From positions 62,001 to 126,000 of the forward strand of contig NZ_JAAKGP010000005.1 of assembly GCF_011043545.1 (NCBI RefSeq): 64,000 nt of DNA. Direction: 5' to 3'. This DNA comes from Rhodobacter sp. SGA-6-6 (GTDB lineage: Bacteria > Pseudomonadota > Alphaproteobacteria > Rhodobacterales > Rhodobacteraceae). Each line of letters begins with the position of its first letter. The stretch's first letter is position 1. Positions 1 to 64,000 of the stretch are shown here, piece after piece. A model generated the notes under the pieces. The model was not told the DNA's origin and did not search any database. It saw nothing but the letters and a program-made list of their open reading frames with translations. A program made the position numbers and the translations under genes.

Positions 1-244
1 GCCCGGCGCGGCCGAACTGGTGATCCGCCCCGAGGACATCCGCCTCGGCGCCGCCGTCGCCGGCGACGTGGTGCTGGCCGGGTCGGTTGCCGCCTCCACC
101 TATTCCGGCGACCGCGCGCTCTACTCCATCGCGCTGCCGGGCGGGCGGGTCATGCTGACCTACGGCAGCGCCCGCGACGGCGCGCTGGAACCCGGCGCGC
201 CGGTGCAGATCGCCTTCGATGCCCGCGACGGCATCCTGATTTGA
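1..244 (+). CDS. Polyamine-type ABC transporter ATP-binding protein, C-terminal fragment (TOBE domain)
   Basis: Only the last 80 codons are in the window, read from base 2; the 5' part is off the left edge. The visible residues include IRPEDIRLG and a short beta-rich tail, typical of the TOBE_2 domain that follows the ATPase domain in PotA/FbpC-like importers. The nucleotide-binding motifs are not visible, so the substrate cannot be read directly. Three co-directional genes follow with gaps of about 20 bp (cupin, amine-oxidase-like flavoprotein, permease), which suggests an amine or polyamine importer. The stop is TGA at 242-244. Confidence 0.75.
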   Translation, partial: PGAAELVIRPEDIRLGAAVAGDVVLAGSVAASTYSGDRALYSIALPGGRVMLTYGSARDGALEPGAPVQIAFDARDGILI

Positions 245-260
245 CGAAAGGATTCCTGGA

Positions 261-617
261 ATGAGCAAACTCAAATCCGCCCGCACCGCCGATCTCGACG
301 GGGGAGAGCCGGGCCTGCCCGACCCCGGCAAGCTTCTGGATGGCGCGCCCGAGTTCCGGTCCTGGTCGCTGATCGAGGGCCCCATCGCCGCCGGCGTCTG
401 GGCCGCGACGCCGGGCCATCACCGCGTCGTCCGCGACAGCGACCTGATCGAGAGCTTCTACATCGTCGAGGGCGAGGTCGACCTCTACGAGGACGGCGCC
501 GCCGCCCCCCGCCGCTTCGGCCCGGGCGATCTGGTGGTGCTGGAGCCGGGCTTCACCGGCAGCTGGAAGACCATCAGCCCGATGCGCAAGATCTATTTCA
601 CCACCACGCGGGCCTGA
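261..617 (+). CDS. Small cupin-domain protein (Cupin_3/DUF861 type)
   Basis: A 118-residue single-domain cupin. The central stretch ESFYIVEGEVDLYEDG followed by FGPGDLVVLEPGFTGSW is the conserved core of the Cupin_3 (DUF861) family, and the C-terminal KIYFTTTR is the usual end strand. Family members are small beta-barrel proteins, often beside amine or ureide catabolic enzymes; the reaction, if any, cannot be read from sequence. It starts 16 bp after the ABC ATPase and ends 24 bp before the PuuB-like oxidase, so it is probably in the same operon. The ATG follows a GAAAGGA ribosome-binding site. Confidence 0.8.
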   Translation: MSKLKSARTADLDGGEPGLPDPGKLLDGAPEFRSWSLIEGPIAAGVWAATPGHHRVVRDSDLIESFYIVEGEVDLYEDGAAAPRRFGPGDLVVLEPGFTGSWKTISPMRKIYFTTTRA

Positions 618-641
618 GCCCCGCACAGCCGGAGAGATGCC

Positions 642-1946
642 ATGAAGACCACGCCCTTCTGGTGGGAAGAAGCCGAGCCGCAGCACGGCGAGCGCAGCTT
701 CGACAGGACCGACTGCGCCGTGCTGATCGTCGGCTCGGGCTACAGCGGCCTTTCTGCCGCGATCACCCTGGCCGAGGCGGGCCAGACCGGCATCATGGTG
801 GTCGATTCCTTGCGCATCGGCGAGGGGGCGAGTTCCCGAAACGGCGGCCAGATCGGCAATGCGGCGAAGTTCACCGAAGCCCAGGCTGCCGCCCGCTTCG
901 GCGACAAGCGGGCGCGGGAAATCATGGACGACTATGCCCGCTCGATGCCCTTCATGCTGGCGCGGGGGGCGACGCTGAAGGACCCGTTCGACCTGAACCT
1001 CTGCGGCACCATCACCGGCGCGCACAGCCGCAAGGACATGGCCAGGCTGCGGCAGGGGCGCGACCGCCTGCCCCCGGACCAGCGGCAGAGCTACGAGATC
1101 ATCGACGAGATGCAGGTGCCGCGGGTGCTGAAGACCTCGATCTACCGCGGCGCCGTGGTGCGCCACGACCAGGGCAACATCCATCCGGCGAAATACGTCC
1201 GCGCGCTGGCCAACCGGGCGCGCGAACTGGGCGTGCGCATCTTCACCGGCTGGCGCTATCTCGGCGCCCGACGGGCCTCGCAGGGCCACATCGCGCAGCT
1301 GGGCGCGGTGCAGGGCGGCGAGGCGGCGGAGATCCGGGCCGACCGCATCCTGCTGGCGATGAACGGCTATGTCGGCCCCGAGGTGCCCTGGCTGCGCAAG
1401 CGCACCATCCCGGTGCAAAGCTACATGATCGCCACCGAGGAGATGCCCTTCGACCTGCTGGAAAGCCTGATCCCGGGCAACCGCGCGGTGGGCGACACCA
1501 AGCACATCCTCTACTACTTCCGCCGCTCGCCCGACGGGAAGCGCATCCTCTTCGGCGGCCGCGCCCGCTTCCGCACCTCGACCGAGGAGGAAGGCGCCGC
1601 CGGCCTGCGCCGCTTCATGGAGCACACCTTCCCGGAAACCCGCGGGGTGGGGCTGAGCCATGCCTGGCTGGGCAATGTCTGCTTCGCCTACGACTTCTGC
1701 TCGCACGGCGGCCGGATGGAGGACGGGGTCTACTACGTCTCCTGCTGCAACGGCGGCGGCATCTCGAACCAGACCCATCTGGGCCACCGCATCGCCGAAT
1801 ACATGCTGGGCAAGCCCGGCACCGACCGCGGCGTGATCGGCAGCCACTTCCCGAAGCTTTATTTCTACAACGGCAATCCCTGGTTCCTGCCGATGGTGGG
1901 AACCTGGTATCGCTTCCTCGACAGATCGGCGCGCTGGTTCGACTAG
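642..1946 (+). CDS. FAD-dependent amine oxidoreductase, PuuB (gamma-glutamylputrescine oxidase)-like
   Basis: 434 residues of the DAO family. The FAD-binding dinucleotide fold is at residues 27-47 (VLIVGSGYSGLSAA), followed by EGASSRNGGQIG, the motif around the flavin in PuuB/OrdL proteins. A second FAD-contact region near the C-terminus reads CNGGGISNQTHLG. PuuB-type enzymes oxidise the free amino group of gamma-glutamylputrescine or related amines to an aldehyde, with H2O2 or a quinone as acceptor product. The neighbours (polyamine-type ABC ATPase, cupin, exporter) fit amine catabolism, but no PuuA-like ligase is in the window, so the exact substrate is inferred. Length is normal for the family. 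Confidence 0.8.
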   Translation: MKTTPFWWEEAEPQHGERSFDRTDCAVLIVGSGYSGLSAAITLAEAGQTGIMVVDSLRIGEGASSRNGGQIGNAAKFTEAQAAARFGDKRAREIMDDYARSMPFMLARGATLKDPFDLNLCGTITGAHSRKDMARLRQGRDRLPPDQRQSYEIIDEMQVPRVLKTSIYRGAVVRHDQGNIHPAKYVRALANRARELGVRIFTGWRYLGARRASQGHIAQLGAVQGGEAAEIRADRILLAMNGYVGPEVPWLRKRTIPVQSYMIATEEMPFDLLESLIPGNRAVGDTKHILYYFRRSPDGKRILFGGRARFRTSTEEEGAAGLRRFMEHTFPETRGVGLSHAWLGNVCFAYDFCSHGGRMEDGVYYVSCCNGGGISNQTHLGHRIAEYMLGKPGTDRGVIGSHFPKLYFYNGNPWFLPMVGTWYRFLDRSARWFD

Positions 1947-1968
1947 CCCCGCGCCGCAGCAGGACATC

Positions 1969-2853
1969 ATGACGACGAGCCTTCGTGCCGCCGGCCGCGG
2001 CAACACCAACGGCGCGGGCATCGCGATCATGGTCCTGGCCATGGCGCTGGTGCCGATGATCGACGTGCAGGCCAAGCATCTGGTCGTCGCCGGCATTCCG
2101 GCGATGCAGGTGGTGTTCCTGCGGATGCTCTGCGGCAGCGCGCTGATGCTGCCGGTCATGCTGTCGGGCGGCCGCGGCGGGCTGCGCCCGCCCCAGGGCT
2201 GGATGCGCGCCCTGCCGCTGGGCATCTTCAGCATCCTGGCCGGGGTCTGCTTCTTCGGCGCGCTGGAATACCTGTCGATCGCCGACACCGTGGCGATCAG
2301 CTTCGTCCAGCCGCTGTTCGTCACCCTGTTCTCGCGGCTGTTCCTGAAGGAAACCGTGGGCGCCGCGCGCTGGATCGCGCTGCTGGTGGGGTTCGCCGCC
2401 ACGCTGTTGATCATCCGGCCCAGCCACGGCGGGCTGGACATCGGCAGCCTGCTCGCCTTCGCCTCGGGCGCGGCGATGGCCTGCTATGTGATCGTGGTCA
2501 AGCTGGGCACCAGCGGCGCGCGGCCGGTTCCGCCGCTGGTGCTGACCTTCCAGACCCATTTCACCTCGCTGGTCGTGGCGGCCCCGCTGATGCTGCTGGC
2601 CTGGACCCCGCTGAGCCCGGCGCAATGGGGCATGGCGCTGGGGATGACGCTGTTCGGCCTGGTCGGGCAGTATCTGATCATCAAGGCCTACGACTACGGC
2701 GAGGCCTCGCTGGTCGCGCCCTTCGCCTATGTCGAGATCATCACCTCCACCGCCGTCAGCTGGCTGTTCTTTTCCCAGGTGCCCGATGCCATTACCTTCC
2801 TCGGCGTCGCCATCCTGATCTGCAGCTCGCTTTACATCGCCTGGCGGCGCTAG
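1969..2853 (+). CDS. DMT-family transporter (two EamA domains)
   Basis: 294 residues with about ten hydrophobic segments arranged as two repeated EamA domains, the architecture of RhaT/YdcZ/PecM-like exporters in the inner membrane. Residues 20-40 (IAIMVLAMALVPMIDVQAKH) form the first helix, and the second repeat ends with FLGVAILICSSLYIAWRR. EamA proteins mostly export amino acids, metabolites or related small molecules; the substrate is unknown here. It begins 22 bp after the PuuB-like gene and is probably the last gene of the amine operon, since the next gene is convergent. Confidence 0.8.
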   Translation: MTTSLRAAGRGNTNGAGIAIMVLAMALVPMIDVQAKHLVVAGIPAMQVVFLRMLCGSALMLPVMLSGGRGGLRPPQGWMRALPLGIFSILAGVCFFGALEYLSIADTVAISFVQPLFVTLFSRLFLKETVGAARWIALLVGFAATLLIIRPSHGGLDIGSLLAFASGAAMACYVIVVKLGTSGARPVPPLVLTFQTHFTSLVVAAPLMLLAWTPLSPAQWGMALGMTLFGLVGQYLIIKAYDYGEASLVAPFAYVEIITSTAVSWLFFSQVPDAITFLGVAILICSSLYIAWRR

Positions 2854-2910
2854 CCGCCGCAGCAGGTGCGACTATGGCCCGGCATCCTGCCGCCCCGCCC
2901 CGCGGCGGTC

Positions 2911-4560
2911 TCACGGGCCTCCCGCCATGTCGCGCTTCAGGCGTTCCAGGTCCTCCGCCGTCCATCCGGGCGCATCGGTCAGGGCCGCCCAGGCGTCGAC
3001 GTAATGGGGAAAGGCGTAGCTGTGGCCGTGGCCGAGCGGCGGGGCAACCGCGGTCATCATGTCGACGCTCAGCTGCAGGAAGGTGACCACCGGCAGCCAG
3101 CGGAAGTCGGGCGAGACGTCGGGGCCGCGGGGAGGTTCCATCCAGGCCGGCCGGCGCCAGAGCGCGTGAGGATCGTAGAACACCACCGCATCGCTGGCAT
3201 ATTGCAGATAGACGATGCGGAAGCCGCCCCAGGGCGCCTCGGCCCGGTCCAGGGTATCGGCCTGGCCGGTGAACCGGATGGCGCTGCCGTCGCGATAGAC
3301 CGGCAGCCAGGCCGGAGAGCCGGGGTTGCGGCTGCGGGTGACCTCGCGCCAGGTCGGGCTGTCGAACGGCGGGCCGGCCCAGAGGGCGCCGTCGTAAGGC
3401 GCGCCGACCACCTGGAACAGGTCGTGGCTGAGGTCCGAGTTCAGCGCCCCGAGGCTGAGCCCGTGCAGGTAGAGGCGCGGCCGCCGGTCGGCGGGCAGGC
3501 TGCGCCAGTGCCCGTAGACGGCGGAGAAGACGGCGCGGGCGGTTTCCACCCCGTAGTCGGGATCGGCCAGCAGCGCGATCCAGCTGGCCAGGTAGGAATA
3601 CTGCACCGAGACCGTCGCCACGTCGCCCCGCAGCACGAATTCCAGCGCGCGCTGGCTTTCCGGGTCGATCCAGCCGGTGCCGGTGGGGGTGGCGATGACC
3701 AGCGTGCCGCGGTCGAAGCCGCCGATCCGGATCAACTCGGCCAAGGCCAGATCGGCGCGGGCCTGCGGGTCCGGCGCCGAGTTCAGGCCCACGTAGACCC
3801 GCAGCGGCTCCAGCGCCGACGCGCCGGTCGCCGCCTCGATCGCGGCGCGGTCGGGTCCGGCGGCGATCATCTCGCGGCCCGCCCGCCCCAGCCCCTCCCA
3901 GTCCAGCAGCGAGCCCGGCCCGCCGGATTTCAGCGGATCGGCGGGGCGAGGGCTGCTTTCCTCCAGCAGGGCGTCGTAGGCGGCATAGCTGGCATCCAGC
4001 ACCTTCATCGCCTCGTGCACGATCACGCCGTTGGCGATGTTCCACACGATCAGGGCGGTGGCGGCGATGCCCAGGACGGCGGCCTGCGGCCCCGGCAGCA
4101 CCCGCGCCAGCTGGCCGGCGAGGACCTGCGCCAGCAGCCGGACCCCGCGGGCCAGCCACAGGAGGATCAGGAACACGGCCAGCGACAGGGCCAGGATGCC
4201 GAGGGGGCGGAGGTCGTCGACCGGCGGCATGTCCATCAGCGCCCGCAGCCCGTTCTGCCATTCCGACGCCAGCGCCAGCGACCAGGCCGCGCCCAGCAGG
4301 CATAGGCCGCCGACTGCCGCCCATGTCCGCCGCATCCACCGGCCGCGCGGCGCCGGCAGTTGCAGCAGCCGCCAGAGCAGCCCGGCGGCAAGGCCGACTC
4401 CGTAGCCGGCCGCAAGGCTGATGCCGCTGAGCACCCCCTGCACTAGGGGCCCCCGGGGCACCAGGCTGGGGGTGAGCGAGGCGGCGAAGAACAGCGTGGC
4501 CAGCACCAGCCCCGGCAGCGTCGCCCGCGGCAACAGGCGCAGGGCGGCGCCGAGGATCAC
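2911..4560 (-). CDS. Membrane-anchored alpha/beta-hydrolase family protein (Abhydrolase_9 with N-terminal membrane domain)
   Basis: 549 residues. The N-terminal ~180 residues contain about four or five membrane segments (10-30, 43-65, 82-98, 118-140, 160-180), matching the Abhydrolase_9_N module. The C-terminal part is an alpha/beta hydrolase with nucleophile elbow GLSLG at residues 367-371 (Ser369). Proteins of this architecture are widespread in actinobacteria and proteobacteria, and their substrate is not established; a cytoplasmic or periplasmic esterase/lipase role is inferred. It is convergent with the DMT transporter and has no obvious operon partner: the outer-membrane protein upstream ends 58 bp before it. 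Confidence 0.75.
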   Translation of the reverse strand: MILGAALRLLPRATLPGLVLATLFFAASLTPSLVPRGPLVQGVLSGISLAAGYGVGLAAGLLWRLLQLPAPRGRWMRRTWAAVGGLCLLGAAWSLALASEWQNGLRALMDMPPVDDLRPLGILALSLAVFLILLWLARGVRLLAQVLAGQLARVLPGPQAAVLGIAATALIVWNIANGVIVHEAMKVLDASYAAYDALLEESSPRPADPLKSGGPGSLLDWEGLGRAGREMIAAGPDRAAIEAATGASALEPLRVYVGLNSAPDPQARADLALAELIRIGGFDRGTLVIATPTGTGWIDPESQRALEFVLRGDVATVSVQYSYLASWIALLADPDYGVETARAVFSAVYGHWRSLPADRRPRLYLHGLSLGALNSDLSHDLFQVVGAPYDGALWAGPPFDSPTWREVTRSRNPGSPAWLPVYRDGSAIRFTGQADTLDRAEAPWGGFRIVYLQYASDAVVFYDPHALWRRPAWMEPPRGPDVSPDFRWLPVVTFLQLSVDMMTAVAPPLGHGHSYAFPHYVDAWAALTDAPGWTAEDLERLKRDMAGGP

Positions 4561-4618
4561 CGGATGTCCCCCGCTTGCCGGACCGTGTTCCGCCCGAAGA
4601 CCGGCGAAGGGAAGGCCA

Positions 4619-5359
4619 TCAGAACCGCCAGGTCGCGCCGAAGATCGGTCCGCTCATGGTGGCGTCGATCCGGGTGCCGCCGTCGCGGTAATCGAGGCTG
4701 AGGGCGCGGTAGCCCGCCGAGAGGAAGACGTCGTCGCGGAGCTGGTAGTTCACCGTGGCCACGACCTGGCCGGTCCGCTCGGAGCCGACGCCGAAGCCGC
4801 CGATGTCGCCGTAAAGGATGGCGGACCATTGCGGCGCGATCTGGACATTCGCCCGCAGGGCGATGATCGGATCGGTGAAGGACAGCGTCGGCGAGGCCGA
4901 CAGGCCGGCCAGCGGCACATCCACCGAGCCCTTGATGCGCCAGTGCCGCGCCCCCGCCAGCAGGTCCAGCGCCAGGCCGTCCTCGGCGACCACCCGGTAG
5001 CCCGCCGCCAGCGTCAGCGAGGTCTGCTCCAGCTTGCCGGTGGCGGGTGCGCCGGGCGGCACCACCCCTTCCTTGGAGGAGGCCGAATAGCTGAGGTCGC
5101 CGAGCAGGACGAAGCGGTCGCGGCGGGCATAGCCCGACAGGAAGAAGGCCGCGTCCAGATCCTTAAGCACCTCCGAGAAGGAAGAGTCGAAGGATACCGT
5201 GGGCGCGCCCGTAAAGGGCGTGATGTCGCCGTCGATGCCGGTGGCCCAGACATAGGGCGTCAGCTGCCAGACCCAGTCGCCCGTGTCCTGCGCCGCGGCG
5301 GGCGAGGCGCCGGCCAGCGCGGCGAGACCGAGGACGAGGGCAGGGGATTTGATGTCCAT
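4619..5359 (-). CDS. Outer-membrane beta-barrel protein coupled to the amidohydrolase
   Basis: 246 residues. A cleavable signal peptide (LGLAALAGASPAAAQ, cleavage after about residue 23) is followed by alternating amphipathic strands and a C-terminal ATWRF, the terminal-phenylalanine signature read by the BAM machinery. This suggests a small beta-barrel rather than a soluble protein. The start was chosen because the ATG at 5359 overlaps the upstream amidohydrolase stop by one base (TGATG); longer open reading upstream is out-of-frame read-through of that enzyme. Tight coupling to a Tat-exported hydrolase suggests a pore or scaffold for its substrate or product; this is inference. Confidence 0.75.
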   Translation of the reverse strand: MDIKSPALVLGLAALAGASPAAAQDTGDWVWQLTPYVWATGIDGDITPFTGAPTVSFDSSFSEVLKDLDAAFFLSGYARRDRFVLLGDLSYSASSKEGVVPPGAPATGKLEQTSLTLAAGYRVVAEDGLALDLLAGARHWRIKGSVDVPLAGLSASPTLSFTDPIIALRANVQIAPQWSAILYGDIGGFGVGSERTGQVVATVNYQLRDDVFLSAGYRALSLDYRDGGTRIDATMSGPIFGATWRF

Positions 5360-6816
5360 CACAGGGTCTCCTTGAAGACGCGGCCGCCCTTCATGATCAG
5401 GCGCAGCGAGGTGTCGGGCGTGTCCAGCCAGGCCAGATCGGTCTCGGGGTCGCCGTCGATCACCAGAAGATCGGCCAGCGCGCCCTCGGCGATCACGCCC
5501 AGCCGGCCGGCATAGGGCGCGCGTTCGCCCGACAGCGCCAGCAGCGCCCCCGCGGCGCCGGTGGCCTTGTGCAGCGCCTCCAGCGGCGACATGAAGCGGG
5601 CGAACTTCGCCAACTGCCGGCCCTGGCTGGCGGTGCCGGCCGGGTTGAACAGGATGTCGGTGCCGAAGGCCACGGAGACGTTGTGCTTCTTCGCCAGTTC
5701 GAAGGCTCGCACCGTCCCGTCGGCGACCTGCATCTGCTTCGCCTGCTGGATCGGATCGGATTTCGGGTTGGAATCCTCGTCGGCGAGGAAGGGCTGAAGC
5801 GACCACCAGGCGCCGGCGTCGGCCATCATCCTCACGGCCTCCTCGTCGGCCAGTTGCCCGTGCTCGATGGACTTCACCCCGGCCCGGATCGCCCGCTGGA
5901 TGCCGCCCGGCGTATAGACATGGGCGCAGACATAGGTGCCCCAGTCCGCCGCCGCCTCGACCGCGGCGCGCATCTCGGCCTCGGTATACTGCACGGTGTC
6001 CAAGGGATCGTAGAGCGAGGACACCCCGCCGCCGGCCATGATCTTGATCTGGCTGGCGCCCTTCATCAGCTGCTCGCGCGTCGCCCGCAGCACCGCATCG
6101 GCGCCGTCGGCGACCAGCGCCACGCCCTGCCGTTCGATGTTGTTCGGCGGCGTGTCGGGGAAGCGCGGCAATTCGCTGAGCAGGCGGAAATCGCCGTGGC
6201 CCGCGGTCTGCGAGATCATCGCGCCGCTGGGGAAGATCCGCGGCCCGGTCACCGCGCCCTTGTCGATGGCCAGCTTCAGCCCGAAGGCCGGACCGCCCAG
6301 GTCGCGCACTGTGGTGAAGCCGCGCATCAGCGTGGCGCCGGCCTCGCGCCCGGCCATCAGATGGATGAAGCCGACATCCTGGGTCAGCGCGGCGATCTGG
6401 CTGACGGCCACCAGCGTCGCGTGCCAATGGGCGTCGATCAGGCCCGGAAGGACCGCGCGGCCGCCGCAGTCGATCCGCTGCGCGTCTTCCGGGCCCTGGC
6501 CCAGCGGGGGCAGGGCGGTGATGCGCTCGCCCTCGATCAGGATTTCCACCCCTTCGCGCATCGACAGCGTCTCGCCGTCGAAGAGGCGCAGGTTGGTCAG
6601 CAGGATCGGCCGGCCCGGCGTCTGCGCCCGCACCTCCTTCGGCGCAAGTCCGAAGCCCGCGAACATGCCGACAACGGCGGCCATGCCCCCCAGCATCTGC
6701 CGGCGCGAGATGTCGGCCTCCAGCCTGGCCATCGCCGCCCGGGTCCGGGGCGAGCCGCAGTGGCAGATGTCGAGGGAGGTCCTATCGTGCCCGATGGGCG
6801 TGCAGGCCAGACACAT
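5359..6816 (-). CDS. Tat-exported metal-dependent amidohydrolase
   Basis: 485 residues. Residues 37-45 (SRRQMLGGM) followed by a hydrophobic stretch and an AQ cleavage region form a twin-arginine signal, unusually preceded by about 36 residues containing CLAC and CHC motifs. The mature part is an amidohydrolase-superfamily TIM barrel with the metal motif HWH at residues 130-132 (GLIDAHWHAT) and further His ligands, similar to imidazolonepropionase-like or aryl-dipeptidase enzymes. The start at 6816 has AGGAGAG six bases upstream; a start at residue 29 is the alternative. Periplasmic cleavage of a cyclic or linear amide is inferred. It is divergent from another amide hydrolase. Confidence 0.8.
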   Translation of the reverse strand: MCLACTPIGHDRTSLDICHCGSPRTRAAMARLEADISRRQMLGGMAAVVGMFAGFGLAPKEVRAQTPGRPILLTNLRLFDGETLSMREGVEILIEGERITALPPLGQGPEDAQRIDCGGRAVLPGLIDAHWHATLVAVSQIAALTQDVGFIHLMAGREAGATLMRGFTTVRDLGGPAFGLKLAIDKGAVTGPRIFPSGAMISQTAGHGDFRLLSELPRFPDTPPNNIERQGVALVADGADAVLRATREQLMKGASQIKIMAGGGVSSLYDPLDTVQYTEAEMRAAVEAAADWGTYVCAHVYTPGGIQRAIRAGVKSIEHGQLADEEAVRMMADAGAWWSLQPFLADEDSNPKSDPIQQAKQMQVADGTVRAFELAKKHNVSVAFGTDILFNPAGTASQGRQLAKFARFMSPLEALHKATGAAGALLALSGERAPYAGRLGVIAEGALADLLVIDGDPETDLAWLDTPDTSLRLIMKGGRVFKETL

Positions 6817-6957
6817 GCAATGCTCTCCTGTCGCAGGGGTGGCGTTCAAAAAAACCTTTTCAAACAAAATACTTGTTAAACGATGTGTCAAGTGGGAGCG
6901 TAGGATGCGCGTTGCCATTCCAAATGGCGCACCGTCTTTCGCAGAAGGAGACAGCCG
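6817..6957. promoter_or_regulatory. AT-rich divergent promoter region between two amide hydrolases
   Basis: This 141-bp spacer separates the amidohydrolase (minus) from the Ntn-hydrolase (plus) and contains the only strongly AT-rich tract nearby (6848-6880). On the minus strand TTGACA at 6891-6886 is a perfect -35 hexamer; a -10 about 17 bp downstream (TTTGTT) is weak. On the plus strand AGAAGGAG at 6943-6950 is the ribosome-binding site for the gene starting at 6958. No clear operator was identified. Confidence 0.4.
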
Positions 6958-8013
6958 ATGTCGATATCCGGGAAACTGCTGGCATCCCTGACCCTCTCGG
7001 CCTGCCTGATCGCGGCGGATGCCCCGGCCTGCACACGGGTGACCTATCACGGTCCGGGCGAAACCTAGCTGACGGGGCGGACCTTCGATTTCAAGGACCC
7101 GATCGTCAGCAATCTGTGGGTCTTCCCGCGCGGCATGGTGCGGCACGGCGCGGCCGGGCCGCGGTCGCCGGAATGGACCGCGAAATACGGCAGCCTGATC
7201 GTCTCGGGCTACGAGATTTCCACCGTGGACGGCATGAACGAGGCCGGGCTGAACGCCAACCTCCTCTGGCTGGCCAATGCCGGCTATCCCGAAGATGACG
7301 GCGCGACGCCGCGCCTGTCGCTGGCGCTCTGGGCGCAGTTCTACCTGGACCAGTTCGCCACCGTGGCCGAGGCGGTCGAATATACCCGCGCCAACCCGAT
7401 GCAGGTGGTCAGCGGCGAGGTGCCGGGCCGGCCCGGAAGCCTGGCGCCGCTGCACCTGTCGCTGTCCGACGCGACGGGCGATAGCGCGATCTTCGAGTGG
7501 ATCGGCGGCGAGTTGCACATCCACCACGGCCGCGACTATCGGGTGATGACCAACGAGCCGTCCTATGACGAGCAGCTTGCGATCACCAGCTACTGGAGCA
7601 ATGTCGACTGGCGCACCTTCCTGCCCGGCACCAACCGCGCGACGGACCGCTTCGTCCGCGCCTCGACCTATATCGACGCCGTGGTGCAGAGCGACGACCC
7701 GCGCACCGCCGCCGCCGCGGTGTTCAGCGTGATCCGCAACGTCTCGGTCCCCTACGGCATCAGCCTGCCGGATGCGCCGAACCTGTCCACCACCCGCTGG
7801 CGCATCGTGGCGGACCAGAAGAACCGCCTGTTCTACGCCGAATCCGCGACCTCGCCGAACGTGTTCTGGGTGGACCTCGCCAAGCTGGACTTTTCCGAAG
7901 GCGCGCAGGTCCAACTGCTGGACCTCGGCGTCGACATGAACCGGGTGCTGGCGGGCGAAGTCTCCGGCCAGTTCGTTCCGGCCGAGCCCTTCACCTTCGA
8001 GGCCGCCGAGTAG
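6958..8013 (+). pseudogene. Linear-amide C-N hydrolase (choloylglycine hydrolase / penicillin V acylase family) interrupted by in-frame TAG
   Basis: The gene starts at ATG 6958 behind AGAAGGAG, encodes a signal peptide and then Cys25 in ACTRVTYHGPG, the N-terminal nucleophile of Ntn hydrolases exposed after signal cleavage. Codon 37 is TAG (7066-7068), after which the same frame continues with LTGRTFDF, NLWVFPRGM and the rest of the family fold to 8013. The full frame would encode about 350 residues, the family's usual length. Restart at ATG 7135 would lack the catalytic Cys. The lesion looks recent because the downstream frame is intact; a sequencing error or suppression remain possible. Family members cleave bile salts, penicillin V or acyl-homoserine lactones. 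Confidence 0.8.
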
Positions 8014-8022
8014 CGCGCGCCG

Positions 8023-8047
8023 GGAACAATGCGATTTCCCGGCGGTT
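8023..8047 (+). promoter_or_regulatory. Candidate EcfG-type promoter for the SRPBCC/alcohol dehydrogenase pair
   Basis: GGAAC at 8023-8027 is followed after 16 bp by GGTT at 8044-8047, close to the GGAAC-N16/17-CGTT consensus of the alphaproteobacterial general-stress sigma factor EcfG. Predicted transcription start is near 8055, leaving a leader of about 25 nt with a GGGGAGAAAGG ribosome-binding site before the ATG at 8078. It is one of four similarly placed motifs between 8.0 and 13.6 kb. Confidence 0.45.
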
Positions 8048-8077
8048 CGATGGGGCGAACGGCCGGGGAGAAAGGCA

Positions 8078-8650
8078 ATGCGGCAGCACGATCCGGCCCA
8101 TCCGCAGGCGATGGGACAGGGGGAAGCGGAACAGGACCATGACAGCGCGCCGGGCCGGACCGCCCGCACGCTGGATTTCGGCGGCTATCAGGTGGTCGGC
8201 AGGACCGTCACCATCGCCGCCGACCCGGCCCTGATCCATGATCATTTCCGCGATCCCGCGCGGCTCAACGCCATCCTCGGCAGTCACCTGCGGGTGGAGC
8301 CTGGCGCGGGCGACCATCTGGTCTGGGTGCTTGCCACCTCCTCGCGCGAGATCCGGGTCGAGACGGCGCCGGTGCATGACCGGCCCGGCGAGATGCGCGC
8401 CTGGCGCAGCGTCGAGGGCGCCGAGCTGGATGTCGAGATCAAGGTCCAGCTGCGCGAGGCCCCGGCCGGGCGCGGCACCGAGGTGGAGGCGCATGTGGCC
8501 TATCGGCCGAAATGGGGGCTGGCCGGCCATCTGGCGGCGCGGCTGCGCGGCATCGACCCCAAGGCGCAGGGGCGGCAGGCGCTGAAGCGGCTGAAGATGC
8601 TGCTGGAGACCGGCGAGATCGCCACCGCGCGCAACCGGAGGGCCGGCTGA
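8078..8650 (+). CDS. SRPBCC-family (START/polyketide-cyclase-like) protein
   Basis: 190 residues. After a polar N-terminal tail of about 35 residues, the segment from VGRTVTIAADPALIHDHFRD through WRSVEGAELDVEIKVQL matches the SRPBCC helix-grip fold, a hydrophobic-ligand-binding barrel common in membrane-stress and stress-response proteins. No catalytic residues can be assigned. The ATG follows GGGGAGAAAGG. Its stop codon overlaps the start of the zinc alcohol dehydrogenase by one base (TGATG), so the two are translationally coupled; this pair is often seen together in stress-related loci of alphaproteobacteria. A candidate stress promoter precedes it. Confidence 0.75.
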   Translation: MRQHDPAHPQAMGQGEAEQDHDSAPGRTARTLDFGGYQVVGRTVTIAADPALIHDHFRDPARLNAILGSHLRVEPGAGDHLVWVLATSSREIRVETAPVHDRPGEMRAWRSVEGAELDVEIKVQLREAPAGRGTEVEAHVAYRPKWGLAGHLAARLRGIDPKAQGRQALKRLKMLLETGEIATARNRRAG

Positions 8651-9846
8651 TGCGGGCGCTGACATGGCAGGGCAAGCACGATGTCCGGGTCGAGACCATG
8701 CCCGATCCGCAGATCGTCAATCCGCGGGATGCGATCATCGAGGTGACCTCGACCGCCATCTGCGGCTCGGACCTGCATCTCTACGATGCGGTCATTCCGG
8801 GGCTGAAGGCCGGCGACATCCTGGGCCACGAGTTCATGGGCCGGGTGGTCGAGACCGGCCCGGGATCGACGCTGAAGCCCGGGCAGCGGGTGGTGGTGCC
8901 CTTCACCATCTCCTGCGGCGCCTGCTTCTTCTGCCGGGCCGGCCAGTTCGCGGCCTGCGACAACTCCAACCCGGTCGAGACGCAGGAGGCCTCGGAGCTG
9001 CTGTTCGGCCATCCGGTCAGCGGCTTCTTCGGCTATTCGCACCTGACCGGCGGCTATCCCGGCGGGCAGGCCGAATATGTCCGGGTGCCGTTCTCGGACG
9101 TGGGTCCGCTGGTGATACCGGAAGGCCCCACCGACGAGGAGGTTCTGTTCCTCTCCGACATCCTGCCGACCGGCTGGATGGCGGCCGAGAACGCGCAGAT
9201 CGCGCCGGGGGACAACGTGGCCGTCTGGGGCTGCGGCCCGGTCGGGCTGTTCGCCGTGCAGTCGGCGCTGCTGATGGGGGCGGGGCAGGTGATCGCCATC
9301 GACCATCATCCCCGCCGGCTGGAGCTGGCCCGCAGCCTGGGCGCGAAGACCGTCGACTACCGGCAGAGCCATGTGCTGGAGGCGCTGATGGAGATGACCG
9401 GCGGCATCGGCCCCGATGCGGTGATCGACGCGGTGGGGATGGAAAGCCACGGCTTTTCGCCCGACAACCTGATGGATGCGGCCAAGCAGAAGATCGGCAT
9501 CGGCGCCGACCGGGCGCATGTGCTGCGCCTGGCGCTGACCGCGGTGCGCAAGGGCGGCCGGGTGTCGATCCCCGGCGTCTACGGCGGGCTGGCCGACAAG
9601 TTCCCGCTGGGCACTCTGATGGAGAAGGGGCTGCAGATCCGCACCGGGCAGACCCATGTGCAGGCCTATACCAAGCAGCTCCTGCACCGCATCCTGGAAG
9701 GGGAGATCGACACCACCTTCCTGATCTCGCATCGCCTGCCGCTGGAACAGGCGGCGACCGGCTACAGGAATTTCCGCGACAACCAGAACGACTGGACCAA
9801 GGTGGTGCTGAAACCGGGCCGGAGCGGGGCCGACCTTCTGCCCTGA
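8650..9846 (+). CDS. Zinc-dependent alcohol dehydrogenase (formaldehyde-dehydrogenase-like MDR)
   Basis: 398 residues of the medium-chain dehydrogenase/reductase superfamily. Catalytic-zinc residues lie in ICGSDLHLYD and GHEFMGRV near the N-terminus; structural-zinc cysteines are in CGACFFCRAGQFAAC, and the NAD(P)-binding Rossmann motif is WGCGPVGLFAVQ. The insert after the structural zinc and the C-terminal region resemble glutathione-independent formaldehyde dehydrogenases, but substrate is not determined by these motifs. It overlaps the SRPBCC gene by one base. Oxidation of an aldehyde or alcohol in stress detoxification is inferred from the context. Confidence 0.85.
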   Translation: MRALTWQGKHDVRVETMPDPQIVNPRDAIIEVTSTAICGSDLHLYDAVIPGLKAGDILGHEFMGRVVETGPGSTLKPGQRVVVPFTISCGACFFCRAGQFAACDNSNPVETQEASELLFGHPVSGFFGYSHLTGGYPGGQAEYVRVPFSDVGPLVIPEGPTDEEVLFLSDILPTGWMAAENAQIAPGDNVAVWGCGPVGLFAVQSALLMGAGQVIAIDHHPRRLELARSLGAKTVDYRQSHVLEALMEMTGGIGPDAVIDAVGMESHGFSPDNLMDAAKQKIGIGADRAHVLRLALTAVRKGGRVSIPGVYGGLADKFPLGTLMEKGLQIRTGQTHVQAYTKQLLHRILEGEIDTTFLISHRLPLEQAATGYRNFRDNQNDWTKVVLKPGRSGADLLP

Positions 9847-9858
9847 CCGCCCTTCATC

Positions 9859-10308
9859 TCAGGACTGGTCCTTCGGGATGACGCTGATATGGCCGCCGGT
9901 CTCCAGCACGGCGGCATCGACCTGGGCCAGGCTCTTCAGCCCGTGCTGATGCCGCGCGGTTTCCAGCACCTCCTCCAGGCTGACCCGCGCCCGGCGCATC
10001 GCCTCGGCGTCGATCTTTCCGCCGCTGATCAGCACGGTGGGCGTGCCGTCCAGCCAGAGCGCGATCCGCGACGACCAGCGCTTGACGAAGGACAGCGCGA
10101 TGTCGACGGCGAAGAGAGTCACGATCAGCACCACCGCATTGGTCAGCGAGAAATCGTCGCCGAGCAGCGCCTGCTGGGTGGTCTCGGCGATGATCAGCAG
10201 CAGCACGAAATCGAAGGGCGTCGCCTGCGCCAGGGTGCGCCGTCCCGACAGCCGGGTGATCAGGAGGAGGATCGCATAGATCGCGACGCCGCGCGTGACC
10301 GTATCCAT
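9859..10308 (-). CDS. DUF421 (YetF-like) membrane protein
   Basis: 149 residues. Two or three N-terminal membrane segments (AIYAILLLITRLSG, FDFVLLLIIAETTQQALLG, AVVLIVTLFAVDIALSF) precede the conserved cytoplasmic DUF421 domain with GTPTVLISGGKIDAEAMRRA. The family is widespread (YetF/YcaP) and its function is poorly defined; links to envelope stress and spore physiology are reported for some members. The start at 10308 lies 7 bp after the stop of the upstream membrane protein, so the two form an operon. It is convergent with the alcohol dehydrogenase. Confidence 0.8.
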   Translation of the reverse strand: MDTVTRGVAIYAILLLITRLSGRRTLAQATPFDFVLLLIIAETTQQALLGDDFSLTNAVVLIVTLFAVDIALSFVKRWSSRIALWLDGTPTVLISGGKIDAEAMRRARVSLEEVLETARHQHGLKSLAQVDAAVLETGGHISVIPKDQS

Positions 10309-10315
10309 CTTTCCC

Positions 10316-10825
10316 TCACGGCAGGACGAGAAGGCCGACGCTGCGGCTTTCGCCGCCGATCCCCAGGTCGAAGCGGAGCCAGCCGAAATGCAGCGGCCGC
10401 AGGGCCAGCCGCACCCGATGCGGCGCATCCCCGCCGGCGGCGAAGTCCAGCACCTGCCCGCCGGAGACGAGGCGCGCGGCCGCGGGTTCCGGCTCGATCC
10501 GCTCGATGGCGATCAGGTCGGCGAAGCTCTGGCCGATCCGCAGGCTGCGGGTCCGGGCCGGGGCGTCGAAGGTGATCACCATCTCGTCGCCTGCCTCCCA
10601 CCGCAGCACCCGCGGCAGCTCGACCACGGCGTCGGTGAAGCCGATCCGCTGCTTCTGGAACGGCCCGCCGCTGCCGGTGAATCCCAGAAGCGCCAGGATC
10701 ATCAGCAGCGCGAAGCCGAGCCAGGCCCCGCGCTGCAGCCGCCAGAACCGCTGCTGGAAGCCGCGGTTCTCTTCCAGTTGCAGGCCATCCGGCCGGATGT
10801 GAGGAGGGATCGGCTTCGTCGTCAT
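10316..10825 (-). CDS. Single-pass membrane protein of unknown function, DUF421 partner
   Basis: 169 residues from the ATG at 10825; a GTG twelve bases upstream is possible but lacks a ribosome-binding site. A cytoplasmic N-terminus of about 35 residues rich in Arg/Gln is followed by one membrane segment (GAWLGFALLMILALLGFTG) and a ~100-residue beta-rich periplasmic domain ending GGESRSVGLLVLP. I do not recognise a named family with certainty; similar proteins occur directly upstream of DUF421 genes in alphaproteobacteria. The 7-bp spacing to the DUF421 gene and the upstream stress-type promoter suggest a two-gene envelope-stress unit. Confidence 0.65.
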   Translation of the reverse strand: MTTKPIPPHIRPDGLQLEENRGFQQRFWRLQRGAWLGFALLMILALLGFTGSGGPFQKQRIGFTDAVVELPRVLRWEAGDEMVITFDAPARTRSLRIGQSFADLIAIERIEPEPAAARLVSGGQVLDFAAGGDAPHRVRLALRPLHFGWLRFDLGIGGESRSVGLLVLP

Positions 10826-10863
10826 CCGTGTTTCCACTTGGGATTACAGTCGCTTGCAGACCG

Positions 10864-10888
10864 AACTTGATCCTTGTTCAATTGTTCC
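10864..10888 (-). promoter_or_regulatory. Candidate EcfG-type promoter for the DUF421 operon
   Basis: Reading the minus strand, GGAAC (10888-10884) is followed after 16 bp by AGTT (10867-10864), matching GGAAC-N16/17-NGTT. The predicted start near 10856 gives a leader of about 30 nt to the ATG at 10825. The motif lies in the 72-bp spacer between the end of the glucose dehydrogenase gene and this operon and points in the right direction. Confidence 0.4.
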
Positions 10889-10897
10889 CCGCCCGGG

Positions 10898-13246
10898 TCA
10901 GCCTCCCTCGGGCAGCGAATAGGCGATGACGTAATCCCCCGGCTTGGTGCCGACCGAGCCATGGCCGCCGGCGACGATCAGCACGTATTGCCGGCCGCCG
11001 ACTTCATAGGTCATCGGCGTGGACTGGCCGCCTGCGGGCAGGCGGGCCCGCCACAATTCCTCGCCGGTGGTCAGGTCGTAGCCGCGCAGGTAATCGTCCA
11101 CCGCCGCGCCCAGGAAGGCGACGCCGCCCCGGGTGACGATCGGCCCGCCGATGCCGGGAACGCCCAGTTCGAACGGCAGGGGCAGCGGGGTCATGTCGCG
11201 CACGGTGCCGTTCTTGTGGCGCCAGGCGATCTGGCCGGTGGTCAGGTCCGCCCCGGCCACCTGTCCCCAGGGCGGTGCCTGGCAGGGAATCTCGAGCGGC
11301 CCGAGGAACGGCCCCATCACCACGCCGTAGGGCGCGCCCTCGTTGCGGTTCAGGCCCTGTTCGCTGGCGGTCTCGCCGGCGCCGGGCGGCGGGATCTGGT
11401 CGCGCGGCACCAGGCGGGCGGTGAAGGCCAGCCAGGTCGGCATTCCGAACATCACCTGCCGCTCGGGATCGACCGCGACCGAGCCCCAGTTGAACACGCC
11501 GAAATTGCCGGGATAGACGATGCTGCCGTTCAGCGAGGGCGGCGTGTAGCGGCCGTCGTAGTTCAGCCGGTTGAAGTCGATCCGGCACATCAGCTGGTCG
11601 AAGATGGTCAGGCCCCACATGTCGGCCTCGCGCATCCGCGGCGGCTCGAAGCTCAGGGCCGAGACCGGCTGGGTGGGGGCGGTGAAGTCCTCGGGGATCG
11701 CCCCCTGCGGGGCGGGCACTTCCTTCACCGGCAGGATCGGCGCGCCGGTCTCGCGGTTCAGCACGTAGATGTCGCCCTGCTTGGTGGGCGCGACCAACGC
11801 GGGCAGGGTTTCCCCGCCGATCTGCAGATCCAGCAGCACCGGCTGGGCGGGCACGTCCATGTCCCAGAGGTCGTGGTGGACGGTCTGGAACACCCACCGC
11901 CTTTGTCCGGTGGCGATGTCCAGCGCCACCACCGAGGAGGAATGCTCCTCCACCGCCGGGCTGCGGCCCATGCCCAGCTGGTCGGGCACCTGATTGCCGA
12001 GCGGGATGTAGACCAGTCCGCGTTCGGCATCGACCGAGAACACCGACCAGCTGTTGGGCGAATTGGCGCTGTAGGTCTCGCCGCCGGCGATGTCGATGGG
12101 GGCGGTGTCGTCGGGGTTGCCGCTGTCCCAGTTCCACAGCAGCTCTCCGGTCAGGATGTCGTAGGCGCGGATCACGCCCGACTGCGAGCGGATCGAGAAA
12201 TTGTCGTTCACCGCGCCGCCGATGATCAGCCGCCCGTCCACCGCCACTGGCGGCGAGGTGGAATAGTAATAGCCCGGCGGGGTGTAGGGCATCCCCGCCT
12301 CCAGATGCAGGGTGCCGTTCTCGGCAAAGCCGGTGCAGACCTCGCCCGTCGCGGCATCCAGCGCGATCAGCCGGGCATCGGCGGTGGGCAGGTAGACCCG
12401 TTCCACGCAGGCCGGCCCCTCGGCCGCGGGGGCGGCGCCGGTGTTCCAATAGGTGACACCCCGGCAGGTCTGGTGCTGGCGGTCCGGGTTCATGCCGGAA
12501 TCCGCGTCGAAGCGCCAGATCTCGGCCCCGGTGGCGGCATCCAATGCGATGGCGATGTTGTGCGGCGTGCAGAGATAGAGCCTGTCGCCCACCTTCAGCG
12601 GCGTGACCTGATAGGTGGTCTCGTTCACGTCGTCGGCGCGCTTCACGTCGCCGGTCCGGTAGCGCCAGACCTCCTCCAGACTGCCCACATTCGCCGGCGT
12701 GATGCTGTCCAGCGGCGACCAGCGCTGGCCGAAGCCGGTGCGGCCGTATTGATGCCAGTCGCCGTCCGGGACCGGGTTGCCGGTCGCGGGCGCGCCGGTC
12801 AGCCGCGGGCCGGGCAGGGCGCCCGCCAGATCGTGCGGATCGCGCAGCATCGAAACGCCGGCAGCCGCGATGGTGGCAAGGAGGGCCAGCCCGAGCGAAA
12901 GGCCCGCTCCCTGCCTGCCCTGCACCGGCGCGGGCGGCACCAGCCGGCGCCGCACCGGGGGCAGCCAGAGCCAGATCCCCATCAGGACGAGGAGGCCGCC
13001 GCGCGGCATCAGCTGCCACCAGTCGAACCCCACCTCCCACAGCGCCCAGAGCAGCCAGAGCGCGAGGATGGCGGCGAAGAGATGCAGTCCCGCCGCGCGG
13101 CCGCGCCACAGCAGCCAGACCACGGCAAGAAGGGCCAGGCCGAGGATCAGATAGGCCGGGCTGCCGCCCTCCGCCGCCAGCCAGCCGCCGAGACCGGCCA
13201 GCGCCAGGGCGATCAGGCCGAAAACTCCACAGGTGAAATACCGCAT
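10898..13246 (-). CDS. gcd: Membrane-bound PQQ-dependent glucose-type dehydrogenase
   Basis: 782 residues. Five membrane helices occupy residues 1 to about 125, as in quinoprotein glucose dehydrogenase, followed by an eight-bladed PQQ propeller. Characteristic segments include DWHQYGRTGFGQRWSPLD, CRGVTYWN, and the C-terminal GHGSVGTKPGDYVIAYSLP. The enzyme oxidises sugars or polyols (glucose, quinate or shikimate in relatives) in the periplasm and passes electrons to ubiquinone. The start at 13246 was chosen over an upstream ATG because AAGGTG precedes it and the membrane helix begins directly. No pqq biosynthesis genes are in the window. Substrate within the glucose/quinate/shikimate group is not resolved. 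Confidence 0.9.
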   Translation of the reverse strand: MRYFTCGVFGLIALALAGLGGWLAAEGGSPAYLILGLALLAVVWLLWRGRAAGLHLFAAILALWLLWALWEVGFDWWQLMPRGGLLVLMGIWLWLPPVRRRLVPPAPVQGRQGAGLSLGLALLATIAAAGVSMLRDPHDLAGALPGPRLTGAPATGNPVPDGDWHQYGRTGFGQRWSPLDSITPANVGSLEEVWRYRTGDVKRADDVNETTYQVTPLKVGDRLYLCTPHNIAIALDAATGAEIWRFDADSGMNPDRQHQTCRGVTYWNTGAAPAAEGPACVERVYLPTADARLIALDAATGEVCTGFAENGTLHLEAGMPYTPPGYYYSTSPPVAVDGRLIIGGAVNDNFSIRSQSGVIRAYDILTGELLWNWDSGNPDDTAPIDIAGGETYSANSPNSWSVFSVDAERGLVYIPLGNQVPDQLGMGRSPAVEEHSSSVVALDIATGQRRWVFQTVHHDLWDMDVPAQPVLLDLQIGGETLPALVAPTKQGDIYVLNRETGAPILPVKEVPAPQGAIPEDFTAPTQPVSALSFEPPRMREADMWGLTIFDQLMCRIDFNRLNYDGRYTPPSLNGSIVYPGNFGVFNWGSVAVDPERQVMFGMPTWLAFTARLVPRDQIPPPGAGETASEQGLNRNEGAPYGVVMGPFLGPLEIPCQAPPWGQVAGADLTTGQIAWRHKNGTVRDMTPLPLPFELGVPGIGGPIVTRGGVAFLGAAVDDYLRGYDLTTGEELWRARLPAGGQSTPMTYEVGGRQYVLIVAGGHGSVGTKPGDYVIAYSLPEGG

Positions 13247-13292
13247 TCCGCACCTTCTTCGTTCGTGGGGCAATCCGGCCCGGAACGGGCCG

Positions 13293-13427
13293 TCACTCCT
13301 GCTGGATCGCATGGGGGTTGGCGCTGTCCTGCCCGGTCTCGCCGCCGTCCCGGCCCATGCCGCCGAACATCACCACCACGGCCAGGGCCGCTGCGGCGAT
13401 CAATATCGCGATCCCGATCTTGCCCAT
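13293..13427 (-). CDS. 44-residue single-pass membrane peptide
   Basis: The ATG at 13427 follows a good GCAGGAGG ribosome-binding site. The 44 residues consist of MGKIGIAILIAAAALAVVV, one membrane helix, then a short polar tail rich in Asp, Gly and Gln. No family is recognised. A longer frame to 13502 exists but has no ribosome-binding site. It lies 46 bp upstream of the glucose dehydrogenase, in the same direction, and a candidate stress promoter sits 47 bp upstream of its start. It could be an envelope-stress peptide, or a small gene co-transcribed with the dehydrogenase. Confidence 0.55.
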   Translation of the reverse strand: MGKIGIAILIAAAALAVVVMFGGMGRDGGETGQDSANPHAIQQE

Positions 13428-13473
13428 TCCGGCCTCCTGCCCCGCCGCGGTTCGCACCGCATGGTGGCCGGTC

Positions 13474-13499
13474 AACCCGCCGAAGCGCACGGATGTTCC
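13474..13499 (-). promoter_or_regulatory. Candidate EcfG-type promoter for the 44-residue peptide (and possibly gcd)
   Basis: On the minus strand GGAAC (13499-13495) is followed after 17 bp by GGTT (13477-13474). The predicted start near 13466 would leave about 40 nt to the ATG at 13427. It is back to back with a similar plus-strand motif whose GGAAC begins 19 bp away at 13518. Confidence 0.4.
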
Positions 13500-13517
13500 C
13501 AAGGCGCGGGACCTGCT

Positions 13518-13542
13518 GGAACAACGCCCGCCGCCGCCGGTT
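13518..13542 (+). promoter_or_regulatory. Candidate EcfG-type promoter for the small hydrophilic protein operon
   Basis: GGAAC at 13518-13522 is followed after 16 bp by GGTT at 13539-13542. The predicted start near 13549 would give a very short leader that still includes the AAAGGAGG ribosome-binding site for the ATG at 13568. Together with the divergent motif at 13474-13499 it forms a compact bidirectional promoter. Confidence 0.45.
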
Positions 13543-13567
13543 CTTCCCCGGTCAAAGGAGGACAGCC

Positions 13568-13801
13568 ATGGCCCATGCGAACAGCAGGAAATTCGGCCCC
13601 GGCCAGCAGGATCAGGGCAAGGGCGACGGCAGCGGCGGCATGGGGGCGGAGGAAACCGGCCCCCTGCCGGAAATCCTGTCGAACCGCGACAAATCCCGCC
13701 ATTCCGAGCAGCGCGGCCTCGATTCCGCCCGTCTCCGCGCGGAACAGCAGCTGGGCGAGGGCAAGACCCCCGACCAGCCCCCCGACCGGACCGAGGAGTG
13801 A
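13568..13801 (+). CDS. Small disordered hydrophilic protein 1
   Basis: 77 residues, starting behind a near-perfect AAAGGAGG. Composition is dominated by Gly, Gln, Glu, Asp, Arg and Ser with no hydrophobic core (GPGQQDQGKGDGSGGMG, then SNRDKSRHSEQRGLDSARLR), so it is probably intrinsically disordered. No family is recognised with certainty; it resembles hydrophilin or desiccation-type proteins in composition only. It is the first of three co-directional small genes separated by 4 and 9 bp. The candidate EcfG-type promoter fits a role in general stress. Confidence 0.65.
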   Translation: MAHANSRKFGPGQQDQGKGDGSGGMGAEETGPLPEILSNRDKSRHSEQRGLDSARLRAEQQLGEGKTPDQPPDRTEE

Positions 13802-13805
13802 TCCC

Positions 13806-14003
13806 ATGTCAGGCAAGCATCCCAAGACCCGTCAGCCCAGCGACGCCGATCTGCGCGGCGATCCCGGCATCGGCCGCTCCAAGGGGGCCGACCGGGACGA
13901 TCCGAAGATCGGCGGCGAGAACACCTTCGAGGGCGACGTCTTGAACGACACCACGCCGCAGGGCGGCATCGACCCGCGCCAGCGCGGGCGCGAGAACAAG
14001 TGA
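13806..14003 (+). CDS. Small disordered hydrophilic protein 2
   Basis: 65 residues beginning MSGKHPKTRQPSDADLRG, rich in Asp, Gly, Arg, Lys and Pro, without a hydrophobic segment. The pattern DLRGDPGIGRSKG and NDTTPQGGIDPRQRG suggests a conserved stress-associated small protein, but I cannot name a family. The ATG lies 4 bp after the stop of the first small gene and there is little room for an independent promoter, so it is probably in the same transcript. The overlapping frames here have no coherent protein signal. Confidence 0.6.
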   Translation: MSGKHPKTRQPSDADLRGDPGIGRSKGADRDDPKIGGENTFEGDVLNDTTPQGGIDPRQRGRENK

Positions 14004-14012
14004 GGACGCGGC

Positions 14013-14243
14013 ATGAGCGGCAACAAGACCCATGACCAGCAGCGCCGGATCCTCGAGAAGCGCGTGGACACCAGCAATGCCGACAAGGATTTCGACCCCC
14101 GCCCCGATCTGAAGCGGGAGGAGGCAGGCCTGCCGCCGCCCGCACCCCCGGGCGGCCCGGCGGGGAAGGGGGCCGGCACCCCGACGCATCAGGAAAGCGC
14201 GCACAACAAGCACCGCGGCGCGCCGGAGGAGAAGGAGACCTGA
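14013..14243 (+). CDS. Small disordered hydrophilic protein 3
   Basis: 76 residues beginning MSGNKTHDQQRRILEKR, with a charged N-terminal helix-like part, a Pro/Gly-rich middle (LPPPAPPGGPAGKGAG) and a charged end (APEEKET). The start MSG(K/N)K matches the preceding small protein, hinting at distant relationship or duplication. No catalytic motif or membrane segment is present. It lies 9 bp after the second small gene and is convergent with the LysR regulator, whose stop is 18 bp away. Confidence 0.65.
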   Translation: MSGNKTHDQQRRILEKRVDTSNADKDFDPRPDLKREEAGLPPPAPPGGPAGKGAGTPTHQESAHNKHRGAPEEKET

Positions 14244-14261
14244 CGCGGGGGCAGGCTCCCT

Positions 14262-15167
14262 TTACCCTCCGCTGCCCGCCATCCGCGACAGGAAGGACCG
14301 GAACACGGTCGCCGCCGGGGGCAGGGGTCGGCTTTTCGGCCAGACCAGGCCCACGTCCATGCTGGGCACCGCCTCCACCAGGGCGCGCTGTTCGATGCGC
14401 TGGCCCTCCAGCGACCACGGCCGATAGACCATGTCCGACAGGATCGTCACCCCCATCCCGGCCGCGACCAGCGAGCGCACCGCTTCGACCGAGGAGGTGG
14501 CGAACATCACCTCCGGCTCCAGCCCGAAGCCCTTCCAGAACCGCGCCTGGGTCTGGTCGGCCTCGTCCACCGTCAGCATGATGTAGGGCTGCCGCACTAC
14601 CTCGGCCAAGGGCACGGCGGGCAGCGCCAGCAGCGGATGGTCGGTCCCCAGCCACAGCCGGCGGCGCGAGCGGAACAGGGTCTCGAAATCCAGCGCCGCG
14701 CGGTTGGACAGGTTCGAGGTCAGCATCACCGACAGGTCGAGGCCCCCGTCGACCAGCGCCGCCTCGATCGCCGGGCGCGGCAGTTCGTGCAGTTCCAGCA
14801 CGATGCCGGGGTATGACCGCCGGAACGCCGCATAATGGCGTGACATGAAGTAGCCGGCGACGGTATAGCTCATCCCCAGCCTTACGCGGCCCTGCGCCCG
14901 GGTCTCCTCGCCCAGGGGGCTGCGCACCGCATCCTCGACCGCGCCGAGGATCGTGCGGGCGCGGGTCAGGAAGCGCGCGCCCTCGGGCGTCAGCGACACG
15001 CCCTGCGCACCACGCGCCAGCAGGCGGACGCCCAGTTCCGCCTCCAGCCCCTGCACCGCGGCGGTGACGGCGGATTGCGAGATGTTCATCTCCATCGCCG
15101 CAAGGCTGATCTGCCCGCTTTCCGCGGCGGCGATGAAATAGCGCAATTGACGCAGGGTCAGGGCCAT
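14262..15167 (-). CDS. LysR-family transcriptional regulator of the pxp/biotin operon
   Basis: 301 residues from ATG 15167 (an upstream GTG adds five residues). The N-terminal winged helix-turn-helix is plain: LTLRQLRYFIAAAESGQIS, then MNISQSAVTAAVQGLEAELG. The effector domain follows from about residue 90. It is divergent from the pxpA operon across a 116-bp AT-rich spacer, the classic arrangement for a LysR activator of the adjacent genes with an imported or internal metabolite as co-inducer. The effector is unknown; oxoproline or a pathway intermediate is inferred. Confidence 0.85.
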   Translation of the reverse strand: MALTLRQLRYFIAAAESGQISLAAMEMNISQSAVTAAVQGLEAELGVRLLARGAQGVSLTPEGARFLTRARTILGAVEDAVRSPLGEETRAQGRVRLGMSYTVAGYFMSRHYAAFRRSYPGIVLELHELPRPAIEAALVDGGLDLSVMLTSNLSNRAALDFETLFRSRRRLWLGTDHPLLALPAVPLAEVVRQPYIMLTVDEADQTQARFWKGFGLEPEVMFATSSVEAVRSLVAAGMGVTILSDMVYRPWSLEGQRIEQRALVEAVPSMDVGLVWPKSRPLPPAATVFRSFLSRMAGSGG

Positions 15168-15283
15168 GTCCCAACGTATCACATTATCAGATATTGCAAT
15201 GCAGAATTTCGTATTTGCCTATGAGACCCGACTCGCTCCACCATTCCCGCAACAAGAAAAACCACAGCATCCGGGAGGTGCGA
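15168..15283. promoter_or_regulatory. Divergent LysR / pxpA regulatory region
   Basis: This spacer is much more AT-rich than its surroundings and contains an 8-bp palindrome ATTGCAAT at 15193-15200 within TATTGCAATGCA, plus several T-N11-A arrangements expected of LysR sites. GGGAGGTG at 15273-15280 is the ribosome-binding site that fixes the GTG start of pxpA at 15284. Confidence 0.4.
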
Positions 15284-16006
15284 GTGCCTGTCACGATCAA
15301 CTGTGACATGGGCGAGAGCTTCGGGCTCTGGCGCATGGGCGACGATGCGGCCTTGATGCCGTTCATTGACATCGCCAACGTGGCCTGCGGCTTCCATGCC
15401 AGCGATTTCAACCACATGCGGGCGACGGTGCGGCTGGCGAAGGCGCATGGCGTCAAGGTCGGCGCGCATCCGTCCTTGCCCGACCTGCAAGGCTTCGGCC
15501 GGCGCGAGATGAAGATCGGGCGGGAAGAGATGGCCAATGCGCTGATCTACCAGATCGGCGCGCTGTGCGGCTTCCTCAAGGCCGAGGGGATGGAGCTGAA
15601 CCACATCAAGCCGCACGGCAGCCTGTTCGGCATGGCGGCCCGGCAGGAGGACATCGCCCATGCCATCTGCGACGCGGCCGACATCTTCCCGGTGCCGATC
15701 CTCGGCATGACCGGCACGCTGCACGAAACCATCTACCCCGCCCGCGGCCACAGGCTGATCGCCGAGTTCTACGGCGATCTGGACTACCGTCCCGACGGCA
15801 GCCTGATCGTCACCCGCGAGCATGACGCCAAGGACCCGGCGGAAATGGCCGCCCGCGTCACCCGCGCCATCACCGAAGGGCGGGGGCAGGCCACCGACGG
15901 CTCGTTCTTCCCGACCCGGGCCGAGACGGTCTGCATCCATTCCGACACGCCCAATGCGGTGGACATCGCCCGCGCGGTGCGCGCCGCACTCCAGACCCTG
16001 ACCTGA
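15284..16006 (+). CDS. pxpA: 5-oxoprolinase subunit PxpA (LamB/YcsF family)
   Basis: 240 residues from GTG 15284, chosen because GGGAGGTG precedes it and the conserved N-terminus VTINCDMGES follows at once; upstream ATGs would add non-conserved residues. The LamB/YcsF signature is seen in DMGESFG, NVACGFHASD and KPHGSLFG. PxpA together with PxpB and PxpC forms the prokaryotic ATP-dependent 5-oxoprolinase, which opens pyroglutamate to glutamate. All three subunits are present downstream, separated by a biotin carrier and biotin carboxylase, which suggests that the substrate or chemistry may differ from the E. coli enzyme. Confidence 0.85.
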   Translation: MPVTINCDMGESFGLWRMGDDAALMPFIDIANVACGFHASDFNHMRATVRLAKAHGVKVGAHPSLPDLQGFGRREMKIGREEMANALIYQIGALCGFLKAEGMELNHIKPHGSLFGMAARQEDIAHAICDAADIFPVPILGMTGTLHETIYPARGHRLIAEFYGDLDYRPDGSLIVTREHDAKDPAEMAARVTRAITEGRGQATDGSFFPTRAETVCIHSDTPNAVDIARAVRAALQTLT

Positions 16007-16015
16007 GAGGTTCCC

Positions 16016-16249
16016 ATGGCCCAGATCCTGTCGCCGCTTCCCGGCACCTTCTACCGCAGCCCCAGCCCCGACCAGCCGCCGTTCAAGGCCGATGGCGATG
16101 CCGTCGCCGTGGGCGAGGTGATCGGGCTGATCGAGGTGATGAAATCGTTCCACGAGGTGCGGTCGGACGTGGCGGGCAGCGGCCTGCGCTTCGTGACAGA
16201 CAACGAGGACCCCGTGATGGCCGGCGCCGTGCTGGCGGAAGTGTCCTGA
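16016..16249 (+). CDS. Small biotin carboxyl carrier protein
   Basis: 77 residues, a free-standing biotinyl domain. The biotinylation motif is EVMKS at residues 40-44 with Lys43 as the attachment site; canonical AccB has EAMKM or EAMKL, so this is the variant found in allophanate/oxoprolinase-linked carriers. The N-terminus LSPLPGTFYRSPSP matches AccB-type carriers lacking the long Ala/Pro linker. It lies 9 bp after pxpA and overlaps the biotin carboxylase gene by one base. Confidence 0.85.
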   Translation: MAQILSPLPGTFYRSPSPDQPPFKADGDAVAVGEVIGLIEVMKSFHEVRSDVAGSGLRFVTDNEDPVMAGAVLAEVS

Positions 16250-17625
16250 TGATCCGCAAGCTTCTGGTCGCCAACCGGGGGGAGATTGCGGTGCGCATCC
16301 TGCGCGCGGCAAAGGACCTCGGGATGGCGACCGTCGCCGTCCATTCCGAGGCCGACCGTGACTCGCTGCATGTGCAACTGGCCGACGAGGCGGTCTGCAT
16401 CGGCCCGCCGGCGGCGAAGAAAAGCTATCTTTCCGTTGCGGCGATCCTGAAGGCCGCCGAGGAAACCGGGGCGGATGCGATCCATCCGGGCTATGGCTTC
16501 CTGGCCGAGAACGCCGATTTCGCCGATGCGGTGGTGGCGGCCGGCCTGATCTGGGTCGGGCCGTCGGGCGAGGCAATCCGGCTGATGGGCGACAAGGTGT
16601 CCGCCCGTTCCGCCGCCCATGCCGCTGGTGTGCCGGTGGTCCCGGGGTCGATGGGCCGGGTGAAGGACATCGCCGAGGCGCGGCAGATTCTGATGGACAC
16701 CGGCTTTCCGGTGATGATCAAGGCGGCGGCCGGGGGCGGCGGCCGCGGCATCCGCATCGCGGGCGACCTGGCCGAGTTCGAGGCGGCCTTCCCGCAGGCC
16801 GCCGCCGAAGCCTTGGCGGCTTTCGGCGACGGCGGGCTCTACATGGAGAAGGTGATCGGCAACGCGCGGCACATCGAGGTGCAGGTGCTGGGCGACGGTG
16901 TGGACGCGATCCATTGCTTCGAACGCGAATGCTCCCTGCAACGCCGCCGCCAGAAGGTCTGGGAAGAGGCGCCGTCGCTGGCGCTTTCCCCCCGCCAGCG
17001 CGACGAGCTTTGCGCCAGCGCCGTGCGGCTCGCGCGCGCGGTGAACTATTCCGGCGCGGGCACCATCGAATACCTGTTCGACGACGCCACCGGCCGGTTC
17101 CACTTCATCGAGATGAACACCCGGATCCAGGTGGAACACCCGGTGACGGAGATGATCACCGGTATCGACCTTGTGGCCGAGGGGCTGCGCATCGCCGGGG
17201 GCGAGGCGCTGCGGATCAGGCAGGCCGAGGTGCAGGTGAAGGGCCACGCCATCGAGGTCCGGCTGAACGCGGAAGACCCGGCAAAGGGCTTTGCCCCGTT
17301 CCCCGGCACCGTCGAGGCCCTGCGCATCCCCGGCGGCCCCGGCGTGCGGTTCGAGTCGATGCTCTACGCCGGCTATACCGTGCCGCCGTTCTACGACTCG
17401 CTTCTCGCCAAGCTGGTGGTCCATGCCGAGACCCGCGCGGCCGCGATCCAGCGCCTGACCCGCGCCCTGGGCGAGACCCGGATCGACGGCATCCGCACCA
17501 CGAAACCGCTGTTCCTTGCCCTTGCCGCCGACCCCGAGGTGCAGGCGGGCAGGTTCCACACCCGCTGGCTGGAAGGCTGGCTCGACCGCAACGCCGGCCG
17601 GCTGACCCCCGAGCCGGACCCCTGA
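16249..17625 (+). CDS. Biotin carboxylase (AccC-like) of the pxp operon
   Basis: 458 residues with the complete biotin-carboxylase fold: N-terminal LLVANRGEIAVRILRAAKD, ATP-grasp glycine loop GGGGRGIRI near residue 165, MNTRIQVEHPVTEM near 290 and the C-terminal B/C domain. It carboxylates biotin on the adjacent carrier using ATP and bicarbonate. Length is like AccC and there is no fused carrier or carboxyltransferase domain. The start overlaps the carrier gene by one base. The partners are PxpB/PxpC-type carboxyltransferase proteins, so a urea-carboxylase-like or lactam-directed carboxylation is more likely than fatty-acid synthesis. Confidence 0.85.
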   Translation: MIRKLLVANRGEIAVRILRAAKDLGMATVAVHSEADRDSLHVQLADEAVCIGPPAAKKSYLSVAAILKAAEETGADAIHPGYGFLAENADFADAVVAAGLIWVGPSGEAIRLMGDKVSARSAAHAAGVPVVPGSMGRVKDIAEARQILMDTGFPVMIKAAAGGGGRGIRIAGDLAEFEAAFPQAAAEALAAFGDGGLYMEKVIGNARHIEVQVLGDGVDAIHCFERECSLQRRRQKVWEEAPSLALSPRQRDELCASAVRLARAVNYSGAGTIEYLFDDATGRFHFIEMNTRIQVEHPVTEMITGIDLVAEGLRIAGGEALRIRQAEVQVKGHAIEVRLNAEDPAKGFAPFPGTVEALRIPGGPGVRFESMLYAGYTVPPFYDSLLAKLVVHAETRAAAIQRLTRALGETRIDGIRTTKPLFLALAADPEVQAGRFHTRWLEGWLDRNAGRLTPEPDP

Positions 17626-17636
17626 AAGGAGGCCCC

Positions 17637-18512
17637 ATGTCGATCCGCTTCACCTTCGGAGGCGACGAGCACATCTTCGGCGAAGTCTCCGAAGCCATGT
17701 CGCTCGAATCCTTCTTCACCTCGCTTTCCATGACCAATGCGGTGCGCGCGGCGGGGATCAAGGGCGTCACCGAAATCTGCCCGGCCAATGCCAGCTTCCA
17801 GGTCAAGTTCGACCCCGACCGGATCAGGCCCGACGACCTGATGCGCGAGCTGAAGGCGATGGAGGCCGCGGCGGCGACATCCGACGCCAGCCTCAAGACA
17901 AGGATCATCGAGATCCCGGTGCTCTACAACGATCCCTGGACGCATGAGACGCTGATGCGCTTCCGCGAGCGGCATCAGGACCCGAGCAAGACCGACCTGG
18001 AATATGCCGCCGAGATCAACGGCTTGGGCACGGTCGAGAACTTCATCGCCGCGCATTCCGGCCAGCCTTGGTTCGTGTCGATGGTGGGCTTCGTCGCCGG
18101 GTTGCCGTTCCTTTACCAGATGGTCGAGCGCGAGCGACAGTTGCAGGTGCCGAAATACCTGCGCCCGCGCACCGACACGCCGAAGCTGACCGTGGGCCAC
18201 GGCGGCTGCTTCTCCTGCATCTATTCGGTGAGGGGCGCGGGCGGCTACCAGATGTTCGGCGTGACGCCGATGCCGATCTACGATCCGCAGCAGAAGGTGT
18301 CCTACCTGCGGGACGAAATGTGCCTGTTCCGCCCCGGCGACATCGTGAAATGGAAGCCGGTGACGCGCGACACCTATGACGCCGCGGTCGAGGCGGTGGC
18401 GCAGAACCGCTACGAGCCGGTGATCCGCCCGGCGACCTTCAGCCTGGCCGAGTTCAACCGCGACATGGCCGGCACCAATGCCAGACTGATGGAGGCCCTT
18501 CATGGCCGTTAA
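17637..18512 (+). CDS. pxpB: 5-oxoprolinase subunit B / KipI-like carboxyltransferase domain protein
   Basis: 291 residues, longer than typical PxpB/KipI. The ATG follows AAAGGAGG. The first ~100 residues are an additional N-terminal region; the core contains FVSMVGFVAGLPFLYQM, LTVGHGGCFSCIYSV and GGYQMFGVTP, the signature of the CT_C_D/AHS1 domain of allophanate hydrolase subunit 1 and urea carboxylase. With PxpC it forms the ATP-dependent half of oxoprolinase. It overlaps pxpC by 11 bp. Confidence 0.8.
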   Translation: MSIRFTFGGDEHIFGEVSEAMSLESFFTSLSMTNAVRAAGIKGVTEICPANASFQVKFDPDRIRPDDLMRELKAMEAAAATSDASLKTRIIEIPVLYNDPWTHETLMRFRERHQDPSKTDLEYAAEINGLGTVENFIAAHSGQPWFVSMVGFVAGLPFLYQMVERERQLQVPKYLRPRTDTPKLTVGHGGCFSCIYSVRGAGGYQMFGVTPMPIYDPQQKVSYLRDEMCLFRPGDIVKWKPVTRDTYDAAVEAVAQNRYEPVIRPATFSLAEFNRDMAGTNARLMEALHGR

Positions 18513-19470
18513 GGTTGTCACCCCCGGCCTGTCGACCACGGTGCAGGATCTGGGCCGCCCCGGGTATTACCACCTCGGCATCCCGCTGTCCGGCGGGATG
18601 GACCGCTTCGCGCTCCGCGCCGCCAACATGCTGGTCGGCAACGACGAGGGCGCGGCGGTGCTGGAGGCAGTGTTCCTCGGCCCGGAGCTGGAGTTCACCT
18701 CGGCCGCGACGGTGGCGGTGACGGGAGGCGAGCTGCCGCCGAAGCTGAACGGCGAGGAGCGCGCGACCTGGGAGGCGTTCCCGGTCAAATCCGGCGACCG
18801 GCTGTCCTTCGGCTTCCTCAAGGCCGGGGCGCGGGCCTATGTCGCGGTCTCCGGCGGGATCGACGTGCCGCTGACGCTGGGGTCGCGCAGCACCTACACG
18901 CTGGGCGCCTTGGGCGGCCATGAGGGGCGGGCGCTGAAGGCCGGGGACGAACTGCCCTTGGGGCAGGGGAAGGGTAGCAAGGGTGCGATCCCCGCGAACC
19001 TGCGCCGCCAGCCGGGCAATCCGGCGGAACTGCGGATGCTGCCGGGTCTCTACCGGCACCGGATCACCGCCGAGGCCGGCAAGAGGTTCCTCGCCGACAC
19101 CTGGAAGGTCGCGCCCGAGGCGGACCGGATCGGCTACCGCTTCAAGGGCGGCACCGCGCTGGACTTCGTGCCGCGGGAGCAGCCGTTCGGGGCCGGGTCG
19201 AACCCGTCGAACATCGTCGATGCCTGCTATCCCTATGGCAGCATACAGGTGCCGGGCGGGACGGAGCCCATCGTGCTGCACCGTGATGCGGTGTCCGGCG
19301 GCGGCTACATGATGCTGGGCTGCGTGATCAGCGCCGACATGGACCTGATCGGGCAATTGCAGCCCCACGCCCCGGCGCGGTTCACCGAAGTGACGATGGA
19401 GCAGGCACTGGCCGCCCGGCACGACCGGCAGGCCGCCTTGGGCCGCGTCCGCGCCCATCTCGGGCTGTGA
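18502..19470 (+). CDS. pxpC: 5-oxoprolinase subunit C / biotin-dependent carboxyltransferase (AHS2) family protein
   Basis: 322 residues of the CT_A_B/AHS2 family. Conserved segments are VTPGLSTTVQDLGRPGYYH at the N-terminus, YVAVSGGIDVP in the centre, and GSIQVPGGTEPIVLHRDAV plus GGYMMLGCV towards the C-terminus. It pairs with the preceding AHS1-type subunit as in PxpBC or KipI-KipA. It is the last gene of the operon and is convergent with the AraC regulator, 45 bp away. Confidence 0.85.
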   Translation: MAVKVVTPGLSTTVQDLGRPGYYHLGIPLSGGMDRFALRAANMLVGNDEGAAVLEAVFLGPELEFTSAATVAVTGGELPPKLNGEERATWEAFPVKSGDRLSFGFLKAGARAYVAVSGGIDVPLTLGSRSTYTLGALGGHEGRALKAGDELPLGQGKGSKGAIPANLRRQPGNPAELRMLPGLYRHRITAEAGKRFLADTWKVAPEADRIGYRFKGGTALDFVPREQPFGAGSNPSNIVDACYPYGSIQVPGGTEPIVLHRDAVSGGGYMMLGCVISADMDLIGQLQPHAPARFTEVTMEQALAARHDRQAALGRVRAHLGL

Positions 19471-19515
19471 GGGGAGGGGGCCGGGATGACCGCCACAGCG
19501 CGCCTTCCCCGCCCC

Positions 19516-20460
19516 CTAGGCCCGGCCGCGCGCCTCGCTGGGGGTGATGCCGAACCTTGCCTTGAAGGCACGGCTGAACTGCGCCTGATCGGGAAAGCCG
19601 CGCGCCCAGGCGATCTCGCCGATGGACCGCCGGTCGGCCGGGTTCTGCAAATCCTCCTGCGCCGCCATCAGCCGCATGTCGCGCACCCAGGCGCCCAGGG
19701 TGGTGTTGGTGTCGCGCAGCACCTCGTGCAGGTAGCGCACGGAAATCCCGCAGCCCGCGGCCACCTTGTCGGGGCCGAGGTCGGGGTCATCGAGATGGCG
19801 GCGCACGAAGCCCTCGATCCGGGCCAGATGGCCGGCGCGCACCGAGGACACCGAGGACAGCATCACCCGGTCGTCGGCCTGCAGGGCCAGCGCCAGCAGG
19901 TCGGCCAGCTGCCGGCCCACGGTGGCGCGGGTCTCCTCGGTCATCGTGGCATAGCGCGCGGGGATCAGGTGCACCATGTCGACGAAGAAGCCGCTGGCGC
20001 CGTTGGTCGCGTCGAACTCCAGCGAGCAGAAGCGGTCGGGCGCGCGGACGCGGCCGCCCAGCATGTCGGAGGACAGCTTCATCACCCACAGGTCGGCCGG
20101 GTCGTCGTGGCTGAATTCATAGGGCTGGTGGCTGCGCTCGATGAAATAGGCGCCGGGATTGGCGCGGATCTCCTTGCCGCCCTGCAGGAAGCGCACCTCG
20201 GAGCGTGCGGGGATGGTGATCAGGAATTCCTCCGGCCCCGGCTCGCGGAAATGCTTCGGCAGCCGGCGGTAAAGGAGCGCGTCCGAGGTCAGCCGCGACA
20301 GCGACACCTGGCCCAGGGTCCAGTCGGTGATGCGGCCATCGAAGGCCTCGGGCCGGCGGAAGGTCAGGTCCAGCGGGAAATAGGCCTGTGCGATGGTCTC
20401 GTGCCAATGGCGGCTGCGCGCGCCAAGGTCGATCCCCTCGGTCGTGATGGTGCGTTGCAT
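19516..20460 (-). CDS. AraC-family transcriptional regulator of the hyu operon
   Basis: 314 residues from ATG 20460 behind GGGGAGGAG; longer frames upstream lack a ribosome-binding site. The N-terminal ~170 residues form an AraC-binding-like sensor domain (FRRPEAFDGRITDWTLGQV, then FLITIPARSEVRFLQGG). The C-terminal ~100 residues contain the double helix-turn-helix, ending with ARGFPDQAQFSRAFKARFG. It is divergent from hyuB across 254 bp, so it probably controls the hyuBA-transporter operon. The effector is unknown; a lactam or hydantoin-like compound is inferred. Confidence 0.85.
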   Translation of the reverse strand: MQRTITTEGIDLGARSRHWHETIAQAYFPLDLTFRRPEAFDGRITDWTLGQVSLSRLTSDALLYRRLPKHFREPGPEEFLITIPARSEVRFLQGGKEIRANPGAYFIERSHQPYEFSHDDPADLWVMKLSSDMLGGRVRAPDRFCSLEFDATNGASGFFVDMVHLIPARYATMTEETRATVGRQLADLLALALQADDRVMLSSVSSVRAGHLARIEGFVRRHLDDPDLGPDKVAAGCGISVRYLHEVLRDTNTTLGAWVRDMRLMAAQEDLQNPADRRSIGEIAWARGFPDQAQFSRAFKARFGITPSEARGRA

Positions 20461-20714
20461 CGGGCTCCTCCCCGTTCCGCCCATCAGGCCATGCGCGAAA
20501 TCGCCTGTAAAGCGCGGCGTTCCGCAGCGGCGGCGCAGCGCGCTGTCGCACAAAAATCCATGCGTCCGGTGCAAAGACGCGCCGCAATTCCTGCCGCTAG
20601 CCTCTCTGCCACAACGGCGCAACAGACGCCGCGCAACAGGGAATTCCACCGATTCGGCCGGGCGATCCGCCCGAGCGGCACCCTTTTGCGCGGCCCCCGG
20701 CAGGAGGCTTCGCA
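20461..20714. promoter_or_regulatory. Divergent AraC / hyuB regulatory region with a direct repeat
   Basis: This is the longest gene-free stretch in the window (254 bp). GCGCAACAG occurs twice in direct orientation at 20617-20625 and 20631-20639, a plausible AraC-type half-site pair about 80 bp upstream of hyuB. AGGAGG at 20701-20706 is the hyuB ribosome-binding site. The rest contains no coding signal that I can recognise. Confidence 0.4.
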
Positions 20715-22499
20715 ATGACGAAAACCACAGCCCGGAAGGTCGAGGTCGATCCGATCACGCTATCGGTCGTCCGCGGCATTCTGGAAACCACGCAGCGCGA
20801 GATGACGCTGAGCCTGGAAAAGACCGCGCGGTCGAGCGTGTTCAACCTGGCGCACGACTATTCCACCGCGCTGTTCAACCACCGGCCCGAGATGATCCTG
20901 CAAGGGCAGGACATCCCGATCCACCTCGGCAGCCTGATCCCGGCGATGAAGGTGGTGGCGAAGTATTTCGACGGCGAGATCCACGAGGGCGACCTGATCA
21001 TCCACAACGATCCGGCCTGGGGCGGGTCGCACGCCATCGACACCTGCTTCTACCGGCCGGTGTTCTGGCAGGGCCGGCTGAAATACTGGACCGTCTGCAA
21101 GGGCCACCTGACCGACGTGGGCGGGCCGGTGCCGGCCGGCTACAACCCGAACGCCAAGGAAATCTATGCCGAATGCCTGCGCATCCCGCCGGTGAAGGTG
21201 TGGGACCGCGGCCAGCCGCGCAAGGACGTGCTGAACCTGCTTCTCACCAACATGCGCGCCCGCCGCGACCAGGAAGGCGACTTCAACGCGCTGATCGGCG
21301 CCTGCCAGGTGGGCGAGCGCGCGCTCTTGGCGATGCTGGAGAAATACGGCGAAGAGCAGGTGGATGCCTGCATCGACATGCTGCTGGACATGGCCGAAAA
21401 GCAGATGCGCGGGCTGATCGCCGCGGTGCCGGACGGCAGCTATGAGGGGATGGCGATCCTGGAAGATGCCGGCCACGGCTTCGGCGATTTCGAGATCAGG
21501 GCGAAGGTCACGATCAAGGGCGACAGCTGCCACATCGCCATCTCCAGCCCGCCGCAGATTCCCTATTTCATCAACAGCTACGAGGGGAACAGCCATTCCG
21601 GCGTCTATCTGGGCCTGATGATGTTCGCACAGCTGCCGCCGCCCTACAACGAGGGGCTGTATCGCTGCGTGACGGTGGATTTCGGGCCGAAAGGCACGAT
21701 CTGCAACGCGCAGGAACCCGCGCCGCACATGAACTGCACCACCACGCCGATGGAGACGCTGACCGATGCGGTGCGGCTGGCCTTCGAGAAGGCGGTGCCG
21801 TCCAAGGTCTCGGCGAGCTGGGGCCATGCCAACGGGCTGAACATCGCCGGCTGGGACAAGCGGCATGACGAGGAATATGTCACGATGGTGCTGGCCACCA
21901 TCATCTCGGGCGCAGGCGCCACGCCGTCGCAGGACGGCTGGCACGCCTGCGGGCCGGAATGCTGCTTCGGGGCGCTGACCAGCGGAGACGTGGAACTGCT
22001 GGAATATTCCTACCCGATCATCATCCACCGTTATTCGCTGATGGAGGATTCGGGCGGCGCCGGCAAGTTCCGCGGCGGGTCCGGCACCGCCTGGGAGGTG
22101 GAGCCGCTGAACGACGACATGACCTTCATCACCTTCGGCGAAGGCCGCCGCATCCCGGCGGTGGGCGCCGCTGGCGCGGCCAGCACGATCACCGACACCA
22201 AGGTCGGAAGGCTGGAACTGGTGAAGGGCGGGCAGTCCAGGACCATCCGCGAGAACGTGATCGAGGTCATCAAGCCCGGCGACCGGATCACCAACATGAA
22301 CCCCGGCGGCGGCGGCTACGGCAACCCGATGGAGCGCGCGGTGGAAAGCGTGCTGTCGGACGTGAAGAACGGCCTCGTCTCGGTGCGAGGGGCAAGGGAG
22401 GACTACGGCGTCATCATCACAGACCCCGCCACGCTGGCCGTGGACAGGGACGCAACCGAGAGCCTGCGCGCCAAGCGTCGCGCCGTGGCCGCGAAATAA
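20715..22499 (+). CDS. hyuB: Hydantoinase/oxoprolinase subunit B family protein
   Basis: 594 residues of the HyuB family. The N-terminus VDPITLSVVRGILETTQREM, then LSLEKTARSSVFNLAHDYS, IHNDPAWGGSHAID and the late SGGAGKFRGGSGTAWEVEP are the conserved blocks. HyuB with HyuA forms ATP-dependent hydantoinases, 5-oxoprolinases, caprolactamases or acetophenone-type carboxylases. It is the first gene of a seven-gene operon with its own ABC importer, which implies that the substrate is taken up from outside. The ATG follows AGGAGG. Confidence 0.85.
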   Translation: MTKTTARKVEVDPITLSVVRGILETTQREMTLSLEKTARSSVFNLAHDYSTALFNHRPEMILQGQDIPIHLGSLIPAMKVVAKYFDGEIHEGDLIIHNDPAWGGSHAIDTCFYRPVFWQGRLKYWTVCKGHLTDVGGPVPAGYNPNAKEIYAECLRIPPVKVWDRGQPRKDVLNLLLTNMRARRDQEGDFNALIGACQVGERALLAMLEKYGEEQVDACIDMLLDMAEKQMRGLIAAVPDGSYEGMAILEDAGHGFGDFEIRAKVTIKGDSCHIAISSPPQIPYFINSYEGNSHSGVYLGLMMFAQLPPPYNEGLYRCVTVDFGPKGTICNAQEPAPHMNCTTTPMETLTDAVRLAFEKAVPSKVSASWGHANGLNIAGWDKRHDEEYVTMVLATIISGAGATPSQDGWHACGPECCFGALTSGDVELLEYSYPIIIHRYSLMEDSGGAGKFRGGSGTAWEVEPLNDDMTFITFGEGRRIPAVGAAGAASTITDTKVGRLELVKGGQSRTIRENVIEVIKPGDRITNMNPGGGGYGNPMERAVESVLSDVKNGLVSVRGAREDYGVIITDPATLAVDRDATESLRAKRRAVAAK

Positions 22500-22513
22500 G
22501 GGGGGATGTGAGA

Positions 22514-24595
22514 ATGAAATCCGAATACAGACTGGGCATCGACGCGGGCGGCACCTTCACCGACTTCGTGCTGGCCGACAAATCCGGGCAGGTGCGGCTG
22601 TTCAAGGCGCTCTCCACCCCGCAGGACCCGACGCTGGCGATCCGCAACGGGCTGGCGCTGATCTCCGAGGAACTGGGGGTTCCGGCGACCGAGATCATCC
22701 CCGGCTGCGACCTCTGCATCAACGGCACCACCGTCGGGCTGAACGCGCTGATCCAGCACAAGGGGGCGAAGACCGGGCTGATCTGCACCGCGGGGCACGA
22801 GGACTCGCTGGAAATCCGCCTCGGCCACAAGGAGGACGGCTACCGCTACGACCCGGAATACCCGCCCGCCACCATGCTGGTCCCGCGCTACCTGCGCCGC
22901 GGCGTCAGCGAGCGCGTCCTCTCCACCGGCGAGGTGCGCACGCCGCTGAACGAGGCCGATGTCCGCGCCGCCTGCGAGTTGTTCCTTGCCGAAGGGGTGG
23001 AGACGGTGGCGATCAGCTTCGTCTGGTCGGTGCTGCATCCCGAGCATGAGCGCCGCGCCGGCGAGATCGTGCGCGAGATGATGCCGGGCGCGATCCTGAC
23101 CCTCGGGAGCGAGCTTTACCCGCAGGTGCGCGAATACACCCGCACCTCGACCGCGGTGGTGAACGCCTATCTCGCGCCGATCATGAAGCGCTATGTCGAT
23201 GCGGTGGACGCCTGGTTCCGCAGCCTCGGCGCGAAGCATCCAGTGCGCTACTACCAGTCGAACGGCGGCCTCGCCATCGGCCAGGCGATGACCGACCGCT
23301 CGGTCTATGCCATCAACTCCGGCCCCGCCTCGGCGCCGGCGGCGGGTCAATATGTCTGCGAGCCGTTCGGCAAGAAGGACGTGATCACCGTCGACATGGG
23401 CGGCACCTCCTTCGACATCACCCTGACCAAGGACGGTTCCACCAACATCAGCAAGAACATCGACTTCCTGCGCTACCGCATCGGCGTGCCGATGATCCAG
23501 GTGGAAACCCTCGGCGCCGGCGGTGGCAGCATCGGCTGGATCGACGAGATGGGGTTGATGCAGATGGGGCCGCAATCGGCGGGCTCGGACCCCGGGCCGG
23601 CCTGCTATGGCCAGGGCGGCACCTTGCCCACGGTCAGCGACGCCAACCTGACCTTGGGTTATCTCAACCCCGAGGGGCTGGTCGGCGGGCGCTTGCCGCT
23701 CGACGCCGGCAAGGCGCGCGGGGCGATCGAGAAGGCCCTCGCCGAACCGCTGGGGATGAGCGTGGAACGCGCCGCCTATGGCATGTTCACCATCGTCAAC
23801 GCCAACATGGTGAACGGCATCCGCCGCGTCACCGTGGAACGCGGCTACGACCCGCGCGATTTCGTGCTGGTCGGCGCCGGGGGCGCGACGGCAGCCCACA
23901 TCACCGCGCTGGCCGATGCGATGGGGATCGACACCATCGTGCTGCCGAAACTGGCCTCGGGCCTCTGCGCCTTCGGCCAGATCATCAGTGACGTGAAATA
24001 CAACTACATGGCCACCGCGCCTTTGCGGCTGGAGTCGGACGCGGCCTATGCCCGGATCGACGAGCTGTTCGGCCAGATCGAGGCGCAGGGGCTGGAGCAT
24101 CTGAAGGCCGACGGTTTCGGCGGTGCCAACACGCGGGTGAAGCGCAGCCTCGACATGAGATATGTCGGGCAAGTCCATGAATGCACGGTGGAAATCGACA
24201 CATTCAAGGTCGATGCCAGCAGCATCGGCCGAATCATCGAGGCGTTCCACAAGCGGCACGAACAGCTCTACACCTACTCCGAGCCGCATTCCGTGGTCGA
24301 GGTGGTGAACCTGGAAAGCACGGTCTACGGCCTGGTGGACAAGCCGGGCCGGACCGTCCTTCCCCCCGGCAAAGGTGCGGCATCGGCCATCAAGGCGCAC
24401 CGCGACGCGGTGTTCTCGGCCGACGGCGCGCGGGTGAAGACGCCGATCTATGACGGCGGCCGCCTCGGTGCGGGCGATAGTGTCGCCGGCCCCGCGGTGA
24501 TCGAGGAAGTCACCACCACCATCGTCGTGGAACCGGGCTGGACGGCGAAGCTGGACGCCTCGGGTTCCTATCTGATCACAAGGGGGGCTGCATGA
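22514..24595 (+). CDS. hyuA: Hydantoinase/oxoprolinase subunit A family protein
   Basis: 693 residues of the HyuA family with an actin/ASKHA-like ATP-binding core. The first motif is LGIDAGGTFTDFV, the glycine loop CINGTTVGLNALIQHKG, and the second phosphate motif VDMGGTSFDITL, followed by GAGGGSIGWID. HyuA binds and hydrolyses ATP to activate a cyclic amide that HyuB opens. The start at 22514 lies 14 bp after hyuB, preceded by GGGGGATG as a modest ribosome-binding site. It overlaps the first transporter gene by ATGA. Confidence 0.85.
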   Translation: MKSEYRLGIDAGGTFTDFVLADKSGQVRLFKALSTPQDPTLAIRNGLALISEELGVPATEIIPGCDLCINGTTVGLNALIQHKGAKTGLICTAGHEDSLEIRLGHKEDGYRYDPEYPPATMLVPRYLRRGVSERVLSTGEVRTPLNEADVRAACELFLAEGVETVAISFVWSVLHPEHERRAGEIVREMMPGAILTLGSELYPQVREYTRTSTAVVNAYLAPIMKRYVDAVDAWFRSLGAKHPVRYYQSNGGLAIGQAMTDRSVYAINSGPASAPAAGQYVCEPFGKKDVITVDMGGTSFDITLTKDGSTNISKNIDFLRYRIGVPMIQVETLGAGGGSIGWIDEMGLMQMGPQSAGSDPGPACYGQGGTLPTVSDANLTLGYLNPEGLVGGRLPLDAGKARGAIEKALAEPLGMSVERAAYGMFTIVNANMVNGIRRVTVERGYDPRDFVLVGAGGATAAHITALADAMGIDTIVLPKLASGLCAFGQIISDVKYNYMATAPLRLESDAAYARIDELFGQIEAQGLEHLKADGFGGANTRVKRSLDMRYVGQVHECTVEIDTFKVDASSIGRIIEAFHKRHEQLYTYSEPHSVVEVVNLESTVYGLVDKPGRTVLPPGKGAASAIKAHRDAVFSADGARVKTPIYDGGRLGAGDSVAGPAVIEEVTTTIVVEPGWTAKLDASGSYLITRGAA

Positions 24596-25356
24596 GCGAA
24601 CTCGGCGCAGACGGGGTATCGGTCGCCTTCGCGGGGCTGAAGGCCCTGTCGGAGGTGACGCTGAGGGTCGCCTCCGGCCAGATCGTCGGGCTGATCGGCC
24701 CGAACGGGGCGGGGAAGACCACCCTCGTCAACGCGCTGACCGGGTTCCAGCCCGTAACCGCGGGCGCCGTCACGCTGGACGGTGCGCCGCTGGCCGGGCT
24801 GCGCCCGCATGAGGTGCGCTGCAAGGGCATCGCCCGCACCTTTCAGGGCGGGCGGCTGTTCCGCGACCTGCCGGTGATTGACAACCTCGAAGTGACCGGC
24901 GTGGCTTTGGGCCTGTCCCGCGCCGCCGCCATCGCGGAGGCGGAACAGATGCTGGCGTGGATGGGGATTTCCCACCTCGCGGGCCGCATCGCCGGCACGC
25001 TGCCCTATACCGACGAACGCCGCGTCGCCATCGGCCGGGCGCTGATACGGGCGCCCGCCTTCCTGCTCCTCGACGAACCCGCCGCGGGGATGAGCGCGCC
25101 GGAGGCCGCGGACCTTTCCGCCCTGATCCGCCGCATCGCCGGCGAGCGCGGCATCGGCGTCCTCTTGATCGAACACAACGTCGGGCTGGTGCTGGGCCTT
25201 TGCGATCCCATCGTCGTGCTGGACTCGGGTGCTGTGATCGAGACCGGGCCTCCGGCGGCGATCAAGGCCAGCGAGAAGGTGCGCCACGCCTATATGGGCA
25301 CCGCCGCCGACACCGACCTGCCGGTGCTGGAAAGCGGGCTGGAGGTGCTGGAATGA
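24592..25356 (+). CDS. Branched-chain-type ABC transporter ATP-binding protein (LivG-like)
   Basis: 254 residues. Walker A is GPNGAGKTTLVNALTG near residue 34, with the LivG-typical GIARTFQGGRLFRDLPVIDNLEV and Walker B FLLLDEPAAGMSAPE. The signature region is divergent (GTLPYTDERRVAIGRAL instead of LSGGQ), a variation seen in LivG proteins. The start overlaps hyuA by four bases. It energises the import system encoded by the following genes. Confidence 0.85.
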   Translation: MSELGADGVSVAFAGLKALSEVTLRVASGQIVGLIGPNGAGKTTLVNALTGFQPVTAGAVTLDGAPLAGLRPHEVRCKGIARTFQGGRLFRDLPVIDNLEVTGVALGLSRAAAIAEAEQMLAWMGISHLAGRIAGTLPYTDERRVAIGRALIRAPAFLLLDEPAAGMSAPEAADLSALIRRIAGERGIGVLLIEHNVGLVLGLCDPIVVLDSGAVIETGPPAAIKASEKVRHAYMGTAADTDLPVLESGLEVLE

Positions 25357-26087
25357 GCCTGCTTGCCCTTTCCAACGTCTCGGTCCGCTACGGCCGGCTC
25401 ACCGCCGTCCGCAACGTCGCCTTCACCTTGGCGGAAGGGGAACTGCTGTTCATCACCGGCCCCAACGGCGCCGGCAAATCCTCGCTCCTGCGCGCCATCG
25501 CCGGGGTGACGCCCCCGGCCGGTGGCCGCATCGACTTTGCCGATCACGACATCACCGGGCGCGCGCCGGAAGACATCGCCCGTTTGGGCATCTCGATGGT
25601 CCCCGAGGGCCGCGATGTGTTCGGCAGCCTGAGCATCGAGGAGAACCTGATGGTCGGCACCGGGATGCACGCCCGCACCCGCGGCTGGCGCGCCCGGGCG
25701 GCGACGGAACTGGAAGCGGTCTATGCCACCTTCCCGATCCTGAAGGACCGCCGCCACACCCAGGCGGGGCTGCTCTCCGGCGGGCAGCAGCAGATGCTGG
25801 TGATCGGCCGCGCGCTGATGACCCACCCGCGGCTGGTCGCCATCGACGAACCCAGCCTCGGCCTTGCCCCGAACATCACCGATCAGGTCTACGAGCGGCT
25901 GATCGCGCTGCGGGCCGAGCGCAAGCTGACCCTGCTGATCGTCGAGCAAAGCTCCACCCGCGCCATGCTGGCCGGCGGGCGGATGATGCTGATGCGCGGG
26001 GGCGAGATCCTGCTCGACGGCGATGCCCGCGCGCTGGGGCAGTCCGAGGCCATGCAGGCCGCCTATTTCGGATACGGAGAGCAGTGA
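25353..26087 (+). CDS. Branched-chain-type ABC transporter ATP-binding protein (LivF-like)
   Basis: 244 residues. Walker A GPNGAGKSSLLRAIAG, LivF-typical GISMVPEGRDVFGSLSIEENL, signature LLSGGQQQML and Walker B LVAIDEPSLGLAPN are all present, so this subunit looks catalytically complete. ATG 25353 overlaps the LivG-like stop by four bases. It pairs with the LivG-like subunit to form the heterodimeric ATPase of a HAAT-type importer. Confidence 0.85.
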   Translation: MSLLALSNVSVRYGRLTAVRNVAFTLAEGELLFITGPNGAGKSSLLRAIAGVTPPAGGRIDFADHDITGRAPEDIARLGISMVPEGRDVFGSLSIEENLMVGTGMHARTRGWRARAATELEAVYATFPILKDRRHTQAGLLSGGQQQMLVIGRALMTHPRLVAIDEPSLGLAPNITDQVYERLIALRAERKLTLLIVEQSSTRAMLAGGRMMLMRGGEILLDGDARALGQSEAMQAAYFGYGEQ

Positions 26088-27001
26088 TGGCAAGCCTCCT
26101 TCAGGTCCTGTTCGACGCGCTGTCGCTCGGCTCGCTTTATGCCCTCGGCGCCCTTGGCATCGCGCTGATCTTCGGGGTGATGCGGCTGGTGAACTTCGCC
26201 CATGGCGACGTGATCGCCTTCAGCCTGTTCGCCCTTCTGTGGCCATCCACCGATGCCGTCGCCATCGTCTTCGCCGGCAACCTGCCGTGGTTCCTGCTGA
26301 TCCCCTTCACGCTGGCCATCGGCGCGGGGCTTTCGGTGCTGTCCGAACTGGTGGTGTTCCGCCGCTTCCGCCGCGCCAATCCGGCGACGATGATGATCGC
26401 CTCCTTCGCCTTGGGCTTCGTGATCCGCTACTTCCTGCTGATGCTGTTCACCTCGCGCCCGAAGAGCATCGCTCTGCTGCCGGCGCTGAGCCAGCCGGTG
26501 GAAATCCTCGGCGCGCGCATCCCGCTGCTGCAGCTGATCACCATCCTCGTCACCCTCGCGGTGCTGATCGGCCTGACGCTGTTCCTGCGCCGCACCCGTT
26601 TCGGGCTGGAGATGCGGGCCGCGGCCGAGAACTTCACCATGGCGCGGATGCTGGGGGTGCGGGCGAACCGCGTCATCATGGGCGCCTTCGCCCTGTCCGG
26701 CGCGCTGGCGGCGGCTTCGGCGCTGATCCTCGGGTCGCAGACCGGCACCGCGAACATCATGATGGGGGCGAATGTCATGCTGATGGCCTTCATCGCCACG
26801 GTGATCGGCGGCATGGGCAGCCTTGCCGGCGCGGTGCTGGCGGGGTTCCTGCTGGGCGCCATCGCCACGGTGATGCAGGTGATCCTGCCGCCCGATGCCC
26901 GCGCCTTCCGCGATGCCTTCGTCTACGGCGCGGTGATCCTGGTGCTGATCTTCCGCCCGCAGGGGCTGCTTTCGGCGCGCGGTGCCAAGGAGAGGGTGTG
27001 A
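26087..27001 (+). CDS. Branched-chain-type ABC transporter permease (LivH-like)
   Basis: 304 residues with about eight membrane helices. The LivH N-terminal motif SLGSLYALGALGIALIFGVM and MRLVNFAHGDVIAFS are clear, as is the EAA-like segment ARMLGVRANRVIMGAF and the terminal IFRPQGLLSARG. ATG 26087 shares one base with the LivF-like stop; a GTG one codon upstream is the alternative. It forms the inner-membrane channel with the LivM-like protein. Confidence 0.85.
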   Translation: MASLLQVLFDALSLGSLYALGALGIALIFGVMRLVNFAHGDVIAFSLFALLWPSTDAVAIVFAGNLPWFLLIPFTLAIGAGLSVLSELVVFRRFRRANPATMMIASFALGFVIRYFLLMLFTSRPKSIALLPALSQPVEILGARIPLLQLITILVTLAVLIGLTLFLRRTRFGLEMRAAAENFTMARMLGVRANRVIMGAFALSGALAAASALILGSQTGTANIMMGANVMLMAFIATVIGGMGSLAGAVLAGFLLGAIATVMQVILPPDARAFRDAFVYGAVILVLIFRPQGLLSARGAKERV

Positions 27002-27002
27002 G

Positions 27003-28064
27003 ATGACCCGCGGAACCATCCTGCGCCGCACCATCGCCACGCCGCTGATCCTGTCGGCGCTGCTGGTCGCCATCGCGGTGCTGGCCTTCGCCGTCGGCTC
27101 GCGCCCGTTCAACCAGACGGTGATCGACCTGTTCCTGATGGTGATCTTCGTCGTGGGCCTGCAGGTCTTCGTCGGCAATTCCGGGGTGATCAGCTTCGGC
27201 CATATCGCCTTCGCCTGCCTCGGCGGCTATGTCGCCGCCTGGACCACGATCAAGCCGGTGCTGAAATCCGCCGCCATGCCGGGCCTGCCGGACTGGCTGA
27301 TGGGGCTGGAAATCCCGTTCTGGGCCGCCGCCATCGCCGGAGCCCTTTGGGCCGCGCTCTGGGCGGGCCTGTTCGGGGCCATCCTGATGCGGCTGTCCGG
27401 CATCGCCGCCTCCATCGCCACCTTCGCCATGCTGGCGATGGTGAATGCGATCTACTCGAACTGGACCAGCGTCACCGCCGCCACCTCCTCGGTGGTCGGC
27501 ATCCCGATCCTGCGCACGACCTGGCCCTATCTGGCGGCCGCCGTCATCGCCATCTTCATCGCCTGGGCCTATGCGATCAGCCGCCACGGCCTTGCCCTTC
27601 GAGCCGCCCGTGACGAGCCGACCGCGGCGGCGGCATCCGGCGTGAACATCCCCCGCGCGCGCTTCATCGCCTTCGTCCTTTCCGGCGCGGTGATGGGGAT
27701 GGGCGGTGCGCTCTATGCCCATTCCATCGGCCTCGTCACGCCCGACACCTATTACCTGGGCCTGACCTTCACCACGCTGTCCATGCTGGTGGTCGGCGGC
27801 ATGGGCAGCCTGTCGGGCGCCGTTCTGGGCGTGGTGATCCTCTCCGCCCTGATCCAGGGCCTGCGCTGGCTGGAGGCCGGGGTGCAGATCGGCAATTCCA
27901 CCTTCGCCCTGCCCGGCGGGGTGCAGGAGATCGGGCTGGGGGTGGTGATGATCCTGATCCTGATGTTCCGCCCCGCCGGCATCATGGGCAATTCCGAACT
28001 TTCCCTGCCGCGGCGCCGCCGCGGCGGGGCGGAGAATCCGGGCCAAACCGGACCGAACACCTGA
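27003..28064 (+). CDS. Branched-chain-type ABC transporter permease (LivM-like)
   Basis: 353 residues with about nine to ten membrane helices. LivM features include VGNSGVISFGHIAFACLGGYVAA near residue 60, GLALRAARDEPTAAAASGVN and the late MLVVGGMGSLSGAVLG. The C-terminal tail beyond FRPAGIMGN is a basic extension. ATG 27003 follows the LivH-like stop by one base. It completes the permease heterodimer. Confidence 0.85.
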   Translation: MTRGTILRRTIATPLILSALLVAIAVLAFAVGSRPFNQTVIDLFLMVIFVVGLQVFVGNSGVISFGHIAFACLGGYVAAWTTIKPVLKSAAMPGLPDWLMGLEIPFWAAAIAGALWAALWAGLFGAILMRLSGIAASIATFAMLAMVNAIYSNWTSVTAATSSVVGIPILRTTWPYLAAAVIAIFIAWAYAISRHGLALRAARDEPTAAAASGVNIPRARFIAFVLSGAVMGMGGALYAHSIGLVTPDTYYLGLTFTTLSMLVVGGMGSLSGAVLGVVILSALIQGLRWLEAGVQIGNSTFALPGGVQEIGLGVVMILILMFRPAGIMGNSELSLPRRRRGGAENPGQTGPNT

Positions 28065-28088
28065 ACCAACCAACCGGGAGTAAGAGAA

Positions 28089-29267
28089 ATGAAAAGACTG
28101 ACAGCCGTCCTTGCCGCCAGCACCGCGCTGGCCGCCCCCGCCTTCGCCGATGACGACCGCATCGTCGTCGGCTTCGCCACCGCCGAATCCGGCTTCATGC
28201 AGGGCTACGACAAGCCCGCGCAGGACGCCGCGATTATCCGCATCGCCGAGATCAACGAGGCGGGCGGCCTCTTGGGCAAGCAGCTCGAGGTGGTGAACGC
28301 CGACACCAAGACCGACCGCGCCGAAGGGGCCAAGGCCGGCCTTTCGGTGATCGACGCCGGCGCCGACATGGTGGTGGTCTCCTGCGATTACGACTTCGGC
28401 GCCCCCGCCGCGCTGGCCGCGGAAAGCGCCGGGCTGATCTCGTTCTTCCTCTGCGCGGAATCGGTGAAGGCGGGCATTCAGGGCGTCGGGCCGAACAGTT
28501 TCTCGGCCTCGGTCCTGGCCGCGGTGCAGGGCGCGACCATGGCGCAATGGGCCTACGAGAAGAAGGGCGCCCGCAGTTTCTACCGGCTGGAGGACACCTG
28601 GACCGAATACAACAAGGGCATCTGCGACGGCTTCGACTGGATGCTGCCCAAGCTGGCCGAGGCGCAGCTGGTGGGCGAGGACAGCTTCCTGAACGAGGAT
28701 GCCTCGATCGCGGCGCAGATCACCCGGATCAAGGCGCTGCCCGAGGAACCGGATGCGATCATGCTCTGCACGATGATGCCGGGCGGCGTCTCGGCCATCA
28801 AGCAGCTGCGCGCCGCGGGGATCACCTCGATGATCCTGAACGGCTCGGGCATGGACGGCAGCTACTGGATGTCGGCGGTGCCGGACCTGTCGAACTTCTT
28901 CGTGCCCGTCCAGGGCTCGGTGTTCGGCGACGACCCGAATGCCGAGGTGAACGCCTTCAACGCCAAATACAAGGAAGTGACCGGCGGCGATCCGGCGACG
29001 CAATACACCTACCCGGGCTATGTGATGATCGACGTCTGGGCCAAGGCGGTGGAGCGCGCGGGCACGACCGAGACCTCGGCCGTGGTGGCGGAGCTGGAGA
29101 AGATGGTGGACGAGCCGACGCTGTTCGGCCCGCGCACCTTCACGGCGGAGCTGCACCACCAGAACAAGGCGCGCTACCTGATCGTGGAAACCACCGGCGG
29201 CAAGCCCGCCGTGGTGGACGAATGGACGATCTCGGAGCCGATCCCGGTGGCCGACCTGATGAAATAG
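28089..29267 (+). CDS. Periplasmic substrate-binding protein of the hyu-linked ABC importer
   Basis: 392 residues. A signal peptide (MKRLTAVLAASTALAAPAFA) is followed by a type I periplasmic binding fold: IVVGFATAESGFMQGYDKPA, INEAGGLLGKQLEVV and the hinge region TYPGYVMIDVWAKAVERAG. Its placement after LivGFHM-like genes in one operon with hyuBA implies that it delivers the hyuBA substrate, perhaps hydantoin, a lactam or an N-substituted amino acid derivative. AGGAGTAAGAG-like bases precede the ATG. A strong hairpin follows the stop. Confidence 0.85.
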   Translation: MKRLTAVLAASTALAAPAFADDDRIVVGFATAESGFMQGYDKPAQDAAIIRIAEINEAGGLLGKQLEVVNADTKTDRAEGAKAGLSVIDAGADMVVVSCDYDFGAPAALAAESAGLISFFLCAESVKAGIQGVGPNSFSASVLAAVQGATMAQWAYEKKGARSFYRLEDTWTEYNKGICDGFDWMLPKLAEAQLVGEDSFLNEDASIAAQITRIKALPEEPDAIMLCTMMPGGVSAIKQLRAAGITSMILNGSGMDGSYWMSAVPDLSNFFVPVQGSVFGDDPNAEVNAFNAKYKEVTGGDPATQYTYPGYVMIDVWAKAVERAGTTETSAVVAELEKMVDEPTLFGPRTFTAELHHQNKARYLIVETTGGKPAVVDEWTISEPIPVADLMK

Positions 29268-29274
29268 GCTGTCT

Positions 29275-29301
29275 CCGGCCGCTCCCTCGCGGGGCGGCCG
29301 G
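29275..29301. terminator. Hairpin between convergent genes, probable terminator of the hyu operon
   Basis: CCGGCCGCTCC (29275-29285) pairs with GGGGCGGCCGG (29291-29301) around the loop CTCGC: an 11-bp stem with one G-T pair. It lies 7 bp after the binding-protein stop and just before the stop of the opposing gene. It lacks a T-tract, so it may act in both directions or protect the mRNA 3' end. Confidence 0.55.
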
Positions 29302-29307
29302 ATGCCC

Positions 29308-29970
29308 TCAGCCGCGCGCCTTGCGGTAGCTGTCCTTCAGCGCGATCTTCTCGCCCTCGAAGACGAAGATGTCGCAGCCGCGCACGTCGATCCCGCTGCC
29401 ATCCGCCCTCGTGCCGGTGAAGCGCCACCACGACAGGCCGGTGTCGCCCTGCAGCATGTGCCGGCCCTCGCCCCAATGCGCCTGCGGGAAGGCGTCGAAC
29501 ACCGCCGCATAGGCGGCGCGCACCGCCGCGCGACCGATGGCGCGCGTGCCTTCCGCCTCGGGTCCGGCGGAGGCGTGGAAGGCGCAGTCCGCGGCCATGC
29601 AATCCATCAGCAGGTCAAGGTCGCGGCTGTTGAACCCCTGCATCAGCCGTTCCATCGTCGCCAGCCGGGCGGCGTGCAGGGGATCGCCGACCGCCTCGAC
29701 CTCCAGGAAGGCCAGCGGCGCGGGACCGGCGTTGGTGACATTGTGCTCCACCCCTTCGCGGCGCGAATAGGGCACACCCTGGCGCAGCGCGGCCTCGGCA
29801 CGCTGATCGCCGGGCAGGTCCAGCGCCAGTGTGCCATCGGTCAGCGGCACGATGACGTAGTCATGCCCGTGCCGGTGCCACCCCGTCTCGGCCCCCGGGG
29901 CGAAGCGCCATTCGGTGACCTTGAAACGCTCGTCGTCGATATGGACGACAGGTTCCGCCTGCGGCTTCAT
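29308..29970 (-). CDS. Cupin and SnoaL-like (NTF2-fold) fusion protein
   Basis: 220 residues with two domains. Residues 1-95 are a cupin with the metal-ligand motif GWHRHGHDYVIVPL and a second cupin strand GVEHNVTNAGPAPLAFLEVE. Residues 100-218 are a SnoaL-like domain: MERLMQGFNSRDLDLLMDCM, then AYAAVFDAFPQAHWGEG and GCDIFVFEGEKI. Such fusions are uncommon; each domain alone is widespread and often non-catalytic or isomerase-like. No function can be assigned. It is convergent with the hyu operon and lies 72 bp downstream of the aldehyde dehydrogenase, so it may be the last gene of the lhgO operon. Confidence 0.7.
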   Translation of the reverse strand: MKPQAEPVVHIDDERFKVTEWRFAPGAETGWHRHGHDYVIVPLTDGTLALDLPGDQRAEAALRQGVPYSRREGVEHNVTNAGPAPLAFLEVEAVGDPLHAARLATMERLMQGFNSRDLDLLMDCMAADCAFHASAGPEAEGTRAIGRAAVRAAYAAVFDAFPQAHWGEGRHMLQGDTGLSWWRFTGTRADGSGIDVRGCDIFVFEGEKIALKDSYRKARG

Positions 29971-30042
29971 CGCATCCCCCTCCAGATCCTGCGGCCCAGT
30001 CTATCCCGCCGCCGCCGCCGCGCCAGAGGCAATGCGCATCCT

Positions 30043-31473
30043 TCAGTGCTTGTGGGTGACCAGCATCGTCGTCATGTAGGACCGGATCGCCTCGGTCCCG
30101 CCTTCCGAGCCGAAGCCGCTGTCGAGGATGCCGCCGAACGGAGTCTCCGGCAGGGCGAGGGCGAAATGGTTCAGCCCCAGCATCCCCGCCCGCATCGACG
30201 CCGCGATCCGGGCGGCGGTCGCGTCCGAGCGGGTGAAGGCGTAGGAGCCGAGGCCCACCGGCAGGCGGTTCGCCTCGGCCAGCGCCTCGTCCAGCGAGGC
30301 CGTGCGCATCACCAGCGCGACCGGGCCGAAGGGCTCCTCGTTCATGGCGCGCATCCCGGGCCGCATCCCGGACAGGATGGTCGGCCGGTAGAAATTGCCG
30401 CTGTTGCCGATCCGCGCCCCGCCGGTCTCCAGCGTCGCGCCTGCGGAGACGGCGTCCCGGACCATCGCATCCACCGATTGCAATTGTCCCGCCGTGGTCA
30501 GGGGGCCCATCTGCGTCGCCGGGTCCAGCCCGTTGCCGACCACCAGCCGGGCCGCCTCGGCGGCGAAGCGGTCGACGAAGGCGTCGTGCAGCGCGTCGTC
30601 GACCAGGAAGCGGGTGGGCGAGACGCAGACCTGGCCCGCGTTGCGGAATTTCCAGGTCACCGCCAGCGGCACCAGCGCGTCGAGATCGGCGTCGGCGGCC
30701 ACGATCACCGGGGCATGGCCGCCCAGTTCCATCGTCACCTTCTTCAGCTCCGCCCCGGCCGCCGCAGCCACCAGCCTGCCGACCCGGGTCGAGCCGGTCA
30801 GCGAGATCTTGCGGATCTCGGGCGCCTTGATCAGCGCGTCGGATATCTCCGGGGCGCCGCCCCAGATCAGGCTGACCGCCTTGGGCGTCACCCCGGCGTC
30901 GAGCAGGCAGCGCGCGATGGCCCAGGCGGTGACCGGCGTATCTTCGGACGGCTTCACCACGATGGAACAGCCCGCGGCCAGCGCGGGGGCGATCTTCTGC
31001 ATCGGCCCCCAGGCGGGGAAGTTCCAGGGCGCCATGATCGCCACCGGCCCGACCGGGCGGTGCAGGACGGAAAGCGAGATGTCCGCGGCGCGGCCCGGCA
31101 CGATCCGGCCATAGGTGCGGCGGCCTTCCTCGGCCGACCAGTCGAGCAGATCGGCCGAGCCGTTCCACTCTGCCAGGGCCTGCGCCCGCGGCTTGCCCTG
31201 TTCGCGGGTCATGGTCTCGGCGGCGGCATCGGCGCGCTCGCGCATCAGCGCGGCGGCGCGGCGCAGGATCTGGTAGCGCTCGAAGGCGGTTTTGGCCGAC
31301 CATTCCGCAAAGCCCTCGGCCGCGCGCGCGGCCGCTTCCTGCGCCTCGGGGGCGCCGCCGCGCGGCAGTTCGGCGATCACCTCGTCGGTGGCCGGATCGG
31401 CGACGTCCAGCACGCCGGCGCTGCCGGTCCGGCGCGGTTCCCCGCCGATGAGGAGTGCAGCCTGATCGAACAT
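30043..31473 (-). CDS. NAD(P)-dependent aldehyde dehydrogenase, succinate-/glutarate-semialdehyde type
   Basis: 476 residues of the aldehyde dehydrogenase superfamily. Motifs visible are MAPWNFPAWGPMQKIAPAL, SLTGSTRVGR, the general-base region ELGGHAP and the catalytic cysteine in FRNAGQVCVSPTRF. The overall pattern is closest to GabD-like semialdehyde dehydrogenases. Its start lies one base downstream of the lhgO stop, so the two are co-transcribed; L-2-hydroxyglutarate oxidase and a C5/C4 semialdehyde dehydrogenase both feed 2-oxoglutarate or succinate. The specific aldehyde is inferred. Confidence 0.85.
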   Translation of the reverse strand: MFDQAALLIGGEPRRTGSAGVLDVADPATDEVIAELPRGGAPEAQEAAARAAEGFAEWSAKTAFERYQILRRAAALMRERADAAAETMTREQGKPRAQALAEWNGSADLLDWSAEEGRRTYGRIVPGRAADISLSVLHRPVGPVAIMAPWNFPAWGPMQKIAPALAAGCSIVVKPSEDTPVTAWAIARCLLDAGVTPKAVSLIWGGAPEISDALIKAPEIRKISLTGSTRVGRLVAAAAGAELKKVTMELGGHAPVIVAADADLDALVPLAVTWKFRNAGQVCVSPTRFLVDDALHDAFVDRFAAEAARLVVGNGLDPATQMGPLTTAGQLQSVDAMVRDAVSAGATLETGGARIGNSGNFYRPTILSGMRPGMRAMNEEPFGPVALVMRTASLDEALAEANRLPVGLGSYAFTRSDATAARIAASMRAGMLGLNHFALALPETPFGGILDSGFGSEGGTEAIRSYMTTMLVTHKH

Positions 31474-31474
31474 C

Positions 31475-32668
31475 TCAGCGGTCCTTCACATAGGTGTCCA
31501 GAATGTATTCGGCGATGGCCAGCGAGGAGGTCGCCGCGGGCGAGGGCGCATTGCAGATGTGCAGCATCCGCGGCTTCTCCAGCACCAGGAAGTCGTGCAT
31601 GATCGCGCCGTCGTCCAGGATGACCTGCGCCCGCACCCCGGCCTTGCGCGACAGCAGGTCGCTGCGCTTCAGCGAGGGCAGGGTCTTGCGGCAGGCCTCC
31701 AGATAGACCGAGGTGAACAGCGAGTTCCGCATCTCGGCCAGGCCCGAGCGCAGGTTCTTGCGCATGAAGCGCCAGAAGCCGCGATAGGACAGGATCGCCC
31801 AGAGGTCGCGCAGGTCGACCGAGAACCGCGGCAACCCCTCGCGCGAAAGGCCGAGCACCGCATTCGGCCCGACGCTGAGGCGGTCGTTCACCTCATGCGT
31901 CAGGTGGATGCCGAGAAAGGGCAGGCCGGGGTCGGGCACCGGATAGATCAGGTGGTTGATCTGCGGGCGCAGCGCCGGGTCGACCTGATAATATTCGCCC
32001 CGGAACGGGATGATGCGGAAATCGGTGGCCAGCCCCGCCATCCGCGCCAGCCGGTCGGCCTGTGCGCCGCCGCAGACCACCAGTTGCCGCGCCGCGATCC
32101 GCGCGCCGCCCACCGTCACCGTCACCCCGTCCGGCGTCTCGGTTATGCCGGTGACGCGGGCGTTCAGCCTGATCTCGCCGCCGCGTGCGGTGATCCGCTC
32201 GGCCATGCGGCGGGTGACCAGGCCGTAGTCGACGATGGCGCTTTCGGGGAAGAACAGCGCCTCCTTGCCGCTGATCAGCGGCTCTCGCCGCCGCAACTCG
32301 GCTTCGGACACCTCTTCGAAGGGGATGCCATTGGCGACGGCGCGGTCGCGCAGGCCCTGCAGCCGGCCGACCTCCACCGCGTCGGTCGCGACGATCAGCT
32401 TGCCGCATTCCTCGAACGGGATACCGGCCTCGCGGCAGAAGGCCTTGATCATCGCGCCGCCCTTGCGGCACAGCCGGGCCTTCAGCGACCCCGGCGCATA
32501 ATAGACCCCGGCATGGATCACGCCGGAGTTGTTGCCGGTCTGGTGCCGCGCCAGGCCCGCCTCCTTCTCCAGCACCAGGATTCTGGCGCCGGGCCGACGG
32601 TCCTGGTAGGTCAGCGCCGTGGCGATGCCGACGATCCCGCCCCCGACCACCACGAGGTCAAATGTCAT
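31475..32668 (-). CDS. lhgO: L-2-hydroxyglutarate oxidase (LhgO/LhgD)
   Basis: 397 residues from ATG 32668, placed behind GGAGGGG. FAD-binding VVVGGGIVGIATALTYQ at the N-terminus, then HQTGNNSGVIHAGVYYAPGS, the diagnostic block of this family, and GVRAQVILDDGAIMHDF near the C-terminus. The enzyme oxidises L-2-hydroxyglutarate to 2-oxoglutarate and reduces the quinone pool at the membrane. It is divergent from a GntR regulator across a spacer with two palindromes, an arrangement known from L-2-hydroxyglutarate-responsive repressors. No CsiD glutarate hydroxylase is in the window, so the source of L-2-hydroxyglutarate is not shown. Confidence 0.9.
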   Translation of the reverse strand: MTFDLVVVGGGIVGIATALTYQDRRPGARILVLEKEAGLARHQTGNNSGVIHAGVYYAPGSLKARLCRKGGAMIKAFCREAGIPFEECGKLIVATDAVEVGRLQGLRDRAVANGIPFEEVSEAELRRREPLISGKEALFFPESAIVDYGLVTRRMAERITARGGEIRLNARVTGITETPDGVTVTVGGARIAARQLVVCGGAQADRLARMAGLATDFRIIPFRGEYYQVDPALRPQINHLIYPVPDPGLPFLGIHLTHEVNDRLSVGPNAVLGLSREGLPRFSVDLRDLWAILSYRGFWRFMRKNLRSGLAEMRNSLFTSVYLEACRKTLPSLKRSDLLSRKAGVRAQVILDDGAIMHDFLVLEKPRMLHICNAPSPAATSSLAIAEYILDTYVKDR

Positions 32669-32693
32669 CGAGCCCCTCCGCGACGCCTGCCAC

Positions 32694-32707
32694 AATTGTC
32701 AACAATT
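32694..32707. promoter_or_regulatory. Palindromic operator upstream of lhgO
   Basis: AATTGT-CA-ACAATT at 32694-32707 has perfect 6-bp arms around a 2-bp centre. It lies 26 bp upstream of the lhgO start, where a repressor would block transcription. Its core TTGTCAACAA differs by one base from TTGTCGACAA upstream of the flavoprotein/Pot operon at 39641. Confidence 0.6.
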
Positions 32708-32744
32708 TCGTCGATAATACATAGGCGCCAAGCCCGGATAAACA

Positions 32745-32758
32745 CAACAAATTTGTTG
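32745..32758. promoter_or_regulatory. Second palindromic operator in the lhgO-gntR spacer
   Basis: CAACAAATTTGTTG at 32745-32758 is a perfect 14-bp palindrome centred 51 bp from the first operator, close to five helical turns, and 37 bp upstream of the GntR start. It is a plausible autoregulatory site. Confidence 0.6.
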
Positions 32759-32794
32759 ACGAAAATCTCGACCGAATGCTAGGTCACCCGGGCG

Positions 32795-33514
32795 GTGGGC
32801 AGGGCTTCACCCATCACGCGCCGCGGGGCGCCAACGGAAAGCTGGTTCGTGGGTAGCGAAGAGACTGCGGCGCGCTCTGTCGATCAGGTCGCGGATGCGT
32901 TGAGGGAAGACATCGTTTTCGGCCGCCTCCGCCCGCGGGAGCGATTGATCGAAGACGAACTCAGCGAGCGTTTCGGGACCAGCCGCCATGTCGTGCGCGC
33001 CGCGATGGCCACGCTCGAACAGCTGGGGCTGGTGGTGAAACGCCCCAACCGCGGCTGCATCGTGAAGGATTTCACCGTCGCGGAAGTGACCGAGCTTTAC
33101 GATCTGCGCGGGGTCCTCCAGCTGGAGGTGGCGCGCCGCTTTCCCCTGCCTCCGCCGCCGGGGCTGGAGGACGAACTGCGGGAGCTGCAGCAGCGCTATG
33201 CGCAGGCGGTTGCCGATTTCGACTTCCGCCGGATCGAGGCCTGCGACGACGCCTTCCACAAGGTGTTCTTCCGCCATTGCGGCAACCGCTACATCGTCGA
33301 GATGGCCGAGCTGCTGTGGCAGCGCTCGGCCACCATCCGCACCTTCGCCTACGGCAACCGCGAGGTGCTGGCCCAGTCGGTGGTCGAACACGACCAGATC
33401 TGCGATGCCATCGGCAAATGCGATCGAGAGCGGTTCGTGGATGTGTCGGTGAAGCACCTGTTTCCGGCGCTCGTGGCCTTCAAGGAAGCCCACGCCGGGC
33501 GCTGGTCCGAATAG
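32795..33514 (+). CDS. GntR-family regulator with FCD domain
   Basis: 239 residues from GTG 32795; a GTG at 32849 (VGSEETAARS) is an alternative start. The winged helix-turn-helix reads DQVADALREDIVFGRLRPRE, then LSERFGTSRHVVRAAMATLE. The C-terminal all-helical FCD effector domain includes DDAFHKVFFRHCGN with metal-binding-type Asp and His. It is divergent from lhgO and convergent with the Pot-type permease gene. The palindromes on both sides of this cluster make it the likely repressor of both operons; effector probably L-2-hydroxyglutarate or the imported substrate. Confidence 0.85.
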   Translation: MGRASPITRRGAPTESWFVGSEETAARSVDQVADALREDIVFGRLRPRERLIEDELSERFGTSRHVVRAAMATLEQLGLVVKRPNRGCIVKDFTVAEVTELYDLRGVLQLEVARRFPLPPPPGLEDELRELQQRYAQAVADFDFRRIEACDDAFHKVFFRHCGNRYIVEMAELLWQRSATIRTFAYGNREVLAQSVVEHDQICDAIGKCDRERFVDVSVKHLFPALVAFKEAHAGRWSE

Positions 33515-33522
33515 CCGCCATC

Positions 33523-34299
33523 CTACTTTTCCTTGCGCAGGCCGATCAATGCGCAAAGGGCCGACAGCGCGATCACGACCACGGCGATGGCGGCGATGAT
33601 CGGGTCGATGCTTTCGCGCAGCCCCGACCACATCAGCCGCGGCAGGGTAATCACATCCAGCGAGGTCACGAACAGCGTGACCGAGATCTCCTCCCAGGAC
33701 AGAACGAAAGCCAGGGTGAACGAAGCGAGGATCCCGAACCTGATGTTCGGCAGGATCACCAGGCAGGTGGTCTGGGTCAGCGAGGCGCCCAGGTTGCGCG
33801 CGGCCCGTTCGAGGTTGGGGTCGATCTGGCTCAGCGCGACCAGCAGCGTCACCACCGCATAGGGGATGGCAAGCACGGTATGCGCGACGATGACGCCGGG
33901 ATAGCTGTCGTAGATCGAGGCCCGGGTGGTGAAGAAATACAGCGTCAGCGCCGAGATGATCGGCGGCACCGCCATCGGCATCAGCGCCGCCCCGACCAGC
34001 AGCCGGGTGTAGCGGCTTTTCGCATACCAGATGCCGACCGCGAACAGCACGGCGATGACGGTGGTGATCGCGGCCACGATCAGCCCGACGACCACGCTGG
34101 TCAGGATGCCGCTCTGCCAGACCTGGTTGGTCAGCAGTTCGGCATAGTGGCGCAGCGAATAGTCGCCGTCCGGCATCGACAGGTGCCGCTTCGGGGTGAA
34201 GGAGATCGGCACCACCGCCAGCAGCGGCAGCAGCATGAAGCAGACGCCGAGATAGCCTGCGGCGGCCGGGAGGTATCGGGTGAGACGGGGGCGCTTCAC
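33523..34299 (-). CDS. Polyamine-type ABC transporter permease (PotC-like)
   Basis: 258 residues from GTG 34299, which overlaps the upstream permease stop by four bases (GTGA); upstream ATG starts are non-conserved. Six membrane helices are visible, with the EAA loop NLERAARNLGASLTQTTCLVILP typical of PotC/PotI permeases. It is the last gene of an operon that starts with the flavoprotein at 39583. Its stop is 8 bp from the convergent GntR gene. Confidence 0.85.
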   Translation of the reverse strand: MKRPRLTRYLPAAAGYLGVCFMLLPLLAVVPISFTPKRHLSMPDGDYSLRHYAELLTNQVWQSGILTSVVVGLIVAAITTVIAVLFAVGIWYAKSRYTRLLVGAALMPMAVPPIISALTLYFFTTRASIYDSYPGVIVAHTVLAIPYAVVTLLVALSQIDPNLERAARNLGASLTQTTCLVILPNIRFGILASFTLAFVLSWEEISVTLFVTSLDVITLPRLMWSGLRESIDPIIAAIAVVVIALSALCALIGLRKEK

Positions 34300-35147
34300 T
34301 TTGCCAGCCTTTCGAAATCGACGAAGCGCGACACGATCCATGTCATCAGCAGCACGAAGCCCAGCAGGGTCGTCGCCAGCGCCGCGCCGAGCCCCCAGTT
34401 CGCGGTCTGCGACATCTGGGTGTAGATGTATTCCGCGATCATCACCACGCGCCCGCCGCCGAGGATGGCCGGGGTGATGAAGAAGCCGAGCGCGAAGACG
34501 AAGACGATGAAGAACGCGCCGATGATGCCGGGCAGGGTCAGCGGCAGGAAGATCTCGAAGAAGCGGCGGAAGGCGCGCGCGCCGAGGCCGCTTGCCGCCT
34601 GGAGGATGCGCAGGTCCACCTGCCGCATCACCGAGACCAGAGGGAAGACGGCGAAGGGGGTCATGAAATGCACCATGCCGATGATCACCCCCAGTTCGTT
34701 GCGCACCAGCGGCAGTGGGTCCGAGATCAGCCCGACATCGGTCAGGGTCGAGTTAATGATGCCCTGCGGGCGCAGCAGCGCCAGCCAGCCGAAGGCGCGG
34801 ATCAGGACCGAGATCCAGAACGGCACCAGCACCGCGAAGGCGATGATCTTGCGCCGCAGCGGCGGCCCGTAGACCCAGTGCCATGCCAGAAGATAGGCCA
34901 GGAAGACCGAGAAGACCGCGGTCAGGGCGCAGATGCGCAGGGTCCGCAGCAGGATGGAATGGATGCCGGGATCGGTCATCACCCGCAGATACTGCGAGAC
35001 GCCGAGCTCGGGCTCCGTCACGCTCCACGAGAATACCCCGAGGAGGGGGATGAAATAGCTGACCAGAAGCAGCAGGATCAGGGGGGCGATGTAGAACGCC
35101 CAGATGGAAAGGCGGCGCGGTCGGGTGCGCCTGGTCGCGGTGGCCAT
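34296..35147 (-). CDS. Polyamine-type ABC transporter permease (PotB-like)
   Basis: 283 residues from ATG 35147. A basic N-terminus (MATATRRTRPRRLS) precedes six membrane helices; the EAA loop is QAASGLGARAFRRFFEIFLP. It matches PotB/PotH permeases. An intercistronic hairpin separates it from the binding-protein gene upstream. With the PotC-like protein it forms the inner-membrane channel. Confidence 0.85.
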   Translation of the reverse strand: MATATRRTRPRRLSIWAFYIAPLILLLLVSYFIPLLGVFSWSVTEPELGVSQYLRVMTDPGIHSILLRTLRICALTAVFSVFLAYLLAWHWVYGPPLRRKIIAFAVLVPFWISVLIRAFGWLALLRPQGIINSTLTDVGLISDPLPLVRNELGVIIGMVHFMTPFAVFPLVSVMRQVDLRILQAASGLGARAFRRFFEIFLPLTLPGIIGAFFIVFVFALGFFITPAILGGGRVVMIAEYIYTQMSQTANWGLGAALATTLLGFVLLMTWIVSRFVDFERLAK

Positions 35148-35178
35148 GGATCTGCTGCCCCTCTGGATGCCGGGAAGC

Positions 35179-35210
35179 GGCAGGAGGCCGGGAAGGCCCG
35201 CGCTCCTGCC
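35179..35210 (-). terminator. Intercistronic hairpin between the binding protein and permease genes
   Basis: GGCAGGAG (35179-35186) pairs with CTCCTGCC (35203-35210), and an inner CGGG/CCCG stem encloses AAGG, with a 2x2 internal loop between. It lies 21 bp after the binding-protein stop. Such structures often stabilise the upstream message or terminate part of transcription, giving more binding protein than permease. Confidence 0.5.
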
Positions 35211-35230
35211 GTCCTGTCGGTTCAGGCGTC

Positions 35231-36334
35231 TCAGCCTGCGATCAGCGCGGTATACCTGTCCAGCGCCTCGGCGTAGTTCTTCGCATACCAGTCCATGTCC
35301 TGCGGGTGCATGACGGCGACATGCTCGGGCTGGGTGCAGTCGATGCGCTTGAACTCCTCGGGCACCAGCGCCGCGGCCTCGGGGTTGGCGGGGCTGAGGC
35401 CCACCAGTTTCAGCAGCTCCACCTGCAACACCGGGTCCTGCGCCGCGGCGATGAACCTGTTCGACGCCTCCGCCCCGGCGGGACCGTCCTTCATGTAGCT
35501 CCAGGCGTCGGGGAAGATCACCCCGTCGTTGAAGGTGAAGGTGACGCGCTGCTCGGTCTCGCGGTCGACCAGGATCGCGCGGGTGCCCCAGATCATGCCC
35601 ATGGAGGCGTCGCCGTCCATCATCACCTGCTGGCTTTCCGCCCCCGAGCCCCAGACGCTGGAGACATGCGGCAGCAGTTCGGCGATCTTGTTCAGCGCCC
35701 GGTTCAGGTCGATGGGGTAAAGCTGGTCGGGGGCCATGCCATCCGCCAGCAGCGCGCCTTCCAGCAGGCCGTTCATGTATTTCGGGATGCAGCGCTGGCC
35801 GGGGAAGGCCTCGACATCGAAGAAGTCCTTCCAGGTCTTCGGCGGATTGTCCCCGTATTTCTCGGAGTCGTAGCACAGCACCATGGTGTTGAAGAGCGCG
35901 GCGACCCCGTATTCGAAGGCGGTGCCGCCGACGATCTTCGCCTTGTCGACGATGGCATAGTCGATCTCGCCCAGCAGGCCCTTTTCGCCCAGGGTGATGG
36001 CCGAGTTGTATTCCAGCTGCATCACGTCCCAGGCGATCTTGCCGCTGGCGGCCTGCGCCTGCACGGCGCCCTCGGTCGGGCCCGAGCCATCCTCGCGCAC
36101 GGTGATCCCCGTCAGCTCGGTCAGCTTGCCGCCGAAGATGTCGACCGTGGCCTTGCCGACCTCGCCGCCCCAGGTCGCCAGGATCAGCTCGCCCGCCTGA
36201 GCCGAGGCCATGCCGCCCCGCAGGACCCCCGCGCCGAGGCCGATGGCGGTGAGCGACTTGATGAGACCGCGGCGGCTCAGCTGACCCGAACGCAGCTTGT
36301 ATGCGATGATGTCGCGATAGTCGTCTTTCAGCAT
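35231..36334 (-). CDS. Tat-exported polyamine-type ABC substrate-binding protein (PotD/PotF-like)
   Basis: 367 residues. The N-terminus contains the twin-arginine motif SRRGLIKSL near residue 20 and a signal cleavage site after ASAQA. The mature protein begins ELILATWGGEVGKATVDIF, a type II periplasmic binding fold of the PotD/AfuA-like group; later DGDASMGMIWGTRA is typical. Tat export suggests folding before secretion. The ligand is unknown; polyamines, betaines and amino-acid derivatives are all bound by relatives. Confidence 0.85.
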   Translation of the reverse strand: MLKDDYRDIIAYKLRSGQLSRRGLIKSLTAIGLGAGVLRGGMASAQAGELILATWGGEVGKATVDIFGGKLTELTGITVREDGSGPTEGAVQAQAASGKIAWDVMQLEYNSAITLGEKGLLGEIDYAIVDKAKIVGGTAFEYGVAALFNTMVLCYDSEKYGDNPPKTWKDFFDVEAFPGQRCIPKYMNGLLEGALLADGMAPDQLYPIDLNRALNKIAELLPHVSSVWGSGAESQQVMMDGDASMGMIWGTRAILVDRETEQRVTFTFNDGVIFPDAWSYMKDGPAGAEASNRFIAAAQDPVLQVELLKLVGLSPANPEAAALVPEEFKRIDCTQPEHVAVMHPQDMDWYAKNYAEALDRYTALIAG

Positions 36335-36377
36335 TTCTCACTCCCTGGTGTTGTTGGTTGCTGAGGGTCGTTCTTGC

Positions 36378-37496
36378 TTAGGCGAGGATCAGGCTCTTCT
36401 CGGGGGGCCATCCGATCCACAGGGGCGCGGTCGTCTGCGCGAAGCGGGCCGCCCATTCGGCGGCATTCATCTGCAGGACGACATCGGCGCGCTGGTCGCC
36501 CGTGGTCACGAGGTCGACCAGCACGCTTGCGCCGTGATAGGCGGTGCCGCGCAGCGCGACCGCGACCCGGTTCTGCGCCTGCGGCGGCTCGGCGTCGTAA
36601 AGCGTGGCGTGTTCCGGGCGGATGCCGATCTTGGAAAAGCCGGGCTTGCCACCCGCGGCCCGCAGCAGGTTTCCCTCGAACAGGCCGGATACCCCGGCGG
36701 GCCCGTGCTGCTGGCCGGTGACGGGAAAGAGGTTCAGCTGGCCGAGGAATTTCGCCACGAACTCGGTGCCGGGGGCGTCGTAGACCTGTTCCGGCGTGCC
36801 GATCTGCTGCACCCTGCCGCCGTCGAAGATCGCCACCCGGTCGGACATGGACAGCGCCTCGCTCTGGTCGTGGGTGACGAAGACGAAGGTGCTGCCGAAT
36901 TCGCGGTGGATGCGCTTGACCTCGAACTGCAGCTGTTCGCGCAGGTTCTTGTCCAGCGCCGAGAACGGCTCGTCCAGCAGCAGCAGCGCCGGTGAGAAGA
37001 TCAGCGCCCGCGCCAGCGCCACCCGCTGCTGCTGCCCGCCCGAAAGCTGGCGCGGATATTTCCGTGCATGGTCTTCCAGCCCCACCCGGCGCACCACTTC
37101 GGCGACGCGCCGTTTCTGCTCGTCGGCGCGGATCTTGCGCACGCGCAGGGGGAAGGCGATGTTCTGCTCGACCGTCAGGTGCGGGAACAGGGCGTAGCCC
37201 TGGAACACCATGCCGAAGTTGCGGTCTTCCGGCGGGGTGAAGGTCAGGTCCTTGCCGCCCATGACCAGCTGCCCCTCGGTGGCGAAGTCGAAGCCGGCGA
37301 GGATGTTCAGGAAGGTCGACTTGCCCGATCCCGAAGGCCCCAGCAGCGTCAGGAACTCGCCCCGGCGGATCTGCAGGTTCACCCGTTCCAGCGCCGTGAA
37401 CTCGCCGAAGCGCTTGGTGATGTCCTTCACCTCGATCTGGACCGTTCCTTCCGGCCCGGCGGGCGGGGTGACCAGGTCGCTGTCTTTGGCAGTCAT
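36378..37496 (-). CDS. Polyamine-type ABC transporter ATP-binding protein (PotA-like)
   Basis: 372 residues from ATG 37496. Walker A GPSGSGKSTFLNILAG, signature QLSGGQQQRVALARAL and Walker B LLLLDEPFSALDKN are intact, and the C-terminal ~90 residues form a TOBE domain (KIGIRPEHATLY). The order PotA, binding protein, PotB, PotC downstream of the flavoprotein indicates one transport-plus-catabolism operon. The gap to the flavoprotein stop is 95 bp. Confidence 0.85.
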   Translation of the reverse strand: MTAKDSDLVTPPAGPEGTVQIEVKDITKRFGEFTALERVNLQIRRGEFLTLLGPSGSGKSTFLNILAGFDFATEGQLVMGGKDLTFTPPEDRNFGMVFQGYALFPHLTVEQNIAFPLRVRKIRADEQKRRVAEVVRRVGLEDHARKYPRQLSGGQQQRVALARALIFSPALLLLDEPFSALDKNLREQLQFEVKRIHREFGSTFVFVTHDQSEALSMSDRVAIFDGGRVQQIGTPEQVYDAPGTEFVAKFLGQLNLFPVTGQQHGPAGVSGLFEGNLLRAAGGKPGFSKIGIRPEHATLYDAEPPQAQNRVAVALRGTAYHGASVLVDLVTTGDQRADVVLQMNAAEWAARFAQTTAPLWIGWPPEKSLILA

Positions 37497-37591
37497 GGAA
37501 GCAGGTCCCCCAACATGGTCAGCCTGAATGCAGGCCGGGCTCGATCCGGCATGGTCCCGCAGCGCCGGCCGTCCGGCGCTGCGGGCAGGTC

Positions 37592-39583
37592 TCAAAGCTC
37601 AAGGGCAACCTTGAACCCGTCGTAGATGGCCTCCTCGGCGGTTCTCGGGGTCAGGCAATCGCCGATGACGCGCACGTCGCCGGCATAGCCTTCCAGCTCG
37701 CGCTCCAGCTCGGACCGCGCCGCGGTGCCGTAGGCGAGGACCAGCGCATCGGCCTCCTCCAGGATGACGGGGGCGCCGGTGACCGTATCCTGAAGATAGA
37801 CCGTGTTGTCGTCGTAGCCGTAGGGCCGGGTATAGGGGATCACCTCGACCCCCAGCTTGCGCAGCTCGCCGTTGGCGTGGTCGCGGACGTAAAGCGGCAC
37901 CGTCTCGCCCGCCACGGTGCCGTTGACCGCCAGCCGGACCCGGCAGCCGTTCTGCGCCAGATGCATGGCGATGCCCATGCCGACCCAGTCGCAGCGCCAG
38001 TCCGCCACCACCACCGAGCCGCGGACCTGCTTCTCGCCCTTGAGGATCTCGGTCGCATAGACGACCGGCAGCCCGCCCATGCTTTCCAGATTGGGCATGT
38101 AGGGGGTGCCGCCGGTGGCAAGGATCACCGTGTCGGGCGCCTCGGCCTCGACCAGCGCGCGGGTCACCACCGTGTTGCGCACCACTTTGACCTGATGCAG
38201 GTCCAGCTCGCGCTTGAGGTTGGTGACCACGCCGCCGAATTCCATCCGCCCCGGCAATAGCTGCGCCAGCAGGACCTGGCCGCCGAGCTGGCCGCTGCCT
38301 TCGTAAAGCGTCACCTGATGGCCGCGCTGCGCGGCGATGACGGCGGCCTTCATGCCGCCGGGGCCGCCGCCCACCACCATGACCTTCCTGCGTGCCGCCG
38401 GGGCAGGGAGGCCGCGCAGCATCAGCTCGCGCCCGGTCGCGGGATGCTGGATGCAGGAGATCGGCGCGCCCTTGTGGAAATGCGCGATGCAGGCCTGGTT
38501 GCAGGCGATGCAGGCGCGGATGTCCTCCAGCCGGCCCTCGATCACCTTGTTGGGCATCTCGGGGTCGGCGATCATCGCGCGGGTCATCCCGCAGACATCG
38601 GCCTGGCCCGAGGCGATGATCGCATCCGCATCCTGCGGCTGGTTGATCCGCCCGGTCACGAAGACCGGGATCGAGGTCCGCTTCCTCACCTGCGCGGCAA
38701 GGGGGACGGTATAGCCGACCTGCTGGCTCATCGGCGGCACGATGTGCATCGCGCCGCCGATCGTGGCCGAGGAGCCGCCGACGATGTGGACATAGTCGAG
38801 TTGGCCGGACAGGGCCGCGATGGCCTCGCCCACCTCGTCGATGGTCAGGCCATGCTCGTCCATCTCGCTGCCCGAGATGCGCAGGCCGATCACGAAATCC
38901 TCGCCGGTCTTGGCCCGCACATCGGCGATCACCTCGCGCAGGAACCGCAGGCGGTTTTCCAGCGGGCCGCCGTATTCGTCCTTTCGCAGGTTCACGCGCG
39001 GGTTCAGGAACTGCGACGGCAGGTAGCCGTGGCTGGCGACGATCTCGGTCCCGTCCAGGCCCGCGACATGCAGGCGGCGCGCGGCATCGCCGTAGCCCGC
39101 GACGACGCTGCGCACCATCTGCAGGCTCATCGGGCGCGGCATCACGCTGAAGCGTTCGTTCGGGACGGCCGATGGCGCATAGGCCACGGCCATCATGCCG
39201 CCCTGCGCCTCGATGATCTCGCGGCCCGGGTGGAAGATCTGGCCGAAGATCGTGGTGCCGTAGCGATGCACCGTCTCGGCCAGCTTGCGGTAGCCGGGGA
39301 TGCAGCCGTCGTCGGAGGCCATCAGGATGTGGTTGGTGTAGCGGGCCGACTCATGGACCCCCGCCACCTGGACCACGATCAGCCCGGCGCCGCCCTTCGC
39401 CCGGGCCTCGTGATAGGCGATCAGGGCATCGTTCACCAGGGCTTCGGTGGGAAGCGTGGTGTCGTGGCCGGTCGACATGATCCGGTTCTTCAGGGTGGCC
39501 CCCCTGATCTTCAGCGGTTCAAGCAGGTTGGGGCAGGGGGTCTGCCCCGGGGGCGATGTTGGCACGTCAGCTCTCCGGACCAT
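37592..39583 (-). CDS. Iron-sulfur flavoprotein of the trimethylamine dehydrogenase / 2,4-dienoyl-CoA reductase family
   Basis: 663 residues. Residues 20-350 form an Old-Yellow-Enzyme TIM barrel for FMN. Cys358, Cys361, Cys365 and Cys377 give the C-X2-C-X3-C-X11-C motif for a 4Fe-4S cluster. Residues 400-660 hold a FAD/NAD-binding module beginning MVVGGGPGGMKAA. Relatives include trimethylamine dehydrogenase, 2,4-dienoyl-CoA reductase and N-methylproline demethylase (StcD/HpbD). An N-demethylase role fits the amine importer and the betaine-gene remnants next door, but this is inference. GTG 39565, preceded by GGAGAG, may be the true start instead of ATG 39583. Confidence 0.8.
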   Translation of the reverse strand: MVRRADVPTSPPGQTPCPNLLEPLKIRGATLKNRIMSTGHDTTLPTEALVNDALIAYHEARAKGGAGLIVVQVAGVHESARYTNHILMASDDGCIPGYRKLAETVHRYGTTIFGQIFHPGREIIEAQGGMMAVAYAPSAVPNERFSVMPRPMSLQMVRSVVAGYGDAARRLHVAGLDGTEIVASHGYLPSQFLNPRVNLRKDEYGGPLENRLRFLREVIADVRAKTGEDFVIGLRISGSEMDEHGLTIDEVGEAIAALSGQLDYVHIVGGSSATIGGAMHIVPPMSQQVGYTVPLAAQVRKRTSIPVFVTGRINQPQDADAIIASGQADVCGMTRAMIADPEMPNKVIEGRLEDIRACIACNQACIAHFHKGAPISCIQHPATGRELMLRGLPAPAARRKVMVVGGGPGGMKAAVIAAQRGHQVTLYEGSGQLGGQVLLAQLLPGRMEFGGVVTNLKRELDLHQVKVVRNTVVTRALVEAEAPDTVILATGGTPYMPNLESMGGLPVVYATEILKGEKQVRGSVVVADWRCDWVGMGIAMHLAQNGCRVRLAVNGTVAGETVPLYVRDHANGELRKLGVEVIPYTRPYGYDDNTVYLQDTVTGAPVILEEADALVLAYGTAARSELERELEGYAGDVRVIGDCLTPRTAEEAIYDGFKVALEL

Positions 39584-39640
39584 GTTCCATGGCTACAGAT
39601 ATATTGGTCGTCAAAATAGTCAATTTTTTATGTGACAAGA

Positions 39641-39650
39641 TTGTCGACAA
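39641..39650. promoter_or_regulatory. Palindromic operator upstream of the flavoprotein/Pot operon
   Basis: TTGTCGACAA is a perfect 10-bp palindrome in an AT-rich spacer (39601-39660) between the flavoprotein and the degraded SDR/betaine genes. It matches the lhgO operator core TTGTCAACAA at nine of ten positions. On the minus strand TTGACT (39634-39629) could be a -35 element for the flavoprotein operon, so the site would overlap RNA polymerase. Confidence 0.55.
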
Positions 39651-39752
39651 TAAGCTTTGGCCCTCAATTGCTGACCCGGGGCAAGGATCCTGCCGGCGGC
39701 AACGGTGCCGGACCGCCGTTCGTGACGCTGGATTTGCCGCCGTCCTTGGTCT

Positions 39753-40247
39753 GGCACCATCATCGTGAAGCCGCTGCACGAGTCGACCGACGAGGATTAC
39801 GACCGGCTGATGGCGATCGACGTCCGGTCCTCCTTCATCGTCTGCCGCGAGGTGGTGGCGCAGATGCGGGAAAATGGCGGCGGCTCCATCGTCATCACCT
39901 CCTCCATCGGCGGCGAGAAGGGGTTCGCGCTGGAAAGCATCTACTGCATGTCGAAGGGCGCGGTGTTGCAGCTCGCCCGCTCCATCGCCATCGAATACCG
40001 CGACCAGGGCATCCGCGCCAATGCGATCTGCCCGGCCTTCGTCAAGACCGCCCATGGCCTGCGCGAGATCGAGGAGCTCGACGGGCTGGGGCAGAACTGG
40101 AACGAGGCCGACCTGCACGCGGTGCAGGGCCGGCTGTGCGAGCCGGAGGAGGTGGCCGCCGCCGCGCTGTGGCTGGCTTCGGACGAGGCCAGCTTCGTCA
40201 ACGGCACCGCGCTTTACGTCGACAACGGCTGGTATGCCAAGGGCTGA
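39753..40247 (+). pseudogene. Short-chain dehydrogenase remnant lacking the N-terminal Rossmann region
   Basis: The frame from about 39753 reads TIIVKPLHESTDEDYDRL and continues through ITSSIGGEKG, the active-site YCMSK and the C-terminal AICPAFVKTAHG and NGTALYVDNGWYAKG, all standard for the second half of an SDR. The first ~85 residues with the TGxxxGIG cofactor motif are absent, and the sequence upstream does not encode them in any frame. Translation from GTG 39765 would give 160 residues without a nucleotide-binding site. It is probably a 5'-deleted gene beside a degraded betaine transporter. Confidence 0.75.
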
Positions 40248-40289
40248 GGCCCCCGGCGCCAGAAACCAGAAACAAGAGGGAGAAAGACC

Positions 40290-40676
40290 ATGAAGACCAT
40301 TCTCGCCACGGCCGCGGCCGCCGGTGTCGCGCTTGCCGCCCCGGCCTTCGCCTTCGAGCCGGAATCGGACCAGACCATCAAGCTGATGCAGGCCGACTGG
40401 ACCTCGATGCTGGTCAATACCGAGATCCTGAACATCATCCTGTCGACCTACGGCTATGACGTCGAGAAGGTCATCGCCGACGACAGCGCCCGCTACCCGG
40501 GCTTCGAGAGCAGCGACCTGACCATGGCGGTGGAGACCTGGCAGACCACGCAGGACAAGGCCTCAAAGCCTCGGCCGGCACCGGCAAGGTGCTGGACATA
40601 GGCGAGCTTGGCCCCCACGCCCGCGAAGACTGGTGGTATCCGGCCTATATGGCCGAGCTTTGCCCCGGCCTCAGCC
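40290..40676 (+). pseudogene. Glycine-betaine-type ABC substrate-binding protein, frameshifted and truncated
   Basis: An intact start (GAGGGAGAAAGACC then ATG 40290) and signal peptide MKTILATAAAAGVALAAPAFA are followed by ESDQTIKLMQADWTSML and SSDLTMAVETWQTTQDKA, matching ProX/OpuAC-like proteins. At about 40562 one base is missing: the present frame ends after ARCWT, whereas the +1 frame continues the family with KASAGTGKVLDIGELGPHA and REDWWYPAYM. That continuation ends near 40676, so the C-terminal two-thirds of the protein has been deleted. Confidence 0.8.
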
Positions 40677-40911
40677 CCGTTCTGGAACGCCGCGGTCAGG
40701 TTCATCAATGGCGCTGTCGATGCTGGTCATCGCCGCGCTTGTCGGCACCCGCGAACTGGGGCAGGAGGTCTTCACCTCGCTGTCGCAGGGCCAGCCGGGG
40801 CCGGGGATCACCGCCGGCCTCTGCGTCGCCTGCATCGCGCTGATCGCCGATGCGCTGCTGAAATCCGGCGCGGCCCGTGCCGCAAGACATCAGGGAGAGG
40901 CCCATGCCTGA
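40677..40911 (+). pseudogene. ProW-like betaine permease remnant
   Basis: From about 40710 the frame reads MALSMLVIAALVGTREL and continues GQEVFTSLSQGQPGPGITAGLC and FIAIIAD-like CIALIADALLK, which is the C-terminal end of the ProW/OpuAB permease. A short stretch in another frame at 40677-40710 (PFWNAAVRFIN) resembles the start of such a permease, which suggests that the gene lost its middle. All membrane helices of the channel core except the last two are gone. The stop overlaps the ProV-like start. Confidence 0.7.
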
Positions 40912-41998
40912 CACCGCTTCGCGCCCCGTCGCCCTTTCGGCCGAAGGCGTCTGGAAGGTCTTCGGCACCGACGCCGCCGGTTTCCGCGCCCGCCCCGAAG
41001 CCGAGCGCAGCCCCGAGGCGATGGCCCGCGACCATCTGGTCGGCGCCGTCCGCGACGCCGGGTTCCAGATCGGCCGCGGCGAGGTCTTCGTCATCATGGG
41101 CCTGTCCGGCTCGGGCAAGTCCACTCTCATGCGCTGCCTGACCCGGCTGATCGAACCCTCCGAGGGCCGCATCCTCTTCGACGGGCAGGACATCCTGACC
41201 TTGGGCGAGAAGCCCTTGGCCGAGCTGCGCCGCAAGCGCATGGGCATGGTGTTCCAGCATTTCGCCCTGCTGCCAAACCGCACCGTGCTGGGCAACATCG
41301 CCTTCCCGCTGGAGATGCAGGGCATGGACCGCGACCGCGCCGAGGCCCGCGCGCGGGACCTGGCCGAGGTGGTGGGCCTCACGGGGCGCGAGCACCGCTT
41401 CCCGGCGGAACTGTCGGGCGGCCAGCAGCAGCGCGTCGGCATCGCCCGCTCCCTGACCACTGATCCGGAATTCTGGTTCCTGGACGAGCCCTTCTCGGCG
41501 CTGGATCCGCTGATCCGCGCCGACCTTCAGGCCGAGGTGCAGCGGCTGCAGCAGGAACACACCCGCACCACCATTTTCGTCACCCACGACCTCGACGAGG
41601 CGATCCGGCTGGCCGACCGGGTGGCGATCATGGAAAGCGGCAGGATCGTCCAGATCGGCACGCCCGAGGCGCTGGTGACGAAGCCCGCCACCGACTACTT
41701 CCGCCGCTTCGTCGCCAAGGTGCCGCCGGCGCGGGTGATCCGGGTCTCCTCGCTGATGACGTCGCCGGAAGGAGACATGGCGGGCGAGCCGGTCAGCGCC
41801 GACGCCACCATCGCCGAGATCGCCCCCCGCATCGTCGCCCCCGGCGGGCCGCTGCGCGTGCTGGATGGACAGGCCGCCCGGTCGGCGTGCTGGACCGGCA
41901 AAGCGCGCTGCAGACCTGGCCTCCGGGGTCTGACGCCTGCCGCGAAGGTGCGCGGCAGGCATCGGGTCGGGGCGGCTAGAACAGCGCCGCGGTCTTGA
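40904..41998 (+). CDS. ProV-like glycine-betaine ABC transporter ATP-binding protein with frameshifted C-terminus
   Basis: 364 residues from ATG 40904. The ATPase domain is complete: Walker A MGLSGSGKSTLMRCLTRL, signature ELSGGQQQRVGIARSL and Walker B FWFLDEPFSALDPL, plus the ProV-type N-terminal extension. The C-terminal CBS-like tail breaks near 41872: VLDGQ should continue GRPVGVLDRQSALQ, which is present one frame over, so one G appears to be lost. The old frame would stop at TAG 41977-41979, overlapping the stop of the convergent transporter gene. Its permease partner is destroyed, so it is probably non-functional. Confidence 0.75.
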   Translation: MPDTASRPVALSAEGVWKVFGTDAAGFRARPEAERSPEAMARDHLVGAVRDAGFQIGRGEVFVIMGLSGSGKSTLMRCLTRLIEPSEGRILFDGQDILTLGEKPLAELRRKRMGMVFQHFALLPNRTVLGNIAFPLEMQGMDRDRAEARARDLAEVVGLTGREHRFPAELSGGQQQRVGIARSLTTDPEFWFLDEPFSALDPLIRADLQAEVQRLQQEHTRTTIFVTHDLDEAIRLADRVAIMESGRIVQIGTPEALVTKPATDYFRRFVAKVPPARVIRVSSLMTSPEGDMAGEPVSADATIAEIAPRIVAPGGPLRVLDGQAARSACWTGKARCRPGLRGLTPAAKVRGRHRVGAARTAPRS

Positions 41999-43628
41999 CC
42001 AGCGTATACCAGGCGCCCCAGAGCACCGGGATGCCCACCGCCGCCCAGGCGAGAGCCGTGGTCAGGTCGAAGCGGCCGCGGCCGATGCCGAAGGAGCCGT
42101 GCTCGATGATCGCATCGGCCGAGGCGGTCCTGGCCTGAAGGGCGGCGACCTCTTCGGGCTTCATGAACCACTTGTCCTCCAGCGGCCGCACCAGAGCATT
42201 GGCGATCAGGCCGATCACCAGCATCCCGCAGAGGACATAGATCGTCGCGGCATAGGCATCGGCGCCCGCCAGCCCGCGGTCGACCTGATACTGCCGGATG
42301 TAGTTGACGACCACCGGCCCCAGGATGCCCGCGGTGGCCCAGGCGGTCAGCAGCCGGCCGTGGATCGCGCCGACGAACTGGGTGCCGAAGATGTCGGCGA
42401 GATAGGCCGGCACCGTCGAGAAGCCGCCGCCATACATCGACAGGATGATGCAGAAGGCGGCGACGAACATCAGCTGGTTGCCCATATGCGCGAAGGTGGG
42501 CGCCGAGGCGTAGAGCAGGATGCCGAGGATGAAGAACACGTAATAGGTGTTCTTCCGCCCCAGCCGGTCCGAGATCGAGGCCCAGAAGAACCGCCCCGCG
42601 ATGTTGAACAGCGACAGCAGCGAGGTGAAGCCCGCGGCGATGCCGGCGATCTGCAGCTTCTGGTCGGCGTTCAGCTCGGCGAAGCTCAGCTCCGGCAGGC
42701 CGATCAGGCGGCCGGCGAAGATTTCCTGCAACAGCGGAGAGGCGGCGCCGAGGATGCCGATCCCGGCCGAGACGTTCATGCAAAGCACGATCCAGATCAG
42801 CCAGAACTGCCGGGTCTTGTGCGCGTCGCGCAGGTGGACGTGATGCTCGGTGATCATCGCGCCGGCCTTCTTCGCCGGCGGGGTCCAGCCCTCGGGGCGC
42901 CAGCCGGCCGGCGGGATGCGGTAGCCGAAGGCGCCCGACAGCATGAAGACCAGATAGACTGCCGCCATGACCAGGAAAGTCTCCCACACGCCGGGGGTGG
43001 TGTCGGTCTTGAAGGCCTCCATCAGCTTCTGCGCCAAGGGCGAGCCGACCATGGCGCCGCCGCCGAAGCCCATGATCGCCATGCCGGTCGCCATGCCGCG
43101 CCGGTCGGGGAACCATTTGATCAGGGTTGAGACGGGGGAGATATAGCCGAGGCCAAGGCCGATGCCGCCGATGAAGCCCGCGCCCAGCCACATGAGCCAC
43201 AATTGATGGGTGACGACGCCGAGCGCGGCGATGGCGATGCCGCCGCACCAGCACAGCGCCGAGACGACGCCGGCCTTGCGCGGGCCGACATGCTCCAGCC
43301 AGCCGCCCCAGATCGCGGCGGAAGAACCGAGGAGCAGGAAGAACAGCGTGAACATCCAGCCGAGATCGGCCATGCGCCAGTTGCATTCGGTGGTGAAAAG
43401 CGCGGTCATCAGGCCCATGTCGGCGCAGGCCGCAGGCGTCTCGCCCGGGATGGCGGTGGTCAGCGGCAGCCAGAAGACCGAGAAGCCATAGGCCATGCCG
43501 ATGCAGAGATGGATCGCCAGTGCGGCGGGCGGCACCAGCCAGCGGTTGAACCCGGGGCGCGCCACGATCCTTTCCTTGTCGAGAAGCCCGGCCCGGCCCC
43601 CGGAATATCCTTCGGTGATTGCTGTCAT
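41976..43628 (-). CDS. OFA-family (oxalate/formate antiporter-like) MFS transporter with C-terminal extra helix
   Basis: 550 residues from ATG 43628 behind GGGAGGGAGAG. Twelve MFS helices are recognisable, with the OFA motif GLGLGYISPVSTLIKWFPDRRG after helix 4 and an acid-rich loop between helices 1 and 2 carrying two cysteines. Compared with the usual ~420-430 residues it has an enlarged central loop and a C-terminal thirteenth membrane segment (LAWAAVGIPVLWGAWYTLV). OFA proteins move oxalate, formate or small monocarboxylates. It lies downstream of a sensor kinase/NtrC pair and has its own sigma-54 promoter, so its expression is probably switched by that system. Confidence 0.85.
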   Translation of the reverse strand: MTAITEGYSGGRAGLLDKERIVARPGFNRWLVPPAALAIHLCIGMAYGFSVFWLPLTTAIPGETPAACADMGLMTALFTTECNWRMADLGWMFTLFFLLLGSSAAIWGGWLEHVGPRKAGVVSALCWCGGIAIAALGVVTHQLWLMWLGAGFIGGIGLGLGYISPVSTLIKWFPDRRGMATGMAIMGFGGGAMVGSPLAQKLMEAFKTDTTPGVWETFLVMAAVYLVFMLSGAFGYRIPPAGWRPEGWTPPAKKAGAMITEHHVHLRDAHKTRQFWLIWIVLCMNVSAGIGILGAASPLLQEIFAGRLIGLPELSFAELNADQKLQIAGIAAGFTSLLSLFNIAGRFFWASISDRLGRKNTYYVFFILGILLYASAPTFAHMGNQLMFVAAFCIILSMYGGGFSTVPAYLADIFGTQFVGAIHGRLLTAWATAGILGPVVVNYIRQYQVDRGLAGADAYAATIYVLCGMLVIGLIANALVRPLEDKWFMKPEEVAALQARTASADAIIEHGSFGIGRGRFDLTTALAWAAVGIPVLWGAWYTLVKTAALF

Positions 43629-43743
43629 TCTCTCCCTCCCTTGCCCTCGACGGGGCGATTGGCGAAGGGGTCTTCCGGTGGCTCCATGGCCGCGCTTCGC
43701 GGCCCTCTCCTTCCCCCGGAGACGCTCCCTCATGGGGTAGGTA

Positions 43744-43759
43744 TGCGCAATTCGTGCCA
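43744..43759 (-). promoter_or_regulatory. Sigma-54 (-24/-12) promoter of the OFA transporter gene
   Basis: On the minus strand TGGCACGAATTGCGCA runs from 43759 to 43744. The -24 element TGGCACG is perfect and the GG dinucleotide is separated by 10 bp from the GC of the -12 element, the invariant sigma-54 spacing; only the two T residues of TTGCA are replaced. Predicted start is near 43733, leaving a leader of about 105 nt before ATG 43628. Confidence 0.75.
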
Positions 43760-43812
43760 GCGGATGGCCTTGCGCCTTTTCAACGGGTTGGCGGGATATT
43801 TCCGATCACGCA

Positions 43813-43827
43813 GGGACAGATTGTCCC
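43813..43827. promoter_or_regulatory. Enhancer site 1 for the NtrC-type activator (GGGACA-N3-TGTCCC)
   Basis: A perfect 6-bp inverted repeat around GAT, located about 60 bp upstream of the -24 element. Its centre is 22 bp, two helical turns, from the second copy. Confidence 0.65.
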
Positions 43828-43834
43828 GCAGGCC

Positions 43835-43849
43835 CGGACAGAATGTCCG
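43835..43849. promoter_or_regulatory. Enhancer site 2 for the NtrC-type activator (CGGACA-N3-TGTCCG)
   Basis: A second perfect inverted repeat with the same GGACA-N3-TGTCC core, ending directly at the stop codon of the sensor kinase gene. Two phased copies upstream of a -24/-12 promoter are typical of activator hexamer loading sites. Confidence 0.65.
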
Positions 43850-45799
43850 TCAGTCCGTGGCGGGCAGCCAGAGGGTGAAGGTGGTGCCCTGGCCCTCGGT
43901 GCTGGCCGCAGAGATGTCGCCGCCCTGCCGGTCCACCAGCGTCCGGCAGATCGACAGGCCGAGGCCGGTGCCGCCGCCGTCCGCCCGGGTGGTGAAGAAC
44001 GGCTCGAAGATGCGTGACAGGGTTTCCGCATCCATCCCGCCGCCGGTGTCGGAGACCGCGATCTCTACCCCCGGCACGCCGTTGCGGTCGGCGTCGCTGA
44101 GCCACACCACGATCTCGCCGCCGCCGGGCATGGCATGGACGGCGTTGACGATCAGGTTGACCATCACCTGCTGCAACTCGGTGCGGTTCATCAGCACCTG
44201 CCGGCTGGACTGCCCGTCCTGCCGCAGGGTCACGTCGCTGCGCGTCAAGAGGTGGCGCACCAGCGGCAGGCAGTCGGCCACCGCGTCGCGCGGGTCGGTG
44301 CGGGTGGCCCAGCCGGCATATTCCTCGGGCCGGGCGAATTGCAGCAGGCGGTTGACGATCTGGCTGATCCGCTGGATCTGCTCGTCCATCAGGCGGAACT
44401 CGGTGGCGGCGCGGGCGGCGCCGTCGCCCATGATCTCGCGCAAAAGGTCCAGATTGCCCTGGATCACCGCCACCGGATTGTTGATCTCATGCGCCGCCGC
44501 CGCGGTGATCTCGCCGATGGTGGCCAGCTTTTCCGACACGATCAGCTTGCGCGTGGTTTCCTCGACCCTTGCGTTCAGCTCCTCGTTCCACTGGCGCAGT
44601 TCGGCGTCGCGCTCCTGGATCAGGTCCAGCAGGTGGTCCAGGTGGTCGGCCACGCGCCCCACCTCGTCGCCCCGGCTCTGCACGCCGGTGCGCGCGCCCA
44701 GATCGCCGGCCTCGACCCGGGCGATGGTGCCGCTCATCTTCTCCAGCGGCTGGAAGACGCCGCTGGCCCACTTCAGGAACACCGGGATGGAGACCGCGGT
44801 GACGGCCAGGAAGCCCAGGCCCACCAGCCACAGGGTCGTGCGCTTGGCAGCGGCGAAGGGGGCCTCCAGGAAGCCGACGTAGAGCATCCCCACCCGTTGG
44901 CCTGCCGTGTCGACGATGGGCTCGTAGGCCGAGATATAGCGGTCGTTCACCACGAAGGCGCTGTCGAGCCAGGTCTCGCCCCGGCCCAGGACCTGTTCGC
45001 GCACCTCGGCCGAAACCCTGGTGCCGAGCGCCCGCGTCCCCTCGAACAGGCGGACATTGGTCGAGATGCGCACGTCTTCCAGGAACAGCGTCGCGGTGCC
45101 CGCGCTGCCTTCGGGCAGGCTGCCGGCGCGGTAGACCAGATCGTTGATCGTGTCGATGAAGACGAGGTTCTGGTTCAGCAGCAGCCCGCCCACCAGGATG
45201 CCGGGCCGCCCGTCGGCCAGCGTGACGGGGGCGGCGGAGAGGACGACCATGCCCCGGTCCTCCTCGGTCCGGTCGGTCGGCACGGCATTCGGCGTCGGCA
45301 CCAGCGGCACCCGCGCCCGCGCCGCCAGATCCGGGGACAGAAGCGCGAGATCGGCATTGGCGAAGATCTCGATGCCGGTTCCGGCGCGGCCTTGCAGCAC
45401 GGCCTCGATCAGCGGACCCTTCGGCGCCGGCCGCGCCTCGGCCGGGCTGACCGCGACCGGCCGGCCGGCGGCATCGGCGACATAGAGGAAGTCGAGCGCC
45501 ATCTCCGCCCGCTGCTCCTCCAGGAGCGGCGCGGGATCGGCGGCGGCGGCGAAATCGACCGACCGGCCCAGGGCCTCCACCCGCTCGCCGGTGGTCTCCA
45601 GGATGCGCGCCAGATATTGCCGGGCGACGGTCAGGTCGCTGTTGACCTTGGTCGCCAGCAGGTCGTCGAACTTGCCCTGCCAGCGCAGCATCGTGCCGCC
45701 CAGCAGCAAGGGCAGGATCACCAGCGTCGGCAAGAGCGCGATGGCCAGCAGACGGTGGCGAACCGACCGCGCGCGCGGAGGGGCGGCGCGCTCAGCCAT
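43850..45799 (-). CDS. Membrane sensor histidine kinase (Cache-HAMP-HisKA-HATPase)
   Basis: 649 residues. Membrane helices at about 17-36 and 322-343 flank a periplasmic double-Cache-like sensor domain. A HAMP linker (QPLEKMSGTIARVEAGDLGA) follows, then the H-box AAAAHEINNPVAVIQGNL with phospho-acceptor His437, N-box NLIVNAVHAMPGGGE, and G-boxes DTGGGMD and GGGTGLGLSI. It probably senses an external carboxylate transported by the OFA protein and phosphorylates the NtrC-type partner. Its start overlaps the regulator's stop region by 8 bp. Confidence 0.9.
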   Translation of the reverse strand: MAERAAPPRARSVRHRLLAIALLPTLVILPLLLGGTMLRWQGKFDDLLATKVNSDLTVARQYLARILETTGERVEALGRSVDFAAAADPAPLLEEQRAEMALDFLYVADAAGRPVAVSPAEARPAPKGPLIEAVLQGRAGTGIEIFANADLALLSPDLAARARVPLVPTPNAVPTDRTEEDRGMVVLSAAPVTLADGRPGILVGGLLLNQNLVFIDTINDLVYRAGSLPEGSAGTATLFLEDVRISTNVRLFEGTRALGTRVSAEVREQVLGRGETWLDSAFVVNDRYISAYEPIVDTAGQRVGMLYVGFLEAPFAAAKRTTLWLVGLGFLAVTAVSIPVFLKWASGVFQPLEKMSGTIARVEAGDLGARTGVQSRGDEVGRVADHLDHLLDLIQERDAELRQWNEELNARVEETTRKLIVSEKLATIGEITAAAAHEINNPVAVIQGNLDLLREIMGDGAARAATEFRLMDEQIQRISQIVNRLLQFARPEEYAGWATRTDPRDAVADCLPLVRHLLTRSDVTLRQDGQSSRQVLMNRTELQQVMVNLIVNAVHAMPGGGEIVVWLSDADRNGVPGVEIAVSDTGGGMDAETLSRIFEPFFTTRADGGGTGLGLSICRTLVDRQGGDISAASTEGQGTTFTLWLPATD

Positions 45800-47168
45800 T
45801 CCCGCCCTGAAGCCGCCGGTCGATGGTCTTGCGCGAGATGCCCAGCCGGGCGGCGGCGGCCTCGCGGTCGCCGTCGCAGGCGGCCAGCGCGGCGAGGATC
45901 GCCCTGCGCTCCATCGCTGCCAGCGTCTCGGGCTGGGTCGCCGCCGGTGGGGCCGGGGTCTCCGCGCCGAAGCCGCCGAGGATCAGCGCCCGCTCGATGG
46001 TGTTGCGCAACTCGCGCACATTGCCCGGCCAGCGATAGGCGGCGAAGCCGGCGCGGACCGCCGGCGGGATCGGCACCGCCGGCATCCCCAGCTGGCGCGA
46101 CAGCTTTTCCATGAACAGCGTGGCAAGGTCCTGCACGTCCTCGCCCCTGTCGCAGAGCGGCGGCATGTGGATCGACATCACGTTGATGCGGTAGAGCAGG
46201 TCGGCGCGGAAGCGGCCCTCGGCCACCGCCCGGTTCAAATCGCTGTTGGTGGCGAAGACCAGCCGCACGTCCACCGGCACCTCGCGCTCGGACCCCAGCG
46301 GGCGGATGCGCCGGTCCTCCAGCACCCGCAGCAGCTTGGCCTGCGCGGGCAGCGGCAGTTCGCCGATCTCGTCCAGGAACAAAGTGCCGCCGCGGGCGTG
46401 CAGGAACAGCCCCTCGCGGCTTTGATGCGCGCCGGTGAAAGCGCCCTTCATATGGCCGAACAGCTCGGTCTCCACCATGTCCGGCGGGATCGCGGCGCAG
46501 TTCACCGGCACGAAGGGCCGTGCCGCGCGGGGCGACAGTTCGTGGATCATCCGCGCCGCCACCTCCTTGCCGGTGCCCGACTGCCCGGTCAGCAGCACCG
46601 AGGAGGGAAGCGGCGCGACCCGCCCGATCATGTCGCGGATCGCCTTGATCGCGGGCGATTCGCCGATCAGCTGGTTGCGCAGCAGGATATGGTCGGAACT
46701 GGTCCGCAACTCGTGGCGCAGGACATGGTTCTCGCGCTCCAGCCGGGCGCGCTCCAGGCAGCGGGTGACGGCGTTCAGGATCTGGTTCGACCGGAAGGGC
46801 TTCAAGAGGAAATCCGAGGCCCCGGCCTGCAACGCCTGGATTGCGGTTTCCAGATCGGCATAGGCGGTGATCAGGATCGAGGGCGGGAAATAGCCCGAAG
46901 CCCGCTGCGCCGCCAGCCATTCCACCCCGCGCCGCCCGTCCATCACATTGTCCAGGATCACCACGTCATGATGGCCCGTGGCCAGCATCTCGGCCGCCTG
47001 CGCGGTGTCCGGCGCCGTTTCGACCGAGCGGCAGCGGCTGGCGAGGGTGCGCTGCAGGAAATGCCGCATCCCCGGCTCGTCGTCCACCACCAGGACCGAG
47101 GCCTGGGCCAGCACCTCGCCGAAATCGGCGGCCGGGCCGCGCTCGACCGCCCTGGCTTGCGTCGTCAT
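45792..47168 (-). CDS. Sigma-54-dependent response regulator (NtrC/DctD type)
   Basis: 458 residues from ATG 47168. The receiver domain has acidic pocket VDDEP and phospho-acceptor Asp73 (DVVILDNVMDG). The AAA+ domain has Walker A GQSGTGKE at residues 195-202, the sigma-54 contact loop GAFTGA at 242-247, and Walker B region GGTLFLDEIGE. A Fis-type helix-turn-helix ends the protein (AAAARLGISRKTIDRRL). All features required for sigma-54 activation are present. Likely target is the OFA gene promoter at 43744-43759 via the two palindromes. Confidence 0.9.
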   Translation of the reverse strand: MTTQARAVERGPAADFGEVLAQASVLVVDDEPGMRHFLQRTLASRCRSVETAPDTAQAAEMLATGHHDVVILDNVMDGRRGVEWLAAQRASGYFPPSILITAYADLETAIQALQAGASDFLLKPFRSNQILNAVTRCLERARLERENHVLRHELRTSSDHILLRNQLIGESPAIKAIRDMIGRVAPLPSSVLLTGQSGTGKEVAARMIHELSPRAARPFVPVNCAAIPPDMVETELFGHMKGAFTGAHQSREGLFLHARGGTLFLDEIGELPLPAQAKLLRVLEDRRIRPLGSEREVPVDVRLVFATNSDLNRAVAEGRFRADLLYRINVMSIHMPPLCDRGEDVQDLATLFMEKLSRQLGMPAVPIPPAVRAGFAAYRWPGNVRELRNTIERALILGGFGAETPAPPAATQPETLAAMERRAILAALAACDGDREAAAARLGISRKTIDRRLQGGNG

Positions 47169-47261
47169 GGCTCTCCTTCCGGCGGCCCCTCCCGGCCCCC
47201 TGCGGCCCGGAGCCTTGCATCCCGCGCGCGTCCGGGCAAGCATTCTGTCGGGGGGCAGGGG

Positions 47262-48428
47262 ATGCTGACGACCACACCCAGGACGGGACCGCGGCTGACG
47301 GCGGGGCTTGCGCAGGCGATCTCGCTTCTGTCGCTGACGGCGGGCGAGCTGGCGGTGCGGCTGGCGGTCGAGGCGGCGGGGAATCCGGCGCTGCGGCTGG
47401 TCCCGCCGGCCGAGGGGCCTTGGCGGCCGCTGTTCGACCCCGAGGGCGTGGCGGCGCCCTCGGGCAGCCTGATCGCGCATGTGCTGGCGCAGATCGCGGC
47501 GATGCGGCTTCCTCCGCGCCCGCTTGCCATCGCGCTGGCCCTTGCCGAGGGGCTGGAGCCGACCGGCTGGCTCGGCCCCGCGCCGGCGGCGGTGGCCCGC
47601 GCCTGCGGCGTGGCCGAGGCCGAGGTGCTGGCGGTATTGGCGCGTTTGCAGCGGATCGAGCCGGGCGGGCTGTTCGCGCGCACGCTGGCGGAATGCCTGC
47701 GCCTGCAAGCCGCGGCGGCGGGCGACCTGACCCCGGCGGTCGGCGCGGTGCTGGACCATCTGGCGCTGCTGGCGCGGGGCGACCTGGCCGCCATCGCCCG
47801 GGCGACCGGCCGGCCCGAGGCAGAACTGGCGCAGGCGGCCCGCCTGATCCGCGGTCTGAACCCCAAGCCGGGGCTGGTCTTCGAGGGGCCGATGCCGCCG
47901 CCGCCTCCGCCCGATCTGCTGGCGCGGCGGACCCCGGGCGGCTGGGACGCCGTGGCCAATCCGGCGACGGTCTCGGTCGAGACGGTGCCGGGCCGGGGCG
48001 ATGCCGCCGCGGCGGCCGGGATCGGCCGGGCGGTCGAGCAGCGCAGGCGGGTCGCGGCGATGGTCGGCACGATCCTGCTGCGGCATCAGGCGGGCTGGCT
48101 GGACGGCGGCGACCCCGCGCCGCTGGCGACGCAGGCGCTGGCAGCCGCGGCGGGCCTGCATGTCGCCACCGTGAACCGCCTGCTGCGCGGGATCAGCATC
48201 CGCACTCCGCGCGGCACCCTGCCGCTGCGCGCGCTCGCCCCCCGGCCCGTCCGCCCGGACGGCCCCGCCGCCGAGACCGTGAAGCGGCGCCTGGCCGAGT
48301 TGCTGCGCCACGCCGGAGGGACGCGTCCCAGCGACGCCCGGCTGGCGGCGCAGCTGCAGGCCGAGGGGCTGGCCGTGGCCCGGCGGACGGTGGCGAAGTA
48401 TCGCGCGGCCCTCGGGGGGCGGATCTGA
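47262..48428 (+). CDS. rpoN: Short RNA polymerase sigma-54 factor (RpoN paralogue)
   Basis: 388 residues from ATG 47262, shorter than the usual ~480-500. Region I is recognisable but Ala/Leu-rich (AGLAQAISLLSLTAGELAVR), while the acidic region II is almost missing. The core-binding part contains LNPKPGLVF and the DNA-binding part VSVETVPGRG-like and LHVATVNRLLRGISIRTPRG. The RpoN box ARRTVAKYR is intact at residues 373-381, so promoter recognition should be retained. It is divergent from its NtrC-type partner with only 93 bp between, which suggests a dedicated paralogue rather than the housekeeping rpoN. Confidence 0.85.
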   Translation: MLTTTPRTGPRLTAGLAQAISLLSLTAGELAVRLAVEAAGNPALRLVPPAEGPWRPLFDPEGVAAPSGSLIAHVLAQIAAMRLPPRPLAIALALAEGLEPTGWLGPAPAAVARACGVAEAEVLAVLARLQRIEPGGLFARTLAECLRLQAAAAGDLTPAVGAVLDHLALLARGDLAAIARATGRPEAELAQAARLIRGLNPKPGLVFEGPMPPPPPPDLLARRTPGGWDAVANPATVSVETVPGRGDAAAAAGIGRAVEQRRRVAAMVGTILLRHQAGWLDGGDPAPLATQALAAAAGLHVATVNRLLRGISIRTPRGTLPLRALAPRPVRPDGPAAETVKRRLAELLRHAGGTRPSDARLAAQLQAEGLAVARRTVAKYRAALGGRI

Positions 48429-48443
48429 GCCCGCGCGGACAGC

Positions 48444-48462
48444 CGGCCGGCGCTACCGGCCG
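48444..48462. terminator. Hairpin between convergent rpoN and aldehyde dehydrogenase genes
   Basis: CGGCCGG (48444-48450) pairs with CCGGCCG (48456-48462) around CGCTA. The structure lies 15 bp after the rpoN stop and overlaps the last codons of the opposing gene. It has no T-tract; a bidirectional role is possible. Confidence 0.4.
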
Positions 48463-49883
48463 CGCCGTCCCAGAAGCGCGGCGAGGGTGACATCGGCCAG
48501 TCGGCCGAACGGCGCGCGCAGCAGGCTCGGCATGTTCCAGCGGCCCTGGGCGAAGACGCCCTTGGCGTGGCTCATGGCGCGGAAGCCCTCGATGCCGTGG
48601 TAGGCGCCCATCCCGCTGGCACCGATGCCGCCGAAGGGCAGGTCGTCCTGCGCCACATGGATCAGCGTGCTGTTGATCCCGACATTGCCTGAAGTGGTGC
48701 GGGCCAGCAGCGCCTCGCAATCGGCATCCCGCGGCCCGAACCAGTAAAGCGCCAGCGGGCGCGGGCCGGCGTTCACCTGGGCGATCGCCTCGTCGATGCT
48801 GCGATAGGTCCGCACCGGCAGGAGGGGGCCGAAGACCTCGTCCCGCATCACCGCGCAGTCGTCGCCCGCGCCGAGGATCAGCGTGGGCGCCAGGGTGCGC
48901 GGACGGCCCGCGGCGCTGTCCGGCTTCACGCCCACCTCGATCACCCTTGCGCCCTTGCTCCGGGCCTCCTCGATCAGGGCCTTCAGCCGGTCGAAATGCC
49001 GGTCGCTGACGATGGAGGTATAATCCGCGCCGGTCGGCCCCTCGGGGTAGAAGCGGGCGACAGTGGCGCCGTAGAGCGTCACGAAGGCGTCCAGGTCGTC
49101 CTCGTGCACCAGCGCGTAATCCGGCGCCACGCAGGTCTGGCCGGCGTTCGACAGCTTGCCGAAGACGATGCTGCCCAGCGTGGCCGCGTCTGCATGGCCG
49201 CGGGCGACGATGGCCGGGCTCTTGCCGCCCAGTTCCAGCGTCACCGGCACCAGATTGGCGCTGGCCGCCTGCATGACCTTGCGCCCCACCGCGGTGCTGC
49301 CGGTGAAGAACAGATGGTCGAAGGGCAGGGCGCTGAAGGCCGCCCCGGTCTCGGGTCCGCCGAGGATGGTGGCGACCTCCTCGGGCGGAAAGGCCGCGGC
49401 CAGCAGGTCGCGAAGCGCCGCGCCGGTGCGCGGGGTGAATTCCGAGGGCTTCAGCATCGCCCGGTTGCCGGCGGCCAGCGCGGTGGCCAGCGGAATCAGG
49501 GTCAGCGCGACGGGATAGTTCCAGGGCGCCATCACGCCGATCACGCCCTTGGGCTGGTATTCCACCCAGGCCCGGCCGCTGCGGTAGGTCAGCGCCACAT
49601 GCCGGCGGTCCGGCCGCATGAAGCGGCGCAGCCTGCGGGTCAGGTAGTCGATGGCCTGCACCACGACGACCAGTTCCAGGATGTCGGTCTCGTGCCGCGA
49701 GCGGTGGCCGAAATCCGCGTCGACCGCCTGCTGCAGGGTGCGCCGATGCGCCAGCACCGCGGCGCGCAGCCGTTTCAGCCGCTGCCGGCGCAGGGCCAGG
49801 CCGGGCGGCCCGTCGCGGAGGAAGGCGCTGCGCTGGCGGTCGAGCAGCGCCGCCATGGCGGGGGTCTGGTCTTCGGTGGTCAC
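48453..49883 (-). CDS. Coniferyl-aldehyde-dehydrogenase-like aldehyde dehydrogenase
   Basis: 476 residues from GTG 49883, which follows GGAG at a suitable distance. Conserved blocks are GVIGVMAPWNYPVALTLIPL, FFTGSTAVGRKVM, the general-base region ELGGKSP and the catalytic cysteine in SNAGQTCVAPDYAL. The short C-terminus and the GNVGINSTLIHVAQ block match the coniferyl aldehyde dehydrogenase (CalB) subgroup, which also oxidises aliphatic aldehydes. It is 77 bp downstream of the DUF924 gene in the same direction and may belong to that operon. Confidence 0.8.
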   Translation of the reverse strand: MTTEDQTPAMAALLDRQRSAFLRDGPPGLALRRQRLKRLRAAVLAHRRTLQQAVDADFGHRSRHETDILELVVVVQAIDYLTRRLRRFMRPDRRHVALTYRSGRAWVEYQPKGVIGVMAPWNYPVALTLIPLATALAAGNRAMLKPSEFTPRTGAALRDLLAAAFPPEEVATILGGPETGAAFSALPFDHLFFTGSTAVGRKVMQAASANLVPVTLELGGKSPAIVARGHADAATLGSIVFGKLSNAGQTCVAPDYALVHEDDLDAFVTLYGATVARFYPEGPTGADYTSIVSDRHFDRLKALIEEARSKGARVIEVGVKPDSAAGRPRTLAPTLILGAGDDCAVMRDEVFGPLLPVRTYRSIDEAIAQVNAGPRPLALYWFGPRDADCEALLARTTSGNVGINSTLIHVAQDDLPFGGIGASGMGAYHGIEGFRAMSHAKGVFAQGRWNMPSLLRAPFGRLADVTLAALLGRRGR

Positions 49884-49960
49884 GTCGCATCTCCGGCAAG
49901 CTCCGGCCATCATCTCACCCCTCGGCCCGGCCGGACAGCCCCCGCTTGTCCCGGGGTTTC

Positions 49961-50512
49961 TTACCCGCGGAACCCGCCCTCCTTCAGGAACCGCGCCTCC
50001 TCGGGCGTGGTCTCGCGGCCGAGGATCGGGTTGCGGTGCGGGAAGCGGCCGAAGCGGCGGATGATGTCGCGGTGGCCCTCGGCATGGGACAGCCAGGGCT
50101 GGCCGAGGCGGCGGTTCAGGCGGACGGCGGTGTCCTGATCGGCCATGTCCTCGGAATGCGAGAAGGGCAGGGCGAGGAACAGCCGCAAGCCCGGGTCGAG
50201 GCGGTCCATGTGGCCGCGCGCCTCGGCCTCGCGGGCCAGCGCCCGGGCCTGCGGGTCGGTGGCATACATCCGCGCCGTGCCGCGGAAGGCGTTGCGGGGG
50301 AACTGGTCCAGAAGGATCATCAGCGCCAGCGCCCCCTCCGGCGTGGCGATCCAGCCGTCGCAATCCCCCGCCGCCGCCCGGTCGTGCAGCGGCAGGAAGC
50401 GGTCGCGGAAGGCGCGGTCGAAGGCGGGACGCTGGGCGAACCAGTCGCCGGTCCCGCCCGCCGCGCGCCACCAGTCCACCACCTCGGCCGGCTGCGCCAG
50501 AAGCGCGGTCAA
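49961..50512 (-). CDS. DUF924 family protein
   Basis: 183 residues. TTG 50512 is chosen because it overlaps the KefB-like stop (TTGA) and gives the normal DUF924 length. Family blocks are VVDWWRAAGGTGDWF, ALALMILLDQFPRNAFRGT and LPFSHSEDMADQD, then HRDIIRRFGRFPHRN. The fold is all-helical; no biochemical role is established. Coupling to a KefB-type antiporter is seen here but its meaning is unknown. Confidence 0.8.
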   Translation of the reverse strand: MTALLAQPAEVVDWWRAAGGTGDWFAQRPAFDRAFRDRFLPLHDRAAAGDCDGWIATPEGALALMILLDQFPRNAFRGTARMYATDPQARALAREAEARGHMDRLDPGLRLFLALPFSHSEDMADQDTAVRLNRRLGQPWLSHAEGHRDIIRRFGRFPHRNPILGRETTPEEARFLKEGGFRG

Positions 50513-52290
50513 TGCCCGCCCTCCGCCCGCCCGGCATTGCCGATCAAGAGGCCCGCCCCGGCCTCGACAGTGCCGGCCACGGTCTCCAGCGCGAACCGCT
50601 CGCGGTCGCGCTCGCGGACCTGGCGCATCAGCCCGGCAGCCTCCTCGGGGCCGTCGCCGAGTCGCTCCAGCGCCTCGCGGCCCATCTCCAGCGCGCTCTC
50701 GAAGGTTTCGCGGACCTGCCAGTCGGCCCCGGCAGCGACCAGTTCCAGCGCGTGCTCGCGGTCGAAGGCGCGGGCCAGCACCGGCACCAGCGGGTATTCG
50801 TGCTTGATCAGCTCCACCATCCGCGTCACCGCCGCGCGGTCGTCGGCGGCGGCGACGATCAGGCTGGCATTGCCTGCCCCCGCGGCGTGCAGGATGTCCA
50901 TCCGCGCGCCGTCGCCATACCAGACCTTGAAGCCGAAGTCCTGCGCGTCGCGGATCGCCTGCGGGTCGCTGTCGATGATCGAGACCGAATGCCCGCGCGC
51001 CAGCAGCGGCTGGCTGACGATCTGCCCCACCCGGCCGAAGCCGATCAGCAGCACCCGGCCCGACAGGCCCGCGGCGGCCTCCACCCCTTCCATCGAGGCG
51101 GCGGGCTTCGGCGCCAGCCGCCCGTGCAGAAGGATCATCAGCGGCGTCAGCACCATCGACAGGATGATGATCGCGGTCAGGTTGGCGTTCCATTCCGGGG
51201 TCAGGATGCCGGACTGCGTGGCGGCGGCGTAGAGGACGAAGGCGAATTCGCCGCCCTGCGCCATCAGCACCGCGCGCTCCAGCGCCTCGTCGCCGGGGGC
51301 CTTGGCGAGGCGGGCGACGACATAGATCACCAGCATCTTCAGCGCCATGAAGGCAGGGACCGAGATCGCGATCACCGCCCAGTTGGCGGCGATGATGCGC
51401 AGGTCCAGCGCCATGCCGACGCCCAGGAAGAACAGGCCGAGGAGAAGGCCCCGGAACGGCTCCACATCCGCCTCCAGCTGGTGGCGGAACGAGGATTCCG
51501 ACAGCAGCACCCCGGCGAGGAAGGCCCCCATCGCCATCGACAGCCCGCCCGCCTGCATCAGCACAGCGGCGCCGAGCACCACCAGCAGCGCCGCCGCCGT
51601 CATCACCTCGCGCGCGCCGAAGCGGGCCAGCAGCCGGAACATCGGGTCCAGCAGCCAGCGCCCGGCGGCGACCAGCGCCGCGATGGCGGCAAGGCCGATG
51701 GCCACGCCCTGCAGCCGGTCGGAGAGCGTGGCCTCCGCCCCGCCGGGGGCGAGGAAGGCGACGATGGCCAGCAGGGGCACGATGGCCAGGTCCTCGAACA
51801 GCAGGATGGCGATCATCCGCCGGCCCCTGGGCTGTGCCATCTCGCCCCGTTCCTGCAGCATCTGCATGACGATGGCGGTGGAGGTCAGCACGAAGCCGGT
51901 GCCGGCGACGAAGCTCGCCTCCACCGGATAGCCGAGCGCGATGCCGACCCAGATCAGGGTGAAGATCGCCAGGCAGACCTGAAGCGCGCCCAGTCCGAAG
52001 ATCTCTCCCCGCATCGACCACAGACGGGAAGGCTGCATCTCCAGTCCGATGATGAACAGGAACAGCACCACGCCCAGTTCGGCGACATGGATGACCGACT
52101 GCGCGTCGTGGAAGAAGCCGAGTCCCCAAGGGCCGATCGCCAGCCCCGCCGCCAGATAGCCCAGGACGGACCCCAGCCCGATGCGCCGGAACAGCGGCAC
52201 GGCCACGACCGCCGCGGCCAGCAGGACGACGACGGGGCCAAGGTCGAAGGCGTGATGCGCGCTCTCGGCGGCGGCAAGCGGGTCGGACAT
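50509..52290 (-). CDS. KefB/KefC-like monovalent cation:proton antiporter (CPA2)
   Basis: 593 residues. About twelve membrane helices with the CPA2 exchanger signature (GLEMQPSRLW and TGFVLTSTAIVMQML) are followed by a C-terminal RCK/TrkA-N domain beginning VLLIGFGRVGQIVSQPLL, which binds nucleotide. In relatives the protein exchanges K+ for H+ and is gated by glutathione adducts during electrophile stress. ATG 52290 is preceded by AAAGG. It is coupled to the DUF924 gene and divergent from nothing: the SDR upstream runs in the same direction 131 bp away. Confidence 0.85.
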   Translation of the reverse strand: MSDPLAAAESAHHAFDLGPVVVLLAAAVVAVPLFRRIGLGSVLGYLAAGLAIGPWGLGFFHDAQSVIHVAELGVVLFLFIIGLEMQPSRLWSMRGEIFGLGALQVCLAIFTLIWVGIALGYPVEASFVAGTGFVLTSTAIVMQMLQERGEMAQPRGRRMIAILLFEDLAIVPLLAIVAFLAPGGAEATLSDRLQGVAIGLAAIAALVAAGRWLLDPMFRLLARFGAREVMTAAALLVVLGAAVLMQAGGLSMAMGAFLAGVLLSESSFRHQLEADVEPFRGLLLGLFFLGVGMALDLRIIAANWAVIAISVPAFMALKMLVIYVVARLAKAPGDEALERAVLMAQGGEFAFVLYAAATQSGILTPEWNANLTAIIILSMVLTPLMILLHGRLAPKPAASMEGVEAAAGLSGRVLLIGFGRVGQIVSQPLLARGHSVSIIDSDPQAIRDAQDFGFKVWYGDGARMDILHAAGAGNASLIVAAADDRAAVTRMVELIKHEYPLVPVLARAFDREHALELVAAGADWQVRETFESALEMGREALERLGDGPEEAAGLMRQVRERDRERFALETVAGTVEAGAGLLIGNAGRAEGGH

Positions 52291-52384
52291 GGATCGGCCT
52301 TTCGGGGACGGTGGCGAAGACAGGAATATCGCGGATCGGCCCCGCCACGAGGGGGAAATCGGGGGCCGCCGCGGAAAGGAAAGC

Positions 52385-52411
52385 GGCCCGGCCTCTGGGG
52401 ATGGCCGGGCC
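52385..52411 (-). terminator. Rho-independent-like terminator of the SDR gene
   Basis: GGCCCGGCC (52385-52393) pairs perfectly with GGCCGGGCC (52403-52411) around a 9-nt loop. On the minus strand it lies 10 bp after the SDR stop and is followed by GCTTTCCTTTCC, a pyrimidine-rich tract. It separates the SDR from the KefB-like operon. Confidence 0.6.
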
Positions 52412-52421
52412 AGTCGGGCGG

Positions 52422-53195
52422 CTACTTGGTGGTGTAGCCGCCGTTGACGAGGATCGTCTGGCCCGTCATCCACCAACCCTCGGTGACGAGGAAGCGGATC
52501 CAGGGCGCGATGTCCTCGATGTCGGTGAGGCCGGTCTTCGAGAAGGGCGACAGCGCGGCGGCGGTCTTGTGGTAGGCTTGGGCCTCGGGCGTCTCCTGCC
52601 CGTAGAAGAAGGGCGTATCCATCGGGCCGGGGCCGATGGCGGTGACGGAAATCCCGCGCTCGCCGAATTCCTTCGAGGCCGCGCGGGTGAAATGCTCCAC
52701 CGGCGCCTTGGTGCCGGCATAGCTGGAATAGAACGGCGTGTAGGCCCCCAGCAGCGAGGTGACCAGCGTGCAGATCGCGCCGTTGTCGTTCACCGCCTTG
52801 CCGGCCTCCTTCAGGAAGAAGAAGGCGGATTTGGCGTTGACCGCGCTCATCTCGTCGTATTCGGCCTCGGTGATCTCGGCCATCGGCTTCTTCAGCACCT
52901 TGCCGACGGTATTGACGGCGATGTCGGGACGGCCGACGGCGACCACGGCATCGGCGAGCAGCTTCTCTACCGCGCCCGCCGTGGTCAGGTCGGCCCGGAT
53001 CGCCACCGCCTGCGCCCCCGCCGCCCGCACCGCCGCGACGGTCGCCTCGGCCTCGGCGGCGCTGGCCGGGCTGTTGTAATGGATCGCCACCGCCTTCGCG
53101 CCCTGCGCCGCGAAATCCCGCGCCAGCAGGCCGCCCAGGTTCTTGGCCCCGCCGGCGATCAGGACGGTCTTGTCCTTGAGGGTTCTGCTCGTCAT
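52422..53195 (-). CDS. Short-chain dehydrogenase/reductase
   Basis: 257 residues from ATG 53195. The cofactor site VLIAGGAKNLGGLLARDF is a variant glycine motif, and the active site is intact with TSLLGAYTPF and YAGTK (Tyr-X3-Lys). The end MTGQTILVNGGYTT is typical of the fold. Substrate is unknown. It is divergent from a LysR regulator across 98 bp, the arrangement in which LysR commonly regulates an SDR of the 3-oxoacyl-reductase-like group. Confidence 0.85.
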   Translation of the reverse strand: MTSRTLKDKTVLIAGGAKNLGGLLARDFAAQGAKAVAIHYNSPASAAEAEATVAAVRAAGAQAVAIRADLTTAGAVEKLLADAVVAVGRPDIAVNTVGKVLKKPMAEITEAEYDEMSAVNAKSAFFFLKEAGKAVNDNGAICTLVTSLLGAYTPFYSSYAGTKAPVEHFTRAASKEFGERGISVTAIGPGPMDTPFFYGQETPEAQAYHKTAAALSPFSKTGLTDIEDIAPWIRFLVTEGWWMTGQTILVNGGYTTK

Positions 53196-53293
53196 GGCAC
53201 TCTCCTTTGTCTTGCGTTGCCGGGGCAATTTATGTTCTGGAGATTCCCAATAAATCCGGCGATCCTGACTTCACCTGTCGGGGATTGCGAACA
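53196..53293. promoter_or_regulatory. Divergent SDR / LysR promoter region with inverted repeat
   Basis: ATTTAT (53228-53233) and ATAAAT (53250-53255) form an inverted repeat separated by 16 bp in an otherwise GC-rich spacer. This is a plausible LysR binding site between the divergent genes. Confidence 0.4.
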
Positions 53294-54217
53294 ATGGACC
53301 GGATCGAGCTTTACCGCATCTTCACCCGGGTGGTCGAAACCCGCAGCTTCACCCGGGCGGCGGACAGCCTGCAGATGCCGCGCTCCAGCGTCTCCACCGC
53401 CATCGCCGGGCTGGAGGCACGGCTGGGGGTGCGGCTCCTGCACCGGACGACGCGGGCGGTCGCCGCCACCGACGAGGGCGAGGAATTCTACGACCGCTGC
53501 CTCGGCTTCCTGGCCGAGAGCGAGGAGATGGAAACCATGTTCCGCGCCGCCGCGCGCCGGATCGAGGGGCGCATCCGCGTCGACGTGCCGGGCCGGATCG
53601 GCCGGCTGATCCTGGCGCCGGCGCTGCCGGAGTTCCTGGCGCTGTGGCCCGGCCTCCGGGTGGAACTGGGGATGACCGACCGCGCCGTCGATCTGGTGGG
53701 CGAGCGGGTGGACATCGCCCTGCGCGTCGGCCCGCTGCCCGATTCCGGCCTGCGCGCCCGCCGCCTGGGCGAGATCGCCCAGATCAACGTGGCCAGCCCG
53801 GCCTATCTGGCGCAGCAGGGCACGCCGCTTGCGCCCGCCGACCTGGACCGGCACCGGCAGGTCGCCTATGCCTCGCCCTCGACCGGGCGGGTGGCGGACT
53901 GGGAATGGCTGGAGGGCGGCCGGGTGCAGACCCGCCCGGTGCCCTGGCGGGTCAGCGCCAACAGTGCCGAGGGCTATATCGCCTGCGCGCTGGCCGGGAT
54001 GGGGCTGATCCAGATCCCGGCCTATGACGTGGCCCACCACCTTGCCGCCGGGGACCTGGTGGAGGTCCTGCCCGATCACCGGCCCGGCCCGATGCCGATG
54101 CACCTGCTGTTCCCCGGCTCCCCCCGCAGCCCGCGCCGCCTGACGGCCTTCGCGGACTGGATGGAGGAGGTGCTGCGCCGCAGCCTGCACCGGAGCGCGG
54201 TGCCGCGGCGGCCGTGA
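53294..54217 (+). CDS. LysR-family transcriptional regulator
   Basis: 307 residues from ATG 53294. The helix-turn-helix reads YRIFTRVVETRSFTRAADSL then MPRSSVSTAIAGLEARLGVR and LLHRTTRAVAATDEG. The effector domain follows from about residue 90. It belongs to the LysR group whose members repress a divergent oxidoreductase and respond to electrophiles or quinones; the effector here is not known. An earlier ATG at 53207 would lie in the promoter and is not supported. Confidence 0.85.
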   Translation: MDRIELYRIFTRVVETRSFTRAADSLQMPRSSVSTAIAGLEARLGVRLLHRTTRAVAATDEGEEFYDRCLGFLAESEEMETMFRAAARRIEGRIRVDVPGRIGRLILAPALPEFLALWPGLRVELGMTDRAVDLVGERVDIALRVGPLPDSGLRARRLGEIAQINVASPAYLAQQGTPLAPADLDRHRQVAYASPSTGRVADWEWLEGGRVQTRPVPWRVSANSAEGYIACALAGMGLIQIPAYDVAHHLAAGDLVEVLPDHRPGPMPMHLLFPGSPRSPRRLTAFADWMEEVLRRSLHRSAVPRRP

Positions 54218-54236
54218 GCCTGCGCCGCCCCCGGGT

Positions 54237-54598
54237 TCAGCTTCTTGCGCGGTTGCGCCCGGGGTCGTGGACGGGCAGGGCGACCACCGCGCCAGGGGAG
54301 CCTGCCGCCGAGACCATGGTTCCGGGGCGGGGCCCTCCCGGATCAGCGCCTGCAACAGCGCCCGCGACTTCGGGCCCTGCACCGAGACCTGCGCGAATTC
54401 GGTCCGGCATTCCCGCACCCGCACCCCCGGCCCGGCGGCGGCCGCAAGATCTTCGCCCAGCTGCGGGTTGGCGCCCATCACCATCACCCGTCCGGGGCCG
54501 TGGAAGAACACCGTGCAATCGTCGATCATGCAGCCGTCGGCGCCGGCCGGGCCGGGCCGATCATCCGCCACCATTTTGCGAATGATTTGCAGTTGCAC
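54237..54598 (-). pseudogene. Fragment of an aminomethyltransferase (GcvT/DmdA-like folate-dependent) gene
   Basis: On the minus strand the frame reads GADGCMIDDCTVFFHGPGRV and then VRECRTEFAQVSVQGPKSR, the middle of the first GcvT domain, but the preceding ~60 residues of the family are missing. After RALLQALIREGPAP the frame is lost; a second frame ends AVVALPVHDPGRNRARS, the family's C-terminal tail. The whole second domain is therefore deleted and the join is out of frame. It lies between LysR and the sit operon and has no intact partner. Family members demethylate glycine, dimethylglycine or sulfonium compounds. Confidence 0.7.
54577..54591. promoter_or_regulatory. Fur/Mur-like box 1 upstream of the sit operon
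   Basis: TGCGAATGATTTGCA is a 15-bp near-palindrome (TGC-N9-GCA) with one mismatch between arms. It partly overlaps or abuts the -35 region of the predicted sitA promoter, as expected for manganese- or iron-responsive repression by a Fur-family regulator. Confidence 0.55.
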
Positions 54599-54620
54599 TA
54601 TCCGCCGGACCCGCTATAGA
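54593..54620 (+). promoter_or_regulatory. Predicted sigma-70-type promoter of the sit operon
   Basis: TTGCAC at 54593-54598 and TATAGA at 54615-54620 are separated by 16 bp, in front of the sitA start at 54693. Fur/Mur-like boxes lie on either side. Confidence 0.5.
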
Positions 54621-54623
54621 TGT

Positions 54624-54638
54624 TGCAACTCATTCGCA
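54624..54638. promoter_or_regulatory. Fur/Mur-like box 2 downstream of the sit -10 element
   Basis: TGCAACTCATTCGCA is a second TGC-N9-GCA element with less perfect arms (two mismatches). It sits just after the -10 box, where a repressor would block transcription initiation, 47 bp from the first box. Confidence 0.45.
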
Positions 54639-54692
54639 ACTGCCGGGTTGAACCCGGTGGCGATCTTGCCGGAAAACAGGAAAGGACTGCCC

Positions 54693-55598
54693 ATGTCTTC
54701 CACAATGTCGTGCCTCTTCGGCGCCGTGACGGCCGCGGCCCTGATGGCGGGCGCCGCCCTGGCCGACGAGGACCGCATGAAGGTGGTGACGACCTTCACC
54801 GTTCTGGCCGACATGGCCGGCCGGGTGGCGGGGGAGGCCGCGGATGTGGTGTCGATCACCGTGCCGGGCGCCGAGATCCACGGCTACGAACCGACGCCGC
54901 AGGATATCGTGCGGGCGCAGGGGGCCGACCTGATCCTGTGGAACGGCATGAACCTGGAATTGTGGTTCGAGCAGTTCCTGCGCAACCTCGGCGACGTGCC
55001 CTCGGTGACGCTGACCGACGGGATCGACCCGATCTCGATCTCGGGCGGGGAATACGACGGCAAGCCGAACCCCCATGCCTGGATGGGCCTCGCCAACGCA
55101 GAAATCTACATCGACAACATCCTTGCCGCCTTCGTCGCGCAGGACCCGGAGAACGCCGAGACCTACAGGGCCAACGCCACCGCCTACAAGGAGGAGCTGC
55201 GCGCCACGCTGGAGCCGCTGCGCCAGCGGATCGCCGAGGTGCCCGAGGCGCAGCGCTGGCTGGTGACCTGCGAGGGCGCCTTCAGCTACCTGGCCCGCGA
55301 CTTCGGGATGAAGGAGCTTTACCTCTGGCCGATGAACTCGGACGCGATGGGAACGCCGAAACAGGTGCGGGCGGTGATCGACGGGGTGCGGGCCAATGCC
55401 ATCCCGGTGGTGTTTTGCGAAAGCACCGTCAACACCGCGCCGGCCGAGCAGGTGGCGCGCGAGACCGGGGCGCGCTACGGCGGCGTCCTCTACGTGGACA
55501 GCCTGTCGGGGCCGGACGGCCCGGTGCCGAACTACCTCGACCTGATGCGGGTGACCTCGGAGACCATCGCCGAGGGCCTGGCGCCGGCCGCGGAGTGA
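54693..55598 (+). CDS. sitA: Manganese/iron ABC transporter substrate-binding protein (SitA/MntC-like)
   Basis: 301 residues with a signal peptide (cleavage after about residue 24) and the cluster A-I metal-binding fold. Metal-ligand candidates are His in [11 protein letters not shown] and NPHAWMG, followed by the acidic ligands in the C-terminal lobe. Sequence blocks [19 protein letters not shown] and [11 protein letters not shown] match SitA/YfeA rather than ZnuA, since the His-rich loop of zinc binders is absent. It delivers Mn2+ or Fe2+ to the SitBCD complex. Expression is probably controlled by the Fur/Mur-like boxes upstream. Confidence 0.85.
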
Positions 55599-55620
55599 CC
55601 GCGGCGGCCGAAGATTCCGG

Positions 55621-55646
55621 CCCGCCGCGCCCTTTCGCGCGGCGGG
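55621..55646 (+). terminator. Strong intercistronic hairpin between sitA and sitB
   Basis: CCCGCCGCGC (55621-55630) pairs perfectly with GCGCGGCGGG (55637-55646) around CCTTTC and is followed by TTTCGCG. The 10-bp GC stem lies 22 bp after the sitA stop. It could be a partial terminator or an mRNA stabiliser that raises SitA levels above SitBCD. Confidence 0.6.
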
Positions 55647-55693
55647 TTTCGCGATTAGATCGGTGTGACCGCCCTTCGGCAGAAAGACGACAG

Positions 55694-56593
55694 ATGATGC
55701 GTGACGCCTCGATCCGTGCCGAAACCGGAGAAGACGCGGGCATCTCCGCCCGCGACGTGACGGTGACCTACCGCAACGGCCTCACCGCCCTGCGCGGCGC
55801 CAGTTTCCGCATCCCGAAGGGCACGGTGACGGCGCTGGTCGGCGTCAACGGTTCCGGCAAGTCCACCCTGTTCAAGGCGATCATGGGCTTCGTCCCGGTG
55901 GCGAGGGGCGAGATCAGGCTTCTCGGCCTGACGGTGGCCGAGGCGCTGAAGCGCAACCTCGTCGCCTATGTGCCGCAGAGCGAAGAGGTCGACTGGTCCT
56001 TCCCGGTGCTGGTCGAGGACGTGGTGATGATGGGCCGCTACGGCCACATGGGCTTTCTGCGCCGCCCGTCGAAGGCCGACCACGACGCGGTCGGCACCGC
56101 GCTGGCGCGGGTGAACATGCAGGACTACCGCCACCGCCAGATCGGCGAGCTGTCGGGCGGCCAGAAGAAGCGCGTCTTCCTGGCCCGCGCGCTGGCGCAG
56201 GACGGGCAGGTGATCCTCCTGGACGAGCCCTTCACCGGCGTCGACGTGAAGACCGAGGAGCAGATCATCGCCCTCCTGCGCGAGTTGCGCGACGAGGGGC
56301 GGGTGATGCTGGTCTCGACCCACAACCTCGGCTCGGTGCCGGAATTCTGCGACCGGGTGGTGCTGGTGAAGGGCACGGTTCTGGCCTTCGGCCCGACCGA
56401 GACCACCTTCACCCGCGAGAACCTGGAGGCGGCCTTCGGCGGCGTGCTGCGCCACTTCACCCTGGGCGGCGAGGCGCTGCACGACGACGACGACAGCCGC
56501 CACGTCTCGATCCTGACCGACGACGAGCGGCCGCTGGTGCAATATGCCGGCCGCACCCGCACCCGGGCCGGGGATGCGGAGGGCCGCAAGTGA
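55694..56593 (+). CDS. sitB: Manganese/iron ABC transporter ATP-binding protein (SitB-like)
   Basis: 299 residues. Walker A is [16 protein letters not shown], the signature [17 protein letters not shown] and Walker [37 protein letters not shown] is characteristic of the Mn/Fe group. A C-terminal extension of about 40 residues after the ATPase core is rich in Asp and His ([11 protein letters not shown]) and could sense metal, though this is speculative. The start is ATG 55694; a second ATG follows at once. Confidence 0.85.
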
Positions 56594-57450
56594 CCCTGCT
56601 GGAGCCCTTCTCCTACGGCTACATGACCAATGCCATGTGGGTCTCGGCGCTGGTCGGCGGGGTCTGCGCCTTCCTCTCGGCCTATCTGATGCTGAAGGGC
56701 TGGTCGCTGATCGGCGATGCGCTCTCGCATTCGGTGGTGCCCGGGGTGGCAGGGGCCTATATCCTCGGGCTGCCCTTCGCCCTGGGCGCCTTCCTGTCGG
56801 GCGGGCTGGCCGCCGCGGCGATGCTGTTCCTCTCCGACCGCTCCGGCCTCAAGGCCGATGTGGTGATCGGGCTGATCTTCACCGGCTTCTTCGGACTGGG
56901 GCTGTTCATGGTCTCGGTCAATCCGATGTCGGTGTCGATCCAGACCATCACCATGGGCAACATCCTGGCGATCTCGCCCGAGGACACGCTGCAGCTGGCG
57001 ATCATCGGCTTCGTCTCGCTGGCGGTGCTGCTCTTGAAATGGAAGGACCTGATGGTGGTCTTCTTCGACGAAAGCCATGCCCGCACCATCGGCCTGCGCC
57101 CCGGGCTGCTGAAGGCGGTGTTCTTCATCCTGCTGTCGGCCTGCGTGGTGGCGGCGATGCAGACCGTCGGCGCTTTCCTGGTCATCGCCATGGTGGTGAC
57201 GCCGGGGGCGACGGCCTATCTGCTCTGCGACCGCTTCCCGCGGCTGATCGCGCTGTCGGTGGCCATCGGCACGGCGACCAGCTTCGCCGGCGCCTATATC
57301 AGCTATTTCCTCGACGGGGCGACCGGCGGCGTCATCGTCTGCCTGCAGACCCTGATCTTCCTGGCCGCCTTCGTCTGGGCGCCCAAGCACGGGCTGCGCG
57401 CCGCCCGCGCCAAGGCCCGCGCCGCCCTGCGCGAGGAGGCGGCGCGATGA
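56590..57450 (+). CDS. sitC: Manganese/iron ABC transporter permease (SitC-like)
   Basis: 286 residues from GTG 56590, which overlaps sitB by four bases. About eight membrane helices with the family motif [20 protein letters not shown] and the later [21 protein letters not shown]. It forms the channel with SitD. The C-terminus carries a basic/Ala-rich tail ([17 protein letters not shown]). Confidence 0.85.
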
Positions 57451-58280
57451 TCGACCAGCTGCTGCTGCCGTTCCAGTTCGCCTTCATGCAGAACGCCTTT
57501 CTCATCGCCGTCCTGGTTGCGGTGCCGACCGCGCTGCTGTCCTGCTTCCTCGTCCTCAAGGGCTGGGCGCTGATGGGCGATGCGGTCAGCCATGCGGTGC
57601 TGCCCGGGATCGTGCTGGCCTATATCCTCGGCTTCCCGCTGATCCTCGGCGCCTTCGCCGCCGGGCTGTTCACCGCCGTCGCCACCGGCTACCTGGCCCA
57701 GAACAGCCGGGTGAAGCAGGATACGGTGATGGGCGTGGTCTTCTCCGGCATGTTCGGGCTGGGGATCGTGCTCTACACCTCGATCACCTCGGACGCCCAT
57801 CTCGACCATATCCTGTTCGGCAACATGCTGGGCGTCGGGCCCGAGGATCTGTGGACCGCAGGGCTGATCGGGCTGGCCGTCTCGGCCCTGCTGCTGGTGA
57901 AGTGGAAGGACCTGATGCTGCACGCCTTCGACCCGGCGCAGGCGCGGGTCTCCGGCCTGGCCGTCGGGCTTCTGCACTACGGCCTGCTGACGGTGCTGTC
58001 GCTGACCATCGTCGCCACCATGTCGGCGACCGGGCTGATCCTCGCCGTCGCGCTCTTGATCGCGCCGGGGGCCATCGCCTTCCTCCTCACCCGCAGCTTC
58101 GGCCGGATGCTGGCGGTCTCGGTCGCCGTCTGCCTCGTGTCGATGCTGGGCGGGGTCTATGCCAGCTTCTTTCTCGACTCCGCGCCGGCGCCGACCGTGG
58201 TGCTGGTGCTGACCGGGCTTTTCATCGCCGCCTTCCTGCGCAGGACCTGGCGGCAGCGCCGGATCACGGCGGCGGTCTGA
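57447..58280 (+). CDS. sitD: Manganese/iron ABC transporter permease (SitD-like)
   Basis: 277 residues from ATG 57447, overlapping sitC by four bases. About eight membrane helices with VLKGWALMGDAVSHAVLPGI and ATGLILAVALLIAPGAIAFLL, homologous to SitC. It completes the importer. The stop lies 10 bp from the stop of the convergent liuC gene. Confidence 0.85.
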   Translation: MIDQLLLPFQFAFMQNAFLIAVLVAVPTALLSCFLVLKGWALMGDAVSHAVLPGIVLAYILGFPLILGAFAAGLFTAVATGYLAQNSRVKQDTVMGVVFSGMFGLGIVLYTSITSDAHLDHILFGNMLGVGPEDLWTAGLIGLAVSALLLVKWKDLMLHAFDPAQARVSGLAVGLLHYGLLTVLSLTIVATMSATGLILAVALLIAPGAIAFLLTRSFGRMLAVSVAVCLVSMLGGVYASFFLDSAPAPTVVLVLTGLFIAAFLRRTWRQRRITAAV

Positions 58281-58289
58281 GGCCCAGCC

Positions 58290-59060
58290 TCACCCCCAGT
58301 CCGGCTTCCGTTTCTCCAGGAAGGCGGAAATCCCGTGCCGGGCCTCCTCGCCCTCCCAGATGTCGGCCAGGCGGCGGACGCTGTCCTCGATCACCCCGGC
58401 GTCGATCCGGGGGCCGAGCGCGCGGGCGAGCCGCTTGGCCTCGGCCACCGCGCCGGGGGCGGTGGAGAGGTAGGGCGCCACCTCCGCCTCCACCGCCGCA
58501 TCGAGGGCATCGGCGGGGAGCACCCGGGCGACGAGCCCCAGCCGCTCGGCCTCGGCCGCCTCGAAGACCCGGGCCGACATGAAGACGCGGCGGGCGTTGC
58601 CCTCGCCCATCCGGGCCAGCACATAGGGGCCGATGGTGGCGGGGATGATGCCCAGCCGGGTTTCGGAGAAGCAGAACTTGGTGCCTTCCGCGGCGATGGC
58701 CACGTCGCAGACGCAGGCCAGTCCGATGCCGCCGCCGAAGGCGCCGCCGTGCAGCCGGCCGATCAGCGGCGCGGGCAGGGTGTTCAGCGCGTGCAGCATG
58801 TCGGCCAGCTTGCGCGCCTCGGCCAGCCGCTGCGCCCGACCGGCCTGCATCTGCGCCCGCATCCAGTCGAGGTCGCCGCCGGCGCAGAACACCGGCCCCG
58901 CGCCGGACAGCACCACTGCGCGGGCCTGCTGGCCGATGCCCCGCGCCAGATCGGTCAGTTCGGCGATCATCGCGGGCGACAGGACGTTGCGCTTTTCCGG
59001 GGTGTTCAGGGCGACGTGGACCACCCCGCGCGGGTCGGTCCTGACATCGAGGGTCTTCAT
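58290..59060 (-). CDS. liuC: Enoyl-CoA hydratase/isomerase, probable methylglutaconyl-CoA hydratase
   Basis: 256 residues of the crotonase superfamily. The oxyanion-hole and active-site blocks are GPVFCAGGDLDWMRA, GGAFGGGIGLACVCDVAIA and FCFSETRLGIIPATIGPYV. In leucine degradation it converts 3-methylglutaconyl-CoA to HMG-CoA. Its start overlaps the HMG-CoA lyase stop by four bases, and it is the last gene of the liu operon. The position in the operon supports the LiuC assignment over a general enoyl-CoA hydratase. Confidence 0.85.
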   Translation of the reverse strand: MKTLDVRTDPRGVVHVALNTPEKRNVLSPAMIAELTDLARGIGQQARAVVLSGAGPVFCAGGDLDWMRAQMQAGRAQRLAEARKLADMLHALNTLPAPLIGRLHGGAFGGGIGLACVCDVAIAAEGTKFCFSETRLGIIPATIGPYVLARMGEGNARRVFMSARVFEAAEAERLGLVARVLPADALDAAVEAEVAPYLSTAPGAVAEAKRLARALGPRIDAGVIEDSVRRLADIWEGEEARHGISAFLEKRKPDWG

Positions 59061-59914
59061 TGCGCGCTCCTCAGCGAAAGGGCGAAGGTGGCGGCCTCGT
59101 TCAGGCGGGCGGGGTCGAGGCCGGTGTCGAAGCCCATGCCGTGCAGCATCTCCACCACCGCCTCGGTCGCCACGTTGCCCTTGGCGCCCGGCGCGAAGGG
59201 GCAGCCGCCGAGCCCGCCGGCGGAACTGTCGAAGGCGCGCAGGCCGTGGGCGAGGCTGGTGCGGATGTTCTCCAGCGCCTGGCCGCGGGTGTCGTGATAA
59301 TGCCCGGCGAGGCTGGCGGCGGGCAGGCGGTCCAGCACCGCCTCCAGCATCCGGGCGATGGTCTCCGGCGTGCCCGCGCCGATGGTGTCGCCAAGGCTGA
59401 CCTGCCGGCAGCCGAGGTCCATCAGCGCCTGCGCCACCTGCGCCACCGAGGCGGGCGCCACCGGCCCGTCATAGGGGCAGTCGGTGACGCAGGAGACATA
59501 GCCGCGGACCGGAACCTTGGCCGCGCGGGCGGCGGCGAGGACGGGGCGGAAACGGTCCAGGCTTTCGGCGATGGAACAGTTGATGTTGCGCTGCGAGAAC
59601 CCCTCCGAGGCCGAGGCGAAGACCGCCACCTCGTCCGCCCCGGCCTCCAGTGCGCTTTGGAAACCTTGCAGGTTGGGGGTGAGGGCGGCGTAGGAGGTGC
59701 CCCTGGCGCGGCGGATGCCGGCCAGCACTTCGGCGGCGTCGGCCATCTGCGGCACCCGTTTCGGGCTGACGAAGCTGGTCACCTCGATATGCGAAAAGCC
59801 GCAGGCGGAAAGCAGGTCCACCAGCCGGATCTTGTCGGCGGTGGGGATCGCGCGCGGCTCGTTCTGCAACCCGTCGCGGGGGGAGACCTCGTGGAGGGTG
59901 ACGCGCTCAGCCAT
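59057..59914 (-). CDS. liuE: Hydroxymethylglutaryl-CoA lyase
   Basis: 285 residues, a TIM-barrel HMGL-like enzyme. VTLHEVSPRDGLQNEPR opens the protein and the catalytic-cysteine loop GGLGGCPFAPGAKGNVATE lies near the C-terminus; metal ligands are in GHYHDTRGQAL. It cleaves HMG-CoA to acetyl-CoA and acetoacetate, the last leucine-specific step. It overlaps both neighbours by 4-8 bp. Confidence 0.9.
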   Translation of the reverse strand: MAERVTLHEVSPRDGLQNEPRAIPTADKIRLVDLLSACGFSHIEVTSFVSPKRVPQMADAAEVLAGIRRARGTSYAALTPNLQGFQSALEAGADEVAVFASASEGFSQRNINCSIAESLDRFRPVLAAARAAKVPVRGYVSCVTDCPYDGPVAPASVAQVAQALMDLGCRQVSLGDTIGAGTPETIARMLEAVLDRLPAASLAGHYHDTRGQALENIRTSLAHGLRAFDSSAGGLGGCPFAPGAKGNVATEAVVEMLHGMGFDTGLDPARLNEAATFALSLRSAQ

Positions 59915-61901
59915 CCCCGGCCTCCAGCCGCAGAAGCAGGCTGCCGTCCGCGACCTGATCGCGCTCGGCCACCAGCAGTTCGGCCACGATGCCGTCGCGC
60001 GGGGCGGTCAGGATGTGTTCCATCTTCATCGCCTCCAGCACCAGCAGCGGATCGCCCCTGCGGACCGCCGCGCCGACTTCCGTCCGGACGGCGGAGACGA
60101 GGCCGGGCATCGGCGCGACGATGCTGTCGCCGCTGGCCGCCTCGCCCGCCGCGCCCGCCAGAGGGTCGGGCAGGGCGAAGTCGTGGCGGAGGCCGTCGTG
60201 CCAGACCAGCACCTTTCCGGCCTCGACCAGCGTCTCGGCCCGGAAGCGCCGGTCCTCCGCTGCGACCTGCAAGCCCTCGCCGTCCCGCGTGACGGTCAGC
60301 TCACAGGAGCGGTCCCCCTCCACCCGGAAGCCGCCGCCGCCGAGATGCTCCACCCGCAGCGACAGGCGGTCGCCGCCGCTCTCCAGCGTGACGAACTCCT
60401 CCGCCGGGCCCCAGGCCCGCCAGCCGGCTAGCCGGTCCCAGGGATCGGCTCCCGGCTCTTTCGGCAGGCCGAGCGCCGCCAGCGCGGCCAGCGCCGGGAC
60501 ATGCGGCGGCATCTCCGGCCGGGCCGTCAGCAGCGCAAGGTCCCGGGCGATCAGCCCGGTGTCCACCTCCCCGGCGCGGAAGCCGGGATGGCGGGCGAGG
60601 GCGGAGAGGAACTCCAGGTTGGTGGTGACGCCTGCCACCCGGCACCCGGCCAGCGCCGAGGCCAGCAGGTTCAGCGCCTCGGCCCGGCTGGGCGCATGGG
60701 TGACGATCTTGGCGATCATCGGGTCATACCAAGGGGCGATGGCATCGCCTTGCCGCACCCCGCTGTCGATGCGGATGCCGCCGCGGGTAAATTCGGTTAT
60801 GCCGGGCAGGGCAAGGCGGGTCAGCGTGCCGGTGGCGGGGAGAAACCCCTTCGCCACATCCTCGGCATAGAGCCGGGCCTCGAAGGCGTGGCCGTCGATG
60901 CGCAGATCCTGCTGGCGGAAGGGCAGGGGCTCGCCCGCCGCCACCCGCAGTTGCAGTTCCACGAAGTCCAGGCCGGTGATGGCTTCAGAGACCGGATGTT
61001 CCACCTGCAGCCGCGTGTTCATCTCCATGAACCAGAAGCCGTCCGCGCGCAGCGGGCCGGAGCCGTCGGCGATGAACTCCACCGTGCCGGCGCCCCGGTA
61101 GCCGATGGCTTTCGCCGCCTCCACCGCCGCCCGCCCCATCGCGGCGCGGACATCCTCCGGCATCCCGGGGGCGGGGGCCTCCTCGATCACCTTCTGGTGG
61201 CGGCGTTGCAGGGAGCAGTCGCGCTCGAACAGGTGGACCGCATTGCCATGGGCATCGGCGAAGACCTGGATCTCGATGTGGCGGGGCCGGGCGACGTATT
61301 TCTCGACCAGGCAGGCCGGGTCGCCGAAGGCGGCTTGCGCCTCGCGCCGGGCACTGTCCAGCGCCTCGCGGAAGTCTTCGGGCCGCTCGACCCGCCGCAT
61401 CCCCTTGCCGCCGCCGCCGGCGCGGGCCTTGATCAGCACCGGCCAGCCGATGGCTTCGGCCTCGGAGGCCAGCCGCTCCGGGTCCTGATCCGCGCCGTGA
61501 TAGCCCGGCACCACCGGCACGCCGGCCTGTTCCATCAGCGCCTTGGCCGCGTCCTTCAGCCCCATGGCGCGGATGGCGCCGGCGGGCGGGCCGATGAAGA
61601 CCAGCCCCGCCGCCTGAACCGCCTCGGCGAAACCGGCGTTCTCGGACAGGAAGCCATAGCCGGGGTGGATGGCTTCCGCTCCGGTGCGCAGGGCGGCCTC
61701 GATGATCGCCTCGCCGCGCAAGTAGCTCTCGGCCGCCGGGGCGGGGCCGATCCGCACCGCCTCGTCGGCCAGCGCGACGTGACGGGCCTGCGCATCGGCG
61801 TCCGAGAAGACGGCGACGCTGCGGAGGCCCATCCGGCGGGCGGTGGCGATGATCCGGCAGGCGATCTCACCACGGTTGGCGATAAGGATCTTGGTGAACA
61901 T
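59907..61901 (-). CDS. liuD: Methylcrotonyl-CoA carboxylase alpha subunit (biotin carboxylase + carrier)
   Basis: 664 residues from ATG 61901. The biotin carboxylase part starts ILIANRGEIACRIIATARR, with the ATP-grasp loop RAGGGGKGMRRV and MNTRLQVEHPVSE. After the BT linker the C-terminus carries a biotinyl domain with LEAMKMEHIL, the lysine of AMKM being the biotin site. It carboxylates 3-methylcrotonyl-CoA with LiuB. The start was chosen because GAGGA lies upstream and the N-terminal motif begins directly. Confidence 0.9.
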   Translation of the reverse strand: MFTKILIANRGEIACRIIATARRMGLRSVAVFSDADAQARHVALADEAVRIGPAPAAESYLRGEAIIEAALRTGAEAIHPGYGFLSENAGFAEAVQAAGLVFIGPPAGAIRAMGLKDAAKALMEQAGVPVVPGYHGADQDPERLASEAEAIGWPVLIKARAGGGGKGMRRVERPEDFREALDSARREAQAAFGDPACLVEKYVARPRHIEIQVFADAHGNAVHLFERDCSLQRRHQKVIEEAPAPGMPEDVRAAMGRAAVEAAKAIGYRGAGTVEFIADGSGPLRADGFWFMEMNTRLQVEHPVSEAITGLDFVELQLRVAAGEPLPFRQQDLRIDGHAFEARLYAEDVAKGFLPATGTLTRLALPGITEFTRGGIRIDSGVRQGDAIAPWYDPMIAKIVTHAPSRAEALNLLASALAGCRVAGVTTNLEFLSALARHPGFRAGEVDTGLIARDLALLTARPEMPPHVPALAALAALGLPKEPGADPWDRLAGWRAWGPAEEFVTLESGGDRLSLRVEHLGGGGFRVEGDRSCELTVTRDGEGLQVAAEDRRFRAETLVEAGKVLVWHDGLRHDFALPDPLAGAAGEAASGDSIVAPMPGLVSAVRTEVGAAVRRGDPLLVLEAMKMEHILTAPRDGIVAELLVAERDQVADGSLLLRLEAGDG

Positions 61902-61909
61902 CCGGGTCC

Positions 61910-63517
61910 TCACATCCTGAACAGGCCGAAGCTGGTCTCTTCCACCGGCGCGTTCAGCGCGGCGGACAAGGACAGCGCCAGCACCTGCCGGCTGTGGCGC
62001 GGGTCGATGGTGCCGTCGTCCCAGAGCCGGGCCGAGGCGTAAAGCGGATGCGACTGCCGCTCGAACATCTCGACCGTGGGGCGCTTGAATGCGGCCTCCT
62101 CCTCGGCCGACCACTGGCCGCCCTTGCGCTCGATCGCCTCGCGCCGCACGGTGGCCAGCACCCCGGCCGCCTGTTCGCCGCCCATCACCGAAATCCGCGC
62201 ATTAGGCCAGGTCCACAGGAACCGCGGCCCGTAGGCGCGGCCGCACATGCCGTAGTTGCCGGCCCCGAAGGAACCGCCGACGATCATGGTGACCTTCGGC
62301 ACGCGGGTGGTGGCGACGGCGGTCACCAGCTTGGCCCCGTCCTTGGCGATGCCGCGGTTCTCGGCCGTGCGCCCGACCATGAAGCCCGAGATGTTTTGCA
62401 GGAACACCAAGGGGATATTCCGCTGCGAACAGAGTTCGACGAAATGCGCGGCCTTCAGGGCGCTTTCCGAAAAGATCACCCCGTTGTTGCCGATGATCCC
62501 GACCGGCATCCCCATCACATGGGCGAAGCCGCAGGCGATGGTGGCGCCGTAGCGCGGCTTGAACTCGTCGAAGCGCGAGCCGTCGGTGATGCGGGCGATG
62601 ACCTCGCGGATGTCGTAGGGCGTCTTCACCTCGGGCGGCACGATCCCCAGGATGTCCTCGGGGTCGTAGAGCGGCTCTTCCGGCGCCTGCAGGGCCAGCT
62701 GCGGCCGCTTCTGCCGGTTCAGGTTGGCCACCGCCCGCCGCGCCAGCGCCAGCGCCTGCAGGTCGTCCTCGGCCAGCAGGTCCGCCACGCCGGAGAGCCG
62801 CGTATGCACATCGCCGCCGCCCAGGTCCTCGGCGCTGACCACCTCGCCGGTCGCCGCCTTCACCAAGGGCGGGCCGGCCAGGAAGATCGTGCCCTGATCG
62901 CGCACGATGATGGTCACGTCCGACATCGCGGGCACATAGGCGCCGCCGGCGGTGCAGGAACCCATGACGACCGCGATCTGCGCGATCCCCGCCGCCGACA
63001 TGTTGGCCTGGTTGTAGAAGATGCGGCCGAAATGGTCGCGGTCGGGGAAGACTTCGTCCTGGTTGGGCAGGTTGGCGCCGCCGGAATCGACCAGATAGAC
63101 GCAGGGCAGCCGGTTCTCCGCGGCGATCTCCTGCGCGCGCAGGTGCTTCTTCACCGTCATCGGGAAATAGGTGCCGCCCTTCACGGTGGCGTCGTTGCAG
63201 AGGATCATCACCTCCTGCCCCTCGACCCGGCCGATGCCGGCGATCAGGCCCGCGGAAGGGCTGGCGCCGTCATAGAGGCCATGCGCGGCGAAAAGCCCGA
63301 CCTCCAGGAAAGGGGAGCCGGGGTCCAGGAGCCGCGCGATCCTCTCGCGCGGCAAGAGCTTGCCACGGCTGCGGTGCAAGTCGCGCGCCCTGTCGCCGCC
63401 GCCGGCCATGGCGAGGGCGGCGGCTTCGCGCACGGTCTCCAGCGCCGCCAGATTGGCAGCGCGGTTGGCGCGGTAGGTCTCCGAGCGGGGGGAGATGGCG
63501 GAAGTCAGGACACTCAT
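61910..63517 (-). CDS. liuB: Methylcrotonyl-CoA carboxylase beta subunit (carboxyltransferase)
   Basis: 535 residues of the acyl-CoA carboxyltransferase family. Blocks include [39 protein letters not shown] and [20 protein letters not shown], the last diagnostic for the methylcrotonyl-CoA type. It transfers the carboxyl group from LiuD-biotin to 3-methylcrotonyl-CoA. It overlaps liuA by four bases and is 8 bp upstream of liuD. Confidence 0.9.
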
Positions 63518-64000
63518 GCCCGCATCGCCCCCATCAGTTCCCGCCCGATCAGCATCCGGCGGATTTCGCTGGTGCCGGCGCCGATCTCCATCAGCTTGGC
63601 GTCGCGGAAGATGCGGCTGACCGGACTCTCGTTCATGAACCCCGCGCCGCCCATGGCCTGCACCGCCTGATGCGCCACCTGCATCGCGGCCTCCGAGGCA
63701 TAAAGCACACAGCCCGCCGCATCGGCCCGCGTCACCTGCCCGCGGTCGCAGGCCTTCGCCACTTCGTAGACATAGGCGCGGGCCGAGTTCAGCCTTGTGT
63801 AGATGTCGGCGATCTTGCCCTGCATCAGCTGGAAATCCCCGATGGCCTGGCCGAACTGCTTGCGCTCCGCCAGGTAGGGCATGATCTCGTCCAGGCAGGC
63901 GGCCATGATGCCGGTGCCGATGCCGGACAGCACCACCCGCTCGTAGTCGAGGCCGGACATCAGGACGCGGACGCCCTTGCCTTCGGCCCCCAGCACGTTC
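63514..64000 (-). CDS. liuA: Isovaleryl-CoA dehydrogenase, C-terminal part (cut by the window edge)
   Basis: Only the last ~161 codons are present; the 5' part lies beyond base 64000. The residues [40 protein letters not shown] and the C-terminal [20 protein letters not shown] and [17 protein letters not shown] are those of the acyl-CoA dehydrogenase C-terminal domain in isovaleryl-CoA dehydrogenases. It oxidises isovaleryl-CoA with FAD and passes electrons to ETF. The upstream regulator and promoter of the liu operon are not in the window. Confidence 0.9.

Follow-up and report, generated by a model that had tools for sequence, protein, structure and literature searches.

A probable portable sigma-54 transport switch with its own RpoN paralogue in Rhodobacter sp. 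SGA-6-6

Four neighbouring genes in Rhodobacter sp. SGA-6-6 probably form a portable sigma-54 switch for transport, complete with a specialised sigma factor, a reading to which we give a probability of roughly two in three. The locus, at 41976–48428 of the window (the whole stretch of 64,000 nucleotides that was analysed), carries rpoN, a GAFTGA-bearing response regulator gene, an sCache sensor kinase gene and an OFA-type MFS gene. This is the content listed in a first-pass annotation, and all parts have now been located, with domains assigned by Pfam. At the sequence level, all parts are intact, relatives share the site geometry, and the four genes form one block in two genera; that shared block is stronger evidence for their unit character than the first-pass annotation had. 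Its proposal of a local carboxylate switch with a dedicated sigma factor stands in part. The genome has a second rpoN, the local one is a separate paralogue, and candidate operators and a -24/-12 site are present, but the nearest transporter model, for L-lactate, is below its cut-off.

The rpoN paralogue (47262–48428, forward strand, 388 aa) encodes a putative activator-interacting region, a core-binding domain, a DNA-binding domain and the RpoN box ARRTVAKYR, intact as had been claimed. A divergent spacer of 93 bp (47169–47261) separates it from the regulator gene (45792–47168, reverse strand, 458 aa); neither there nor elsewhere in 41800–48700 does a consensus scan find a sigma-70-like promoter. 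The regulator is an NtrC-type enhancer-binding protein with REC, an AAA+ domain in which the reported GAFTGA is indeed intact (ELFGHMKGAFTGA), and a Fis-type HTH (HTH_8). The kinase gene (43850–45799, reverse strand, 649 aa) overlaps it by 8 bp, and the Cache-HAMP architecture suggested for its product is borne out by sCache_3_3, HAMP, HisKA and HATPase_c domains. Against solved structures, the kinase sCache domain gives weak matches to two chemoreceptor ligand-binding chains, 8py0 and 8py1 (E 3e-4); a literature search on matches of this type as a clue to the kinase signal found nothing relevant. The transporter gene (41976–43628, reverse strand, 550 aa) is taken to start at the ATG behind GGGAGGGAGAG, whereas the mechanical open reading frame begins at 43733.

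The MFS protein is similar to the solved SfMCT (E 4.1e-24) and OxlT (E 1.2e-16), as expected of the OFA carboxylate transporter first proposed, but it misses the family models, and L-lactate is nearer than oxalate or formate. Its best NCBIfam model is the L-lactate transporter SfMCT (306.6 bits, cut-off 320), followed at a distance by the oxalate/formate antiport family TIGR00890 (156.1 bits, cut-off 374.85) and TIGR04259 (120.3 bits, cut-off 335). The sole NCBIfam model passed is a small tail domain, NF047966 (25.7 against 24). Assignment of a substrate from family models was thus rejected, the nearest all being under their cut-offs.

The cassette RpoN exceeds the Pfam cut-offs for the core-binding (113.2 bits, cut-off 22.9) and DNA-binding domains (75 bits, cut-off 22.8), and its activator-interacting region scores just below (21.6 bits, cut-off 23.8). 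Region I aligns with solved sigma-54 without gaps, at a negative phmmer score. With 191.5 bits against a TIGR02395 cut-off of 277.35, the protein is by these scores a divergent member of sigma-54, outside the standard equivalog. The earlier description of a "short" RpoN fits its 388 aa and the missed TIGR02395 cut-off, although, judged by an AlphaFold2 model (mean pLDDT 89.8), no domain appears to be missing. Compared with solved structures, this model gave 31 matching sigma-54 chains at E <= 0.001, the top match being sigma-N in a polymerase complex (E 7.9e-23).

This is not the only rpoN of the genome, which has two RpoN places, the other on contig C12; the two proteins have identical RpoN boxes. 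Phylogeny agrees with the prediction of a separate, long-diverged paralogue, one that clusters among Rhodobacteraceae RpoNs. The window and a genome of another genus, G433, form a pair sister to a 29-row clade that includes the C12 RpoN (support 98/89, stem 1.49). The first tree was built from 90 distinct rows out of 111, and the careful tree from 61 of those 90, after removal of 22 outgroup rows and of seven that were long or unstable. In plasmid records, RpoN relatives come no closer than 38.5%, and the RpoN of Palleronia pelagia (33%) is the sole distant relative among the matches listed in a contig scan of named genomes. One surveyed genome (G103) has four RpoNs, two of them in neighbourhoods of flagellar and nif-like look, from which we infer that it is Cereibacter. 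The HTH helix reads HVATVNR in the cassette RpoN and HIATVNR in G433, against HESTVSR in most others, and the two changed columns are S in 41 of 44 other RpoNs. The cassette protein deviates at 9 of 68 highly conserved columns; three of the 44 others deviate equally often or more (10–12 of 71–73 conserved columns).

Upstream of the transporter are two exact copies of the palindrome GGACAN3TGTCC, spaced by 22 bp, as candidate activator sites on the reverse strand: a distal site GGACATTCTGTCC at 43836–43848 and a proximal site GGACAATCTGTCC at 43814–43826. The proximal site lies 54 nt before a predicted -24/-12 promoter, TGGCACGAATTGCGCA (43744–43759, reverse strand), which has TGG at -24, GC at -12 and GG-N10-GC; its predicted counterpart in G433 is TGGCACGAATTGTGCA. 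Sites 22–23 bp apart and 52–54 nt from the promoter recur in eight of the nine loci compared, window included. Loci without a transporter after the kinase (L189–L191 and L203) were excluded; in L203 (Methylorubrum) the motif is GAFTSA, the transporter precedes the regulator, and no -24/-12 pattern is marked. The bases at -15 to -12 are TTGC in the relatives, GCGC in the window and GTGC in G433, so that both cassette promoters deviate from TT at -15/-14.

When the spacer was shuffled by single bases 20000 times, a perfect TGGCAC-N7-GC arose by chance in 143 of the shuffles. Enrichment of sigma-54-like sites across the window was not borne out, the loose pattern TGGCACNNNNNTTGCW occurring 17 times against 25 expected. 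In the whole genome, the cassette-type promoter pattern has two matches, one at the transporter promoter and the other within a predicted gene, against three in the reversed control, and a larger regulon for the cassette RpoN in its own genome was rejected on this count. The canonical TGGCAC-N5-TTGC has a single genome match, within a predicted gene. In G433, the cassette-type pattern has six matches against one in the reversed control: the transporter site, four inside predicted genes, and a site (L246) followed after 57 nt by a predicted frame of 99 aa, which suggests that the cassette RpoN may have other targets there. GGACAN3TGTCC occurs eight times genome-wide against one in the reversed control; the six beyond the operator pair are all single places.

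In G433, the same four genes are present at 85–95% identity. The common block (41974–48414) is 88.5% identical over 6450 aligned bases, and at either end it breaks off no more than 15 bp from the stop codon of the outer gene. Beyond it, the window and G433 have no match in the 18-kb stretches compared, and the flanks are unrelated. The rpoN gene is the most divergent (85%, against 93–95% for the other three) and, with a dN/dS of 0.19 between window and G433 (0.10–0.13 for the others), is evidently under purifying selection. Since the same four genes recur in G433 at these identities and with dN/dS of 0.10–0.19, a chance grouping is unlikely, and the recurrence amid unrelated neighbours in a second genus suggests a unit that moves and works as one package. 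G433 is the only second copy of the full cassette found, so that the unit reading hangs on a single pair.

The kinase-regulator-transporter trio is present in other alphaproteobacterial families with no rpoN in the stretches fetched, so the sigma factor seems to have been added to a switch that already existed. Shinella plasmid p2 has a collinear cluster without rpoN; the stretch of the window with no DNA match in that plasmid locus (47113–49959) contains rpoN, a gene for an aldehyde dehydrogenase and the opening codons of the regulator gene. The transporter tree places the window and G433 with Shinella (88/96, not starred, with a long-branch warning), whereas the regulator tree, which left out second regulator copies of Paracoccus, joins them to Paracoccus-type GAFPGA rows (97, starred, quick method). 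The two trees are in conflict.

Across Rhodobacteraceae, regulator homologues were located at 99 other places, only 2 of which have an intact GAFTGA; the 97 counted as lacking it include the near forms GAFPSA, GSFPGA, NAFTGA and GAFAGA, some stretches stop at contig ends, and the places at 40–45% identity are probably other regulators rather than orthologues. Among the 99, a kinase and a transporter are linked to a regulator with intact GAFTGA only in G433, which alone has an adjoining rpoN. The rpoN and regulator surveys scored at most four candidates per genome. They put at most 33 of 60 regulator loci in genomes without rpoN, an upper bound because the survey misses rpoN genes that PF04552 detects (as in G015, G042 and G043), and none of the conclusions here depends on it. 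One further genome sample reused genomes from this survey and is not independent of it.

In the proposed working, the periplasmic sCache domain of the kinase would detect an external signal, for which a small carboxylate is the likeliest candidate, and the kinase would then phosphorylate the regulator. The regulator may assemble on the two GGACAN3TGTCC sites, which precede the predicted start by about 85–110 bp. RNA polymerase carrying the neighbouring RpoN would form promoter complexes at TGGCACGAATTGCGCA, and the regulator, hydrolysing ATP, would open them by means of its GAFTGA loop and switch the transporter on. As for history, a Rhizobiaceae-like kinase-regulator-transporter cluster without its own rpoN probably gained a Rhodobacteraceae-type rpoN at the 5' side of the regulator gene, in a family whose homologous regulators have mostly lost the sigma-54 loop; such a gain would make the cluster independent of the host's sigma-54. 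A bolder version is tentative and falls somewhat short of even odds: a mobile, self-sufficient and orthogonal sigma-54 circuit in which the altered HTH helix is matched to the altered -12 element, a private channel for a single transporter that moves between genera. The link between helix and promoter changes comes from two related copies, the window and G433.

It may be that the transporter is sigma-54 dependent yet served by the C12 RpoN, with the local rpoN working elsewhere or redundantly, although this seems unlikely. The C12 protein, with the same RpoN box, might serve the transporter promoter, but that promoter differs from those of the relatives, which read TTGC. In collinear relatives outside Rhodobacteraceae the same sites are present, and the stretches fetched contain no rpoN; within Rhodobacteraceae, however, the GAFTGA regulator with linked kinase and transporter occurs only where rpoN is linked as well, and the four genes, rpoN among them, are all that is common with G433. 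The additional intergenic site in G433 (L246) also speaks for the C12 RpoN, whereas no second intergenic match to the cassette-type pattern was found in the genome of the window.

Reading of the transporter by the housekeeping polymerase, as apparently elsewhere in Rhodobacteraceae, with the sigma-54 features as relics, is considerably less probable. The 97 of 99 regulator places without an intact loop favour it, as do TTGAC-type -35 boxes seen by eye after the operators in seven loci (L121, L131, L145, L150, L156, L166 and L168) of the nine Rhodobacteraceae loci with kinase and transporter, L258 and L274 being left out. According to one study, NtrC proteins without GAFTGA act with sigma-70 (PMC10274813). 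Here, however, loop and -24/-12 site are both retained in two genera, the consensus scan gives no sigma-70-like promoter, and rpoN is under purifying selection. Least probable of all is that rpoN is a decaying duplicate carried by chance. Its 85% identity, very long tree stem and nine changed conserved columns fit decay, but the frame is unbroken in two genera, dN/dS is 0.19, and a full sigma-54 fold is confidently predicted.

If the switch with its own specialised sigma factor is real, it bears on the open question of how RpoN paralogues gain separate promoter and activator partners. Paralogue, activator, kinase, operator pair, promoter and the only apparent target would all lie within 6.4 kb, and relatives of the cassette either lack a local rpoN or have lost the sigma-54 loop altogether. 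How a dedicated sigma factor is acquired thereby becomes testable through a one-gene swap, and the locus may offer a compact parts set with possibly separate promoter recognition.

Among relatives, the clusters of Shinella, Rhizobium sp. SL42 and Sinorhizobium sojae (L198, L202 and L204) share with the window the three genes, their order, the operator pair, the spacing and the promoter position. Unlike the window, they have a promoter ending in TTGC and no rpoN in the stretches fetched, and they presumably use the host's general RpoN. Paracoccus loci (L195–L197 and L199) have homologous regulator, kinase and transporter and GGACAN3TGTCC sites, but GAFPGA in place of GAFTGA, no -24/-12 site before the transporter and no linked rpoN. 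On plasmid 1 of Paracoccus denitrificans PD1222 (L201), as in the window, an rpoN paralogue is found near a sigma-54-type activator and catabolic genes. The surroundings there are those of an acetoin operon, with another activator and pathway and no kinase gene in the annotated stretch, and the placement of its RpoN in the tree is unsure, on a long branch.

Sigma-54 systems normally depend on one housekeeping RpoN. DctBD/MifSR-type systems, like the window, join a kinase and an NtrC-type regulator to a transporter, and couple carboxylate sensing to sigma-54-dependent expression of that transporter. They differ in using the cell's general, unlinked RpoN and transporter families other than OFA. 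No description of an rpoN linked to a kinase-regulator-OFA cluster appears in the literature searched, most subscription papers lying outside it. The first-pass statement that Rhodobacter RpoN paralogues each work with a particular activator is documented for the studied RpoNs of Cereibacter (Rhodobacter) sphaeroides, in which RpoN1 pairs with NifA, RpoN2 with FleQ and RpoN3 with AprX, and RpoN1 and RpoN2 recognise position -11 differently (PMC11999139). Like the genome of the window, with its two RpoN places, C. sphaeroides has more than one sigma-54 per cell, but no kinase gene is placed near aprX there (PMC11999139). In the window, by contrast, sigma factor, activator, kinase and target lie in one contiguous block that is common to two genera.

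All four genes that the first-pass annotation placed at one locus, 41976-48428 of the window, are present there as reading frames with the expected domains, and are referred to here as the cassette. The rpoN gene (47262-48428, plus strand) encodes a 388-aa protein in which, by domain search, the sigma-54 core-binding and DNA-binding domains score far above cut-off and the activator-interacting domain slightly below it. The other three genes lie on the minus strand and encode an NtrC-type regulator (45792-47168; containing ELFGHMKGAFTGA) with REC, sigma-54 AAA+ and HTH_8 domains, a sensor kinase (43850-45799) with sCache_3_3, HAMP, HisKA and HATPase_c domains, and a transporter (41976-43628) with an MFS domain. 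The closest curated model for the transporter is the L-lactate transporter SfMCT (306.6 bits, below the cut-off of 320); it scores 156.1 bits against the oxalate/formate antiport family model, below the cut-off of 374.85, and its closest solved structures are SfMCT and the oxalate:formate antiporter.

The first-pass annotation had read the cassette rpoN as a dedicated sigma factor, a reading that a sole rpoN in the genome would have contradicted; a PF04552 search located rpoN at two places. The second, on contig C12, is a 444-aa frame scoring 164.5 bits, against 77.8 bits for the cassette protein, and both contain the RpoN box ARRTVAKYR. The main rival explanation is that this C12 RpoN serves the cassette promoter. 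Twelve PF00158 matches occur in the genome, and among the best 7 of 12, representing six proteins, GAFTGA or GSFTGA is present in at least two, the cassette regulator and one on contig C23. A pair of sigma-54 factors and a pair of functional activators may therefore be encoded in this genome. The second activator gene (L193, 8298-9755) has a REC-like N-terminus and GSFTGA and adjoins an NAD-kinase-like gene; it may be AprX-like, going by the account of that protein in PMC11999139. A gene whose start looks hydantoinase-like by eye, and similar in the two cases, adjoins both the C12 rpoN (L192, 6674-10069) and one of the RpoN genes of another family genome, G103 (L206, 7218-10730), and this is likely a conserved pairing.

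A careful RpoN phylogeny of 61 rows, as the first-pass annotation had proposed, separates the cassette RpoN from that of C12. The cassette RpoN and its counterpart in G433, a genome of another Rhodobacteraceae genus, form one clade (support 100/100) whose stem is 1.49 changes per column long; its sister group (98/89) consists of 29 Rhodobacteraceae RpoNs, the C12 protein among them. The predicted structure is that of a complete sigma-54 (pLDDT 89.8; top PDB match E 7.9e-23). Across 44 other RpoNs, 68 columns are at least 90% conserved, and the protein differs at 9 of them; the like count for three other RpoNs is 10-12 of 71-73 columns. Of these nine differences, two (S302A and S305N) occur in both cassette copies and fall in the HTH helix, which we take to be the reader of the -12 element; serine occurs there in 41 of the 44 other RpoNs, and the neighboring R306 is arginine in all 44.

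The spacer between kinase and transporter contains GGACATTCTGTCC and GGACAATCTGTCC, spaced 22 bp, followed by TGGCACGAATTGCGCA at 43759-43744. These two are the only exact matches to the candidate operator GGACAN3TGTCC in the window, and the only close pair among eight places genome-wide (a reversed control gave one place). A loose -24/-12 pattern shows no excess in the window, with 17 matches against 25 expected, so the promoter argument rests on position and conservation. G433 has matching operator sites, the second with one mismatch, together with TGGCACGAATTGTGCA, and in seven loci from other families (L185-L188, L198, L202 and L204) the same operators and TGGCA-N6-TTGC precede the transporter. 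Eight of the nine loci, counting the window and G433, share one geometry, with 22-23 bp from site to site and 52-54 nt from the end of the second site to the promoter; L188, whose transporter falls on a different branch of the transporter tree, has values of 42 and 67. A consensus scan of 41800-48700 found no sigma-70 promoter. The -15 base is G in the window and G433 and T in the seven outside loci, and the -14 base is C in the window and T in those seven. It may be that the RpoN HTH helix and the promoter element changed together, as judged from two related copies.

Among 394 family genomes, a close relative of the cassette RpoN occurs only in G433 (85%; next best 48%, with at most four candidates scored per genome), and none was found in 12 other genomes of the window's genus. 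Of these 394 genomes, 96 have a regulator homologue (E <= 1e-90). Of all 99 regulator places besides the window's own, 82 have a lost or changed GAFTGA, 15 a GAFPGA-like form and two an intact motif. One intact case, G016 (45% identity), has neither kinase nor transporter nearby; the other is G433, and of the 99 fetched stretches only that of G433 contains an rpoN match. In a class-wide sample the regulator (E <= 1e-95) appears in 10 of 385 genomes, three of them Rhodobacteraceae, and is thus sparse outside the family. GAFTGA is kept in 10 of 11 fetched outside-family loci (the Methylorubrum locus, L203, has GAFTSA), and no rpoN was seen in the fetched stretches of these 11.

Nine GAFTGA-less loci retain kinase and transporter, and in all seven examined by eye (L121, L131, L145, L150, L156, L166 and L168) the same operator type is followed by TTGAC-type -35 boxes. 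This agrees with the account in PMC10274813 of GAFTGA-less NtrC proteins that work with sigma-70. In nine loci whose regulator lacks GAFTGA (L111, L112, L130, L132, L133, L134, L136, L138 and L152), a single GGACAN3TGTCC site is found some 7-8 kb away from the gene for that regulator, which suggests a further conserved target gene of the family.

The window and G433 share a block of 6450 aligned bases (88.5%; window 41974-48414) that extends from just beyond the transporter stop codon to about 12 bases short of the rpoN stop codon. The 18-kb stretches used for this comparison show no alignment beyond either end, and the predicted neighboring genes are different. Between the two copies, dN/dS is 0.19 for rpoN, 0.10 for the regulator, 0.13 for the kinase and 0.10 for the transporter. 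Plasmid p2 of Shinella sp. H4-D48 carries the window's cluster in matching order (LysR 59%, SDR 81%, cation/proton antiporter 82%, DUF924 67%, regulator 66%, kinase 65%, transporter 76%), without the rpoN and aldehyde dehydrogenase genes that occupy the DUF924-regulator interval in the window. A regulator tree made by a quick method groups the window and G433 together with rows that carry GAFPGA, from Paracoccus among others (97), and needs three changes of the GAFTGA label; regulator and transporter trees disagree on the nearest outside relative. The simplest history would be that rpoN was gained beside the regulator and the four genes were then transferred, in either direction, between the lineages of the window and G433. 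At the transporter end of the cassette (40290-41998) lie what look like the remains of a choline/betaine-type ABC transporter: a 103-aa binding-protein fragment, a short frame downstream that is membrane-like in sequence, and an ATPase gene that matches the proV model over positions 8-245 of 363.

Other rpoN-linked loci were also encountered. On Paracoccus denitrificans PD1222 plasmid 1 (L201, 1-8795), an rpoN paralogue adjoins an acetoin catabolic operon, with a TGGCACGCTTGTTGCT site between them and a sigma-54-type activator gene at the operon's far end; this is possibly a second local sigma-54 module. In Palleronia pelagia (L075, 9001-11721), the gene directly after a distant rpoN (33%) encodes an activator with GAFTGA. 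Three or four rpoN matches occur in family genomes G002, G437 and G103, the last with four RpoNs, and RpoN paralogy is thus wider than one species.

Systems of the kinase-regulator-transporter kind are known, and so are paralogous RpoNs with private activators. A contiguous block of sigma factor, kinase, activator and target common to two genera is, as far as our literature searches went, undescribed. In C. sphaeroides, according to PMC11999139, aprX, which encodes the activator used with RpoN3, has no kinase gene nearby, and every studied RpoN is paired with its own activator.
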